A stretch of 64,000 bases of DNA from positions 1 through 64,000 of the forward strand of contig AJFK01000128.1 in assembly GCA_000467715.1 (NCBI GenBank). Reading direction: 5' to 3'. The first letter of the stretch is position 1. Every line of letters begins with the position of its first letter. A model generated the notes under the pieces. The model searched no databases. It saw only the letters and a list, made by a program, of their open reading frames with translations, and had not been told where the DNA came from. A program made the position numbers and the translations under genes. Positions 1 to 64,000 of the stretch are shown one piece after another. The stretch comes from Hysterium pulicare CBS 123377 (taxonomy: Eukaryota; Ascomycota; Dothideomycetes; Hysteriales; Hysteriaceae).

Positions 1-340
1 TAAATATATATAATATATTTAAATTTAATAAATTCTTATTAAAAAACTTATTAATTTAACTATTAAAAAAGCTAAAAAAGTTATTTAAAATAAAAATTAT
101 ATAATTAAATTAATTTAAATATTTAAAAAAAAAATTAATATAATTTTAACTAATAAAAATTAATTAAAATTAATATATAATCTATAATTAAAACTAAAAA
201 TTCTTTTATAGCTAATAGTTATTTATAATAATATTAGTAACTATTATAAAAATATAATAACTATTAAATATAGCTAGTTTTATTTTATATTTATTAAAGC
301 TTAATTAATTAAAATTTTATATAATTTAAACTATTATTAG
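1..340. repeat. Extremely AT-rich block at the window edge
   Basis: Nearly every base is A or T, with runs of A and T and almost no G or C, and the block stops sharply near position 340 where ordinary composition begins. No open frame of any length is present. In filamentous ascomycetes such blocks are typically repeat copies mutated by repeat-induced point mutation, or AT-rich isochore borders. No recognisable transposon protein or terminal repeat remains, so the element family cannot be named. The block continues off the left edge. Confidence 0.6.
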
Positions 341-1212
341 TGTTAAAATCTACTAAGTTTAAAATTAGATTTAGTGGGGCAAATTGTGCACGACCTAAGG
401 TTATGCACGATCTATGCGAAACTTCTATTGGATCCTCTGATAATCCGAGGCATGTTCATGTGACAACTACCCGACTCCCTGGTATACGAAAAGCCCAAGG
501 ACTCGGGTCATGCATACCAACTGTGGGGCATGAAGGGCTTAAGACATGCATGAGATCACTCCTTGGACCCATATCTGGGTGATCCAGAACCTTGGGAGAT
601 ACAACAATCTGTTCAATATGGACCCGAAGTCTAGAAGCATCAACCATTTCTGAACAGATACCGCGAATAGATATCTCACTTCTCCATAACCGAGAGCATG
701 AGTCATTGGTGGGGACACTCATGATTTCCTTGGAGAGAGGTGATGTTGTCCAGTGAATTTTGGCTCGTACTTGAGTGAATTCGCTTTCAACCATCTTTAG
801 TCAAACTCTATACCAAGGGCTAAGTTATAGTAGAATGTTCAGATACTCGAGTGTTTAACCTTGTACTATCTTTGCTTCATTCGTAGATGTCTCTCTCCTT
901 TGTGCTGGCCGCATTCGGGTCCCGCATCATTGTCATATCTACTAGATTTTATGTCGTTAGCATCCTGATCGTCAATCACATACCTAACTGAAGTTTACGC
1001 ATTGTGAGTGACCCAAGATTCAATGTCAGATTTCAACTGTCAGATTTCAACGACCAAGCTTCCCTACCTTCTCTTATCTATATTTCGCTTACGCGCGATG
1101 ACGTTTTGCGTTCCCCAAAAGACCTTTCCATCGGTCCATCTTAAACTAATATCAAACTTCCACAATCTACCTAATCACAAACGAGATAGCAACCAAGCAT
1201 CCAAGAGCGCAC
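341..1212. other. Intergenic, no gene recognised
   Basis: Transition from the AT-rich block into normal composition and then the upstream region of the acetyltransferase gene at 1213. Open frames on both strands (340-582 and 456-794) match no family I recognise and overlap each other. A short direct duplication lies at 1024-1051. Confidence 0.5.
1024..1051. repeat. 14-bp tandem direct duplication
   Basis: The unit TGTCAGATTTCAAC occurs twice in perfect tandem. It lies about 160 bp upstream of the start codon at 1213. It could be a replication-slippage duplication or a doubled regulatory site; nothing else supports either reading. Confidence 0.8.
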
Positions 1213-1758
1213 ATGTCATTCAGAGACATCACGAGGCTCTGGGATGAAGACCCAAAATTCATCTGCTCCACAGATCCCGCTTATCTGCAGGCGGAGGCTA
1301 TCAACAATGCCTTCGATTCCGAGTACATGTACTGGACAAAGCGTCTCCCTCCGGACAAACTGCACCAACTCCTCACGAACTCCCTCTGTCTTGGCTTATA
1401 CAACACCTCGGACCCTTCAAACTGGATTCAGATAGGCTTCCGCCGCCTGATAACCGACACGCTGACGTTTGCATACATGACGGATTTCTACGTCTTGCCG
1501 GAGTATCGAGGACGGGGTTTGGGCAAGTTCTTGCAGCAGTGTACTAGAAATTTGCTCGATGGGATCGAGGCGGGAATGGATAGGGACTTGAGGGGGTTTA
1601 GAGTTGTCACGTTGACCAGGGAAGAGAATGTAGGGTGGTGGGAGAGCGAGTTGGGGGTGAGGAGGGTGAAGCAGGGGCAGGATGGAGGAGTCTATGTCGA
1701 GAGAAGTGGTGTTAGGGAAGAGAAAGGTAGGGAGACAGAGGGAGGATGGGTCGGATAA
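1213..1758 (+). CDS. GNAT-family N-acetyltransferase
   Basis: Single-exon gene for a 181-residue protein. The GNAT core is visible at about residues 75-115: a hydrophobic beta strand ending in TDFYVLPEYRGRGLGK, in which R-G-R-G-L-G-K is the acetyl-CoA pyrophosphate-binding Q/RxxGxG/A motif, followed by the helix that packs beside the cofactor. The short N-terminal part carries an aromatic-rich segment (EYMYWTKRLPPDKL) typical of small fungal GNAT proteins. The last 40 residues are charged, glycine-rich and low in complexity, so a 3' intron or divergent tail is possible. It probably acetylates a small amine or protein N-terminus; the substrate cannot be told. The chosen ATG is the first one in frame with the fold. 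Confidence 0.8.
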   Translation: MSFRDITRLWDEDPKFICSTDPAYLQAEAINNAFDSEYMYWTKRLPPDKLHQLLTNSLCLGLYNTSDPSNWIQIGFRRLITDTLTFAYMTDFYVLPEYRGRGLGKFLQQCTRNLLDGIEAGMDRDLRGFRVVTLTREENVGWWESELGVRRVKQGQDGGVYVERSGVREEKGRETEGGWVG

Positions 1759-2272
1759 GCTGCATGGTGTGAATGGCGGAGGCGAAGATGTCGTAGGTGT
1801 TCGATGGAAATGGCTTTCAGTTGAGATTGATGTTACAAACCACCGTGGACGATGCATGGCGGTATATAGACTGCGACTGCTGACTCTCTATATGCTACTT
1901 CGCTAACCACTTCTAGGACAGTGACATGCTTCAAGGCCTTTTCCAGAGCCCAGTTCCAAGGTTCAGCACTGTGGACTGGTCGCAAAGAAAATGGTAGGCG
2001 CAGCCCCCGTACATGCCCCGAAAAGGAAGGTGACGAATGCTGACAACCATGAGTTGCTTCTCTTTTCGAGGACTGTTCCTTCCCCACACGCTAAAAGCCG
2101 GATACCCCCCGACTCTCCGTCAGCATCAGCTGCAAGTGCTTAAGTAGGTACTACCTGCCAGCCTGGGTACTTAGGCAAATATGAATTGCCCTCCATTCAC
2201 TCCGCCTCCATCCTGACAGTGAACCCAAGATTCCTTTACACTCCTTCCCTGACTTGCAGACCACTCACCAAA
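1759..2272. other. Intergenic region upstream of the nitronate monooxygenase gene
   Basis: Contains the end of the acetyltransferase transcript and the promoter and 5' leader of the gene at 2273. Frames here on both strands are short and match nothing. The frame of the next gene runs back to about 2186 without an ATG, so this part is leader. Confidence 0.5.
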
Positions 2273-3316
2273 ATGTCCAACCTCCAGCAAGCACTTCCCT
2301 GGACGACCACACCTCTCATAATCAATGCTCCTCTCGGCGGCTACGCAGGCGGCACCCTCGCTGCCGCCGTCACCAAAGCACGAGGACTCGGCATGATAGG
2401 CTCCGTCAACTCAATCTCGGACCTCCGTCAGAACCTCACTCAAGCAAAAGAAGCGCTGCTTTCAGATCCATCTCTCAATCTCGATTCCAGCACCACCCTT
2501 CCCATAGGCGTAGGCCTCCTCACCTTCATCATGCCCATGCATGAGGCAATTCAAGCGCTCGCAGAATTCAAGCCCGCAGTAGTGTGGATGTTTGCAGCCA
2601 AGACGCTCGACGACTATGCCGTTCACGCGAAAGCCATCCGAACTGTCCTACCCGAGTCCCAGATATGGATTCAGTGCGGCAGCGTCGCTTCTGCGCTTCA
2701 TATCGCCAAAATTTGCAAACCGGATGTTCTCGCGTTGCAAGGCGCAGACGCAGGTGGTCATGGCTTCGAGAAGGGCGCGGGCATCATCTCACTTTTCCCC
2801 GAGACGTCGGATGCTTTGGAGAAAGAAGGGTTTGGAAGCATCCATCTGGTAGCAGGAGGCGGGATTGTGGACGGACGTGGCGTTGCCGCAGCACTTGCTC
2901 TAGGAGCGCAGGGAGTTGTACTAGGAACCAGGTTCCTAGCTGCGAGGGAGACTGATGTCCATGAGAAGTACCAGGCTACGGTGTTGGCAGCGAAAGATGG
3001 AGGCCAGTCAACCGCACGCTCTAAACTCTTCGACAACTTGCGAGGTCCGAATTTCTGGCCGGAGGCGTACGATGGGCGCAGTATCCTGATGCAGAGCTGG
3101 GACGAGTACAAGGAGGGGGTAAGCATCGATGAGCTCAGGAAGAGACACGCAGAAGCCGTGAAGGCGAAAGATGAAGGGTTTGGAGAGAAAGGGCGGGCAC
3201 CTATGTGGGCTGGGACGGGAGTTGGAATGGTCAATGACGTGATGGGCGCGAGCGATATTGTGGAGGAAGTTAGAAATGGTGCAAAGGAAATCTTGAGTCG
3301 ACTGGGCAGTGTTTAA
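2273..3316 (+). CDS. Nitronate monooxygenase (2-nitropropane dioxygenase family)
   Basis: Intronless gene for a 347-residue FMN-dependent TIM-barrel enzyme that oxidises alkyl nitronates, such as propionate 3-nitronate, to carbonyl compounds. The N-terminal PLGGYAGGTLAAAVTKA and GLGMIG segments form the first flavin-binding strand. LALQGADAGGHG near residue 175 is the family signature with the catalytic histidine. AGGGIVDGRGVAAALALGA followed by GVVLGTRFLA is the phosphate-binding signature of the flavin site. The start is the ATG in the context ACCAAAATGTCC; the frame is open further upstream but offers no earlier ATG. Length and motif order are normal, so the gene looks intact. It lies tail to tail with the dynein gene, about 260 bp away. 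Confidence 0.92.
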   Translation: MSNLQQALPWTTTPLIINAPLGGYAGGTLAAAVTKARGLGMIGSVNSISDLRQNLTQAKEALLSDPSLNLDSSTTLPIGVGLLTFIMPMHEAIQALAEFKPAVVWMFAAKTLDDYAVHAKAIRTVLPESQIWIQCGSVASALHIAKICKPDVLALQGADAGGHGFEKGAGIISLFPETSDALEKEGFGSIHLVAGGGIVDGRGVAAALALGAQGVVLGTRFLAARETDVHEKYQATVLAAKDGGQSTARSKLFDNLRGPNFWPEAYDGRSILMQSWDEYKEGVSIDELRKRHAEAVKAKDEGFGEKGRAPMWAGTGVGMVNDVMGASDIVEEVRNGAKEILSRLGSV

Positions 3317-3577
3317 CGTTTGACGATCGCAGTCCTATAGATAGTCCGATGGCATTACCGTTTCGATGGTCCTTCAAATATGTATAGAAGATTTCTAATT
3401 TAAAGGCAGCAATGGTAAAGGAAAGAGGCGTAAACCGAAAAGTGGAAGAATAAGTATAGTCTTAAACCATGAACTGGATTTGATGAGCTTCAAGGAGGTC
3501 ATACATATTCCGGAGTGCGAGGAAAATTCGTATGCCTACTTAAACAGTACCTCTACTGATGGGTATTCGTATCTACT

Positions 3578-5448
3578 CTATTTGGTAGGGGTATCGCCCT
3601 TCTTCTGTATCAGGCCAGCAAAGAAAGACTTCAGGCGATCATTTTCCATAGAGTCTGCAACTGGAGCTGGTGTTGATAACTCCGTTTCGGTATCCACAGA
3701 ATGGGTAGCTTGGCGGTCCTGTAAGGCATGAATTAGCCCCATATTCCGAGAAATACTCAGATCTAATTGTGCAGCCAGATGTCCGAACTCAAAACTTTTC
3801 CACCGGTACAGTAGGGTGATAAGGGAGAGACTTCAGATGCTTACCTGCAATCTCTTCACCATCTCGTCAGCATTGACCTGAATACCTCCCATATTGAACT
3901 GCACCGGTCCGATATGCTCTTCCACCACGCCGCTCGAGTCTTCCTGACTAATGTAGGTGGCATTGCCTCTCTTGTTCTCTTTAGCGCTTCTCTCCTTGTC
4001 GTCCTCCTGCCGCAATCGATCCATCGTTTCGGCCTGGGAAGCGAGGAAGCCTTGTGCATCAGAGCTGGGAACTTCGATACCGTTAGCATTCTTCGAATTG
4101 AGAGCCGAGAGAGCGTAGTCCTGCTCGGGATTGCGAATCGTTTCTTCGTAGACAGATACAGCTGTCTGCTCTTCGTCCTCGACTTCAGGCTCTGGATCCA
4201 CTTGCGCTTGAGGATCTGCGACCTCTTCACCATTCGACAAGTCACTTGGTTGATTCCGTATCCGCATATGTGCTGGAATCTGAATATCGACTCCCCACAT
4301 ATTACTAACACCCTCAACGTCGAATCCCTCTCTTAGAATCCTGATTTTACCCCATGAATCCCAGTTCGGAGGCACCAGTACTCGATCTCGGTCAATGACG
4401 TTATGCTTCAACTGTTTTTGCTTCAACATCGATTTGATACCCAAGCTCGAATGAATAAGTGTTTGTAATGATCCAGGTGCCGAAGGCATCGTATAGACCA
4501 GACTACCTCCATGCTTGAGCAGAACTGTCCGCAGGTACTGCAGAACAAAATCAAACTCCTCCTCTTTCCAACCACGCTCCTTCTCCAAGCTTTCAATCTT
4601 GTCGGCATTTTGGCAAACCACACATAAGGGGATCCCGAGCGGTTCGTCCCACTCGCCCGGGCCAAGCGGCATAGTGACGTTGTCCGATGTGCTGCCACCA
4701 GTGTTGTCGGCTGGACCGCCCAATCCTCGACCTTTGTCCCGCCATGCAATGATGTTCTCCTCCAGAATATCCTTCGAATCGTCGTCGAGTGATGAAACAA
4801 GGGAACGTATCACTCGGATCCATTCACGCAGTTGGCGTAACCAAAGCCACGGATGAGACCAGTCGAGAAGAATTACAATAAGCATGTTCGGCAGCGTCTT
4901 AGGAGTCAGGTAGGGTCTGAGCAGAGGAGTGAATGAAGGGGAAGGTGTGGTAAGAAGGTAGAGTGAGAGACGAGCCAGGGTATCTATATATTTATTAGCA
5001 GATGGCAGGCTCCTGGAAAGAAGAACCTGCTTACCTTCGTGGTCTGCATCCAGGACATCTTGGTATGTATATCCTAGCGCAAATTGATTCGCGATGGGCG
5101 GTTTTCTACCGCGGTCCGGAGGCCTTCGATTACTGGATGGATCTGTCGAGACAGAGTCTAAGAAGTCTCTCTGGAATTCCGGCGTTCCTCCTAAACACGA
5201 TTCGCATTAGAGTCTTGCCGTTCATGCAGCTTCATACTGCCCATACCTAGAACCAGCAAGCTCTTTTCTGGCAGTCTCTTTCCGCTTGACGCCCCATCCA
5301 ACATTGATGTCCATATGCCCGTCTTGCCATCTCCACTGCTCTTTGGCCGATCATGTTGGCTGCCAGCAGACCTTGATGTGTAATTGGATATTCTTGCCAT
5401 GTCGGAGGTGGTTCGGAGGTTCAAAGACGCGTTTGCGGGTGCGCGCAT
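3578..5448 (-). CDS. Cytoplasmic dynein 1 light intermediate chain
   Basis: Four exons (5247-5448, 5035-5190, 3845-4983, 3718-3578) joined by introns of 56, 51 and 126 nt give 545 residues in one frame. The protein links the dynein heavy chain to cargo adaptors. It has a Ras-like GTPase-fold N-terminus beginning at KSLLVLGGTPEFQRDF, where the P-loop is degenerate as in other fungal homologues. LLDWSHPWLWLRQLREWI and CQNADKIESLEKERGW mark the core. The acidic, disordered C-terminus ends in the helical segment MENDRLKSFFAGLIQKK, which resembles the adaptor-binding C-terminal helix of the family. The final exon lies beyond the frame's apparent stop and was placed by donor and acceptor signals. 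It is divergent from the Ist3 gene, with 334 bp between them. Confidence 0.9.
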
Positions 5449-5782
5449 GTTGCTTGGGAGCTAGGTAAGCCCTTTGAAAACAAAATGTGCACGGGCAATA
5501 TTTACCTAAGCACATTTCCGATTCAGCTTGGTGATGGCAACTGGCTTTAACGACGTTTGCCAGGTCGGACTAATCTATGTAGCATAGAGGCAGACATACA
5601 TACTTCAGTCGCATGTTAAGGCTTCAAAACACATCCCTAGGTAGGTAGACAATTTGATACTCCGGTGCGTGCACGGCCCTGTTGAGAAAATACAAGCATT
5701 TCACTAGCTCAGCCCTATGCGACTTTTCATCGCGAACATCAACATCCACAGCTGCTTCCCTCGACCCTCACTGCACTCTACC
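5449..5782. promoter_or_regulatory. Bidirectional promoter region, dynein LIC / Ist3
   Basis: The 334 bp between the two divergent start codons must hold both promoters and leaders. No TATA box stands out. The Ist3 frame is open back to an ATG at 5717, but family alignment favours the ATG at 5783. Confidence 0.5.
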
Positions 5783-6673
5783 ATGAACACGATCAGACAG
5801 ATCCAGAATTTGAACAAGCGGGAACTCGAAGAAGCTATCACACCCGAAGGATCATGGCACGCCGACTACCGCGACACTGCATACATCTACATTGGCGGCC
5901 TTCCCTTTGACCTCTCCGAAGGCGACATAATCACAATATTCTCACAGTTCGGCGAGCCTGTGTTCATCAATCTCGTACGGGATAAGGAAACCGGCAAATC
6001 TAAGGGCTTTGCATTTCTCAAGTATGAAGACCAGCGAAGTACCGATCTGGCTGTGGATAATCTTGGTGGGGCTACCATCATGGGCAGGATATTGAGGGTG
6101 GACCATACGAGATACAAGAAAAAAGACGATGAGGAAGAAGCCGACAATACTATGGGATATCACGATCTTCCAGAAGATGAAGAGGAGGGCAGAAGGAAGA
6201 AGAGGCGGACGGAAAGTGAAAGTGAGGAGGAACGACCGTTGCTTCCAGAAGAGATCGAGTTGGCGAAACTCATGCGGGAGCACGATGACGAAGATCCTAT
6301 GAAGGTTTATTTGATTGAGCAGAAGAAAGAGGAAGTCGAGGTTGCTCTCAAGAAGCTGAAGAAGGGCAGGAAGGATGGCAAGCGCAAACACCACTCCAGG
6401 CGACACAATCGCGACCGTTCTGCAGATGATGGTGGTAACAGACCGCGAGATAAAGCCAAGTCACGAAGAGATCAAAGTCCTGCCGAACGCAAAAGACTTC
6501 CCGAGCGGACGCGGAGCCCCGATGAGCGTTCCCGGAGACATCGCGAGAGATCACATTCACGGGATCGCAGAAGACGCCGGTCTGTGAGCACATCTACCTC
6601 TGAGGAAGATAAACGTGGGAGTCATCGTCGAAGAGCCAGGTCACGCAGCGGCGAAAGAAACGGCAGGCTGTGA
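5783..6673 (+). CDS. Ist3/RBMX2-like RNA-binding protein of the RES spliceosomal complex
   Basis: Intronless gene, 296 residues. The N-terminus MNTIRQIQNLNKRELEEAI is the conserved leader of the Ist3/Snu17/RBMX2 family. One RRM domain follows at about residues 34-112, with RNP2 AYIYIGGLPF and RNP1 KSKGFAFLKY, then RVDHTRYKKK, which in the yeast protein helps hold Pml1 and Bud13. The second half is acidic, then rich in Arg-Ser, Arg-Asp and Arg-Arg, like an SR tail; yeast Ist3 is much shorter and lacks it. The expected role is in the retention-and-splicing complex on U2 snRNP in the nucleus. An in-frame ATG at 5717 would add 22 unconserved residues and was not chosen. Confidence 0.9.
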   Translation: MNTIRQIQNLNKRELEEAITPEGSWHADYRDTAYIYIGGLPFDLSEGDIITIFSQFGEPVFINLVRDKETGKSKGFAFLKYEDQRSTDLAVDNLGGATIMGRILRVDHTRYKKKDDEEEADNTMGYHDLPEDEEEGRRKKRRTESESEEERPLLPEEIELAKLMREHDDEDPMKVYLIEQKKEEVEVALKKLKKGRKDGKRKHHSRRHNRDRSADDGGNRPRDKAKSRRDQSPAERKRLPERTRSPDERSRRHRERSHSRDRRRRRSVSTSTSEEDKRGSHRRRARSRSGERNGRL

Positions 6674-7129
6674 CCTTGTGTTAAGAAAGTACTTCATAGA
6701 ACACTATGGATGAAAGGACCCTGACGGGGTGTGTGATCATCAATCTTAAGGTTATCACCTTATAAGGAGTTAATTGAACTGCGATATCCTTTCGCCTGAT
6801 TTCACATAGCAAGGGGGAAGGATCGCATTAGGCGCTCCAACCTCTTCCACCACCGTGATGGATCGACTTCGTCGATGCCATGGCATCCCGAGCGAATTCA
6901 AAAGCCCCGTCACTCGAGATACACGAGCATCTCAGCTATGAGTGAGAGGCATGTGGGAACTTCAAGAAGAAGTGTATCAAAATTATTTATATACGTGAAA
7001 GGGTCCGGTCTCTCATTCCAAAGATATTTATTCCCACGGCGCTCCACTTTCCTAACCCACTCGTCTATGCTGACGTCCCACCGTCTTCCTATCTCCGTTT
7101 CACCCGATGAGCATTCACTACCTTCTCCA
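6674..7129. other. Convergent intergenic region
   Basis: Between the stop codons of the Ist3 gene and the cupin gene. It holds the two 3' ends; I see no gene or clear repeat in it. Confidence 0.5.
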
Positions 7130-7603
7130 TTACTTTCTCGCATCTTCAATCTCCACAGTCCGTTCGCTGACAGTCTCATCAGCTCCATCTTTCACATACC
7201 GATACAGTGCTTACCTATCAATCCGATCCCCGGTATTCACAGTTCCTGCCTGCTCTATAATCATAACGCAGACCTCTTTCTCCGCAGTCGGAAGGTGCTG
7301 TACGTCTTTAGGAACAACGAACAACTCACCCTTCTCTAGTGTAATATTTTTCTCCGAGGACTTGTCATCTTTCTTTTCACGAATATGTATCGTGAGCGGC
7401 CCACCTTCCAGAATATAAAACAATTCATCGGTGTCTGGATGCGCATGCCATATGAATTCCCCTTGTATCTTTGCGATCCGTATTTCGGTCGACTGGTTGA
7501 CACATGCGACCATTTTGGGGTGCCATGGTAGGGAGATCGTTGAAAGAAGACTTGGTATGGAGAGTTTAGAAGGTATTGGCGAAACCATGGCGATGTTGGT
7601 CAA
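7130..7603 (-). CDS. Small cupin-domain protein
   Basis: Two exons (7215-7603 and 7130-7166) around a 48-nt intron give 141 residues. The single cupin-2 barrel is plain. Motif 1 is HAHPDTDELFYILEG, with the two histidines and a glutamate as metal ligands; motif 2 is around GELFVVPKDVQHLP. The class resembles mannose-6-phosphate-isomerase-like cupins, but the reaction is unknown. Without splicing the frame would end after TGDRIDR. The short last exon adds SERTVEIEDARK, which fits the usual charged tail. The branch site CTGAT lies close to the acceptor, so the last exon is the least certain part. Confidence 0.75.
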
Positions 7604-8852
7604 GAATTGGAACGTCCGGAGTACTTAAAAATGAGAAGCAGATGCTATAACGATGGTGGTGCTTACGAGATGTGCCGAAAAGGGTATTTGTGTTCAGGCA
7701 AGTCACTAATCATTGGCAGGGCGTGGACTTACTAATCCATGGTGAAGCTAACCCAAGAAGGTAGCAGGTCTACCCACCCACACGATTGGTGTAATAATCC
7801 AGTGGATTTACGCTTCAAGATTCCTGTATACTTTATGCCGATAGGCTATGCAGATGGCAATGCTGGCGTCTGCTGAAGGATGGATATCCCTTAGGAGCAA
7901 TAAGAGCCATTATGAGGTCGATGCGCAACCTTGTATTCCATTAATAATCGAACCAACACCACGGTGTGCCGTAATGCTTGAATCTATCCGTATACCCCAA
8001 ATACTCCTACGCATGACTTCATAAAACAGCTAATTGGAGAGTATACTGAATGGCACCAAGAGATTGATCGATTTACCCTTGACTAGCTAGGCTTGCAGGC
8101 TATCAAAGGTGTTAAACCACTAAATAAGCACCATAACAACTGAGTTGCCATCCACTATCTCCAGCACATAGATTTTACATCGATCGCCGGCCCCCAATCA
8201 CCATCACATCGAATACTTCACACTCTACCGGACCGCCCGGCTGACCACATTTAAATAAAGCGTCCAGCGCCCCGTTTACCCATTCTCTACGCCTTAAATG
8301 AACACTTAAAACTCAGTATCCTATCATTCCACTTAGGTCCAACATTTGGTAGGCCGGGATACGAAATTGAGATCCTCGTATTGGGAGTGGTTTCTAGTGC
8401 GCAATCAGACGAACTATTGCTCCAAAGGTCTCTCATTAGTTTCCTTTCCGTATCATGTAGAGTAAGGAGAGGTCAGATTGGCTTACGAGAACACGTCGCA
8501 GGAAATGCCCTCATCCGGTCCAAAGCTTGAGATTGACCGGCCGCTGTCCACATGTCAGCATCATATCTATCTCAGCGCAATCTCTTCGACTTCATCGCTC
8601 CCTTTCGAACGAGAGTAAAGTAGGAAGCAATGCGGTTTGTGAAGCAAGGCGGCGATGGAAGGGAAGTGGAGAGAAAAGATATCGGGGACTTACAACTCCC
8701 CCATGACACTTCTGCACTCATCGGCTACGTTCACAAGGTGTCTGCAGTATCCAGACCAATTGACATCGGTGCAGATATATACCTATCTCGAGTCAGTACT
8801 ATATTCCTCACCGTGCCCACCAAGTAGGCAAAGGCACAACAGTGAAAACACT
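7604..8852. other. Intergenic, no gene recognised
   Basis: About 1.25 kb upstream of the cupin gene. Only short frames occur (for example 8630-8827 and 8655-8897, which overlap in different frames), with no recognisable domains, no tRNA and no long repeats. Confidence 0.5.
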
Positions 8853-9152
8853 TCAACGCATAACGCAGAAACTGAACCAAGTATACAGGACAGGTGAACG
8901 GGAGATGGCATAATCAACAGAGTCTCGGAAACGGGGGCTTGAATGGCGAAACAATATACATACTCCGGTCATGGCCGGCATGGCCGGAATCCAAGGCACT
9001 GTGCCACCCCTCAGCTTAAGTCCTTGGTTGTTGGTAGAGGTGGTTAGAAGCAAGCTGCTTGCGCCGGCTGTGAGAGGGAGGGCGAGAGTTCGCGTAAGGA
9101 GCATGAAGATGGTGATGAGGAAAATGTTCAGTAACGAAAATGAGAGAGGCAT
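8853..9152 (-). CDS. Possible small secreted or single-pass protein, uncharacterised
   Basis: An open frame of 99 residues begins with a good signal-peptide-like segment: polar start, then a hydrophobic core LLNIFLITIFMLLTRTLA with small residues after it. The mature part is short and matches no family I know. A GTATGT donor directly after the codons for PAMPAMTG, with a possible acceptor near 8878, suggests that the true C-terminus is spliced and different from the raw frame. The gene sits in a gene-poor stretch next to decayed genes, where small secreted proteins are common in fungi, but the open frame could also be chance. Confidence 0.3.
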   Translation of the reverse strand: MPLSFSLLNIFLITIFMLLTRTLALPLTAGASSLLLTTSTNNQGLKLRGGTVPWIPAMPAMTGVCILFRHSSPRFRDSVDYAISRSPVLYTWFSFCVMR

Positions 9153-9913
9153 TTTGTTGGAAGAGTAGAAGATGTTTTGGGCGAGGTAGAAGTTGGTGTT
9201 TCCGGTATCAACTTTATATTTTCACGAGTCTACAAAAAAGCGTTTCGACTTTGAGGTCTTTTGCAATGGGTCCCGGTTCTGGTGTTCAAGATTCGGTGAC
9301 CGTTGGTCAAATGACCTTGGCTTCAGCACCACTCGTGTGCCATGCATTCACTTGCGAAACTAAAACTGAATTTGGAAGGCTGCTAAGAAGTCACGTAACG
9401 CAATCATATGATGGCTGCATATGGACTCTAGTTGTTTGTACTGTTGAAGTTGTAGAATCTAGTTAATTTCCTTACTGTTCTAGGAGGTGAACAGATTCTA
9501 CTTGGTATCTAATGCTGACTAATCTACAGGACTATTATGGCATCCATCCCATTACTTCGACATGTACATCCTCCTTTCCCTCTCTGCGCATCAACGTGCA
9601 ATCTATGTAGGACTTCAATGCACATGTCCTGATTTCGGTAAAGGTTTCCTTGTGGTGCGGCAGGCGAGTGTTGTTGTAGAGCGGGCGATAATACAATCGA
9701 CACTGGTTTACGGCGAACGCTGCAGGGTGATCTGGCAACATGTCCCAAAGAATATTGCGGCAATTTGTTCGAGCTCTCCACACGTATGAAGGTAGTGCAG
9801 AAGAGGAATAGAAGGAGACCGAACGAGGAAAAGGGATGCAGGTCTATTGAAGTTTCGAGGAGAGTGAGGATTTCAGCAGCGCGAAAGGAGCTTGGACTTT
9901 TTATGGTATTGCA
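9153..9913. other. Intergenic, no gene recognised
   Basis: Overlapping short frames on both strands (9140-9466, 9524-9789) show no family features. This belongs to the degenerate stretch that continues to about 15.4 kb. Confidence 0.45.
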
Positions 9914-10885
9914 CTAAGATTGATAGAGAACAAGCTGCTTGTTCCGACGTTCATCCCACTCAATACACCATCTCATCAAACACTCCTGGACGCAAGCAAA
10001 ACAGCATCCATTACCGGAATTGGGATCGAGCGCCGTGGGTGTTTGACGCAAACCGAAGCGCAAGTACTTGATGATGGCAGGAGCTTCCCATGTGCGTAAA
10101 AAAGGACGGCTTTTTAGGAAGGCTTCCGCTCTAGCCTCGGAAGGCCAAAGATCAGGACGCTCGCTTGCAAATCGGGTTTGGCTGGTGCCCGTCATTATGC
10201 TCGGGTTTTCTCTTTGGATCATTGCTCTAGGAAGATAATGGCATGGAACAGTCTCGGGTGCATCACTGAAAGGTGAACGCTGTTTCTGCGTTAGCGAACA
10301 GCCTCCACCATATCATGTATAGGTTCTCATGAGCACCGACATCTAAGAGCAGCCGAAGCTGTGGGCAACTTCGACGACTGATAGTTTGATCTCCTCTGAG
10401 AAGAGGTTAACCATGTGCAGATGGCCTTTGGAATGATCAAACCAATTCGCTGCGGACGGTGCGGTCAGCTGTTCCGTCGGTGCAAACGTGTCGACGCGTA
10501 AACTTACGTTCATCGCCCTGAACAAGTTCGTTGAGCACGCCACTTGCACCCTGATGAGAGGAGTCTGCGATTCAGATGGCCTTGACAGGGAAACTGGCAG
10601 CCGTGACGAGTTGGTCCCAAAGAGGCTCGTAGCATTCCTGCATGAATCGTATTAGAGCCACATCTTCGACTGGCTCTATCACAATCAAAACGGTACCTTA
10701 GAAATGCCATTTCCGGGTGTGGCTATCAGCGTGACTGCATCTGGTGCCTCGGAATTGCAGCCACAGAGAGTGTACTGCTTGACGGTCAGGCGCAACGGAG
10801 CATCGCCTTTCGTGGCGTTAGGGTGCTCTCGAATGGTCTGGCATGGAATGGCATGTTCGGTGACCTTGAGCAGACGGCCAGGCAT
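9914..10885 (-). pseudogene. Decayed alpha/beta hydrolase (fungal AKT2-like hydrolase family)
   Basis: Pieces of one fungal alpha/beta hydrolase family appear in the right order along the minus strand. The N-terminus MPGRLLKVTEHAIPCQTIRE is at about 10885. The segment around EPLWDQLVTAASFPVKAI is near 10620, and WFDHSKGHLHMVNLFSEEIK follows near 10430. The nucleophile-elbow region is close to 10350. The helical RPDLWPSEARAEAFLKSRPF segment lies near 10150. They fall in different frames with several breaks, so no full-length protein can be made. Intact relatives act as peroxisomal hydrolases in fungal secondary metabolism, but nothing here shows a product. It lies head to head with a decayed P450. 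Confidence 0.75.
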
Positions 10886-11269
10886 GATGGATGCCGGTAG
10901 TGAACGGTAGCCAAATCCTAGGGACGGCTAAAGGTGTGGTAGTTCGAAAGAGGCTACAAGATGTTCGGCCACTGCAAGAAAAGCTCCCTGCTAGCTGAAA
11001 TACTGCAGAGGTGAGGTAGCACAGGTGTGGTTTTTCTCCGCCTGTACCCACGGTCGGTCTCACCTTCCACGTCATCTGACCTTCGTGTAATTCTCATCGA
11101 CCTCGAAAGAGAGCGGTTGTTTCGTATCCCAACGGACTCCTTCGAGAATCGACCTTGCCTCGATAAAATGACTGAGGACCTAACGAAGTTAGCGTTTCCG
11201 ACCCGGCAGCTATCAGAATCATCTCCGGTCAGTATAACCGATTTTCCATTCCAGCACAATGTCTCTACA

Positions 11270-12690
11270 GTGCTCACAAAAAGGCAGGAGCTGACTCCAA
11301 GTTCCGTAAAAGCAACTGGTACAGTGTATGGCAAGGCCACCGCAAGTTTGATCTCTTCCCCGAGCGAAATGACAGCATCCACCAGCTCAGCGCAAACTGG
11401 TCAGTGCCATTTATTCCATGGAGGGTATGAAGGATCTGGAGCCTTATGTTGACAAGACCCTGTCCGCCTTCCTTTCCAAATTGTCCAAGATCGAAACTTC
11501 CCATATTGACATGGGCCGCTGGGTCCAGATATTCGCGTTTGGTAAGCCAACCTCCAAAAATTCGGCAGTAAATTAGTCTTACGATGTAGATGTGATCGGA
11601 GAAGTTACGTTTTCAAAGCGCTTCGGCTTCATTGATGCCGGTAAGGACGATGGCTCTTTCGCTCAGATTGATGCTGCTCTAAAATCTGCCGCTTGGATCG
11701 GACAAGTCCCCTGGCTCTACTAGACTCATGACTGACTCTCCCCATAGATAGGCAACCATCTTGGCATTGGAGCTCGCTATTGAAGTTTGCGAACCTTTGC
11801 GGCAAAGGAAGTCGAGGAACGTAAACTTAGAGGTAGTGACCACCGTGACATACTAGAGAAACTCCTAAGCGTTCAGCGAGAAAAGCCAGATGAGATGAAT
11901 GAAATGGCGGTCCTATCAATAGCTACGAGCAACATCTTTGCCGGGAGCGACATAACCGGAATTCAATTGGAGCCCTTCTTTATTATTTATGCAAGTACCC
12001 GGACTCCAAGAAGAAGCTTGTTGCTGAAGTTCTAGCCACAGTGAAAGCCAACAATATCAGCGGTATAATTCCTCTTGACGTCACTTATAAAATGCTATAT
12101 CTACAGGCTTGCATATACAAAGCTCTTCAATGCCATCCTGCAGTGGGGATGTCACTTCCTAGAGTTGTACCCGGTGAGGGCATTCACGTTGGCGGTCAAT
12201 ATCTCCCTGGTGGTGTATGGATGCCAGGATGGCAAATTCCCCTACTTTGATTCTTACTGACGATGACAGACCGTTATCGGAACCAATCCCTGGGTCATTC
12301 ATCGTGACAAAGATCTATGGTGATGATGCGAACTCGTTCTGACCTGAGAGATGGTTGGAAGGTGACCGTAGGCAAATGGGTAGTTATCCCTCAAAAATCA
12401 CTTTCTACGAAGGATGGTCTTGGCCTAACGTTGATAGATCGATTTTTCTGCGCATTTGGATACGGAGCACGAGTCTGCTTGGGGAAAAGTAAACTCGCAA
12501 AAGCTCCTTTTGGCCGTGCATCACTAACCCGGTCGAAGATCTGAGCTGGATAGAAATATCGAAGGTAAGACAGAATCCCGACCCTTCATCTTTTGGCTAA
12601 ATCCCAGCTCGTCCCTTCATTATTGCTGAATTTTGATATCGGCTTTTCCGATCCTAATACAGCACCGGTAGAGATTGCCTGGTAATAGTT
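11270..12690 (+). pseudogene. Decayed cytochrome P450 monooxygenase
   Basis: Recognisable P450 blocks occur in order but in changing frames. GHRKFDLFPERN lies near 11335 and SMEGMKDLEPYVDKTLSAF near 11420. The C-helix to I-helix part DVIGEVTFSKRFGF is near 11590, and the I-helix SNIFAGSDITGI is near 11930. The meander WVIHRDKDLYGDDANSF is near 12300. The haem loop FCAFGYGARVCLGK, with the axial cysteine, is near 12460, and the C-terminal LVPSLLLNFDIGFSDPNTAP is near 12620. The relationship is to the pisatin demethylase/benzoate hydroxylase-like fungal P450s. Some breaks coincide with plausible introns, but there are more disruptions than splicing can explain. The host gene appears dead. Confidence 0.8.
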
Positions 12691-12756
12691 CAAGATTCGA
12701 CCCCAAGATTAGACGACACTGACATGCTCCAGGTGGTTTTTAAAGCAGAAGGGTCT

Positions 12757-13218
12757 CTATATGACTTTGAATCCGAGGAACAAGTTCACATAGAATGAAA
12801 CAAACACAAAGGAGGCAGAGGTGAAGTCGACCACCGCCGTTCCAGGATTGTGAAAATGTTTGTTCTTTGGACCGGTAGCAATCCATTGGGCAAGGACCTT
12901 TTCGTCACTCGAGATGGAGTGATGCAGATCACTAAGCTTTTGCCAAAGATGCATTTGGGATTGTGTTCGGGCCCGGATTTGGAGGATTTGCGAACGGAGT
13001 GTAACACATTTAACCTCTCGATATGTGTACAGAACCATAAATGTATTGTTTGCCTGATCCTTGTGGTACAAGACCCCCCAAGCATACCAATCCCCAGTGG
13101 TTGAAAACCAAAATTTATCGGAGACTCCGACTTTCAATATTCGGCCAAAGGCAAAACGCGTCTGAAAATAGGGGGGTTTGTCACCCGGGGTAGCGCCATC
13201 AAATTCCGACAACGCCAA
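12757..13218 (-). CDS. Uncharacterised open frame, 153 residues
   Basis: The longest uninterrupted frame between the two decayed genes on either side. The sequence is mixed, with aromatic-rich stretches (GDWYAWGVLYHKDQANNTF), and matches no family I recognise. A plus-strand frame overlaps it. It could be a real small gene, a fragment of a larger lost gene or chance. I find no signal peptide; the last 20 residues are hydrophobic. Confidence 0.25.
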   Translation of the reverse strand: MALSEFDGATPGDKPPYFQTRFAFGRILKVGVSDKFWFSTTGDWYAWGVLYHKDQANNTFMVLYTYREVKCVTLRSQILQIRARTQSQMHLWQKLSDLHHSISSDEKVLAQWIATGPKNKHFHNPGTAVVDFTSASFVFVSFYVNLFLGFKVI

Positions 13219-13639
13219 AGTCTTGGAATTACACCCTCGTTCATGCCATGAGATCTGCTTTTAATTGGCAGGCCTACGAGTCCTTGAATCCCTTGTGATT
13301 CCGAAAGCCATGGTCTTCGCGGACAAAGGCTACTCTCGGGAATTTTCATTCGCGCTACTATTCATTAACTGCCAAAGGGTTGTCCCTTTCACAAATGTAA
13401 TCCGACCTATCTAAAACGTAACAATGACTCACCAGCAGCGCCTGTTTATAGCAGAACTAGCTGTCAGAGACGGGATATCCATCAGCCAGCTTTCAAAGGA
13501 TCATCTGTGAACATCACATACGCTATAAATGTCATTCGAGCTTTTCAGTAAACAGGACTTCGGTTTCCACGTCTTCTTCCTTCATCATATGCCGAGTTGT
13601 TAGAACACCCAATTACTTCCGCAACATCTTCCCTGGCGT

Positions 13640-14398
13640 ATGGATGTGGCAGCGGCCTCTTTCTATCTTTGGAAACTTGTCTCGCTAGGAAGCGTTGAAC
13701 TCGCCCCCGTAAGGTCACCACGAGCATGCCGCGCATGTGAGCTTCCTCTCCACTTATTTCGATTCCACAGAGTTATATCCGCGAGACTTCTCCGTGGTCT
13801 TGCCGGCCTATTGAATTCATTTGGTGAGAGTGCCCCCATCACGTATTTCAAATTTGTTCCCTCTGTCTTTCAAGCATACTACCCACAGGACCTTCTTATA
13901 AATTCCTCCGCCAGCCAGATTTCTTGGATCGGGACGCTGCAGTCATGCTTCATTATGCCGGGCTCCATCTACTCCGGACCGCTCTATGATTGGGGATATA
14001 TCCGGCCACTCGTCGCCACCGGCGGTTTTCTCATAGTTTTCGGCATGTTTATGCTAGCCTATGTACCAGATACTGGCAGGTCATGCTGGCTCAGGGTTTA
14101 CTCATGGGCCTGGGCCTTGGCTGTCTCTTTACACCGTCCACCAGTGCTATCGCCAGCCATTCTACCAGACGGAGGGGGTTTGCAATGGGCGTCGTCAGTA
14201 CTGGCAGCACTCTGGGTATGTACACACAGGAATTTTCGACGGATTTGGAGACTGAACTTACCATCACAAGGCGGCATCATCTACCCTGTCATGTTCCACG
14301 CAATCGTCGGGCCGGCCGGTTTTGGATGGGCAACGAGAGCCATAGCATTCGTGATGTTCGTCGTGCTCATTTTGCCACCACTGCTTTTTGCGGGATGA
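13640..14398 (+). pseudogene. Decayed MFS transporter, monocarboxylate-porter type
   Basis: The frame holds family blocks of the fungal monocarboxylate transporter-like MFS proteins. SASQISWIGTLQS and the following SGPLYDWGYIRPLVATGGFLIVFG correspond to helices 2-3. A shifted frame carries VMLAQGLLMGLGLGCLFTPS (helix 4). GIIYPVMFHAIVGPAGFGWA lies after a still recognisable intron with donor GTATGT at about 14216. The copy ends abruptly mid-protein after about six helices, and the expected second half is missing downstream. Together with the neighbouring decayed hydrolase and P450 it suggests one dead metabolic cluster. Confidence 0.75.
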
Positions 14399-15473
14399 AT
14401 CCGTGTGTCAGTGTGAAGTTAGGAACCCATCGAAGTGAAGGCACGAATTGAAGAGAGTGCTATCGATTTGTGGTGAATGACAAGGCCGACTATATAGATG
14501 ATGAAAGAACCCTAATATCAGCAAGGTGATATAGAATACCGCGTCAGCCTGCACGAATAGCTTGCGCGTCCAACCAACTAGCAAGGACAGCTTGGCTTAC
14601 AGTAAGAGTCTCACGATTTGAGATCGCTGTGGGTTTGCAGCAATGAGCAAATTGTTCTAAACTTCATCTCATGATCAGGTGGGTAAGTACATTGTACTTG
14701 TTTAGTTGATTTGTCGTTAGCCTCCTTTCTTCTCAGCTTGATCTAATTGGCATTACATGTGTTTGAATCTTCATGATTTTTGCCGTCAAGCCGATTTCAA
14801 GGGCATTATATAGAGTCATGAAAGTAGAACCCCGGATAGCGCATAGCGATATCGCCGCCTCGGTGACTGACAGACAACGGAAATCGGAGTGATACATACT
14901 TAAAAATGATTGGCTAGTATGTAGGCCTTAGGGTCAAAAGAGTGGCGGACATAAGTTGTTACTGTGAGGCTTGTTGCCTTTGCCACCCAGCGCCTCAACT
15001 TTCTGCCACACACCCTGCAGACATTTCTCAAGATACTGCCGCTTGCTGGTCCCTATGCCCTGCTTCCCCTTTCAGTTCCGTTCCAAATTGGACTAGTAGA
15101 CGTCACAGGTTACGGTGCAGTCGCTCCGCACTAATCTTGACTCGAAACATGGCTTCTTCACGGAGCTGTTCAATATCAGAGTCGTCCATTAGATTGAAGA
15201 CGCATCGTTGAGAGCAGTCGCAGCAACGTCAGGCACGGTGCTTGACAGCTGAAGGGCGGAGGGAAAGTATGTAGACATACTATTTCGCTCATTGTTGAGA
15301 CTGATCCCATCTGATTTAGTCTATGAATCATTGTGATTCCGTGTTGACGCCTGCTCGCAAGAGATACGTATAACGCAACCATAAAAAAGGTTGGAGGTTC
15401 TCAGGAGGGAACGCATGCCAAGTGTTGGGCTTCTTGCCTTTAGCAGTCCTCAATCTTCTTTCGCCACCCGCTG
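14399..15473. other. Intergenic, no gene recognised
   Basis: About 1.1 kb with only short unmatched frames (for example 14942-15211). It may hold further unrecognisable remains of the decayed stretch and the 3' end of the phosphatase gene. Confidence 0.45.
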
Positions 15474-16752
15474 CTAGGCTAGCTTGCCCGGAGCGCCGGT
15501 TACGAGCACTCTGGTCAGCTGTTCCAACTCGGCATCGCCCAAGCTGCATTCTTTCCGCATGTAGCCTTCGGCACTGCCCCACTCCCTCTCTACCATCTCC
15601 AAAGACTGCATCATACTTTCCTTCCTCGCTCCCACCATCCTCAGCGCCGCCTGCCTCCCCTTCTCCAATAGCTCTGGTGGAATTGCCTCGCTCTCCTCAT
15701 CCCCCCCCTTACCGTCCTCTCCTCCCAAATGTGTGCCTTTCTTCGCTAGGAGCTCGGCTAGCTCCGAGGAGGAGAGGGGAGAGCCATTCATCTGGCTGAG
15801 GGTGAACTTTCTGAAGCCAGGGGATTGCATGAGGCGAGAAACTAGAGCTTCACGCGTAGATAGCAAACCTAGTTCGGTAAGGTTGTATTCGGAGGCGATG
15901 AGATCCTTGGGTACGCCGAGAAAGGAGAGGAGAATGCCGAAGAAGATGCCTGTGCGATCTTTGCCTGCCGTACAGTGGATCAAGGCGCCAATGGGAGCAG
16001 GGTCCAGGGCATTCTTAGAGTTGGGAGTCGGAAGGGACGCTAGATATAGCAATATTGTGCGAAATGCTGGCCCTCCATGACGCAGAATGTCGTGATAAGC
16101 TTGAGCAAAGCCCTGGATGTAGTCAGTGATGCATCATCCGGACGTGCGTGGAAGGTTGAGATGCAAAGATAGGAAACCCTGGGCTTGAAGAAAGAAAGTC
16201 GTGAAAGGGAGTCAACCCTCGCAATGAAGAGAAGATAGAGGTGAGCTTCTTTACCTCAGCGCTCTCACCCATATACTTCATATACCTCTCTGCCAATCTC
16301 TCAGGCGAATAATCCGCATCCTCAAAAACAGGGACCCAACTTCTTTTTACGCCCTCCGCTTCCATCATCTTAATCCATCCCTCCCTGACACCCATCTCGT
16401 CTACCTTAGACTCACCAGACGGACCATTCTTCTCTTCTCCTGTACCGATGCTCGGTGTTGAGGGGGTTTCCTTGCTGTCTCCTGTAACACCCCTCCACCC
16501 CTTCTCCACCTCCGGCTTACTCCGCAGATCAAACACGGTCCCAACACCAATCTCCCTAACAGCTTTCCAGCCCGCGCGATCAAGTTTCGATACTTCTGCC
16601 GAGCGAAAAAGAAGACCGTGGCGTATGACGCCGCCAGAACCAGTGCGAAGGCCGCCAGGGTAAAGGGCCGCATCGCGGAGGTTGTCGAGGTTGGGGATTG
16701 TGAAGAACGGCGGGGAAGGAAGAGGTTGTGTGGCGTCCATGGAAGATGACAT
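15474..16752 (-). CDS. Tyrosine/dual-specificity protein phosphatase (Y_phosphatase3 family)
   Basis: Two exons (16255-16752 and 15474-16112) around a 142-nt intron give 378 residues. The N-terminus has the family opening NLDNLRDAA and GVIRHGLLFRSAEVSKL, where the arginine and serine line the site, then GVGTVFDLRSKPEVEKG. The catalytic P-loop is HCTAGKDRTG (CX5R), with the nucleophilic cysteine and the arginine. These enzymes dephosphorylate phosphotyrosine or phosphoinositides. The C-terminal 120 residues are helical and charged. The intron removes a run that would otherwise end in a stop; splicing joins YMGESAE to GFAQAYHDIL, as family members read. The start ATG encodes MSSSMDATQ; an alternative is four codons later. 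Confidence 0.85.
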
Positions 16753-17948
16753 GACAGAATAAAGAAAATGGTAGATAGAGTGCAACGGAATGGGATGCGA
16801 AAGATCTGACGGCCCAATTCTGAGGCCCACCTCACGACTATCGAACTTGAAAAATATATAGATCTATAAATAATATATGATACAGAAGCCAGTATTCGTT
16901 CGGACGATACACGGCTGTAGGATGAAGGTGTAGTCGATATTCAACGAAATGGAGGTTTATTGGGGAACCTCGGCTCACAATGGGCGAAGGAACTCGACGG
17001 ACTTTTGAAGACTACCCATGTGCTGATTTACAACCGACGTGCTTCATCAAGAAGTAGTAGTCCAGCACCCAATGAGCCGTCATACTTGCAAGGCATGGGG
17101 AGAATGCAAATTGCTGCACGGCCAGGAGTTTGTCTCCAAAATCCAGCCAAGGCGGATCGGAGAAGTTGTGCCAAGGGTAGGGTACCTAGTAGACGCAGAC
17201 TCACCCTTCGAAGCGATGACGCCCCGTGTGATCTACCCTGGTACGATCATTTCATAGCGTATTAGAATCGTTATTGAACATCTCTGAAACTCTATCAAGG
17301 GCATAATACATGAAATCAGTCTCCGAAGTTCCCCGCCTGTTCTATCACTTGAACAATCTACAGTCCTTTACCTCCGCATTACCCATCACAATCCCTTTCC
17401 AAGCCTCTTCCGTGACTTTTAGCCCGTTCCATACACAAAAGACGTGCAGGGGGTCGGTACAGACCAGCAGCATCTCCCCTTCCTATACCTCTATGAAATC
17501 CATACGCCAAAAATGCATCATAGGAACGCCAAAGGAATAAGCATCCCATTTTGGATTCGGACGCTTACCGGTACATCGCACCTAAGTATGTCGAATGAAA
17601 CGCTGAATAAAAACTAGGAGCCGCCGAAAAGATGGAAATAGACCGAAAGAGCAGCAAAGTTTCGAGGGAGGTCCGTAACGAATCCGCTACTGAAAGATAG
17701 GCAGATCAAAGCCGAGGGAATTTCGGATGGCAGTAGTAAGTCGACGAAGTCAACAAGGAAACGCGACGGGGACCAGTAATGTGGCATGTGTGGTAGAGAT
17801 TTTAGCTTTTGTGGAAAACTTTTGATTCGAAACGTGTGGCCATCGATGGATAAAGCCTTGGTAAGATTGGAAGCGAGTAAAATGTCCATGTCTATTGTGT
17901 ATGTTCTTCGCGAACTATTGCACGATATATATTTTGAGGTGGTTTGAT
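16753..17948. other. Intergenic with one doubtful small frame
   Basis: Promoter side of the phosphatase gene and 3' side of the PQ-loop gene. A 91-residue minus-strand frame at 17614-17889 is open but matches nothing I recognise. Frames at 16960-17265 and 17310-17540 on the plus strand are equally unsupported. Confidence 0.4.
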
Positions 17949-19715
17949 CTAGGCCTGTCCAGCAGATCTAGCCAGCATTCTTGAACTCGCGAAAGTTCCC
18001 GTTCTTGTCACCTTCACGCCCGGAAATCCCCAAATCCCCTTTTCAAGGTCGATATTATCGTGCATCGGCAAGGATGCAAAGGTATTAGGGCACTCCTTGG
18101 TTTTGCATTTCTCCAATGCTGCAATCGTTTCGTAGATTGTCTCGTGGGCATTGCCGGGGGATCTGTCCAAAGTGGCCATTGAATCGGATGTGGTTGGTCG
18201 AGCAACTGATGGTGGAGGATCCTGAGGCTTTTCTGCCATATAATCGTCATATGTCTTACCCGCCGTTTTAGCAGCACGTCGGACATGACGGGTTCGGTAG
18301 AGCCAGATGAACTGTGACGTGAAAATGCCAACTTCAAGAAGTAAACTAGCCGCATGATTATTAGGATAGTTCTTCAACAAAGCAGATAGGCCTAGCACGA
18401 GTGGATACCAGGAAGATGGAAAGGCAACTGACCAGACGATATATAGTGATCCTCCGATATAATCGAAGGTGTTCTGCGCAACTACCATGATAGGTCAGAA
18501 ATCATGGCTATGGTGTGTGTTGGTTTGTGCGACAAATGGAGTGAAAGGGTAGAATACCAAGGGCCATTAATGAGAAGAATGCGCCGGACCAGTCAACGGT
18601 CAGGAATATGAAGTCTGAAGACTAGTCAGCCAGAAAGTTCGACCTCGATACGACGGTCCGTACTGATGCCAATTACTCGGCCTCCTCTTTTCGCCAACTC
18701 AAAGTATGGCGGAATCAAACCAACAGCCAGCATCGCGGACGCAATGATGGCCAACATCGTAAGAGGCCAGGAGATACCCCTGGAGTAAGGGCCCTGAAGC
18801 ATGATCAGATCAAGCACCCAGGGAAAAAGGTAAGGCTGGTTCGCATACACGAAGAGTGAGCACGAGGATAGCCTCCACCACACCAAATCCGATAGAGAGA
18901 AATCCAGTAACGAGGACGGCCGTCCAGGGCCTCCAGCCACTGCGGACGGTCAGCGCTTCGAAAGTACCAAGTTAACAGGAAGCCGAACTCATGATAAACG
19001 AGGGTTTGGCCCCAGCAGACTAGCGTCAGGAATCCGAAGCACTGTGGCTGAATTTGGAGAGGTAAATTGAAGTTCTGTTAGACGTCAATTGTACTGCTGG
19101 CTGATATCATCGCATGGAGAGCACCTGAACGATTGCATAGACGCCAAAAGGCACAGCACCTGGAGCCAGTCAATCCCTAAGTTCGAGTAACAACAGCTGA
19201 GGTGGCAGTACACGCAGCCCAAAGCATGACCATCAGCCCAGGAAGACCATCGGTCTTCTTGCAGCGCCAATTATGCCATATCCTTCCGGAGGTGAGTAAT
19301 CGATCTTCATCCCAGCAGTTTCAGATGTAGCTTACTGCGGAATAAGCTACGATGTTATCTCAGTCTTCGCTTTTCGACAAATGGAGGAACATTCGAGCAG
19401 TTACCTGAACACACCAGCAACTGTACACATATCTCACGTCAACTCTTGCTTCCCATCAAGTTTCTTCGACTTTCACATACACTGGGAGGAGTCAGCGATC
19501 TGTCCGTAAGGGAAGTTGCGTCGACTTGCTCACCAGTTCCGATAGTCTGTGATTAGAAAATGAAATCGTTAGTCCAGCTCGATTGCACTTGACATCAGAT
19601 GTAAGAGGGGCATACCCCGAGAACGTTGGCAACCTTTACAGTCAATGTGTCAGCAGAACGCACTCTATTTCTCTGGTGGAGCACCTACAGGTGGAATCGA
19701 GGTCTGAGCTTGCAT
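17949..19715 (-). CDS. PQ-loop repeat membrane protein with 14 exons, several of them micro-exons
   Basis: Multi-pass membrane protein of the PQ-loop (lysosomal/vacuolar transporter-like) class, 333 residues. Exons on the minus strand: 19689-19715, 19616-19633, 19534-19546, 19481 alone, 19405-19420, 19336-19346, 19212-19282, 19125-19159, 18989-19074, 18849-18939, 18664-18793, 18558-18614, 18433-18481, 17949-18345. They total 1002 nt. The first PQ motif reads GTVCWCVQLIPQIWHNWR, followed by KKTDGLPGLM; a second repeat lies around LIPPYFELAKRGGRVIGINF and LTVDWSGAFFSLMALVAQN. A long soluble tail follows. The 1-nt exon is required because without it the strongly conserved VCWCVQ is out of frame. 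The donor of intron 9 (GTTCGG) is weak. The role is probably amino-acid or related transport at an internal membrane; the substrate is unknown. Confidence 0.75.
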
Positions 19716-22700
19716 GTCTCAGCTATGCCAACTCCAGTACTTGCTTCGGAAAGTGACGAGTCAGAGTTATTAGAAGGAGAATGGAATGGGCGGAGACTAG
19801 GACGACTGAAAAGCAAAAACCAGGAACGCGTGAAGGATGCAGGGCAGAGAGAAAGGTAGGGAAATATTAGTCGTGTGACGGATTTCAGAGGAGGAGGGTT
19901 CGGATGGATCCCGATGGTTAGGATTCGGGGGCCCAACGAACGGCGCCTTCCCAATGTTTAAAGACAACGAAGAGCAGAAGGAGCGGGTGCGCGTATGGTT
20001 TTTTTTGTAAATCTAAACCAATGCATGCACAGGCTTCATATACCTAGGCACCTTTTCGATTTGCTTCCGCCGAGTCCAAACGATCTAAGCAGGCTCCCAT
20101 CAACTCCGATCCAGTTAGAGAGGGCAGTTCAGCAGCATCAGCACCGTCCGACACATGTCAATACACATAGAAGAACGGCCGGCGTCCTTGGCATTAGCAT
20201 GTCTTGTCCCCAAAGGGCGGCGATTGTTGAGAGGTTTGATCCATGATGACGGGGTACCGCCTGGCTCATTTTCCAGCTCAAGCGCCATGAGCGCGTGGGA
20301 AAAACAGTGAACGGGTGTTGAGTGAGTAGTAAAGCGTCTGCTAGTTGAACAGGCGTCGGGGGGAAGTGCTCCCTGCATCCGTTACTCTGCTACTGGGCTT
20401 GGTGTTGCGGTGCTGAGGAGAGGCATGGCCCATGATGCATGATGGAAGACCACAAACGGCCTCGCAGCTTTGGGAGTTTCGGCTGGTCCAAGCGTCACCG
20501 TGATAGCCGACGTAATTGGCGGCCTGGAAATCGGCCTGCAGGTTTATTTCCTGATATGCTTTCGTGGTCGTTCCCAACTCCCATCTGCTTTGCCTGCTGC
20601 ACCATCGACACTCTGTGCTCCAGCAGATAGCGAATACATGGCCAGCCATCACCGACGCCCCGCTTCAGCGGGAATCCTCTGCTCCATGGCGGCGGCAGAC
20701 ACGCTTGAACAAAAGGCCTCAGGACATGTCTCCTTTTCTCAATTCAGAACACGTCTCATCCGACTACTCCCCCTCTCAACCCGCCCATGCATGGCCGACG
20801 ATTGGCGCAGCTCTTAAAGTACCCATGCAGGGGTACATTTCCAATTGCAGCCAACGACCAGCTAAAAGTGGCGCTGCGATATTGATCTAGCGACCCTTGA
20901 AGCTAGGTACGAATCTACGACCGCATCAAAATCTTATCAGCTGATCGCGGTGACCATTGTGTGACTGCAAATTCCGAAAGTACCATGACCCTTTCTTACT
21001 ATGAATACCAGTTCCTAGCATGGATGATTGAGACACTCTGGAGGCGTTGGTCGTCGAGTCGTCGAGTTGCAAGACAGGGACCCATCATCTGCTCTCTGGG
21101 GCTCCCAGTTCCCCGGTGATGGGAGCCGATCAAGGACAATCAGCGCATAGCATCGGGGCCTGGTCACAGCTCCTCCGCACTACCATCGATAAAATGTGAG
21201 AGTCATGGGCTGTTTGTGGTGTTGGTAGGAAGCTTTGCCCTTTCCCCATCCGAGCGCGCCCGCAATGGTTTCTTTGGCTGCATCGATGTCTAGCTCGGCC
21301 ATGGCTGCAAAGTGAAAGGCTGCGGCTTGTGCGTCTGCGTACCTTGCTTGTTGGAGAAAATTATGGAGATCGTCTAGAGGTCCATATCCTTTGCAGATTG
21401 CTCACGCAAGGTTTTCTGCCCGCTTCGTGCTGCAGGCGTGTGTACTTCGTAGGATGACCCTGAGGTCACTTTCAACCACACCATCTGAGTAGTGCTGCTG
21501 AATGTTAGCCACCAGCCTAGTGTTTACTATCACTGCACGACATATTATAGTGACTTTTCTTTAGTGCTGCGCCCAGGGATCTGTACTTGCTAGCATGGTA
21601 AATGGTATGGGGAAACATGGTGTGTTTGTCACATTGAGTACCATCTCCATCTCAAGTTCAGCCGCGCAAACCGCGACAAATCCTTTTCATGGGACCTTGC
21701 CAAAGCTGGAATCCCGAGAGTGACTCGAAGCAAGCTGAGTTCCTCTCCATTCGGCTCCGGTGACGGCCGATGAATGGCGATCGAACCCAGCTCGAGCAAT
21801 GCCGGCCAGGCCACTATTGGATGGTATCATGTACCACATCGAAGGCGAGACCCAGGATCGACGAACCCTAGTTTTGTTGCCCACGAGCCGCGCTAAGAGA
21901 GGGTAACGCGCATACGCACGTCCGTGGCAAAGACACCACAGTTTCTCCACAAAAAGCTCACCTCTCTACACTTCCTCCCAAAGCCAACACCACTCCCTCC
22001 GCCCGTTCGGATTCGTCCAGGCGTCTCGCCCTCTCGTTCGCATGGCCATTCGTATATGTACATGTAATCCTCCCGCTACAAATGTCCGTCCGTAACTATC
22101 AAGCCGTCACACCCCTTCCTTCCGTACAGATGTGCAAGACTTCCAAAGGTTTGACGCTTCTCGCGCTTGTGCAAGGAAACCTTGAGAACAGGTGGGAAAA
22201 TGGTTCCTCGGACATCTATCAAGTCTTCGGCTACTGCCCGTAGAAGTTCTCCTCAAGAGCAAAAACCGTGCGATTGGTTGATTGAGCGGCCAGGAAGCCG
22301 ATTCCTGGAGGAAGTGGACCGGCCCTTCCGCCTTGCAGGCTGACTGGGTATGGATTTTGAATTTGTGACCAACGGTGTATTTGCTATTTGCCTAATTGGC
22401 CGATAATCATTCCACCATGACGTTCACGTAATCTGAATTGGGAAGTTGCGTCTTATAAAGGAACGATAGCCAGGTAGACTGCAGCTGAATGTTCACAGTA
22501 GGATTGCGGCACGGGATGACACTACGTCAAAGATGCTACGCATGCAACGGGATAACCGTGTGAACTGGATTTGGTGAGTGGTGCAGAGGCGTGGATGAGA
22601 GAAGGTGAAAGAATCAAGAGTGGATTGTAGGTAAACAGGATATTCCAATTCACTCGAGACCAACAAAAGCTGTATGTTCAAGGATCTTTAGAGTCTGCAG

Positions 22701-23215
22701 TATAGCTTTCGAGTTCTCATGGTCTGACATGCGTCTTCATCCGTCGCAAGGTGCTGTCATCGCCAATCCTTCTTCACATGCGCGTGGACATAAGCAACTG
22801 GGAAGGGAGAATGCCTAGGTATAGAACCGCCAGGGTATTATTATGGTGGATCAAAGCTGAATTACTACTTTCCTACATGAAGCTTCAAAGGGGGAATAAG
22901 TTATCGAAGTGGTAAGGAAACAAACGAAAAAAAGGTCATGTCAAGACAGTGGGATACACAAACGAGTGCATCCCCGTCCAAAATGTGTGAAAAGTACCTC
23001 AAACCACTCTACGACTTATTCCATACCTGCAATGCATCCAGAGGAACCAGGTCACTTCCCTCCATCTTCAGAAAATAAGGGGCATATGCTTCCTGGCCCT
23101 AGCGAATCCAACGCCCGCTGTAACGAAAACCTTTTGCTTGAACCCTGCTCCCGCGAAAAGCGGGCCGCCTACACGTATCCACCTCCTAGAGGAACTGGTG
23201 TCTGGTGCGTGTCGA
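19716..23215. other. 3.5-kb intergenic region, no gene recognised
   Basis: Many short overlapping frames on both strands, none with domain signatures, signal peptides or splice patterns that join into a protein. It includes the promoter of the PQ-loop gene and the 3' side of the septin gene. Composition is ordinary, without AT-rich decay. It could hold non-coding RNA or long leaders that I cannot see from sequence alone. Confidence 0.45.
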
Positions 23216-24746
23216 TCAGGCTTCCTCGGCAGCGTCGTGGTCTGCCAATTGACCGCTCTGCTCCCTGTTCATTCTTGCCTCAATCTCCTTGAGCTGACTT
23301 TCGCGGGCCAGCAGCTCCTGTCTCTTTTCGTTGATCTCGCGCTGCACCTTGACCTCAATCTCGCGCAGCTTCTCTTCCTCGCGTCGCAGCTGTTCCTCCT
23401 TTAGACGAACTGACTGACTGGCAAGGTCCTCTGGGTTCATGGATGAGTCCCTGTAAACACGTCAATAAGCAGGCTACATGCGGAATTGATGCGAGTGAAG
23501 GAATGACTTACGCAGCTGCACCGCCCTCGACGCTCTTGCTAAGCTTCTCGGTACGGTAATTCTCGTACAAGAAGTCATGGGTGATCTCCTTGAGGTCGGC
23601 GAGATGGCTGTGAAGAAGCGCGCTCCGCACAGCTAAAAAGTCCGAGTGGCGAGGGTTATCCACCTCAACGATGCCCCATGGATATTGTCGGGCACGCACT
23701 CGTTTGCCATTGACCTCGACAACGTCTTCCGAGCCCACAATAGCGAACGGCATAAGCCCACGAAGCTCGGCATTCTCCTCAACAGTGTCCTCGTCATCTT
23801 CCTCGATGTCGTACGGGAAATTGTATACTGGGATGCGGTAATGTTCGATGTCCTCCATGACGAGTTTCTTAGACTCAGCCAACTCGGCGGGCGTGAGCGA
23901 ATCAGCCTTGCCAATTACTGGAATGACGTTGACACGCGGTGACAGGCGTTTCATGAGTTCAATATCGAGCTCGCGAAGACTATAATACCGGTATGAGAGA
24001 GCGTCTACGAGTACTATAATAAAGACTTACCCATGTCCAGTAGGAGTGATGAAGTATAAAAGGACGTGCACACGATTGTCACGGAATCGAGGATTACGCT
24101 TGATACGTGACTCCTCGGCGAGAATATCGTCATATTGCCTCTCGAGGTAACCAACGATTTCTGAAAAACTGTCCATAGTGAGCATATATAAATTTTGAAG
24201 ATTATAGGGATCTCCGGTTACCTGGCCTCGTTGTCAATTTGGTCTCCGAATCCGGGTGTATCGACAATGGTGAGAGAAATGCGAGTGCCTTCTTCATCGA
24301 GTTCTAATTCTGGCCAAAGGGCATCAGTCACATGCTCCCCTTGCGAAATATCTATTTATTGTCGTAGCACCACCTACCAACTGTGATGGGCTTGATCTTA
24401 ACCCCTTCTTCGACGTGGGCAATTGTTGGATCGTCGGATTCTTTGTGCTGGAGCACTTTCTTGCCGCACAGTGTGTTCACGAAGGTGGTTCGCCCTGGTT
24501 AAGAGTTTGTTAATCAGATGCTGCATTCACGCTGGGCGCGCCCATGTCGGGGAGCGGTACCTGTTCCTGAAGCTCCGCATACCATCAGGCAGAACTGAAT
24601 TCCCTTCTTGACATTCTTCTTCCTGCGAGTCTTGAGAATCTAGAGGCTGTATTAGCGCGCGAGGTAGCAATTGAGAAGGCATAGGATGGGAAGGAAGGCG
24701 GGTGCGAAATGGGCAGGGAGGGTTGGGTGGTTCGTACGGAAGACAT
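23216..24746 (-). CDS. Septin, Cdc11/AspA class
   Basis: Seven exons (24738-24746, 24561-24639, 24378-24494, 24222-24309, 24031-24168, 23512-23979, 23216-23450) total 1134 nt, 377 residues. Septins polymerise into filaments at septa, branch points and infection structures. Visible motifs: polybasic ILKTRRKKNVKKG for membrane phosphoinositides; G1 GASGTGRTT, with arginine in place of the usual lysine as in Cdc11 orthologues; G3 DTPGFG; G4 GKAD; the septin-unique element around EENAELRGLMPFAIVGSE; and YPWGIVEV. The last exon encodes a coiled coil (VRLKEEQLRREEEKLREIE). The first exon has only three codons, placed by a GTACGA donor and a GCTAATAC branch site before the acceptor. Confidence 0.93.
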
Positions 24747-25845
24747 TGTCGGCGTGGAGCGGTGAGTATGATACGTTTTCGACGGAGTCTACAGCCAGGA
24801 ATGCGGCGGTAGATGAGAGATGGGGTTGGTGAAGTGTGTTTGAGGCGTGGTGAGGTTGTGTTCTGGGGAGGAGATGTCGTTCGGGGAAAATTGTGGACGT
24901 TGGCAGTTGCTTCCTGCTCAATGCAAAGGGGCTCGCTAAGGGGAGAGACCCTGGGCAAGCACGGCCAGCAAACCTTGGCTTGGCTGCTGCGGACTGCTCC
25001 GAATCACACAGGGCCGATTCTTCCGCTGCGAGTAGCCCATCATGAAGCTTCTTGTCTTCCATTCCCTCTTCTGCGTTGAGATGATCCAAGCAGGCTGGTA
25101 GTAATTGGCTTTGCGTGTATGAGCGCATGCGTTGCCGAGCGTCAATGGCGTGTCAAAGTTCATGCTGGCTAAACACGCTGACACGCTGCCACGTTTGGTG
25201 GAGTGAATCCGTGGTCGGCTTGCAGCATTTCAGCGACTGAATCGGCAGGAATGCTTCTTTAACACTGTCGCCTACATAACCTTCTATTACTTAAATCTAG
25301 TAATTGGTGCACCTAGTCCCTCTCCAACCTCAGTCCAGCTTGTTTATTATGATGTCCGCTTTGATTGGCTGAGGATCTCGGAACATGATCGATGTCGAGT
25401 CCACGGGTTGTTCGGAGCAGTTGCATCACGTGTCACCGGACAAAACCTTGTGACAGTGTACTGTTGCGCCTCGCGGTACTTTCATATAGACAGTTGGATC
25501 CTGGTATCTACTCCGCATCTGAGACAGCTTATGGCTATGTAGTGCACGTTAAGCTCCACCTCCCTCACGTGAAGTGGCGTACTCGACGGTTGGAAGGTTG
25601 CCTCATCCTGCCAAGCTTCACGTCTATGCTTCAGCTTCAAGACCGTCGTAAATTCACTTCGTGTGAATATGATCACTTGTAACTCCTTCAACGGCATGAT
25701 AGTCTTGTAAACGAGCACCCCGTTTGACAGTGGGTCACAGAATGTTTCCATTCACCTCCAGCCAACTCATCGACCGTCAAGGTATCCACCTACATCTACA
25801 GGCCTTCGAACCAGCCCCCCTTCGACCTGACATCTGTCTTTCGCA
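24747..25845. promoter_or_regulatory. Divergent promoter region, septin / HSV2
   Basis: 1.1 kb between the divergent start codons. Overlapping frames in it (for example 24527-24958 minus) are out of frame with the septin and show no domain. No gene recognised. Confidence 0.4.
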
Positions 25846-27122
25846 ATGAATACAAGACCTATCATAGACGAGTCCACCGGGCCAGCAGCTCTCTCGACGT
25901 CTTTCAACAACGATAACAGCTGTTTCTCCGTCGCTTTGGAGTCTGGCTTCCGCAGTACGCACCAAGCCGTCACCACTTCCTTACCGTATCTTAACGTCTC
26001 ACCATAGTCTTTTCTACAAACACATGTGACATGAAAGCCGCCCGAGACTTCGGCACCGGAATCGGATGCGCAGAAATGCTAGGCAAAACCAACTACATAG
26101 CGCTCGTGGGAGGCGGCAAACAGCCCAAATTCCCGCAAAACAAAGTTAGCACGGATGACAATGAGGATGATGGATGGGCTTTGGTCAAGGCTAACACATA
26201 CAAGGTCATTATCTGGAACGATTCCACGCAGACCGCATCCCTTACCCTCGAGTTCCGCACCCCGGTGCAGCGAGTGAGACTGTCAAGGAGCCATATTGTG
26301 GTGGTGTTGCTGAACAGCGTGAACCTCTACAAATTTTCCAGTCCACCGCAGAAGATCTCAACATTCGAGACGGCGAACAATCCTTTTGGGCTTTGTTGTT
26401 TGGGTAATAGGATCATAGCGTTTCCGGGAAGAACAGCGGGACAAGTCCAGCTCGTTGAGTTAGCTACGCGGAATGTGAGCATTATCCCAGCTCACGGGAA
26501 CCCATTACGAGCTCTCGAGTTGAGTCGCAATGGCGACGTCTTGGCCACAGCCAGCGAAACTGGCACACTTGTCCGCGTCTGGTCAACAGCAAACTGCACA
26601 AAGCTCGGAGAGCTTCGCCGGGGCCTCGATCCCGCAACCGTGTTTTCTCTTGCCATATCACCTAACAGCACTCTGCTAGCTGTAACATCAGACAAATCCA
26701 CTCTCCACATCTTTGACCTCCCCCTATCCGGCGACAGATCTCGAAACTCTCCCACACCTTCAGGCACAGATCCAGATGCACTCAACACACATAAATGGGG
26801 CGTGCTCTCAAAGTTTCCCCTCTTGCCACGTACATTCTCTGATACTTACTCCTTTACGTCCGCACACTTCGAAATGGGCCAAGAACCCTTGGGCTGGAAT
26901 ACTGCGGGCCGGGGCGCGACGAAGTCCCCAACATGGAATGCGCCTATCCCTGGTGTTCCTGGCGGGAGACCTCCCAAGGGCTTAATCGGGTGGCTCGATG
27001 ATGAATCTCTACTTGTTATCGGCGCGGGTCAAGATGCACGATGGGAGAAATTCATCGTTGGGGTGTCTCAGGATGGGAAACGAATAGTTTTCCGAGAAGG
27101 TTGGAGAAAATATCTAGAATAG
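25846..27122 (+). CDS. PROPPIN WD-repeat protein, Hsv2/Atg18 family
   Basis: Three exons (25846-25954, 26038-26144, 26205-27122) give 377 residues folding as a seven-bladed propeller. PROPPINs bind PI3P and PI(3,5)P2 on vacuoles, endosomes and autophagic membranes. Visible features are DFGTGIGCAEMLGKTNYIALVGGG, split by the first intron just before it, KFPQNK joined to VIIWND by the second, and the lipid-binding motif LRRG in place of FRRG, followed by TVFSLAISPNSTLLAVTSDK. The C-terminal blade carries the usual insertion and DDESLLVIGAG. The second intron is exactly 60 nt with no stop in frame, so retention would insert 20 residues between K and V. Hsv2/WIPI3-4 type rather than Atg18 is suggested by the short length. 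Confidence 0.88.
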
Positions 27123-27892
27123 CATTCTTATTATTGTTGTGAGCTCTGTCCCTGCTAGCGAGGCGTTATCATGGTCTAGGACGTGGCTCTCATGTCAAGA
27201 CGACTTGGGTTTAAGATTTTCTGAGGGTCGGGTAAAGTTTGTGCCGTTGTCGCTTTTGAATCATTCACTCGGTGGCTTCAAAGTCGTTGCCCCCTTGAAG
27301 CGGAGTTGGGAGGTAGTTTACTAACTGTACTGTACCATGCGGACCATTGTAGACATGAATATTGAGTCAATAACACCCATGAAGTGTACACACTAGGCTG
27401 AGAGGAGGGCTATAATATCGTCGATATATCCCGTTCACCTGCCTCTGCACTGTTAGTTTGGCCTTTATGAGACGCATTAATGTGCTCCTCGCTGCCGCGA
27501 ACCTTGTTACAATACATTCGTATTCCTCCCTCCAGTTATCACTAGTTCAACCTTGGAATGAGTGTGTACTTGAGTTCGACTTCAGGGACAGACAAAATAT
27601 CCTCGTGAATCAATTGCTCCAAGCCTTGCTTCCATAATATTGCCGCTGCCACTGAGTCGTACGTCATCGCTTATGTACTCAGCCAGCATCGCTCACCAAA
27701 CAAGCCTCTGCGACACGCGTAGGAGATTTCATGGCAAATGACAGGTTGCATTGATGTTGCAAATTAGGGCTCTATAAAAGTCTAAACAATCTCCGTTCTA
27801 AAGTTTTCATGTCCTAAGCAGTCTTCTATCAAAGTCAGTCCAGGAATCTCACATTTCTCTTTTCCTTCCGAAATACTATCTTTTGGTGTACA
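27123..27892. other. Intergenic, no gene recognised
   Basis: 3' end of the HSV2 gene and promoter of the next gene. A short frame at 27139-27324 has no support. Confidence 0.45.
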
Positions 27893-29524
27893 ATGGATTT
27901 CCATCCACCACCACGTCCGTCACAGGAAGGCGAAAGTAAACACATACCAGCAACAACGCCTCCTTCCCAAGGCCATCCTACCTCAGAGGAGCTTCAAAAC
28001 ATGGAAGCAACAACAAAATCAGCACCGACAGCGCAGAGTGAGAATTATATCGCCTACAATCCTAACACGGCTTCCTCACCAATGCCTCCAGGCTACCCAG
28101 AAGGTCAGCTTACAGCAGCGAGTAAGAGTACTGGGATTGAAGCTGGAACATTTTACCCACCGCCAACAGAGGCTATAAATACGCCTCAGCCAACAGGTTA
28201 CATATCAGGGGAACAGATACAAGCACCAGGACCAGATAGCCAGCAGCTTGCCCAGGCAGGAGTGATGCTATCACAGCCACCAGTGCATCCCTCCACAGAT
28301 CGCGCCCCTCCTTCACCTCCCCCACCACGATCTCCTATGCTTCTCCATTCAGAATACATGCCACCCCCACCTCCTCGCCGAATTCAGCCCAGCTTTGAAG
28401 GCGACGACGTATCAAGCCCTGTTCACTACATTCGTGACCCTCACAAATTGATCGCCTACTTGATTCCCTTCCCCAAACCCCGAGTGCATGTGAAAGGAGC
28501 AGATCTCGAGAAAGTTCCCATGCGTTTTCTAATCTACACTCCACCTCCGCCTCCACTCTCCAAGCCCGCAGAGGGGGTTAAAGTAGAACGCATGCACAAG
28601 ATGCAACGAAAATGGGAAGAAGAAGTCCGAGCGGCAAAGGGATATGCCGGGAAAACGGCGAGTTGGCATGGTGTCAAGAGTAAAGCGACTCGGGGAATAA
28701 GTTGGGCTATGAGCCAGACCAAATCATCGAACCTTGAATTCCTTAATCGGATTGTTGACGATAAGAAGGCGAGTAGCAGTCACCAACAACGTGCTCCCTC
28801 CCCCGGTCCAGACACGCACGCCGATGACGGGATTCACGAAGGCGAAACGACCAAAACGACAGTCGGCTTAGAAGAAATGGTTCTGGTCTACCCATCCTCT
28901 CTCCCCGGTTCACAGGAAGAAATAAGGACGGAATTCGTTCAGTCAATGATGCGATCGAAATCAAAAGCCGAGAAAGACGCCATCATAGCCACCGGACTGC
29001 TCCCGGTCACAGCGGCTATAGATATCTTAGCAACCGTCATCTGGCCCTTTGGAGGGTTGCTGGAGATAGATTCTGTGTGGGCTTATTCGAGCATAAGGGG
29101 AGCGAAGACGGCACGTTCGACCACTAAACGCCTCAACTCGACTTCTACCGCAGAAGGAGAGGTGCAGGAGGTGCAGAGTAAAGATCCCGGCAAAGCCAAG
29201 AAGCAGGAAGATGAACTGCGTTTAACTTTCACTCCCTCCCCGCGCCTCCAAATCCTCTCTCAATACCTAGCAGCGCGTTGCCACGAGCGCGATGCTAACA
29301 TGTTTGCGAGCCCCGGGGTTCCGCCTACGGAGACGAATGTGCTGGAAGCAATTGGATGGGCGCCAAGTCAGACGGGCGGAGAGTGTAAGAATTGGGAGGA
29401 TGAACAGTGGGAGATTAATGAGGTGAAGGACGATATCAGACACGTCATGAAGAAGGGAGCTAGGGAATGGGACAAATGGTGCAAGGCTTTTGAGAAAGAT
29501 CCCGAGAAGGCGGGGAAGAAGTAA
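27893..29524 (+). CDS. Uncharacterised proline-rich fungal protein, 543 residues
   Basis: A single intact exon. I do not recognise the family. The first 190 residues are disordered, rich in Pro, Ser, Thr and Gln, with proline tracts that could bind SH3 or WW domains. A conserved-looking globular part follows from about residue 178 (HYIRDPHKLIAYLIPFPKPR) through a basic helix to about 300, then a disordered stretch. One hydrophobic segment at about residues 365-395 (TGLLPVTAAIDILATVIWPF) could be a hairpin or membrane anchor. The C-terminus is a charged amphipathic part ending DKWCKAFEKDPEKAGKK. Membrane segments in such a context suggest an organelle-associated protein, but no function can be given. 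Confidence 0.75.
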   Translation: MDFHPPPRPSQEGESKHIPATTPPSQGHPTSEELQNMEATTKSAPTAQSENYIAYNPNTASSPMPPGYPEGQLTAASKSTGIEAGTFYPPPTEAINTPQPTGYISGEQIQAPGPDSQQLAQAGVMLSQPPVHPSTDRAPPSPPPPRSPMLLHSEYMPPPPPRRIQPSFEGDDVSSPVHYIRDPHKLIAYLIPFPKPRVHVKGADLEKVPMRFLIYTPPPPPLSKPAEGVKVERMHKMQRKWEEEVRAAKGYAGKTASWHGVKSKATRGISWAMSQTKSSNLEFLNRIVDDKKASSSHQQRAPSPGPDTHADDGIHEGETTKTTVGLEEMVLVYPSSLPGSQEEIRTEFVQSMMRSKSKAEKDAIIATGLLPVTAAIDILATVIWPFGGLLEIDSVWAYSSIRGAKTARSTTKRLNSTSTAEGEVQEVQSKDPGKAKKQEDELRLTFTPSPRLQILSQYLAARCHERDANMFASPGVPPTETNVLEAIGWAPSQTGGECKNWEDEQWEINEVKDDIRHVMKKGAREWDKWCKAFEKDPEKAGKK

Positions 29525-29948
29525 GGGTTGGAACTTGGATTCTATGTACCAGGTCAAATCATAATACTTGCATGAGGGTTATTGACTCAATACTCATACT
29601 GAACGAAGTCTACTGCGAATGGTCCGCATGGTACGGTCAGGAAACTACCTCCTGACTAAGCCTATCACTGAGTCCAACTCATTCATATAGACGGGCAGTA
29701 ATGGAACTGAAAAAGGGGGGCATGGTCCATAAATATCACCGTTAGGTGGAGGTCTTTCCTCGTAGCCAACAATATCGTAATAATTCTATCCTCTAGGGGT
29801 ATGTAACATGGATAAATGGAGGCGTTATAGCCCAAAAGGACGAGAAGACTTGCGCACTTGCACATCGGGGACTGAAAGTTGTTGAGCAAAGGACGCCAAA
29901 CGCTCCACTAACAGAAGACAGCTTTTCAGAAGGGAAACTAAACTGAGA
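29525..29948. other. Convergent intergenic region
   Basis: Between the stop codons of the proline-rich protein gene and the ceramide synthase gene; only short frames and no recognised feature. Confidence 0.45.
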
Positions 29949-31666
29949 TTAAGTCGGTTTGTCACACCCAATGCGCCCGAGCAACTCTTTATGATCCCCA
30001 TGTCCAGGGATGCTAATGCCGCTTGCACGTCCAACTCCGCCCCTCCCACTGCTTTTCCTATAACTCCTCAAGCCTGGGCTGGAGCGGCGAGTGAAACTTA
30101 GGGATTCGACACCGACTTCCTCCTCAAAAGGCACTGAGCTGACATGCTTCAAATTGGGGCTTCCGATCTCGTCTTCCTCCTCTTCCCCGCCCTCATCATC
30201 TGAGCGGGTGTCATCCGCTCCAGAACCTGATAGAACTTTCCATGCAATTCGCACAATCATGCCGAACCATAGTAGAACAATTCCATGTAGCGCAAGGAGC
30301 AACCCCAAGAAGCTCCATCGGATGGTTGGGTTCCAACAGATGGGTCCTTCAGGGTCAATGTAGACTTGCAAGATATTTCTCCAAATCACGTTGCCTCCAT
30401 ACTTGTCGTACAGGACAGGATCCTCGGTGGGGGAGATGAGAGTGTTGTCAGAAAGATAGCAGCCGGGTATCATTGCGGTGGGGGTGTCAATATAAATAGA
30501 CCAACAGACCATCAGGTAAAAAATATGTCGAGCAACGAGCCATGCGGCCATGAATATGCCGAAGGCAATGTCGCAGATTGTGGTGTAGCCAAGGTATTTG
30601 AGACATTTTGCGGTCTGAATAAAAGCTAATCAGCAACTACATCTTGTACTAACACATCTTCATGGTGAGTTAGGGGTGTAACAGGACATACTGGCAAGAT
30701 AATATCTACCGAATCCATGAGACACAGGATCACATTACCGACTCTTGTATGGCGATAGCCGTAAGACATGAAAATGAGGCTGCTGGTGATGATGTGATGC
30801 ACGAACATCTGTGCGTAATCTTTTCGTTTCTCTTCAATGTTGACGACAACGATCTGTTGGAGGTAGAAGGCAAATTGAACCAGGTAATACCATTTGAAAA
30901 GCCAATCAATCTCACGGGTGGGCCAGTTCGTCCATAAGCCTTTGAGGTTGAACCAGTACTCCGAATGGTAGATGATATACTGTTGCCGCAAAGATCAGTT
31001 CTTACCCCATCAGTTCATTCGCATTTCCAAGAAGAGCGTTTTTCGCGGGTGGAGGACAGTTGCAATCGAAAAAGGGAGACATACAATGCCCAGAGGGAAG
31101 AATCCTGAGTAATATACCAATAACCAAGCCTGCTCCACAAACCTGACCTTGTCTTTCTTATTCTTGACTCCCCATAAAGCTGCCAATGGGTGCAGAACAT
31201 AGTCCATGACTACCACCCTTAAGCCGGTGAATATTACGATCCACAGGGCTACATAATAGAGATCGTCGGTTCCAGAATTATAGAGACCGGTCGAACGATT
31301 GGAGTAGGAAAGATAGAAGAACTTTGTGGTGTGTAATCGAGCGCGAGGAAAGCAAGTGTGAACGAGGAAGAGTAGGATAAGAAGATTTATGGAAAGGCCT
31401 GAACGTGCGTTAGTGATGGTGAGATAGAGACGATACGAGGGCGGCATACCGAGTTGGTGGTCGCAGATTAGAGTGCAGAGATACCCTATGAGACTCTCTT
31501 CTTTCGCCTTCTTTCTAGACCTTCCCACAGCTCTTTTGGTGATTCTCGAGTCTGAAACCTCACCGTTGTGTGTTGCCAAACCCAATTTTCGATCCTGCTT
31601 GCAATTGGCATTGTCTGGAGGCGCAAACCCGTCGGACATGTGCGGTATAGCTACTTTTGCAGCCAT
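29949..31666 (-). CDS. Ceramide synthase (sphingosine N-acyltransferase, Lag1/Lac1 family)
   Basis: Four exons (31450-31666, 31085-31398, 30692-30979, 29949-30614) give 494 residues. The enzyme joins acyl-CoA to sphingoid bases in the endoplasmic reticulum. The TLC domain is clear. The sequence FYLQQIVVVNIEEKRKDY leads into the Lag motif with MFVHHIITSSLIFMSYGYRH, whose two histidines are catalytic, and then MDSVDIILPTAKCLKYLG across an exon junction. An N-terminal basic stretch (KRAVGRSRKKAKEE) precedes several membrane helices. The C-terminal 90 residues are acidic then serine-rich (EEEEDE), as in fungal homologues, where this tail is phosphorylated. All introns have GTATG donors and canonical acceptors. 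Confidence 0.92.
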
Positions 31667-32895
31667 TGGAGGAATATGGCTTAGTAGAAAGGTGTACGGA
31701 GAGGGAGGGCCAAGGTTAAGAGGAGAGGGTAGACATCGAGGAGCGGCTAACGGTGCGCGTATTTTGCTTGAGAGACTAAGCCTATTAACGCCAATACGCG
31801 CACGAACTTTGCATAGCTAAGCAACTTCCAGATAGGCTTGGGGAGGATAACCAGCTTTGATGACCTTCCCGGAATGCCACTAACCAATGTAGACTCCCAG
31901 CACCGGGTTGACATATCCTAGAGCCACGAACTACGACTTTTATATACAGCCATCGGACGTGCTCCGTATAGGACGCGCCAAGTCGTGCACGGCCCGGTTC
32001 AGAATTCACAAGCAATTTACGCACACCCGCCTGAGGGATCAATTACCTTTGTGGAAGCTGGAAAGTGTAGCGATAGTCCACTGTGTCCCCCGATCTGCGG
32101 GGAAGAAACTGTTTTCAAGATGTAGCGGTGTGCCCAGGCATTTTTCTTGCGCGTTTCAGATATTCACATGGAAGTGCCGCATACCAAACTACCTTTGTAG
32201 ACAGGACAACACAGAGAAGGGAATCACGAGAGTCGAGGAGAAGTGTATACGGATAGCGGATGTCAGTTCTCGAGGTGTCGTAGCTACAAGACTTGAAAAG
32301 GATCTCGTCGGAGTGGTCTGAGCAGTCTTTTCGGTGTGCAGGCCTGGCACAGGTGTGCTGCACGTTCGGTACCCAGCAAGGACCCTGAACCGGTAGCCCC
32401 ACCAATCATTTCGCCATGTGCTCACGGGCGGTGAACTCATACCCACCCCCCTTGGATTCTAGCTTTACTTTTTCTACAATCAACAACAGAAGTCGTTGCT
32501 AAAAAGAAGTTCGGTTTCCGCTGACGGCTAGATACTCCTCTAGATGCATAATACCAAGTTCAACCATATGCGCGCTTAGCCTAGAAGAGTCGTTGCGGGG
32601 CTGGTGCGCAGCCCAGATTCCAACAGGTTATTACACCCAATGTGCTCGTTCGGCAATGGGGAGAGACTCTTGCCAGGCTCGCGAGAAAATGATGCTTCCG
32701 AACAATGAATTGTTAGAGACTATGGTACTATACTGCAACTGAAAGTGAAAGAACCTCAATGAGAAAAGTGAAGTAATGCAGGCAACCCGGTCAATCTTGT
32801 CCTTCAATGCTAACGCTATTCCGAGCCAAGTCTACCCAGAGTATTTCTCCAAGTCGATAGAATTACCCCTAGACACCAGAAAAAAGCCATGCTAC
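31667..32895. other. Intergenic region upstream of the ceramide synthase gene
   Basis: 1.2 kb holding the promoter of the ceramide synthase gene and the 3' side of the BAX-inhibitor gene. Frames at 31908-32321 and 32115-32446 overlap antisense and match nothing. Confidence 0.45.
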
Positions 32896-33868
32896 TTAAT
32901 TGTTGTTCTGGGAGTTGAGAATCCTGAGAATGGCCAGGAATAGGTTGATGATATCAAGATAGAGAGAAATGGCAGCAGCGATCTCTTCCTCGACGTGATA
33001 GTGTCGCATAATCAGCTGCGTATCGACGAGAATGTATCCACTGAAGATCAGAGCGGCAATAATGCCGTAACCAAGGTCTATCTTGCTGTCATACGGGAAG
33101 AACATAGCCATGAAGCCGAACAAGATCAACACCCAAAGACCTCCGAAAAGATAGGGCATCCAAGACGTGAAATCATATTTGGTTTGGCAAGCAAATAGAC
33201 TTAGGGCTACAAAGATCCCAAATGTGAATATGACTGCTTCGAGCACAATCTTTGCCTCCGTAAAGGATACGATGACGGATATCGAGTACGCTTCGAGAAG
33301 AGTAAAGCCGGACAGGAATAGTAGGTTCGTGGGATAGGATTTGCGTTTCCAGAAAGTGAGGCCCATGAATCCGATCGCCCCAAAGAGTGAAATCCACATC
33401 ATCCATTGGTTGGCCTGGATCCAGTGGCGATAGGACTCGCTAGCCATGGACACAGCGCTGAGCGCTGCGGTGGCGAGAAGCTGTACAGTTCTATAGGATA
33501 ATCAGATAACGTACCAAAAAGAAGTAGAGGTGCAAGGACATTGTTTACTTACAAAATGGCATAGACCTTTCGAATGAACGCCATCCGAATATCGAGAGTC
33601 GCCTCTGAGACAACCCCGCCAAACTGTGAATTGTTAGCCACGGCTATGATCCTTCATCCACGCGTAAGGACGCTTGTGGCTCCTAAATCCAGTGTCAACT
33701 CACCTTGAAATCATCAGGAATATTGTCATCTTCGCTCCGTGGAACTCCTCCGAGCAGAGCTGCCTGAGTCGATGCCTCGGCCTCGTAAGATGGTGGCGCT
33801 TGTGAATAGTTTGGCTCATCGAAAGAATCGCGCTGGGGAGCGGCCTGATATTTGGTGTTGCCGGCCAT
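32896..33868 (-). CDS. BAX-inhibitor-1 family membrane protein (Bxi1/LFG-like)
   Basis: Three exons (33704-33868, 33553-33623, 32896-33490) give 276 residues. The family modulates calcium and stress-linked cell death in ER or vacuole membranes. The N-terminal 50 residues are hydrophilic and proline-rich (APPSYEAEAS). FGGVVSEATLDIRMAFIRKVYAIL leads into about seven hydrophobic helices, including TNLLFLSGFTLLEAYSISVI, ALSLFACQTKYDFTSWMPYL and IIAALIFSGYILVDTQLIM. The conserved acidic helix end is EEEIAAAISLYLDIINLFL, followed by the short tail NSQNNN. The start ATG at 33868 encodes MAGNTKYQ; the frame is open upstream but unconserved. Confidence 0.9.
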
Positions 33869-35211
33869 TTCGTATCGTTGTTGCTTAAAGGTTACTTGAA
33901 TGGACGTCGACAGTGGTGAGGAGGAAAATGGTTGAAGGAAGAAGTTACAAAGGTAGTAAGTAGATGATGATGATGGTCGGTGGCTGCGTTGCAGCATGAC
34001 TAGCGTCTTGGCATATCCCTACTCACGTCCTCGCCATGGATTGAAGCCTCAGGCAACATAGGAACACAGTAAGTATAAACATCGCTGGATTTTGGGCTAC
34101 GCTTCAGTGCCGTGGTGACTCTTCTTGCTGCCTGCGCACGTCGTTCAATCGTAATTCGATTTTGGAGGCGTATCCATCCCGCAGCGAACGTTGAATTTGT
34201 CGGTTACATAAGAAAAGTAACGCCTGAATCTATAGAATACTTAACCCCTCTGTAGATCATAGTAACTCTGGTGTTGATCCGCTGCATAGAAGATAACTAT
34301 TGTTCAATACTATCATTCTGCCATTGGAAGATTCGCAATATGGTATAATCTAGATGGAGTCCAGCGACGCCAAGATTTGTAGGGGCAGAATTGATCTGAG
34401 GGCAAGGAGCACTTTTATCATTCATGTACTCCCTACAGGCGAAATGTTTTTTGATAATGTCAAGATGCTTCATGTTACTTCTCCCAGTATATTATCCTGC
34501 TCGCAAATAAGATCCTAGACAGTCTATATCCCCATAAAGCTCTCCAAAGAACCCTGGGCTTTCTCAGCATCCGCTTGTCAACCAACTTTTGCAGCTATTC
34601 AGACACCGTTATACCTGGCTTGGACTCTATTGAGTAAAAGTCGATTTGACCAGTAAGATATTCACTGCCGAAATACACTAAAACACAAGAGATTCATTAA
34701 AGATTCTCATTCTAAGTATGCTTTGTTACACATTCAACAGTCCGTCAACGCAACTTTCATCCTGAACCCATCAACAATCATGAAAAAGTTTTGAATATAA
34801 CAGTACATAAAACCGATGGAAGGTTTTGGATGTTTGAAAAGGGAACATTAGGGACTGACAGTCCCATGTGGAATGCTCCGATCGCATTTCCGAGAGGTGA
34901 ATTTCGTACGGGGCGGTGTGGATGTTGGTGTATGAGGAGATTGTATTATTACGGGAGGCCAAAAACCGGGTATCGTGCAAGCAGCTTCAAGGCTGCATGG
35001 TGTCTTGACACAACAGACATCCATGCATGCCATTGCTTTCATCTCCACCATTTTTGAACAGAAAAAACCCTCGTAAATATCAAAAAGTTGGGTCGCTCGC
35101 ATAGCTACCGTTAGTAGCAAAATAACTCCCAAAGAAATCAAAAGCAGCCAAGTTCAAAAAATGTGGTCATCGCAAAAGTCGTGAAAGTCTGTAAGACACA
35201 GTCCGCGCAGA
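33869..35211. other. Intergenic, no gene recognised
   Basis: Promoter side of the BAX-inhibitor gene and 3' side of the Sho1 gene. Overlapping frames at 34771-35141 on both strands show no family features. Confidence 0.45.
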
Positions 35212-36329
35212 CTACAGCAAAATGAGGTAATTGCTAGGAGCGATGCCAGTCTCGCCGTTTGGCTTCTTTGCTTGCCACCACCTTCCGCTGACATCTGAAA
35301 CTTCGAGAATATCGTGCTTTTGGAAGCTGATTTCATTTGCATCGTCTGGATTCGCTTCGTAGCTGTAGATGGCCTTGGCGCGATATGGGTACTCTACTGA
35401 CGTGTCGGCCTGTCCATCATTTGGACCATCTGTCGGAGTGTGTACTTGGGACGCGTTGTTCATGCCCGCTGCACCGAAACGTGGCTGGGAAGAGTTCCTT
35501 TGATCGACACCAACCGGACCGCCGGGATAACCGGATACAGGAGAAGAAGTCTCAAATCCATTTAATTGAGCTGAAGTATACATTTGGGGAGCTGGGTTTG
35601 CAACCGATGTATCGGGACGCGCGCCGTAGTTGTTGGACATGGGGCGTGAGTTGCGGCCGGGGTTTTCCTTGTGCAGGGCGTAGGAGTCAACGAAGGTGCG
35701 GTGACTGGCCTGTGGTTGAGAGCCGTAGTAGAAAATCCAGACGATCTGTCCCCTGATTGTTAGATTTGCGTCATTAGGAAGCCAGACTCGACGTACCGCG
35801 ACCATAGAGAGAAGGATGAAGCCGGCAGCAGAGGCTTCGAATGCAGCCACTGAGGAGTACACCAGGGAGTTGACAGAAGACGTAGTGAACACGAGGCCCG
35901 CCGCAAGAAAACCGACGATCTGTTGATGTTAGCATTACCCTCTCGAAGAGTCAAACAGTTGTGGCATACCGCGACGTGATATGTACGCTCTGAATCTGAT
36001 GCCACAGTGACTGTGACACCAATAATGCAGAATAGCATGAAGACAAGCGCCCACCAGGCGAAATTGGGGAAGCCTCCGTGAACAGCAGATATTATTGAAC
36101 TGATAAAGGCGATTATCCAAGCCAGCTGGGGGTGGAAATTGAGTCAGCGTTGTCCTCAGCGGACGGTCTGAGAGCGATACAGGCCACTTACCACGCCAAT
36201 TGAGATCGTTGCCAGCGCAAATGGGTCGCCGACGATACGACCGAAAGAAAAAGTCGATCGGCTTCCATAACTATGTCCGTTTTCCATTTTGTGCAGCGAC
36301 GGGGAGGGTATGGAGCCGTAGGATGGCAT
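35212..36329 (-). CDS. Sho1-type osmosensor with four membrane helices and an SH3 domain
   Basis: Four exons (36192-36329, 35970-36125, 35797-35919, 35212-35745) give 316 residues. Sho1 feeds the HOG and filamentation/invasion MAP-kinase routes at the plasma membrane. The N-terminal part reads [17 protein letters not shown], then four closely spaced helices, with [14 protein letters not shown] and [16 protein letters not shown] between them and [23 protein letters not shown] after them. A proline/serine linker leads to the C-terminal SH3 domain, from about residue 255 to the end. It is recognised by [37 protein letters not shown] and [15 protein letters not shown]. Both ends agree with family length. 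The start chosen gives [16 protein letters not shown] 14 codons later is possible. Confidence 0.94.
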
Positions 36330-38186
36330 GAAGTTCAGCTGGAGGTTTGGTAGAGTGAAAGATGAAGAAAGGATCCTGATATCGACCCGAAAGGAGCGTG
36401 GTGACGACTTAAAACACTCGACTCGCTTGCGAGCGAGGTGCAATAAGGTCTTGAGGAAGGAAAACTGGCGTTTGTAGAGACAGCGTCTGGCCGGAGACGA
36501 GGAGAGCGAAGCGACGAAGAGAAAACGTCGACGAACAAATGGTGCAAGAAACGGTCAACAGCGACGACGAGCAGCAAAGTCAGCGACAAGCCCGATGCTC
36601 AATGCCAGAGACGAGGTGGAGGTTGAAGGCTGCTGCGACAGCTGGCGGCTGCGGTGTCGTTGCTTTCTCAGGGCGATGGAGTGAGAGGCCGAGATGGACA
36701 GAGGCCCGGAAAGAGGTGGGACCTTGGTCGGTTTCAAGTGCTGAGTCGGCGCATTCGATTGGCTGGCGGGGATGGCTTGCAAGCTCCACTGCGAATGGGC
36801 TGGATGTCGCAGCCAAAGGAACAATTTTGGCAGCAATCTCAGCCCGCGGCGCCGAGTGGTCAGCAAACACAAGGCGCCTTTTCCTTTATTATTTCCTTTG
36901 TGCCCGCGCAACAGTCGTCTTGACGGCTACCTCGCAGCAGCAGCTGTCCGAAGAATAGAAGGTTGCAAGTAGCGCTGCTCCAAAAAGAGCCCCGGCTAAA
37001 GGCCCGTCACAGTCACAGGGAGCATTACCCTTCGCAGATGTTTTCTCAGACCACACGGGTGTCATAATTCGTTGTTTCGAAGGACGGGCCTGCGCCTACC
37101 GCCTGCTTTACTACCAACCTACAAAGCCGATTTAGACTTTGGGTAAGGCTTTAAAGCGACTCGCCATCCTTGAGGTTATTCGGATTATTCAAAAAGTAGC
37201 ATATGGAGTAGGATCCATCTCGGATTGTACTCTGTACGGGCGTGGAAGTCCATGTTACGTCGAACATAACGACACCCACCGTGGACGCAAGAATTAGCCA
37301 AATGGGCGCCACAATAGGGACTGCGTTGTGGACTGATTCGTCGAATGTGGCGGTACGAGATAATCATCTGCGACCTGCTCTGCCCCTGCCCCGGTTCCAC
37401 CAACCACTGAAACTGCCGAACAAATGTTGAGATAAAAGTCTTGATATTATTATTTATCTATCTAACACATTGACATTCATATTGCTCAAGAATTCTGCAC
37501 CACTTTTTGTCCTCAGCCTGGACTTGGGAATCCGTCAGGGGACAAACAACACTTGTGCGCTTCCAAGCCCGTCCGAAGTTCCTAGCTCGGGTTTTGGATA
37601 GATGAGACAGTGACCGTGTGAAAACCGTAATCCAAAACATCCTTGGACACAATGCTGCAGAACGGATAGCATCTACTCCGCATTTCAAATTCATCGTCAT
37701 CATAGCGTATATTCGCTTTTAATCTACCTCGTATCTCCCTATACGGCAGTACGTGACGTAAAGTGTTGCCAAGGGGTACAGATGCTGAAGCAATCATCAG
37801 CCTCGGCATGACAATTTTCAATTCACTCAAAGGCAGCGCCTTATCATTGTGGCTGCACCTCGTTGGGCTTATTAGCACGGGGAGGAAGCAAGGCCAACCT
37901 CACTTCTCTCACTCAGCCCGAACACCGCCACGTTCGTCACCAGGTGCATCGTCATTCTCTTTCTTCCTGATGTTCTGTAGATTTGCCCACTTTCGAGTTG
38001 GTCCTCGAGGCCCTGACCCTGTCTGAGTCTTCCTAGGTTACATTAGAGCCCCGGATGCCAAAATTTGGGCAATTTGGGAAATGTTGGGACCGCTGGGGAC
38101 AATGTTAGACAACGATAGCTGACAATACCAGGCAACAAGACGTGATATACTGACGTGTTGGAGCATAGTTAAACGGGGCTACTCAC
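36330..38186. other. 1.86-kb intergenic region upstream of Sho1
   Basis: Holds the Sho1 promoter and leader and the 3' side of the dynactin gene. Between 36539 and 36958 long frames exist on both strands at once; this is a composition effect of GC-rich DNA and no domain supports either. No gene recognised. Confidence 0.45.
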
Positions 38187-38860
38187 TCAAGCAAAGTTCG
38201 AGGAGCTGTCCTCTTCTTGCGCCTTCTTGAACTCTGCTCGTTTAACCACTTGCTCTGCCTTCTTCATCCTCTTGCTCCACTCCTTCCAGCAGCGACGGCC
38301 GCCGATCGGCCATATCTCCCTCCAACGCAGTACTATCACACCACTCCTTTTCCTTAACTCAGATATTTCCATTGCTTGTCGGTACTGGCGCTCTTTGGCT
38401 TCTTCAATTCGTGGTCGAAGAGCTGCAAGGTGAACAAAGTTATTTGAGGGTGGAACGGGTAGGTCGGTAAGTGATTTGAGTTGAGACGCAGTTGTCGGGA
38501 ATGTCGGTGCTTCGGTCAGGACCATTGCAAGTCGTTCTGAGGGTCCAAGTTCTGGAGGACCCTTCTCCTGTGCGGCGGACTGGATGAGGTCGCCATGACG
38601 AGATACTGCTTGGAGTTTAGTGTGGAACTACTTTTCAAAGAGAGATATCATATACATAGTCGCTGCACTTCCGATACCAGTGCAGTTTTTGAGGACAATC
38701 TTTGCAGAGAATCCTCAATGTACTGAATCCTCTCAAGGATTGATTTAGGTTTGCTTCCCTTTTGCTCCTGGGCACCACCCAGGATATATTCCAATCGTTC
38801 GAGACGGTGCTCTAGTAGAGAGACTGTGAACAAAGCTGCTTCCTCGAAATCGTCGGCCAT
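38187..38860 (-). CDS. Dynactin p24 subunit (RO-10-like nuclear distribution protein)
   Basis: Two exons (38656-38860 and 38187-38605) around a 50-nt intron give 207 residues. p24 is the small shoulder subunit of dynactin, needed for dynein-driven nuclear positioning in hyphae. The whole protein is helical: the N-terminal segment VSLLEHRLERLEYILGG and ILERIQYIEDSLQRLSSK are typical, then LSRHGDLIQSA across the exon junction, FPTTASQLKSLTDLPVPP, and a coiled coil ELRKRSGVIVLRWREIW. This matches the weakly conserved fungal p24/RO-10 pattern, so the assignment rests on pattern rather than catalytic motifs. It lies 33 kb from the dynein light intermediate chain. Confidence 0.8.
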
Positions 38861-39384
38861 AGGTTCGTACTGTGGATGGTGCAGTGCGTCGTGGTTGATA
38901 TTGTACGGTACCCCGAAGCAGCCAGTCGCTTTAGCACAAGCGCGTTGTGCATGGGGTCTTGGCAAGGCGGCACGGGCCTTGCATGCGTGCCTACCTAGGT
39001 ATATGGGCTTGAGGGTAACTAGCTTTGGTAAAGACTTGTACAGATGCTAGATGGTCTACGTAGGAGTTGATAGCGGTAGACAAAGCCAGATATTACGATT
39101 CTTCATCAAGTTACATACCTAGGGGTATATCAGAAAAAATGCCATTACGTGCACGGCCACGTTAGGTATCTCTATCCGCGCGCAACCCTTGGCAATCTTG
39201 CGAACATCAAGCCTTCCACCGTGCATCTTACAACTCTTGAAAGTCGCATTACGCAATCCTTCCCCTTCACCACCACTCATTCTTATCCTCCCACAATACT
39301 TTCACTCCTGGGCTACTGATCTTAAGTCCTATTACATGGTCTCGCACTTTCGAGAGGTACTGCCGCAGCGCACCTCCGGAGAGA
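38861..39384. promoter_or_regulatory. Divergent promoter region, dynactin p24 / amino acid transporter
   Basis: 524 bp between two divergent start codons; must contain both promoters. No strong TATA element stands out and no gene is recognised. Confidence 0.45.
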
Positions 39385-41119
39385 ATGGCGAGTTACTCCG
39401 CAATCGCGACTGATCCGGATGATAACGACCGCATGTCTGCGAGTACCGGCTCCTTGAGAGGAAGAAGGTCAGTACAATACCGCGTGTGTCGACCCTCAGC
39501 TGAATGTGCCTTGCTAGATCCCGCAGAGGCAAGAAAGATGCTGGATTCCAGGGCCAGGCAACATGGCTTAGCAGTGTGATAAATCTCCTTAATACCAGTA
39601 TGATACGTCGTTACGCTACATATACCGAATTCGCATTAATGGGATGACCTTCAGTTCTTGGGGCTGGTCTCCTAGCCATGCCATCAACCTTATCGAAACT
39701 AGGAGTACTGCTTGGAATCCTCGTAATCGCTTGGGCTGGACTTACCGCAGGCTTCGGCCTTTACCTTCAATCTCGATGTGCTAGATACGTCGACAGGGGT
39801 ACCGCATCTTTCGCTACGCTTTCACAACTCACCTATCCTAATTTGTCCATAATATTCGACGCTGCCATCGCTATCAAATGTTTCGGAGTTGGCGTGAGTT
39901 ACCTAATTATCATTGGTGATTTGATGCCAGGAGTAGTCCGAGGATTCTCTCCAGGAGCTGGGGAGATAGCTTTTTTGGTTGATCGTCAATTTTGGATCAC
40001 AGCCTTCATGTATGTGATAGCTGAAGAAGCTTATTTTCCTGAAGTTGGTGTGCTAACTACGTTTGACAGGTTAATAGTTATACCTCTTTCCTTCCTCCGT
40101 CGGTTGGATTCTTTGAAATACACGAGCGTCATCGCTTTGGTTTCCATTGCATATCTAGTCGTGCTGGTCCTTGCCCACTTCATTAAGGGCGATACTTTGC
40201 AAGATAGGGGAGAAGTCCGGGTTTTCAAATGGAACGGGCCTGTCTCCGCGCTTGCTGCTTTCCCCGTCATTGTGTTTGCATACACATGCCACCAAAATGT
40301 GAGTCCTGAGCATCAGCGTTCCCAAATAAGAATATTTGAAACTTACCTAGCGTTCGTTAGATGTTCTCTATCCTGAACGAAATATTTGACAATTCCCACT
40401 TCCGCACAAGTAGCGTCATTTTCGCCAGTATCGGCTCCGCATGCTTCCTCTACATCCTCACTGCCATCACCGGGTACCTTTCCTATGGAGACAACGTGAG
40501 CGGTAATATCGTAAACATGTATCCTCCAGCGGTACCCTCCACAATCGGACGCCTAGCAATTGTAATCCTCGTCATGTTCTCCTATCCACTCCAAGTGCAC
40601 CCATGCCGCGCCTCGATAGATGCTTGTCTAAAATGGCGACCTCGCCGATCGAACCGTTCTAGTGCTCAAGCTTCACCTTCTCACTCACCTTCCCGGAATA
40701 CCCTCCTCAATCCGTCCCTCGCTAAGTCGGCCAGCAAGCCTTCGAGTGGCGAAATGCCGGATCTCCGCTTCGCGATCATAACCACTATCATCATTGTTCT
40801 CAGCTTTGTTGTGGCCATGACGGTTTCCTCGCTCGAAAAGGTTCTAGCCTATGTGGGCAGCACGGGCAGTACGACCATCAGCTTCATCCTACCAGGATTA
40901 TTTTACTACAAGATTTCCGATCCTGACTCGGCCCATCACCAACGTCTTATCAAAGAGGATGATGATGAGGATGAATTTGAGCCTGGCGGCGCGGAAGATC
41001 TGAAAAAGAGTTGGAGGAGGAATCTCTTGAGAAGGTTAAGTCTTGCATTAGCGATTTATGGGCTTTGTGTTATGGTTGTCTGTCTGATAACCAATACCTT
41101 CCTTATTGCGGCTCATTAA
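39385..41119 (+). CDS. Vacuolar amino acid transporter (AAAP family, Avt5/6/7-like)
   Basis: Five exons (39385-39467, 39518-39597, 39655-40009, 40070-40298, 40361-41119) give 501 residues. The family exports or imports amino acids across the vacuolar membrane by proton antiport. After a short hydrophilic start the first helix reads SSVINLLNTILGAGLLAMP, the family signature, spanning an exon junction. About ten further helices include AIAIKCFGVGVSYLIIIGD, FPVIVFAYTCHQN followed by MFSILNE, and VLAYVGSTGSTTISFILPGLFYY. A serine-rich loop near residue 350 and an acidic stretch (EDDDEDEFEPGG) before the last helix are cytosolic. All exon junctions keep the frame. Confidence 0.9.
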
Positions 41120-41733
41120 GTACGATGCTTCAGCGTACGTCAGTTTCTAGAGTTACATCTCGTGGATTGTACAAGGCTTTCGACATTGTAGACTTGTTGC
41201 ATTACGTCAAAGGCGTCTGAAATATTTGGGCCTTGCTCGGTATCTCGTAGTAGATGGAATACATGGCTCAGTGCTATCACTTTGAGGACTTATTTACAAC
41301 ACTTCCTTATTCCCATCCCCTGACGTATTCATACATGAATTCAACAGCACGCTGATATACGACGCCCTTCTTGAAAAAGTATACAGAGAACAGTCCGCTA
41401 TGTTAGACCCAACACCCAATACCATAAACGCCAATACAATACCGATACCAGCTAGTGTTACTGTTTCGCTTGAGATACAGGCGTTAAAGATTTCGCTGCC
41501 GAATCGGCTTTTATGACTTGGCCTTTGATCTGCCCGACACGGAATCTGGGTTCGAGAATTCCGACCTGAGGCATACACAATTAGCTTCTTGCCTCCATAT
41601 GTTTGGTATATTCTCAAAGTTGCCTTAAAATCGCCTCCTACAATAATCACCAATAAACCTTTAAGTCATGAAAATCCTAGCTACTGCAATGCATCCGCAC
41701 AACACCTCTTAAGATGCACTGCAGAATGCAGGC
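41120..41733. other. Convergent intergenic region
   Basis: Between the transporter stop and the ribosomal protein gene. A minus frame at 41294-41653 has a hydrophobic stretch but no family match; it could contain an alternative last exon of the bS16m gene. Confidence 0.4.
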
Positions 41734-42064
41734 TCACGGCAGACGTACCATGGATAATAACCGCCAAGCAGTGTCGCTCGGCTGTGCCCCAACACCAATC
41801 CAATATCTTGCCCTCGTCTGGTCTAACTTTATCTCTTTAAATGGACGCCCATTCGTGTCGCCAGGAAGTGGAGGTTGAGGAATGGGATTATAAGTCCCGA
41901 GGACCTCGAGAGGTTTACTGTTGCGGGCAGATCTGAAATCAGGGACGTTAGCTGAGAGATTTGCTCCGAGACTGGGACAATCAATACCGCGCCTGTGCGA
42001 GAACAATGTTGTAAAAAGGTGCATGGCGCTTGCCGAAGCGCGCGAGCCGGATTCTAAGGACCAT
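41734..42064 (-). CDS. Mitochondrial ribosomal protein bS16m
   Basis: Two exons (41988-42064 and 41734-41932) around a 55-nt intron give 91 residues. The protein is part of the mitochondrial small subunit body. MVLRIRLARFGKRHAPFYNIV is the bS16 N-terminus, RNSKPLEVLGTYNPIPQPP the middle, and TRARYWIGVGAQPSDTAWRLL the C-terminal helix. The frame then stops after four more residues (VRLP). Many homologues continue a little further, and a GTACGT donor right after the last methionine codon leaves room for a further exon, so the 3' end is uncertain. The upstream gene starts 1.5 kb away, on the same strand. Confidence 0.88.
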
Positions 42065-42615
42065 TATAGTTGGCTGTGGACTGTGAGATCGTGGAAGACG
42101 TGAACTTTCGATGGGTGCAATGATCTCGGAAGGGAAAAACAGACCGGAGCCAAGCTTTTCTGACAGGGGCGAATTGACAAATCAGATCAGGGATGAATGG
42201 ACTGCACCAGAACTGTATTATTCTGGCGGCTTCACCCACACTAACTTTAGACTAGGATTATCAAATGTTGATATACACCGTTCAAATCTTTCCGCAAAGT
42301 TAGTGTGACTTGCATCTAAAGGCGCTGCCGTGAGGTTTGCCAACTTGTTTCTCCTCTCTAGTGCATCTTTATGTCCGGTTCACGAAAACATTGATTAGTG
42401 CACTCCTAGATTCGGACCATGTGAGACTTTATTAGTTGATTGATCACGTTTCACGTCAGTTCAAGCTGGAGATGCTTCCTTCTCCGGCACTCCGATGGAT
42501 AAGTGATTTGATACTGCTCGCTCTAGTTATTTTTGAGTAAACTAGGGAACATCCTCATTTAGAGCGATTTCTTGTCTTCCGGTTCATCTCTGGGAGGTGA
42601 AGTGGTTGATTTCTT
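42065..42615. other. Intergenic, no gene recognised
   Basis: Promoter of the bS16m gene and 3' end of the epimerase gene; only short frames. Confidence 0.45.
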
Positions 42616-43609
42616 TCACAATTTTTGTCCTTCGACTGGGACCTCGGCAACCTGATCCAGCCCATGGTACTTGGGTAGGTCAAGTCCATACTTGTCAGCC
42701 ATCTCCTGGCTCAAGAATCTGCCTCCAACAAAATGCCTCCCTTTGAACCACTTTATCAGAGGCTTCGGCGCTGTTAACGAAATGAGAGCTTGTGGCTCAA
42801 AGCCTTTCCCGGGCCCGGCATCCGGCGGACCGTCTTCGATATTCCAGGATGATGGAGCATCGACCGCTAGAACAGGGATTTTTGTCTCTCTAAGAGCTTC
42901 AATGACTTTAGGGAAAGGCTCTCGAACCTCTCCCGAGAATGAGAAGCCTGGGCCTTGTAAGCTCATAGATTGCGGTAGGAGGTATTTAGCGACTCCTTGA
43001 ACTGACCGAAGATGGCATCTACAATATGATCTGTTTGCTTCAAGGCAGCTTCGAAGTCTTCTGTGAAGGGAATTCTGAGGTCCTTGAGTTGTTTGCTGAG
43101 ACGCTGTTGTTGTTAGGCTCGAGGGTTTCGGGACCACTTGAAACTGGTCAGTTTACCTGATAGAGCTCGTTCTTGCTCTGTTTGGGATAGTATACAGTGG
43201 GTTGGTAGCCGTAGTGCCAGAGGTGACGGGCGGCAACAAGACCATCTCCACCTATAGGACATATCAATTACTTGGTAGTTGGAGGGGTAAAGTAATGTAG
43301 TACCGTTGTTTCCTGGCCCGCAGGCTACGAGGATACGCTTTCCTTGGGCTAAGGGCTGGAGCTTAAAGACTTTAAACAGTTAGGTATTGCATGAGGAAGA
43401 CAGCAAGTTAAAGGCATTGATAGGGCTCTCGTACCGGCTTGTGACACAGATAACCCGGCCAGCTCCATTAACTGGTCGATGGAGAATGCACCTGCGCTCA
43501 TGAGCTCTTGGTCCAGAGCTGCGGCATTCTTCGCAGAGAGGGTCTGAGTGAGTTATTAGAGTAAGACGGTAAGACGCTTACTGAAGCATGGACGTACTCT
43601 CAATGCCAT
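42616..43609 (-). CDS. NAD(P)H-hydrate epimerase (YjeF N-terminal family)
   Basis: Six exons (43598-43609, 43435-43543, 43304-43369, 43157-43251, 43007-43103, 42616-42953) give 238 residues. The enzyme epimerises damaged NAD(P)HX so that the dehydratase can restore NAD(P)H. Motifs: [12 protein letters not shown] with the start helix; [19 protein letters not shown]; the nucleotide-binding [17 protein letters not shown], which is split by an intron inside [14 protein letters not shown] with the catalytic aspartate; [14 protein letters not shown]; and [10 protein letters not shown]. The first exon has only four codons (MALR). There is no long mitochondrial presequence, so cytosolic or alternate targeting is likely. 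It shares a 392-bp promoter with the methylcrotonoyl-CoA carboxylase gene. Confidence 0.92.
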
Positions 43610-44001
43610 TGAATAGAGGAATTTGATTCTGAGGTTATGCGATCACTCGGAAATAGAAAGATCAGGACATTGAGGAGTGACAAAGAAATTGATGCTGCAC
43701 TTGGACAACTGAACTTGAACACAGTACTTGGCAACCCCGATGATATGTGTGTATTTCTGTGTGTTTAGTTCTGACAGATGAGTTAAATGTATAATTGATG
43801 GCAAACATCCATCACTTACTGTTTTAAACTTGAAGCAACAATGACGTGATGTTGTAAATACCTAGGTACTTGTCTACCCCGGATTTTCTCCGCGTCGCGG
43901 TTTTCATCGGCTCAGCATCCAGCTTCTTAACTTGCAAACATCAGCACAGCAAAATCGATCTTAGCATTTCCATCCTTCCTTCTCACACCAATCTACTCAT
44001 A
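43610..44001. promoter_or_regulatory. Bidirectional promoter region, NAXE / MCC beta
   Basis: 392 bp between divergent start codons. The MCC beta frame is open back to 43870, but that part is unconserved leader. No clear TATA box. Confidence 0.5.
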
Positions 44002-45846
44002 ATGGCCTCCATAGCTCCCTCTCATGAGCTTCTCTCCCTCTTCAGACACTCCGTACGAACAACCTACCGTGCGGGACCGCAATGTTTCCATCCTCGCCCT
44101 CTCCGCCGCATTGTCCGTGGAATGGCAACACATGCGCATTCCCACCATGCCAAGGCCGTCTCAATACTCCCAAACAATATTAACACAAGTTCTCAAGATT
44201 TTCTGGAGAACAAGAGACAAATGGATGCGCTCATATCACAAATGACAGAGTTACATTTAAAGATAGCTTTAGGTGGGCCGCAAAAGGCTCGAGATAAACA
44301 CGTCCAGAGGGGAAAGATGCTAGTTAGAGATCGGATCACCGCTTTAATTGATTCAGCGTCTCCTTTTCTCGAGTTGTCCCAGCTCGCAGGCCACGGACTA
44401 TATCCTGGGGAGGACGTCCCGGCTGGTGGAATTGTGACCGGAATCGGAACCGTGGAAGGCGTTACGTGCATGATTGTCGCGAATGATAGCACAGTCAAAG
44501 GCGGAACATACTATCCCATCACGGTCAAAAAGCATCTTCGCGCTCAGGCAATTGCGGAAGAGAACAGGTTACCATGCATTTATCTTGTCGACTCGGGCGG
44601 CGCCAACCTTCCACATCAGGCCGATGTCTTCCCAGATAAGGAACATTTTGGACGCATATTCTATAATCAGGCTAGAATGTCTAGTCTGGGGATACCACAG
44701 ATAAGCGTGGTTATGGGACCTTGCACTGCTGGTGGTGCGTACGTGCCTAGTATGTCCGACGAGTCAATAATTGTAGCCGAGCAAGGACACATCTTTCTAG
44801 CCGGACCGCCGTTAGTGAAAGCAGCGACGGGAGAGGTGGTAAGTGCGGAGCAACTGGGTGGAGGAAAGCTTCACAGCGAGATATCTGGCGTAACGGACTA
44901 CTTAGCGGTGGACGATGCTCACGCGTTGGTCCTCGCACGACGGAGCATAAGCAATCTGAATTGGACACCGGACCAATCTGTCACTCAGAATATACCATCG
45001 TATGAGGAACCGCGTTATGATCCCGCCGAGTTGACAGGGATAGTGGGCACAAACCTTCGACGCCAAATACCCGCTCACGAAATCATATCCCGTATCATAG
45101 ACGGCAGCCACTTCTCGGAATTCAAGCCTCTTTATGGTAGCACTCTAGTCACAGGCTTTGCACGTATCTGCGGACACCCTGTCGGCCTCGTAGCAAATAA
45201 TGGTATTCTATTCTCCGAGAGCTCGCTCAAGGGCGCGCATTTTATCCAACTATGCGCAAAGAGGAACATTCCCCTGGTATTTTTGCAGAATATTTCCGGC
45301 TTCATGGTGGGTGCCGATGCAGAGAAAGGCGGTATTGCAAAGAACGGAGCCAAGCTTGTGACCGCGGTCGCGTGTGCGGAAGTTCCCAAGTTCACGGTTG
45401 TCGTAGGAAGTAGTGCTGGTGCAGGGAACTATGGGATGTGGTAAGCCATTCGTCTCCTTTCTCATACACGCTTTCTCGACGTCCCTGGAAGTGGGCGTAG
45501 GATCTATATCCGTCGTACAGAAGTCTTAGTGCCTTGACACTGACATTGAAACAGCGGCCGGGCTTATTCTCCGCGCTTCCTCTTCACCTGGCCCAACGCG
45601 CGCACTTCGGTGATGGGTCCAGAACAACTCTCTTCGGTCATGGAAGCTGTGGGCAAACAAGTTGACCCCGCACTCAAAGACCGCATTGAGCGCGAGAGTG
45701 AGGCTACCTTTGGTTCATCACGATTATGGGATGACGGGGTCATTCCACCTGAGCACACGAGGAGAGTTCTTGGAATAGCGTTGCAGGCCGCGATGGGTGG
45801 ACAGGCACGGAAGAAAGAGACAAGTTGGGGGGTGTTCAGGATGTGA
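44002..45846 (+). CDS. Methylcrotonoyl-CoA carboxylase beta subunit, mitochondrial
   Basis: Two exons (44002-45440 and 45555-45846) give 576 residues. This is the carboxyltransferase half of the biotin enzyme that carboxylates 3-methylcrotonyl-CoA in leucine breakdown. The first 40 residues are rich in Arg, Ser and His without acidic residues, as in a mitochondrial presequence. The core shows [13 protein letters not shown], the N-terminal acyl-CoA site around [12 protein letters not shown] and [33 protein letters not shown], and the C-terminal half [15 protein letters not shown] and [15 protein letters not shown] continuing across the intron into [16 protein letters not shown]. Length is normal. 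The alpha (biotin) subunit is not in this window. Confidence 0.95.
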
Positions 45847-46779
45847 TGCTGTACATATGTACGTGTAGCGATTTCAAAACCGAATAACAGAAAAATCTCA
45901 TGCGGCCTGTAAAAACTAGGCCCTTCAAGGTTTCCAATACTCCCCTTGATGCTGCACAAGCTCTCGTCATAGCTGCCAGCGTACTTCTTTGATATTGCTC
46001 TTCCCTCATCTGCTTTGAAGGATGGGAAGAGGGCAATCTTGAAACTGCGTCAGTATCTCCACCACATCGTCATGCACAACCTCATTTTCCTTTTTTTTTA
46101 TTCAGCCATCTGTTTCTAAGCACCCAAAATTCGTTGCCAATAAAGTTTAATCTCCGATCGAGCGAAGGTACGCGATTTGGCCCTTTGCTGGCAACTGGGC
46201 GCCCAGCCATCATATCCCTTGGCAACGTCAGATGGCATCTGGGCAAACGCCTTGGTAGTGACGACGACGATTTGGCGGGGGAGGGGAATAAGAACAGGCT
46301 ATCGAAATGTTTCACAACGGGTGTAGTTATTTGTTAACATTTCAGGTGTTTCTTTTCCTGCGTGAATAACCACAGTAAGGCTATGCGTACGACAGTTGTA
46401 ATGTCCCCTGAAGGCTACTCCTCAAGGGCCATATTACCAAGGTCAAACAGTACATGCAGACAGCGAGGAGAGCCATCACGAGGTTGACACATAGGTACGC
46501 AACCCAGATTCCAACAAACTATGATCCATAGCGTTTTATTGATATATCGCATAAGGTAAAAATTAGTTACATTGTTTGATAATTTTATCATCCATGACTT
46601 TGGTACTACTGAACGTGTCTGTCCACTAAGCTCTCAAACTCGAATCAGGGGGAAAAATATCCCACAGGATCAGGAGCATACCGTACGCGCGTACCAACCC
46701 AATACCAAACACCGCAAACGCCAAGTTTACATCGCAAATGAATCCCTTTGCCCCTCGAAATCCTAATATTATCTCTTCC
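45847..46779. other. Convergent intergenic region
   Basis: 930 bp between the MCC beta gene and the DFG5-like gene. Antisense pairs of short frames (46082-46337) have no support. Confidence 0.45.
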
Positions 46780-48439
46780 TCACGAAACCATAAACCATCC
46801 ACCACCCAAAATGGTCACAAGAACAAGCGTCGTCAAGATTCCCGCACCAGCTTTATCAGCCGTCGTAATCGTATCCGTCAAAGCAGGATTCGAAGGGTTT
46901 CCACTAGCGGTTCCCGCACTAGGATTGCCCTGACTCGTACCTCCTGTGTCAGCAGAGTAGGGGGCTTTGACGTAACTGATCATGTTGCTCGCGATAACAC
47001 TCAACGCAGACATCTGCTGTCCCACGCCAATATTCCCATCATTGCTCTGGAACCAGCGACTCCCGCATTGATTCCCCAGCCCACCGGCGCCATTACACTG
47101 GGAGGCTGCCGCTTTTGCGGTGGCCTGGAGTTTGGGGAGGATTTGGCTGTACGTGAATGGGGCCAGTTGTGCTGATATGGCCATCCAGCGTGAGAGATAA
47201 GCTTTGAAGGACCACTGATCGGTGTCGCATTTTTGAGTCACTTCACAAGCGACTTCGACCATGACGTTGGAGCCGTATTGAGATGGGAAAAAGACGGACG
47301 AGTGCTTGAGGAAGCCGGACAGGCGGTCCGCCCAAACTTGGGAGCCATTCGTGTAGTTGTACATCTATGACTCAGTTAGTGAGGAGGAGAGGCGGGGGAG
47401 CATCTTAGGGAGGGAGTGAACAGGCGGCGTACGTATGCAGCACCTCCGATCATGATGCCGTAGTTGTAGGTCCATTGCAGCTGGTCGGCGTCCGTACAGT
47501 TCTTGAGCGAGTTCGAACCATCGTACACCTGAAGATCGTCGGTAATAAGCGGCGAGGCTGCTAGCCAGTCATAGGCCTTATTCGCCCATTCTGCATACGT
47601 CTTATTCCCTGTGTACTTCGCCAGTCTCGCGCCCAGTTGGAACAATCCACCATTGGCGGCAGTATTCTTGTAGTTATAGCCGTCGATGAATTGGTAAATT
47701 TGCCAGGGTAGACCACCACCGCAAACAGAGTCATCCCATCGGGTGGTAAGTTGGTTGAAGACAGATTGAGCGAGAGCAAGCCAGCCGGGCTTGCCAGACG
47801 GTGGGTTAGGGAAATTGAGTTCAGCTGCTGACATGACGGTGAAGGCCCAGAAGAGTTGATCGTCGTTCCCCTGGAGCAGTCAGTAAACTTCATGACTCTG
47901 CACTTCCTGGTAGTGGGATGCGTACTTCATCTTTGGATTGATTCGCAGGCATCTGTATGGTCGGTAAGCGGAGAGATTCGGCAAGCCAGTGGTGATACAA
48001 CATACAAAATCACTCTTTGCCCCGATTTGAAACTGCAGTCCCTGGGAGACCAGGTCATTGTATGTTGAGTCGTTGGTATAATACCAATAATCTATCATCT
48101 GGCCAAACATAGCGCCTGCCTCCCACCAGTAATAAGGCGGATAGGTCAGTAGACCGGGAATGCCGCTTATTATGGTGGAGCCATTGTTGGACTCGTAGAA
48201 TGCCATAAGGTCGGCGGCGACAAGCTTTGCGGCTGATTTGACCGATTCTGTCCATTGTGTCAGACCCGAAAAGTGTACCGTGAGATTAAGAAGAAGGGAA
48301 GAAAGCAGGCGGAGAGAGATTCGAGGGTATTGAGAATGTAAATACCTGGTTGCGTAGGGTCCAGCACAATTGCAAAGACATTGCGACCGAGCAGGCCAAG
48401 GGTAGCCAGCGCGCGAACCGCTCTCCAAAACATCTTCAT
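46780..48439 (-). CDS. GPI-anchored GH76 mannan alpha-1,6-mannosidase/transglycosidase (Dfg5/Dcw1 family)
   Basis: Five exons (48346-48439, 48006-48247, 47926-47952, 47433-47870, 46780-47364) give 461 residues. The family transfers GPI-mannoproteins onto cell-wall glucan. Signal peptide MKMFWRAVRALATLGLLG ends near NVFA. Family landmarks: YYWWEAGAMFGQMIDYW; GNDDQLFWAF with the catalytic Asp-Asp pair, split from the preceding short exon; NGGLFQLGARLAKYTGN; DGSNSLKNCTDADQLQWTYN and YGIMIGGAAYMYN across the last junction; and SRWMA. The C-terminus is Gly/Ser/Thr-rich, then hydrophobic (LTTLVLVTILGGGWFMVS), a GPI-attachment signal. One exon is only 27 nt. Confidence 0.92.
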
Positions 48440-49023
48440 TCCGTCATAGAATTGTACCAGTAGCGATCGAGGAGTCGAACAAACGAGTGGCAGTCAGATC
48501 TCAGACTCGGAAGAATAAAAGGTAGACTGGTGACGGTGTAAAGAGAGTAGTTGTGTTGTGGTGGTGCAAAGGGGCAGAGGCGCAGCTGCAAGGTATGTAA
48601 GTTGGCAGGCAAGGCACGGGTGGCAGAAGGCACGGGTGGCAGAAGGCTTAGGTAGGGCGACCTCGTAATCGGACCTCGTCATCTCCATCTTTCAACTGGC
48701 GAGTAAAGAGGCAACATGCAGTACGTTTGCGGGCGCTTTCACGACCATGACCTCATGCCTTCCCCGAACTGTCAAACGAAACGAAGTGAGGGCTGTCAGA
48801 TGGTGCAAACGCGAACCGTTCGGAACGAAGTGTTGAAACATTCCAAGGTTATTGGAAACGTGGAAACACATCTTGAAGTCCAAGCTTTGCTAAGCTTTGT
48901 TTTCCACTCGCAATCCATCCTTGCACCCTTCACCAAGACCGGGGAAATCTCTTAAATTCCTTGGTCATGTTCAGTTGTCCGATAAAGAATGCTCTATATA
49001 TAATCTACACAAGGAGAAGCGCA
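48440..49023. other. Intergenic region upstream of the DFG5-like gene
   Basis: Promoter side of the mannosidase gene and 3' end of the enol-lactonase gene; contains the tandem duplication at 48612-48646. Confidence 0.45.
48612..48646. repeat. 16-bp tandem duplication
   Basis: The unit AGGCACGGGTGGCAGA occurs twice in perfect tandem, followed by a partial third copy of three bases. It lies about 170 bp upstream of the mannosidase start codon. Confidence 0.8.
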
Positions 49024-50765
49024 TTATGGTTCTGAGGACAGGAACTTCGCGACAAAGCCCGCGACCTCCGTCGGCTTTTCCACCATCGGTAGATGACCCG
49101 CCGCGGCAACAACGAAAAGTTCTGCCCCTTTCCCCAAGCTGTCCGCCATCTCCTTCATAGTCCCGGGCAACGCTCCATCGCCTTTTCCAACAACGAATGC
49201 GCCCTTCCCCGCGTAGCTCGTCATCAAGTCTCTTAGGTCATAGTCATACAGTGCTTGCACGCTGCTCTTGAAGCCCGCCAAGTTGTTGCTCTCAACCATA
49301 TTCTTGACCCGTGCAACTTCGTCCTCCAGCTGTCCCCCGTCGTAACTCTCCTTCACGAACCATCGCCTGACCGTCATCTCTGCCAGCTGTTCTCCTACGA
49401 TTTCCTCGCCTGATGCAGTTTGCACTCCTTCCTCCTCGGCCACTTTGATTCTCTCTCCCCACGCTTTTCTATTTCCCGACGGGCTGACGGAATTCGTATC
49501 GCATGCAATAAATGCAGCCACCCGTCGAGGATACTCCAGCCCAACACTCAGCGCTGTCGCTCCTCCAAGACTGACTCCAATTACTGCTGCAGCTTTCTGA
49601 ACTCTCAAGGCATCTAGAAGCGTGATAATGTCTGAAGTCAGAACTCCTATTGTAATAGGTTTCGTCCCGTAGCTGCTCGATCGCCCGCGCGTATGGTAGC
49701 GCAAGACGCGGTACTTGCTATTCTCCTTTTTGGATAGAAATGAATCGACGAATGCATCCCAAATTCCCCACTCCACGAGAATGGAATTGGAGAGTACGAT
49801 CAATGGAGCATGTTGATCTGATGATCCTTCCAGTCTGTAAGGAAGCTGGACCCCATCTTCCGTTGTCACGAAAGACTCAATGACTGCCTTGCCGTGCGAC
49901 GAGACTGAGAACGTTTTTGTCAGTCCGTCCGTGCTCTGCGCATGCATTGTATTCTCGTCCTTCAAACTCTTCAGATCCCTCGGCGCGGGTCCAAATGTAT
50001 AAAAGAGATCGTACGTTCTCCTCTTCTTTTCCTTGACCACACTTTCATAAATTTGTGCCGTCCACTTTGTCGTAGTTGCGGCTAGGAACTCCGGGCCATC
50101 AAGCCCATTCTTCGGCGCATACTCATGCAGCGCCAACCACTCCAGCTCCTGACCTTCTTTCCTGTCAATCGTGCTCAAGACGAATCGTCGTGTTCGCAGC
50201 CACCCAGGAACATTTGAAAGCATAGGGATGTGCTCTTCTGTATACCACTTCGCGAATTCTTCCTCTTTGTCCTTTCCAGGTTTGAGTTTCAGAACGACAG
50301 CAACCATAACATTATCCTCCGAACCCTCAAATTCCACGTTTTCCAACTTCTTGAATTTTTCACTCTTGACTGCGCCTATGAAATCATAGAATTTCCTATC
50401 CACCTTAATCTTACTCATAGTATCCCTCTCCCGTTGACTCTGCACAGGCGGTGCACGCAGTCTAGTATACGGCTCCTTCGTGAGCTCCTGCATATCCTCG
50501 ATGTCGTAAATAGCCATCCATTCTGGCTTTTCCGGGCTACCTGTTTCACTTTGGAGGTCGGTAGCACGGTATCTGAAGCCATTGGCGACGAAGGGTAGAC
50601 GGAGGCGGCCAGGTCCATGTTCATTGTTGTACCAGTCGTGGAATTGGGCTGGTGGTAGTTCGGCTCTGGGCTGCAAGTTATGTCATTAGCGGCGTACTCA
50701 GTTCTCTTATTCAGGCCACGTCTTACTTGCATGGTTACGTAGAGAATGCCGGAGGTGGGCGCCAT
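49024..50765 (-). CDS. Fusion protein: two EthD/ferredoxin-like domains plus 3-oxoadipate enol-lactonase-like alpha/beta hydrolase
   Basis: Two exons (50727-50765 and 49024-50670) give 561 residues. The N-terminal half carries two ferredoxin-like (EthD/DABB type) units, recognised by FHDWYNNEHGPGRLRLPF and by FAKWYTEEHIPMLSNVPGW, each with the Trp-Tyr-x-x-Glu-His pattern. The C-terminal half, from about residue 270, is an alpha/beta hydrolase. It shows an oxyanion strand PLIVLSNSILVEWGIWD, RYHTRGRSSS, and the nucleophile elbow IGVSLGGATAL with its catalytic serine. It ends in GHLPMVEKPTEVAGFV with the catalytic histidine. This resembles PcaD-type lactonases of the beta-ketoadipate route. It is encoded on the same strand as, and immediately downstream of, the carboxymuconate cyclase gene. 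The exact substrate is inferred from this context. Confidence 0.85.
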
Positions 50766-51203
50766 GTCTGCTAATGCAAATTTGTAGATATCGCACAAGA
50801 TAATTGGGGGATGTGAAGGGGACTGTTACTTCGAGATCGTGGGATTTTAAAGAGTGAACCTGTGCTGAGAGATGTTTGTACAAAGAGTGCGGTATCGGCA
50901 TCATGAGAAAATGTTCGGCGTTGGTACATGTTCACTATCATGTCTCCGATGTCATTTGCCGGAGTAGAGCTTAAAGCACTACGGATATATCAGGGTTCCG
51001 CTTTGGAGGGGTAGATGCGGGATGTTACCTCTTGGAAACAGGTGACGTTGCCCACGTGATACAATTTCTATCAAATGCACGCGTTTAGATTTGGGTCAAC
51101 TGATGCTCAAATCAATGCTAGGTAAGCTCTATCTGTGCCCACAGCGCCTGCAATTCCATTCCTCCACCGAATCGTTCCTCTACTATTAACTAGAGAGGAG
51201 TCC
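50766..51203. other. Intergenic region between enol-lactonase and cyclase genes
   Basis: 438 bp holding the promoter of the lactonase fusion gene and the 3' end of the cyclase gene; no gene recognised. Confidence 0.45.
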
Positions 51204-52454
51204 TTAGTCATACCAAATAGCATTCATACCAAACCCTGGCTCTGGGATCTCTAGCCTGGCAACCCTCGCCAAAAACTCCTTATGCCATCTATAGATCTCA
51301 ATTCCCCCTTTCTCATCATCCGTTAATGCAAGCCATTCATCGCTCCACGGACACGGACTAACAGCATTTGAGTGACCGCCGCTGGTTGGGGTGGGATTCA
51401 AACAAATCTGTCGCTCAATAGCACCAACTTCGTTAAGCTTGAATGCAGCAAAATATCCAGTCAGAGAAAAGGAATTGGCCCGAGAAGTCGCGAACAGGTA
51501 TTTGCCGCTTTGTGTAAGAAAAGCGACATCTGAGCGATACATTTTGGGATTGGGAATATCTAGCCCATAGGATTAGTTTCTGGGAGGGGACTTTATCATC
51601 GAGAGTATAGTACCTGGAGGGATGAGGGGATACGTGAAATGCGTGAAGACAGGCATATGTGTCTGCTCATCTATTACATATTGAGCAAGGTTGTTTCCGC
51701 CCTCCATCAGTGCATAAAGATATTTTCCACTGGGATGCACCTCAACCCATCGGGGATGATCTCCTGGAGAGGGTGCTTCGACGCTTCCAACGAGTGTGAG
51801 GTGCCCTGACTCGGGGTCCTTCCTATGGCACCAGATTCGGTTCGCCCACATATCTGCAGAATAAAGGTACGATTCTGCAGGGTCAAATACCATTCCATGA
51901 ATGGCAGACTTATCACAATATTCATAATCCTGAATGTTCTCGACAAGAGCACCAGTGCCGTCCACGGAAAAGACATTTCCATAACCAGCATAATCGTAGA
52001 ATGGGTTGCAGTAAACGTTATATGGCGGTTCCTTGGCTGCGAGAAGGAAGATCGCCCGAGTCTTCGTGTCCGCCTGGGAAGCCTTTGCTGGGGAGAATAT
52101 TAATAACGTTGAGCCATTTGCATAGGGCTCGGTCTGACATACGGTGGCCTCCTATAGGGTGTGAACCATTGTGAACAATCTCTGCAGGGCTCTTGACGGT
52201 GTAGCTTGACCATTTCTTCATCGATGCGCCATAAATGGTCTTCCGTTTGTGCTAGAAGAGAGTATTATTATCGGCATATTGGGAAGCGGCCAGACATATA
52301 TCGTACGCACATCAAATGTCATCCATGAGATCGGCTCATTTTGAGGAATCTCGGTCTTTTTGACCAGCTTTAAAGTCAGCGCTTCATCGTCGAATTCGAC
52401 GGTGACTATTATCCCTGGAGGGGTCCAGGTCCCGCACATCAAATGATGTTTCAT
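51204..52454 (-). CDS. Carboxy-cis,cis-muconate cyclase (fungal seven-bladed lactonase)
   Basis: Four exons (52311-52454, 52143-52251, 51614-52087, 51204-51559) give 360 residues. In fungi this beta-propeller cyclises 3-carboxy-cis,cis-muconate, the product of protocatechuate 3,4-cleavage, to the muconolactone; it is unrelated to the bacterial enzyme. Landmarks: HHLMCGTWTPPG at the start; KRKTIYGASMKKWSSY; HNGSHPIGGH around an intron; PPYNVYCNPFYDYAGYGNVF; AIHGMVFDPAESYLYSADMWAN; GDHPRWVEVHPSGKYLYALMEG; and YRSDVAFLTQSGKYLFATSR. The length agrees with the Neurospora-type enzyme. It is divergent from the intradiol dioxygenase across 516 bp, as expected for steps of one route. Confidence 0.92.
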
Positions 52455-52970
52455 GGCTCAAGGTACAAAGAGCTGAGGGTAGTGGTGTCGGCCGGGTGTG
52501 CAAGCAGCGGAAAACACATCATGATGACTGGGAAGCTCCATCTCCTTGAGAGGGCATCTAACCTGCGGCTTGAAAGCCGTTACCAACTGCCCGTCCCGAG
52601 AACTGCACGTGATAAAAAAGTGGGGGCTGCGATCCGCGTTGCCGGTAAAGCATTCATCCACTTGCTGATTGGCTTGTCACCAGCCCTGGTCCATAGAACG
52701 GGCGTCTGCGGGGCCCAAAGAGTGGCGCCGCGTTTCTTTGCGGAGTGAAGCAATCCAGGTGAGTGAAAACGTCCAAGAGCCGACGGATCTGCCGCAGAGT
52801 CTACACACCCCTCGATGGGCTGAGGTTCGGTCGGCTCCAACGGGAATGCATTGCTGGAAATCTGAGTTGCTCGTCGATAATTTAAATGCCCAAAGCCTTC
52901 CGCTCTCCCTGTCTTCAACATCTTGAACAACTTTGACTTTGGTAAAGCATAATCCTCCACAGCCGCCAAC
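52455..52970. promoter_or_regulatory. Bidirectional promoter region, carboxymuconate cyclase / intradiol dioxygenase
   Basis: 516 bp between divergent start codons of two aromatic-pathway genes, so shared regulation is plausible. It contains a perfect inverted repeat at 52566-52579. Frames on both strands in it are unsupported. Confidence 0.5.
52566..52579. promoter_or_regulatory. CGG-N8-CCG palindrome, candidate Zn2Cys6 operator
   Basis: The site CGGCTTGAAAGCCG is a perfect inverted repeat with a two-base centre. CGG and CCG half-sites in inverted orientation are the usual target of fungal Zn2Cys6 regulators, which often control aromatic catabolism. It lies between the divergent cyclase and dioxygenase genes. 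It is a single occurrence and could be chance. Confidence 0.4.
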
Positions 52971-54029
52971 ATGTCTGCCCCTCATCGATTCGACCCCAAT
53001 TTCACCCAGAGCGTCATTGATGCCATGGGCCCGAAGACAGACCCTCGAACAAGAGAGGTTATGACCTCACTCATTCGCCATCTCCACGACTTCACTCGAG
53101 AGGTTGAGCTCACGGTGGACGAGTGGATGGCAGGCGTAAAGTTTATCAACTTGATCGGACAGACCAGCACTCCGACGCGGAACGAGGCTCATCGCATGTC
53201 CGATGTTCTTGGTCTCGAATCGTGAGTCTATTGGAGCCCCCGCCTGATATACTCATCTGACCGTCACACTAGATTAGTCGACGAAATTGCCCATAAGCAC
53301 GTGAACGAATCTGGCGAAGAGCCCACTTCCTCTTCGATATTGGGTCCTTTCTGGAGTCCCAATGCTCCTTTCCGTGAGAACGGCGGATCCATTATTATGA
53401 GCCCGCACGAAGGCCAAACGACGCTTATGCATGGTACCATTATTGATCTCGACACCAAGGAGCCAATCCAAGGAGCTGTCATCGACATTTGGCAGGCGTC
53501 CTCGAACGGGAAATACGATTTCCAGGACCCCGAAAATCAGGTCGACAACAATCTGAGGGGAAAGTTTAGGACTAATGAGAAGGGCGAATACTGGTTCTAC
53601 TGTCTGAAGCCCACTGCTTATTCTCTTCCCACAGATGGTGAGCCACCTGTTTTACGGATTAGTAGATAAATGCTAAGTTCAGAAGGTGCTGCTGGTGAAA
53701 TCTTCAAGGCCCTTGATCGCCATCCAATGCGACCAGCTCACATTCACCTCATGGTAAGAAATTGCAACGGGAATTCTTCAATACCGACGACCAGCTAATG
53801 CAATCCTTAGATGACCGCTGAAGGCTACAAGCCCGTCACAACACAGATCTATCCTCGCGATGACCCCTATGTTACCAATGACACCGTCTTTGCTGTCAAG
53901 GACGACTTATTGATCGACTTTAACCCTCGTAAAGGGGATCCAAAAGCTGAGCTGGACCTGGAATACAACGTTAGACTCGCTCCGCGTGGCAAAAAGACTG
54001 CTCCTATGGAGGGTGTTGCGAGATTGTAA
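52971..54029 (+). CDS. Intradiol ring-cleavage dioxygenase (catechol/hydroxyquinol 1,2-dioxygenase type)
   Basis: Four exons (52971-53221, 53273-53637, 53683-53753, 53811-54029) give 301 residues. The non-haem Fe(III) enzyme opens the ring of catechol-like diols between the hydroxyls. The N-terminal helical dimerisation domain (about residues 15-100) includes [20 protein letters not shown]. The beta-sandwich then shows [12 protein letters not shown], and the iron ligands are visible as Tyr in NGKYDFQDP, Tyr in [14 protein letters not shown], and two His in [12 protein letters not shown] across the third junction. The N-terminal domain separates it from extracellular or protocatechuate-type forms and favours hydroxyquinol or catechol. 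The neighbouring cyclase acts after protocatechuate cleavage, so the true substrate needs enzyme work. Confidence 0.92.
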
Positions 54030-54523
54030 GATGTGGTGTGAATAGCATTTGTTGTCTAAGTCGTTTTGGAACCAGTCTTTGGAGCGTTTTTGCCTTGGTC
54101 GTCTATTCCATGAGTTGTTGATATTGGACACCGTGATGATCAGCACTCCGGCTTGGTCCACGTCTTGAAAACGGGAAGATGTGACGGTGATGACTTCTTG
54201 TAACCTATATATAAATTGATCTAACTGTCAAAACATTTGTACAACTTGATCGTGACATGACTACTGCATTCACTGAAACAGCTTGTCCCAACCGCGCATC
54301 CCTACATCACCAAGCTCTCCCAGAACGACAATGAGCGGCACCAGACCATGCCGGTGCTACATGATTCAATGGAAACGCGGAATGACGGAATTAGTTCCTA
54401 AGTCCCCGCCAGAGTAAGTCAAATCATGAACACGGCAGAACCAGATTTTCTCCAGCACGATACAAAACACGCCCTTTCCCGTAGAAGACTCCATCTTCAA
54501 TTGCAGTTCGAATTTACGTCAAT
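54030..54523. other. Intergenic, no gene recognised
   Basis: 3' end of the dioxygenase gene and promoter of the next gene. A short frame at 54426-54617 ends inside the following gene in another frame. Confidence 0.45.
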
Positions 54524-55126
54524 ATGCGAGTCCCGTACGCTCCCTCGACTGCTCCTGATGAATCTGTCGCCCCGATATACGAGCGCATTGCAGCCCGCCG
54601 AGCACCACGTCCATTGATCCCACTCGATCTCGCCCTCCTGCATTCTCCACCAGTCGCGGACGGTTGGAATAGTTTCATAGGAGCCATTCGCACCAAGATG
54701 ACTCTCGCCGACGCGATTACAGAATTAGCAATCTCCCGAGTCGCCGTTCTCAATCAAGCCGTCCACGAATGGAACGCTCATGCGCCACTGGCGCTCAAAG
54801 GTGGCATCAGTACCGAGGGGCTGGAATCAGCGAGGAATTCAGTTCTCATAGGCAAGGGTGATGTTGGAAAAGTTCCGAACGGAGGGGAGGGAGGGCTTGG
54901 GGCACGGGAATGGGCTGTTCTGGCTTATACAGATCAAATGACACGCGGAGTGGAAGTAGATGAGGAGGTATCTGAATTGGTGAAAACTTTCCTAGATGAT
55001 AGAGAGGTGGTGGAGCTTACGGCCACGGTAGCAGCCTATAACTGCGTTAGCAGGTTCTTGGTTGCGTTAAATGTTGGGGAGGACAATGGGAAGCCAATGA
55101 AGAGCGTTCATGAGCTAGCAGGTTAA
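54524..55126 (+). CDS. Carboxymuconolactone decarboxylase/AhpD-like protein
   Basis: Single exon, 200 residues, all-helical. The fold is recognised by LDLALLHSPPVADGWNSFIGAIR, ITELAISRVAVLNQAVHEWNAHAPLALKGG, WAVLAYTDQMTRGVEV and VELTATVAAYNCVSRFLVAL. These are the usual helix pattern of the fungal gamma-carboxymuconolactone decarboxylase-like family. The Cys-x-x-Cys of peroxidase-type AhpD is absent, which favours a decarboxylase-like or unknown role. Its place directly after the intradiol dioxygenase and near the cyclase and enol-lactonase suggests the step from carboxymuconolactone to 3-oxoadipate enol-lactone, which the fungal route otherwise carries out with other enzymes. Confidence 0.85.
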   Translation: MRVPYAPSTAPDESVAPIYERIAARRAPRPLIPLDLALLHSPPVADGWNSFIGAIRTKMTLADAITELAISRVAVLNQAVHEWNAHAPLALKGGISTEGLESARNSVLIGKGDVGKVPNGGEGGLGAREWAVLAYTDQMTRGVEVDEEVSELVKTFLDDREVVELTATVAAYNCVSRFLVALNVGEDNGKPMKSVHELAG

Positions 55127-55466
55127 AGCAAGCATGAAAGAAGATCATTAGTCATGCATCTGGGGGAACACTCCCGATGTCATCAGATTTCATTTTCAAT
55201 TGGTTTCAAAACCTCAAACCTCAAACCCAAATGTGCTCTCAGATCCCAACGCTTCGCCCTGCACCAATGTGCAATGGTGGAAAATTGTACAGATGGTGGC
55301 TCCCGATGGCTTTGCAAATGAAGCTTGAGCCGCTAAGCCGCGGTAGTTTCCCATATGGGCATGGTTTGAGTTTCGCCGTGGCCGACGCCAGCCGCCGTAA
55401 GTTAAGTAACATCACAAGAATGATACCTACTCCACGGAACTTCTGACAAAACTCTCCACGACCAAA
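55127..55466. other. Intergenic region upstream of isovaleryl-CoA dehydrogenase
   Basis: 340 bp of promoter and leader; no gene recognised. Confidence 0.45.
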
Positions 55467-57010
55467 ATGTCTTCAGCAGCTCCAAGATTCCTCTCAAGAA
55501 GCATCCGCCAACTATCTAGACAATACCCTGTCCGCATCTCCCCTACCGCTCGCCGTGCTGCATCCTCCAAACATCCCAAAGGCTTTGTACCACCAACGCA
55601 TTCAGATCTCGAAGAGCTAAGAGAACGTGTACAAGAATTCACGAGTACAATTCCCCAATAGGTCCAAATACACCAAGACTAATAATTTCTTATAGGACGA
55701 GAGATACCTGACGATGTCGCGCAGAAGACAGACCACAGCAATACATTCCCGAACGACATGTGGAAGAGGCTAGGAGAAGCTGGATTCCTAGGGATAACAG
55801 CGGATGAGGACTATGGAGGACTAGCAATGGGATATCAAGCCCATTGCGTAGTCATGGAGGAAATAAGTCGAGCATCAGGTTTGCAGCTCTTTTCCTCGTC
55901 TAATTGCTTCGTCCCTGCCTAGAAGATTTGCTGACGGTATTAGAAAGGCAGCATTGGACTCTCCTACGCCGCACACTCCCAACTATGCGTCAATCAACTC
56001 ATGCTGAATGGTTCCCCGGAACAAAAAGATAAGTATCTCCCGGGCCTGGTATCCGGAGAGAAGATCGGAGCACTGGCTATGTCGGAGCATTCGGCGGGGT
56101 CGGATGTTGTTAGTATGAAGACGACAGCGAAGGAGGTGGATGGTGGATATCTCCTAAACGGCACAAAGATGTGGATTACGAATGTATGGCACTTGAATAA
56201 CCTAAACTATCCAGAAATGGATGCATATTGACTGAATTTGTTCAGGGACCAGACGCCCATTACATCATCGTCTATGCCAAAACACAACCGGAAGCTGGTA
56301 GTAAAGGCGTATCGGCCTTCATAGTCGAGACTTCTACTAAAGGCTTTTCGTGTGCAAAGAAACTCGATAAATTAGGTATGCGAGGCTCTAACACCGGCGA
56401 ACTGTTGTTCGAGGATATGTTCGTACCCAATGAGAACGTACTCGGAAAGGCCAATAATGGCGTCCGAGTGCTAATGGAAGGCTTGGACCTCGAAAGACTA
56501 GTGCTGAGTGCTGGGCCACTTGGGTATGTCCGCGCTGATCACATCCTTCCCCCGCCTTTCCTGAAAGAAAACATCTGCTAACAGGCGACGCACAACAGGA
56601 TCATGCAAGCCGCATTGGATATTAGTCTCCCCTATGCCCACGCTCGCAAGCAATTCAACATGCCCATAGCTCACAACCAACTCATCCAAGGCAAAATAGC
56701 AGACATGTACACCAAATTCCGAGCCTCGCAATCTTTCACCCACTCCGTGGCTGCAGCCGTCGACAATTCCTCCACCATCATGACACAGGATTGTGCAGGG
56801 ACAATCCTGTATGCTGCTGAACGCGCCACAGAATGTGCGCTCGACGCTATCCAATTAATGGGGGGAATGGGATATGTGAACGAGGTCCCTGCGGGTAGGT
56901 TGCTTCGAGACGCGAAGTTGTATGAGATTGGAGCGGGGACAAGCGAGATCAGGAGGATGGTTATTGGACGGGCCTTTAATAAAATGTTTGCGGAGGGGAG
57001 GTATGGTTGA
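55467..57010 (+). CDS. Isovaleryl-CoA dehydrogenase, mitochondrial
   Basis: Five exons (55467-55644, 55696-55878, 55948-56183, 56246-56523, 56599-57010) give 428 residues. The FAD enzyme oxidises isovaleryl-CoA to 3-methylcrotonyl-CoA in leucine breakdown and passes electrons to ETF. The presequence is basic ([19 protein letters not shown]). Landmarks: [32 protein letters not shown] (flavin site); [14 protein letters not shown] across a junction; [15 protein letters not shown], with the glutamate in the position of the isovaleryl-CoA-type catalytic base; and the C-terminal [17 protein letters not shown]. The second intron uses an unusual GTTTGC donor and an AGAAAG acceptor, both kept because the frame demands them. 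Confidence 0.93.
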
Positions 57011-57142
57011 GCACTTCAGAAACCGTATTCCATTGTTTAGTTCTATCTATACCGGAGTCGGGAAAACCAAGGATATGGCGCTGGGGTCACATTAGCATGA
57101 TTTGTGTCTGAATATGCAGAACAAGAGGAAGGAAGGGTAAAC

Positions 57143-58612
57143 TTACTCATCGCCAGCTGTTACAACCACCTTCCCATCCGCTTGCACGAACCCCAAGATG
57201 CCTCCTCCTTCACCACCGCCTCTATGACCTCTCCACTCTCCTACCAGGCCTTTCGCGGCGGCGGCAGTTCCGCCCCTAGCATCCCATCTCCTGACGACGC
57301 CGTCATAACCACAACTTGTCAACAACCAATTACCCGCCCCCGAACTCTTGAGGAACTCAACCTTCACAACAGCTTGCTCACCGTTCTCATCCTCGTGGGC
57401 ACCTGGTATATTTCTCCTCAGAGCGAAGCGATGGGCGGTGTCGAAAAGGTTGATATTCCCGTCTACATTACCCACCGCCATGAGCGTGAGTGGAGGTTGA
57501 GAAAACGATATCGTCTCCACATTATCGGACCCAGCTTGTAGTGAAGCCAGAATCTGACCCGCCTGACCAGCCGCAGACGACGATGCACCTTTCGCCGGGG
57601 CTTGCTTTCCACCTCCTGTCTTGCTTCTGGCTCCCGCGCCTTCTGCTCCTGTAAAGGATGGCTCTGCACCTATTCTAGGCAAACCAACGATGCGGATATG
57701 GCCATCATGGCCCCCTACAGCGGCGAAGGCGCCGTTTGGAGCGACAGAAACACTATAGAGACCGCCGTCTACTCGGAATCGTTCGTCGAGACCCGTGAGA
57801 CCGATAACACTCTGCCCTCCCTGTGCTTCAACAACGCCGGCTGCTGCTGCTTCTCCAAAAACATCCCAAACGTAGAGACTTGAGTCTTCAGATACTGTGG
57901 CCAGTAACTTGCCATCTGGGGTCCATGCGCCCGCCGTGCAGCTCTCAGTATGTAGATAGAATGCCTGAACAATGGTGAGGGGAGAAGCAGTATCAGCCGC
58001 GCTGATCTTATATATCCAGACACTGCCGTCACTGGCACCTAATGCGACGGTGTTTGGGTAATCCGGGTGTGGGCATGGTGTAAGCCAGTTGATTTCCTCT
58101 ACCTCCTGCGCCTCGGCAAGAAATTTCCATCTTCGACCAGCAGGTTCTCCTTGCCATGTTCGTAACCTCCCGTCAAGACCGGCTGAGACAACGTACTGGC
58201 CCTTTGGGAGCGTGAAAGTGATCGCGTTCAGCGAATCTGTATGCCCTTCCAACTTGAACAATGCTTGTAGACTCTCCCTCTCTTGTGGCTGCGGATTACT
58301 CTGGTAGCTTGCAGGAAGGATAGGTGGCTCGGGTGCTGTGGCATCTATTATGTAACCCACATCATCTCCTCCGCCAGTAGCTATGATCTCAGGGTGTACG
58401 GGGTGCTGTGCTATACAGAAAATACTGTCTTTGTGTCCATCGAAGTGTGCGATGCTGTCATTTTCCAGTTGGATCTCTTCAAGGGCGGCAGAGACATCGT
58501 CATCATCGTCGGAATCCATAGGCGCATCTTCGTCGTCTGAGATTTCTTCACCAGCTTCAGCTGGATCGAGCATTGCGGCATCTTCTTCGTCCATTTCACG
58601 ATGAGTCGACAT
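57143..58612 (-). CDS. Sqt1/AAMP-like WD-repeat ribosome assembly chaperone
   Basis: Single exon, 489 residues. In yeast Sqt1 binds the nascent N-terminus of ribosomal protein uL16 (Rpl10) and delivers it to 60S subunits. The acidic N-terminus (EEISDDEDAPMDSDDDDDV) precedes a propeller of WD units: FDGHKDSIFCIAQHP, FKLEGHTDSLNAITFTLP, LHTESCTAGAWTPDGKLLAT and VGGHDGHIRIVGLP, with a low-complexity insertion rich in Gly, Ser and Ala before NVETISFSQPPLTLMAVG. The chain ends with a WRGH and a Gly-rich loop, then AGDE. The start ATG for MSTHREMDEED was chosen over an upstream in-frame ATG because the acidic leader begins there. It is convergent with the dehydrogenase gene, only 132 bp away. Confidence 0.9.
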   Translation of the reverse strand: MSTHREMDEEDAAMLDPAEAGEEISDDEDAPMDSDDDDDVSAALEEIQLENDSIAHFDGHKDSIFCIAQHPVHPEIIATGGGDDVGYIIDATAPEPPILPASYQSNPQPQERESLQALFKLEGHTDSLNAITFTLPKGQYVVSAGLDGRLRTWQGEPAGRRWKFLAEAQEVEEINWLTPCPHPDYPNTVALGASDGSVWIYKISAADTASPLTIVQAFYLHTESCTAGAWTPDGKLLATVSEDSSLYVWDVFGEAAAAGVVEAQGGQSVIGLTGLDERFRVDGGLYSVSVAPNGAFAAVGGHDGHIRIVGLPRIGAEPSFTGAEGAGARSKTGGGKQAPAKGASSSAAGQAGQILASLQAGSDNVETISFSQPPLTLMAVGNVDGNINLFDTAHRFALRRNIPGAHEDENGEQAVVKVEFLKSSGAGNWLLTSCGYDGVVRRWDARGGTAAAAKGLVGEWRGHRGGGEGGGILGFVQADGKVVVTAGDE

Positions 58613-58975
58613 TGTGTAGCCTAAAAGTGGGTCACGTGGAGGAAGATGGGCATTCAGAGAGAACAAGCAGGAGGGCGATTATTAGGTATCCCTCAAATGT
58701 ATGGTCGAAAGTTACAGCTATTTGGGGTTGCTTGGTGCTTAGAAATTTCGGAAGCCCGCACCATCGGTCCCCGCTTACGTCACCAACGACGCGCCACCAC
58801 CCTATTCTCAATTTTCTCTCAGGGACCTTTGCAGCATGGTCAGATTGGCCTCTGTACCGTACATCAAGTCCAGTTCACCACCCTGTGGGTATGTGGAACA
58901 ATGCTTCAGTTCCACTTGTCATTAAAGAAAAACATTTGTTAGCGTAATGGAACACGTTTATACTATCAATTCTCT
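58613..58975. other. Intergenic region upstream of the Sqt1 gene
   Basis: 363 bp holding the Sqt1 promoter and the 3' end of the CoA-ligase gene. The plus-strand frames at 58573-58947 have no support. Confidence 0.45.
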
Positions 58976-61011
58976 CTACAGTTTGGCACCCTTGCTCCTC
59001 CTAGCCTCCTTCTCCTTGTCTCTCAGATAGCGTCGTAAAATTTTACCACTGGGGCTCTTTGGTATTGCGTCAATGAATTCAATTCCGCCCGTTATCCACT
59101 TGTATCGGGCCTTGTGTTTCTCGACATGCTTCTGAATCTGCCGTGCAAGCATCCGATCGCTTTCCTCGAGTCCAACGGCTGGAGATTTGACTACGAATGC
59201 CTTGGGGACTTCTCCAGATTTATCATCGGGAACTTGGATTACCGCGCAGTCGTTGACGGCGGGGTGTGCAAGCAAGTGGGCTTCGAGCTCTGCTGGAGCG
59301 ACTTGGTGACCCTGCCATTTCGTTAGACGCGTCGAAAGGTCGAAGGTGGGTTGACTCACTTTGACTTTGATAAGTTCCTTGATCCGATCTACGATGAAGA
59401 CATGCTCATGCCCTGACGGTGCTTTCCTTATCATCGCCTCGTCACCCGTTCGCATGTATCCATCCTGAAAAGTCTCCTTGTTGGCTTTTTCATTGTGGAG
59501 GTATCCTAGGACGACGGAGGGAGATTTGACAAGAAGTTCTCCAGGCTGATCGTATCCTTCCACCTCGGCGCCTTCGAGAGTCACAATTCTGCACTCGGTC
59601 CCAGGGATAAGGGAGCCCGATGAGCCAAACCAGATGTCTTCAGGACTTGTCGAGCAGACGACCGTACAAGTCTCTGTCAAGCCTGGCAGTGACATTAGCT
59701 TTGATGAACCATCAACCCAGCTCATGCGAAGTAATCCTACCGTAGCCCTGTCGAATAGCCCACGATGGGAAGATCTTCTGCAAATCCTCCGCCGATTCCT
59801 TCCCGAGAGGTGCCGCTCCAGTGAAAATAGATTGCACACTGCTCATGTCATACTTGTCCATCACACTCTTGTTCTTGGTCATAAGGATAATGATCGGCGG
59901 AACCTAGGAGTGAAGATTCGTTATTTTTATGGCCGAGAAAGTATACGATAGGATATTTACCAAGAATAAAGAGCTAATCTTGAATCGCTGTATCGAGTCT
60001 AAAAAGGTTCCAAATTCGAACTTGGGTAACACTATTACACCGTCGCCACGATAAACATTGGAATGGCATATAACTACCAAGCCATAAATGTGACTCATAG
60101 GTAAGAGCCCCAGGGCATTCTCAATATAATCTACTTGACTTGTGGGCTCTCGCTTCGTATCTCTAGATGGCTTTTCATAAGTACAGATTTGCAAGGTGTT
60201 AGCAATCACATTCTTGTGCGAGATCATTACACCTTTCTGAAAGTAGTAAGCACGCCATAGAATCGTTGAGGATGATCGGACCTTACTGGTAATCCTGAGG
60301 TTCCACTTGAATAACATAAGAATGCGGTCTTCTTCGCTCCATCACCTTTCCCCCACTTCAACGGGTCCAGGCGCGGAAGCTGTGAGCCTTCTTCGATTAA
60401 GTCATCCACCGTCTTGTACCCATCAGGATTACCCTTTCCGCCGGTGAACTCTTTGGGCACTTCAAGGATATAGACACGCGACTTCGGTATTCCAACTTTT
60501 TGCGCGGCTTCAAGGGACGTTTCGAGAAGAGGGAGACAGGTGAACAAGCACTTAGATCCGGAATCTTTCAATTGATATTCGAGTTCTGCTGCGGAATACG
60601 CTGCATTTGCCGGGGACTGTATTCCACCCAATCGATGTGTCGCCCATGCTAAGGGAAGAGTATCGAGCTTCAAGAGAGTCAGTCACACCTCAATCCCACC
60701 ACATTCTTACCACCACAGTCTTCCAAACTCACAGTATTCACAGAGAACACAGCAATGACTTTATCCCATTCTGATCCCTCATTGGGATGCCACCCGAACT
60801 CCTTTGCCAGGCCTCGCGCAAGGTAATCTATCCGCTCCTTCACTTCCAGAGCCGAGTAATGCTTTCCGGAAAGCCCGCAGGTGAAGGGCGACTTTGCATA
60901 TCCGAGCGGATATCTCCCATACATCTCATCGAACATGAAATCTGAGATAGGGATTGAGTCGGGCGGGTCGAAAGGGAGTTTCGGCACCCACGATGGGGGT
61001 AGGAAAGGCAT
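58976..61011 (-). CDS. 4-coumarate-CoA ligase-like acyl-CoA synthetase with peroxisomal targeting signal
   Basis: Six exons (60733-61011, 60287-60667, 59961-60236, 59741-59903, 59360-59682, 58976-59311) give 585 residues. The ANL enzyme adenylates a carboxylic acid and transfers it to CoA. Motifs in order: YSSGTSGLPKGVMISHKN (phosphate loop, across an intron); MSHIYGL; FTGAAPLG; GYGLTETC across an intron; GYMRTGDEA; DRIKELIKVKGHQVAPAELE across an intron; and PKSPSGKILRRYLRDK, with the catalytic lysine. The chain ends in Ala-Lys-Leu, a PTS1 peroxisomal signal. The fifth intron is 48 nt with no in-frame stop. Aryl or fatty acids are both possible substrates. It is divergent from the AlkB-like gene. 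Confidence 0.92.
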
Positions 61012-61744
61012 GGTCGGATAGCGCCGTGCTCGACAAGAACCTCCCGGGAGGTCTCGAACGGTTGCTGTGAGTTGAGTAGAGGTTAGGAAAAGCGGCGCGA
61101 CAAAAAAGTTTTCAACTACTATTACACGCTGGTGGTAGGTAAGCACTTGGTGCTTCCCCGCGCAGGGGGTCAAAGCTGGGGTCAGCCGAGGCAAATGCGA
61201 CCGTTGGCCGTTGTAGTGGATAGGCAGGCGACTCGAGATAAGTTCGCCATGGCAATTCGCATCAAAGTTCAGCTTGACAGTCGGCTCACCGGCCGCGATG
61301 TTTCCAACTTCTCGACTGTGTCACGATGTGGTATTGTTTGGTTGAGCTTACAACATGAGCGGTCATACAATGGCCACAGCTCTGCGCCAACCAATCAGCT
61401 TTCGCTAGGATTAGAGCTACCACTCAGCACTCAACTCATTCACCATTTTCACTATTCACCCTCAGTTCACCGGCTCTGAAACGTAGGATTTACACCGACA
61501 ATGCTATTATATCTATTGTGCAGCAGCTTCTTATTATCTTCCTATTGTCCTTCTATTCAGCCACCTTTTCACCTGACCTAAACCCTCAATCGAACTCGCT
61601 CCACCTTATGAGCCAGCAATTTTCCACGTCTGCTTTCCTTTCTATCTTCATCTTTTCCTGGCCATTCTCTTTCCATCGTTTTACTCTACATCTTCATTTC
61701 TCTATATAGATTTCTTCGTCTCATACAATCTGAAACCTACAGTC
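61012..61744. promoter_or_regulatory. Divergent promoter region, CoA ligase / AlkB-like gene
   Basis: 733 bp between divergent start codons. It holds a CCAAT element in CCAACCAATCAGC near 61387-61399, and a long pyrimidine-rich tract at about 61600-61715 just upstream of the AlkB-like start, typical of fungal promoters and leaders. Confidence 0.55.
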
Positions 61745-64000
61745 ATGTCGTCGATGAGGCTCGCCATGAAGCAGTCTTTGGCCGAAACCTTCGACGTCAG
61801 GATTGAGAAGCGGTGCCGGTCACCATCGCCAAATAGCTCTGAAGAATTGAAACGACCCAGAATGTCCTCCGAAAGCCAAGAATCGAGCCAACCAAGCGTC
61901 TTCGACCCCCCGGGTACCGCTCTAGATGCCCCTGAGTCTCCACTCAGCTCCGTCGCCTCAAATTTCGACGATTGGATCCAAATGCGTGAAGGGAAGGAAC
62001 CTCAGGCGTCTCAACTCATGGTCGGAGATTCTCATGATGCTCTCTCGGTGCCTGAACTGCATACTGCAGAACCCGTGGCGGATCTAACATCGAATTCTGC
62101 TCAGGAACGCTCACAAGTAAGCTTTCGTGTTCTCGAATATCAAAGGTCACGTGGAACGCGCAAGCTAACGCAAGATAGTCCTCTTCTGGAGCCTCTGAAG
62201 TTGTCTTAAAGCCTGACACTCCACCTGCCTCTACGCCATGCCTACTTGATATTGCCAAGGCTTTCGCTGCTGCGGCTACTGTGGACCCAAAGCCACAGCC
62301 TTCGAGTAAGCCGCTCGTTTGGGCGGATGGTCGGCAAGCCCTATGCGAGACTCTTCCTTATTATCGATCCTACCAAGGTGGAGGCTATTGCACTGGCGGC
62401 TTTGCTCGCGGCTTCATGTTTGATCGTGAGAGCCACGCCCGCGACTACATTGACTCCGACGTTGTCATTTCTCGCGCCGGCGGAGGCCTTTCAAAGGATA
62501 AAGCAACTGGAAATATGATTCTCAAGGAAAACCAGAAAGAGAACAGTCAGGTTGCTAGCGTGCGGAACAGCATGACCCAATACAATCCGGTAGTCATCAT
62601 TGTTGGCGAAGGCAATCCACGCCTCCCCTCTCTAGCTCCCCACGTGTATTCTGTCCTGGATTGGTTCAAGCCGACTCACATCTGGTTCGAGGGTTCTTCC
62701 GGTAAGGCAATTATCCGTTACCGGTTCGAAAAGCTACGGCCGGATGAGCCATCTTGGTGGACACCCTCAGGCACGGTGAACCCTGCGCGCCTTGGGGATT
62801 TCCCTGCACCAGTCATAAGTCGTTGCTCTGCCTGCTACAAAGAGAGCAAGCAAGTATACATTCAGAGTTGGATGTGCCTTCAGCCCGACTGTCCTAGGTT
62901 CTGGAGACTTGAGAATGGCGACGAGCCCAACGAGCAGGGTCTCCTGTATGATCCCCGCTTCCTAAAGCAACGAACTGTATGGCCCCACAGCTGTCCGCCA
63001 CACCCTCTTGAGCCTCCGCTCATGGATATCAGTGGCTTTTCTATCCCTGGTGAGGACATGAGTCTCGCTGCTTGGAAGGGCGTCGTCTGCCCTAACTGTG
63101 GCAGATGCAACTCGAGGGAATCATGGACTGGCTGGGAATGCGGAAATGCGGAATGCGGCTTCAAGTGCGGCTTCAAGTACGGCTTCGAACATACACTCAT
63201 TCCGTCACAAGCTCTTCACGATCCCTTTTTCCCTCTGGGCGAGTTTTACGCTTTCTCCAAAGACAAACACTTGCCATTGGTCGAGATGAGTCCCAGCTTT
63301 GCTCACAATTATCGAATCAATTATTTCACCATTCCGGGCATTGATGGGTTTGTTGCGCACTTGGTTGCAAACAAAACCGTTAACGAAGAAGCTGGAGGCC
63401 CTGATGATATGTTTGTTGAATTGCAAAAGACAGACATCGGCTTGCGGCGTCGACCTCTAGCTTCCAGTATGCTCAAAGGGCAACAACTGACTCAGCATTT
63501 CACTGTCAACTACGGCATGCCTTACAAGTTCATTGCTGCAACTGATAGCAGCCCTTTCGATAATGCCGCCGAGGCTATCAAGAACACCCGTTCTCGTCTC
63601 AACTGGGCTGCAGAGCTTGTTACCAACGCAGACCACCAGGAGTTCAACGAGGTCCTGGCGCTTGGATACTTTGAAAAACAGTCAATTGACTATCATGACG
63701 ATGGCGAGTTCGGACTAGGACCTACAATTGCCACTTTGTCCCTCGGTGCTCCTGGGACGATGAAATTGCGCATGAAGGCAAAACATTATCACGGAATATC
63801 CAAAAACGGCTGCTACACCGAAGCCCAGCCGATCCCCGGCTGCGTTAAGTACGACGCTCGAAAGTCTGCTCATGATGCGCTCCCAGAGAAATTCGCAGAT
63901 CGTTATGCCTACAAGAAGAAGGCGAAGCAGTTGCCCAAGGAGCTGGGCCTTACGTACAAGGGTAAAGCCCCTGATGTCATATCTATGGCTTTGAGTCATG
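61745..64000 (+). CDS. Large fungal protein with AlkB-like 2OG-Fe(II) dioxygenase domain, cut by the window end
   Basis: Two exons visible (61745-62116, then 62179 open to the right edge), at least 731 residues. Residues 1-200 are disordered and Ser/Pro-rich. A globular part follows with cysteine patterns: CSACYKESKQVYIQSWMCL near residue 350, and VCPNCGRCNSRESWTGWECG with further cysteines near 430-450, likely zinc sites. The AlkB-like region begins around NYGMPYKFIAAT. It shows SIDYHDDGEFGLGPTIATLS, where HDD carries the metal-binding His-x-Asp, followed by GAPGTMKLRMK. The distal histidine and the 2OG arginine should be near or beyond the edge (KHYHGISKNG is visible). Such fungal proteins may demethylate nucleic acids or modify chromatin; function is unproven. 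Confidence 0.8.

What the first reader, a model, noticed from the sequence alone, without database searches (positions are those of the whole stretch)
19421..19533. Apparent one-nucleotide exon in the PQ-loop gene
Seen on the minus strand: two canonical introns lie back to back with one T (position 19481) between them. Intron 3 (19482-19533, 52 nt) starts GTGAGC, has a GCTGAC branch site and ends CCCAG. Intron 4 (19421-19480, 60 nt) starts GTATGT, has TTGACG and ends TACAG. The family-conserved block GT-V-CWCVQ needs the codon GTT, built from G (exon 3), T (the lone base) and T (exon 5). Treating the 113 nt as one intron shifts the frame and destroys a strongly conserved PQ motif. The full 14-exon model totals exactly 1002 nt with no stop. 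Single-nucleotide exons are almost unknown; the arrangement is related to, but different from, fungal twin introns (stwintrons), where nothing is left between.
Basis: partly seen in the sequence, partly recalled or inferred. Interest (0 to 1): 0.8.

Follow-up and report, generated by a model that had tools for sequence, protein, structure and literature searches.

The report
One-letter exon in fungal transporter gene
A fungal gene for a cystinosin-like membrane protein appears to contain an exon of a single DNA letter, a rare arrangement already documented in a few plant genes and one Fusarium gene, so this is a well-supported but unproven further example.

Summary
On the minus strand, a 52-nt intron (19482-19533) and a 60-nt intron (19421-19480), both GT-AG, leave one T (19481) between them. 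The 14-exon model is 1002 nt without internal stop.

Of 139 distinct products of one or two GT/GC-AG excisions between exons 3 and 5, 27 are open and in frame; only the one-nucleotide exon keeps PQ-loop spacing. It aligns without net gap to Pfam PQ-loop and, weakly, to cystine-transporter and SemiSWEET models, and ranks first of 18,338 distinct sequences against cystinosins.

No orthologue or transcript could be reached, so splicing is inferred, not shown.

Nuclear one-nucleotide exons are published: APC11 and VPS55 in plants, CYP621A in Fusarium. This is a probable further member of that kind, not a stwintron. It lies in a run of exons of 18, 13, 1, 16 and 11 nt, most likely spliced by two successive intron-defined reactions.

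The parts
19481..19481 (-). exon 4: single nucleotide T, middle base of codon GTT (Val20)
   Evidence: only enumerated exon 3-5 product that keeps PQ-loop length
19482..19533 (-). intron 3, 52 nt, GTGAGC...GCTGAC...CCCAG
   Evidence: highest summed splice-signal score of the 13 introns
19421..19480 (-). intron 4, 60 nt, GTATGT...GTTGAC...TACAG
   Evidence: 5th of 13 by summed score; best donor of 13 under published Fusarium frequencies
19534..19546 (-). exon 3, 13 nt, encodes TIGT plus first base of Val20
19405..19420 (-). exon 5, 16 nt, last base of Val20 plus CWCVQ
19616..19633 (-). exon 2, 18 nt
19336..19346 (-). exon 6, 11 nt, LIP and most of the PQ glutamine codon
17949..19715 (-). whole PQ-loop membrane protein gene, 14 exons, 1002-nt CDS, 333 aa
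   Evidence: Pfam PF04193 67.8 bits, E 6.9e-19, residues 11-69 on profile 2-60
19421..19529 (-). rival single GC-AG intron (donor GCAAGT, 109 nt), in frame, Val20 becomes Gly-Asp
   Evidence: 58.9 bits against 70.3 for the one-nt exon model

Best explanation
The gene encodes a fungal PQ-loop (cystinosin/SWEET-like) membrane protein. Its first PQ-loop helix is coded by a run of tiny exons, one of which is the single nucleotide T19481. Shown from sequence: two complete GT-AG introns of ordinary fungal size, each with its own branch-like site, flank the T, and including it restores both frame and conserved spacing. Inferred: the two introns are removed one after the other by intron definition, because the machinery for the upstream acceptor and the downstream donor can hardly both sit around one base. 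Removing intron 3 first seems slightly more likely, since it has the strongest summed signals, but this hint is weak. Either order gives the same mRNA.
For: Alignment without net gap to Pfam PQ-loop (residues 11-69 on profile 2-60; 70.3 bits for the fragment), and to TIGR00951 cystine transporter (12-68 on 4-60, 22.0 bits) and SemiSWEET_2 (15-65 on 1-51, 18.0 bits); these last two are far below their cut-offs (192.35 and 80), and both rival forms tested there (GD, 7-aa insert) score lower. Human and Arabidopsis cystinosin chains have the same G-x12-PQ spacing, with W two residues after the position aligned to Val20. Only 1 of 27 open in-frame exon 3-5 products has the right length. First (35.0; next 29.5) of 18,338 distinct 17-residue ends among 74,460 enumerated in-frame splicings. 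Introns 3 and 4 score 20.0 and 17.6, 1st and 5th of 13. Strict chance of such a split 3 of 6,080. A single 109 or 113 nt intron would be longer than each of the other 11 introns (49-87 nt).
Against: No cDNA, reads or orthologue. Only a few one-nt exons are documented in the papers I saw, whereas GC-AG introns are 1.009% of annotated fungal introns (PMC7072748, passages). The rival's in-frame GCAAGT is itself an uncommon coincidence (26 of 6,080). Splice scores do not exclude a single 113-nt intron (19.2); only the frame does. A non-canonical 112-nt intron (GT-CA or TG-AG) would give Gly instead of Val at a Pfam cost of only 1.2 bits (69.1; NCBIfam 19.7 and 16.5). With loose criteria the split arises in 90 of 6,080. 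A one-base assembly error cannot be excluded without reads.
Confidence: 0.84

Rival explanations
1. A single 109-nt GC-AG intron (19421-19529) is removed; the protein reads GTIGT-GD-CWCVQ, one residue longer, as main or minor isoform.
For: In frame with no stop; donor GCAAGT is the usual GC-donor core (recalled); GC-AG introns are about 1% of annotated fungal introns (PMC7072748).
Against: Costs 11.4 Pfam bits (58.9 against 70.3) and lowers both NCBIfam scores (16.7 against 22.0; 15.2 against 18.0); puts Asp into the presumed first transmembrane helix (peak 19-residue hydropathy 1.16 against 1.50); exon bases TGA before the donor fit poorly (summed intron score 15.9); must skip the nearer GCTGAC...CCCAG acceptor; 109 nt against 49-87 nt for the other 11 introns.
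Confidence: 0.09
2. Assembly or sequencing error: one base is missing in the window and the 113 nt are a single ordinary GT-AG intron.
For: A single 113-nt intron has good signals (19.2); a one-base error would give exactly this frame problem.
Against: The rest of the 1002-nt model is open; it would leave the AG-T-GT split with its own branch site as a coincidence (3 of 6,080 strict); 113 nt is long for this gene.
Confidence: 0.04
3. A non-canonical 112-nt intron (GT-CA, or TG-AG) is removed and codon 20 is GGT (Gly).
For: Keeps length; Pfam 69.1 bits, only 1.2 below the one-nt model.
Against: Needs terminal dinucleotides outside GT-AG and GC-AG; all such combinations other than AT-AC make up 0.257% in fungal annotations (PMC7072748). 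Not covered by my enumerations, which used GT/GC-AG only.
Confidence: 0.01
4. A stwintron ([D1,2] type): intron 3 splits the donor G|T of an outer intron that begins with G19534 and T19481.
For: Geometry is similar: exon 3 ends in G and the lone base is T, so removal of intron 3 creates a GT.
Against: The recreated donor ACT|GTGTAT scores -2.4 against 7.1 for TGT|GTATGT. With the intron 4 acceptor the product would be 28 nt, out of frame; the open in-frame nested product that starts at this G is 12 nt and loses VCWCVQ.
Confidence: 0.01
5. Single intron ending at another acceptor (19443), inserting seven residues in the helix, or the gene is a decaying pseudogene.
For: In frame without stop.
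Against: 56.1 Pfam bits against 70.3, with profile positions 2-10 lost from the match; GAG acceptor, summed score 11.8; the rest of the gene is open.
Confidence: 0.01

Closest known systems
CYP621A one-nucleotide exon, Fusarium (PMC12940212; abstract, Results and Discussion seen)
   Same: Nuclear gene of a filamentous fungus; one base between two GT-AG introns; middle base of a codon in a conserved motif; frame and motif spacing demand it; a single intron would be about twice the usual length.
   Different: There the base is G (AGGGT), present in 20 orthologues (24 genes in their Figure 2) and supported by 18 SRA reads; here the base is T, one locus, no reads. Unrelated gene.
APC11 one-nucleotide exon, Arabidopsis (PMC4674806; abstract, Results and Discussion seen) and land plants (PMC8831610, passages)
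   Same: One-base exon needed for frame; intron definition with stepwise removal proposed; in Arabidopsis constructs A, T and G were all spliced in.
   Different: Plant; the base is A within a 422-nt stretch first taken as one intron; proved by cDNA and reporter constructs.
VPS55 one-nucleotide microexon, land plants (PMC8831610, passages)
   Same: One-base exon near the N-terminal-coding end of a membrane protein gene; leaving it out alters the predicted transmembrane helices.
   Different: Conserved across land plants, RNA-seq and RT-PCR support, alternative isoforms. I did not see which base it is.
Stwintrons (abstract starts; passages of PMC6616335, PMC9024468, PMC5639578)
   Same: Two U2 introns of ordinary size in close association in filamentous ascomycetes, removed by consecutive intron-defined reactions.
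   Different: In stwintrons one intron lies inside a splice element of the other and no exon base lies between; here both introns are complete by themselves and one coding base remains.

Membership tests
one-nucleotide exon (nuclear, spliceosomal) | complete canonical introns on both sides of one base | tested here: met
one-nucleotide exon (nuclear, spliceosomal) | base needed for frame and conserved protein | tested here: met
   the GC-AG rival also keeps frame but not spacing
one-nucleotide exon (nuclear, spliceosomal) | base present in mature mRNA | not testable with these tools
   no reads or cDNA held
one-nucleotide exon (nuclear, spliceosomal) | conserved in orthologues | tested here: inconclusive
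   no relatives in genome contigs (bacteria, archaea) or viral contigs; no fungal genome collection offered
stwintron | internal intron interrupts donor, branch or acceptor of an external intron, giving the functional mRNA | tested here: not met
   the one product with PQ-loop spacing arises by two separate excisions, not nested ones
GC-AG intron | GC donor with AAGT and an in-frame product | tested here: met
   but the protein fit is 11.4 bits worse, so it is kept as a rival
PQ-loop family | PF04193 match above gathering score | tested here: met
   67.8 bits against cut-off 22; one stretch only

The most novel reading that the evidence does not exclude
A second, independent nuclear one-nucleotide exon in fungi, this time T, inside a run of five consecutive exons of 18 nt or less. 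Its geometry (G|intron|T followed by GT) makes the intermediate readable either as a one-nt exon or as a [D1,2] stwintron. This would suggest that one-nt exons and stwintrons can interconvert by a 2-nt donor shift, and that such exons are widespread but missed in intron-dense fungal genes. The last two steps are speculation.
Probability: 0.2. Interest if true: 0.6.

Novelty: new member of a known kind. Interest (0 to 1): 0.42.

Why it matters
One-nt exons are easily missed by gene finders and read mappers. Each confirmed case corrects a protein and tests how short an exon an intron-defining spliceosome tolerates. A second fungal gene, unrelated to CYP621A and with a different base, would argue that the Fusarium case is not a curiosity and that frame-breaking 100-140 nt introns in fungi deserve a systematic search.

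Tried and rejected
Considered and rejected: single 113-nt intron (frameshift, stop after 44 aa); 7-aa insertion through acceptor 19443; nested stwintron products; introner-like origin (introns 3 and 4 hit only themselves and short chance matches in the window, best E 0.085 and 0.10, with no hit to each other at E up to 1); a second one-nt exon elsewhere: the only other YTRAY-YAG-N-GTRNGT composite in the window, at 42243 minus, lies downstream of the YjeF_N-type ORF 42616-43152, with no coding context that I could see by eye.

Led nowhere: relatives in genome contigs (23 and 161 pattern matches, none confirmed by tblastn) and viral contigs (no pattern match); PDB search with 242 of the 333 residues (one hit at E 1.2 to an unrelated short protein, taken as chance); literature search for six family peptides (0 papers); search for fungal GC-donor context (0 papers); PQ-loop papers in filamentous fungi (listing only). 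The yeast-like probe found the same cystinosin chains (and one unrelated hit at E 1.1) and added nothing. I did not use structure prediction, because the spliced protein is not a direct translation of the window. I did not build gene models for other genes in the window, so the splice-signal matrix rests on 11 introns of this one gene.

Full report
Observation. The minus-strand sequence was read and the gene rebuilt independently. Introns 3 (19533-19482, 52 nt) and 4 (19480-19421, 60 nt) are complete GT-AG introns with branch-like sites GCTGAC and GTTGAC, and a single T (19481) lies between them. The 14 exons sum to 1002 nt and give a 333-aa protein without internal stop. Exons 2 to 6 are 18, 13, 1, 16 and 11 nt, so the lone base sits in a run of very short exons.

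What the gene is. The protein matches Pfam PQ-loop (PF04193) with 67.8 bits, E 6.9e-19, over residues 11-69 on profile positions 2-60, so without net gap (the alignment itself was not shown). NCBIfam adds weak matches, far below their cut-offs, to the lysosomal cystine transporter model TIGR00951 and to SemiSWEET_2, again without net gap. Human and Arabidopsis cystinosin chains from the PDB, found with a probe recalled from memory, show the same G-x12-PQ spacing, with a Trp two residues after the position aligned to Val20. The later stretch that looks like a second repeat reads LIPP where the first reads LIPQ (by eye); Pfam reports one stretch only. I take it to be a fungal cystinosin/PQ-loop-type membrane protein; its substrate is unknown. 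The source is most likely a filamentous ascomycete, inferred from intron style and the gene types seen (9 of the 70 ORFs of at least 130 aa were scanned); the species is not known to me.

Which splicing fits. Keeping the outer boundaries of exons 3 and 5, I enumerated the products of one or two successive GT/GC-AG excisions of at least 38 nt, nested ones included: 139 distinct products, 27 in frame and open, of which only one (the one-nt exon) has the 30-nt length that keeps the spacing. Letting the stretch from the ATG to the fixed start of exon 7 vary (up to six introns of 45-125 nt, GT or GC donors, AG acceptors, not nested) gave 74,460 open in-frame splicings; those with at least 17 residues before IWHNW hold 18,338 distinct 17-residue sequences, and the one-nt model scored highest against the two cystinosins (35.0; next 29.5). 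This uses two related references, and the listed top candidates share their last nine residues, so it compares the disputed part only.

The strongest rival. A single 109-nt GC-AG intron (19529-19421) with donor GCAAGT is in frame and turns Val20 into Gly-Asp. Pfam gives 58.9 bits against 70.3 for the one-nt model; TIGR00951 gives 16.7 against 22.0 and SemiSWEET_2 15.2 against 18.0. The insertion puts Asp into the presumed first helix and lowers its peak hydropathy from 1.50 to 1.16. Its donor context is poor (TGA before GC; summed score 15.9 against 20.0 and 17.6 for introns 3 and 4), and 109 nt exceeds the other 11 introns of the gene (49-87 nt). Against my reading stand the prior (GC-AG is 1.009% of annotated fungal introns, PMC7072748, passages seen, whereas I found only a handful of one-nt exons in print) and the simulation: an in-frame GCAAGT arises by chance in 26 of 6,080 segments, while the strict one-nt split arises in 3, strict splits around 4, 7 or 10 bases in 4 each, and the loose one-nt split in 90 of 6,080. 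Both coincidences are uncommon, the split about nine times more so under strict rules. I give the rival 0.09 and do not call it excluded; it may also exist as a minor isoform. A non-canonical 112-nt intron (GT-CA or TG-AG) giving Gly20 would cost only 1.2 Pfam bits and is set aside on splice-site rules alone.

Splice signals. With matrices from the other 11 introns (each of these scored with itself left out), summed donor, acceptor and branch scores rank intron 3 first (20.0) and intron 4 fifth (17.6) of 13. The branch weights were set by hand, and the training introns were placed by me, so this is a rough guide. A single 113-nt intron scores 19.2 and is not excluded by signals. With donor frequencies from 2,022 Fusarium introns (PMC5677156, table passage seen; zero or unstated values set to 0.001), intron 4 has the best donor of 13 (8.2) and intron 3 the fifth (6.1); the GC donor scores 1.5. 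After removal of intron 3 the donor of intron 4 scores 7.1 instead of 4.3 on the gene's own matrix, but 7.2 instead of 8.2 on the Fusarium one; the alternative [D1,2] donor that the junction creates scores -2.4 and 1.1. So the hint that intron 3 leaves first is weak and matrix-dependent.

Mechanism. Introns of filamentous ascomycetes are mostly short and recognised by intron definition (PMC6616335, passages). Guo and Liu proposed intron definition combined with stepwise removal for APC11 (PMC4674806, Discussion). The same scheme fits here: one intron is removed, the lone T joins exon 3 or exon 5, then the other intron is removed. This is inference; no intermediate was seen.

Comparison with the known. 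Nuclear one-nt exons have transcript support in plant APC11 (PMC4674806, Results) and VPS55 (PMC8831610, passages) and in Fusarium CYP621A (PMC12940212, Results and Discussion). Fungal mitochondrial rnl has one between group II introns (PMC12308204, passages), which is a different kind of intron. The present case resembles CYP621A at sequence level but lacks transcripts and orthologues. It does not meet the stwintron definition. That I know of no other fungal nuclear case in print rests on searches of the open library only.

Verdict. A probable, not yet proven, new member of a known but very small class. The locus is a good test case because the main models predict different junction sequences.

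Noticed in passing
19336-19633 minus: Exons 2-6 are 18, 13, 1, 16 and 11 nt: five consecutive exons of 18 nt or less encode most of the first PQ-loop helix.
   Followed up: partly
18664-18793 minus: The later PQ-like motif of the protein (exon 11) reads LIPPYFE, PP where the first motif has PQ.
   Followed up: no
5708-6673 plus: ORF with an RRM domain that resembles Ist3/Snu17, a U2-associated RES complex protein (name recalled).
   Followed up: no
35212-35928 minus: ORF with a C-terminal SH3 domain after apparent membrane segments, reminiscent of the osmosensor Sho1 (name recalled).
   Followed up: no
13604-14398 plus: ORF reminiscent of an MFS transporter by eye but with no Pfam hit up to E 0.001 in this frame; an ORF in another frame (13990-14451) overlaps it, so it may contain introns or be broken.
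   Followed up: no
42243 minus: Only other YTRAY-YAG-N-GTRNGT composite in the window; no coding context seen.
   Followed up: partly
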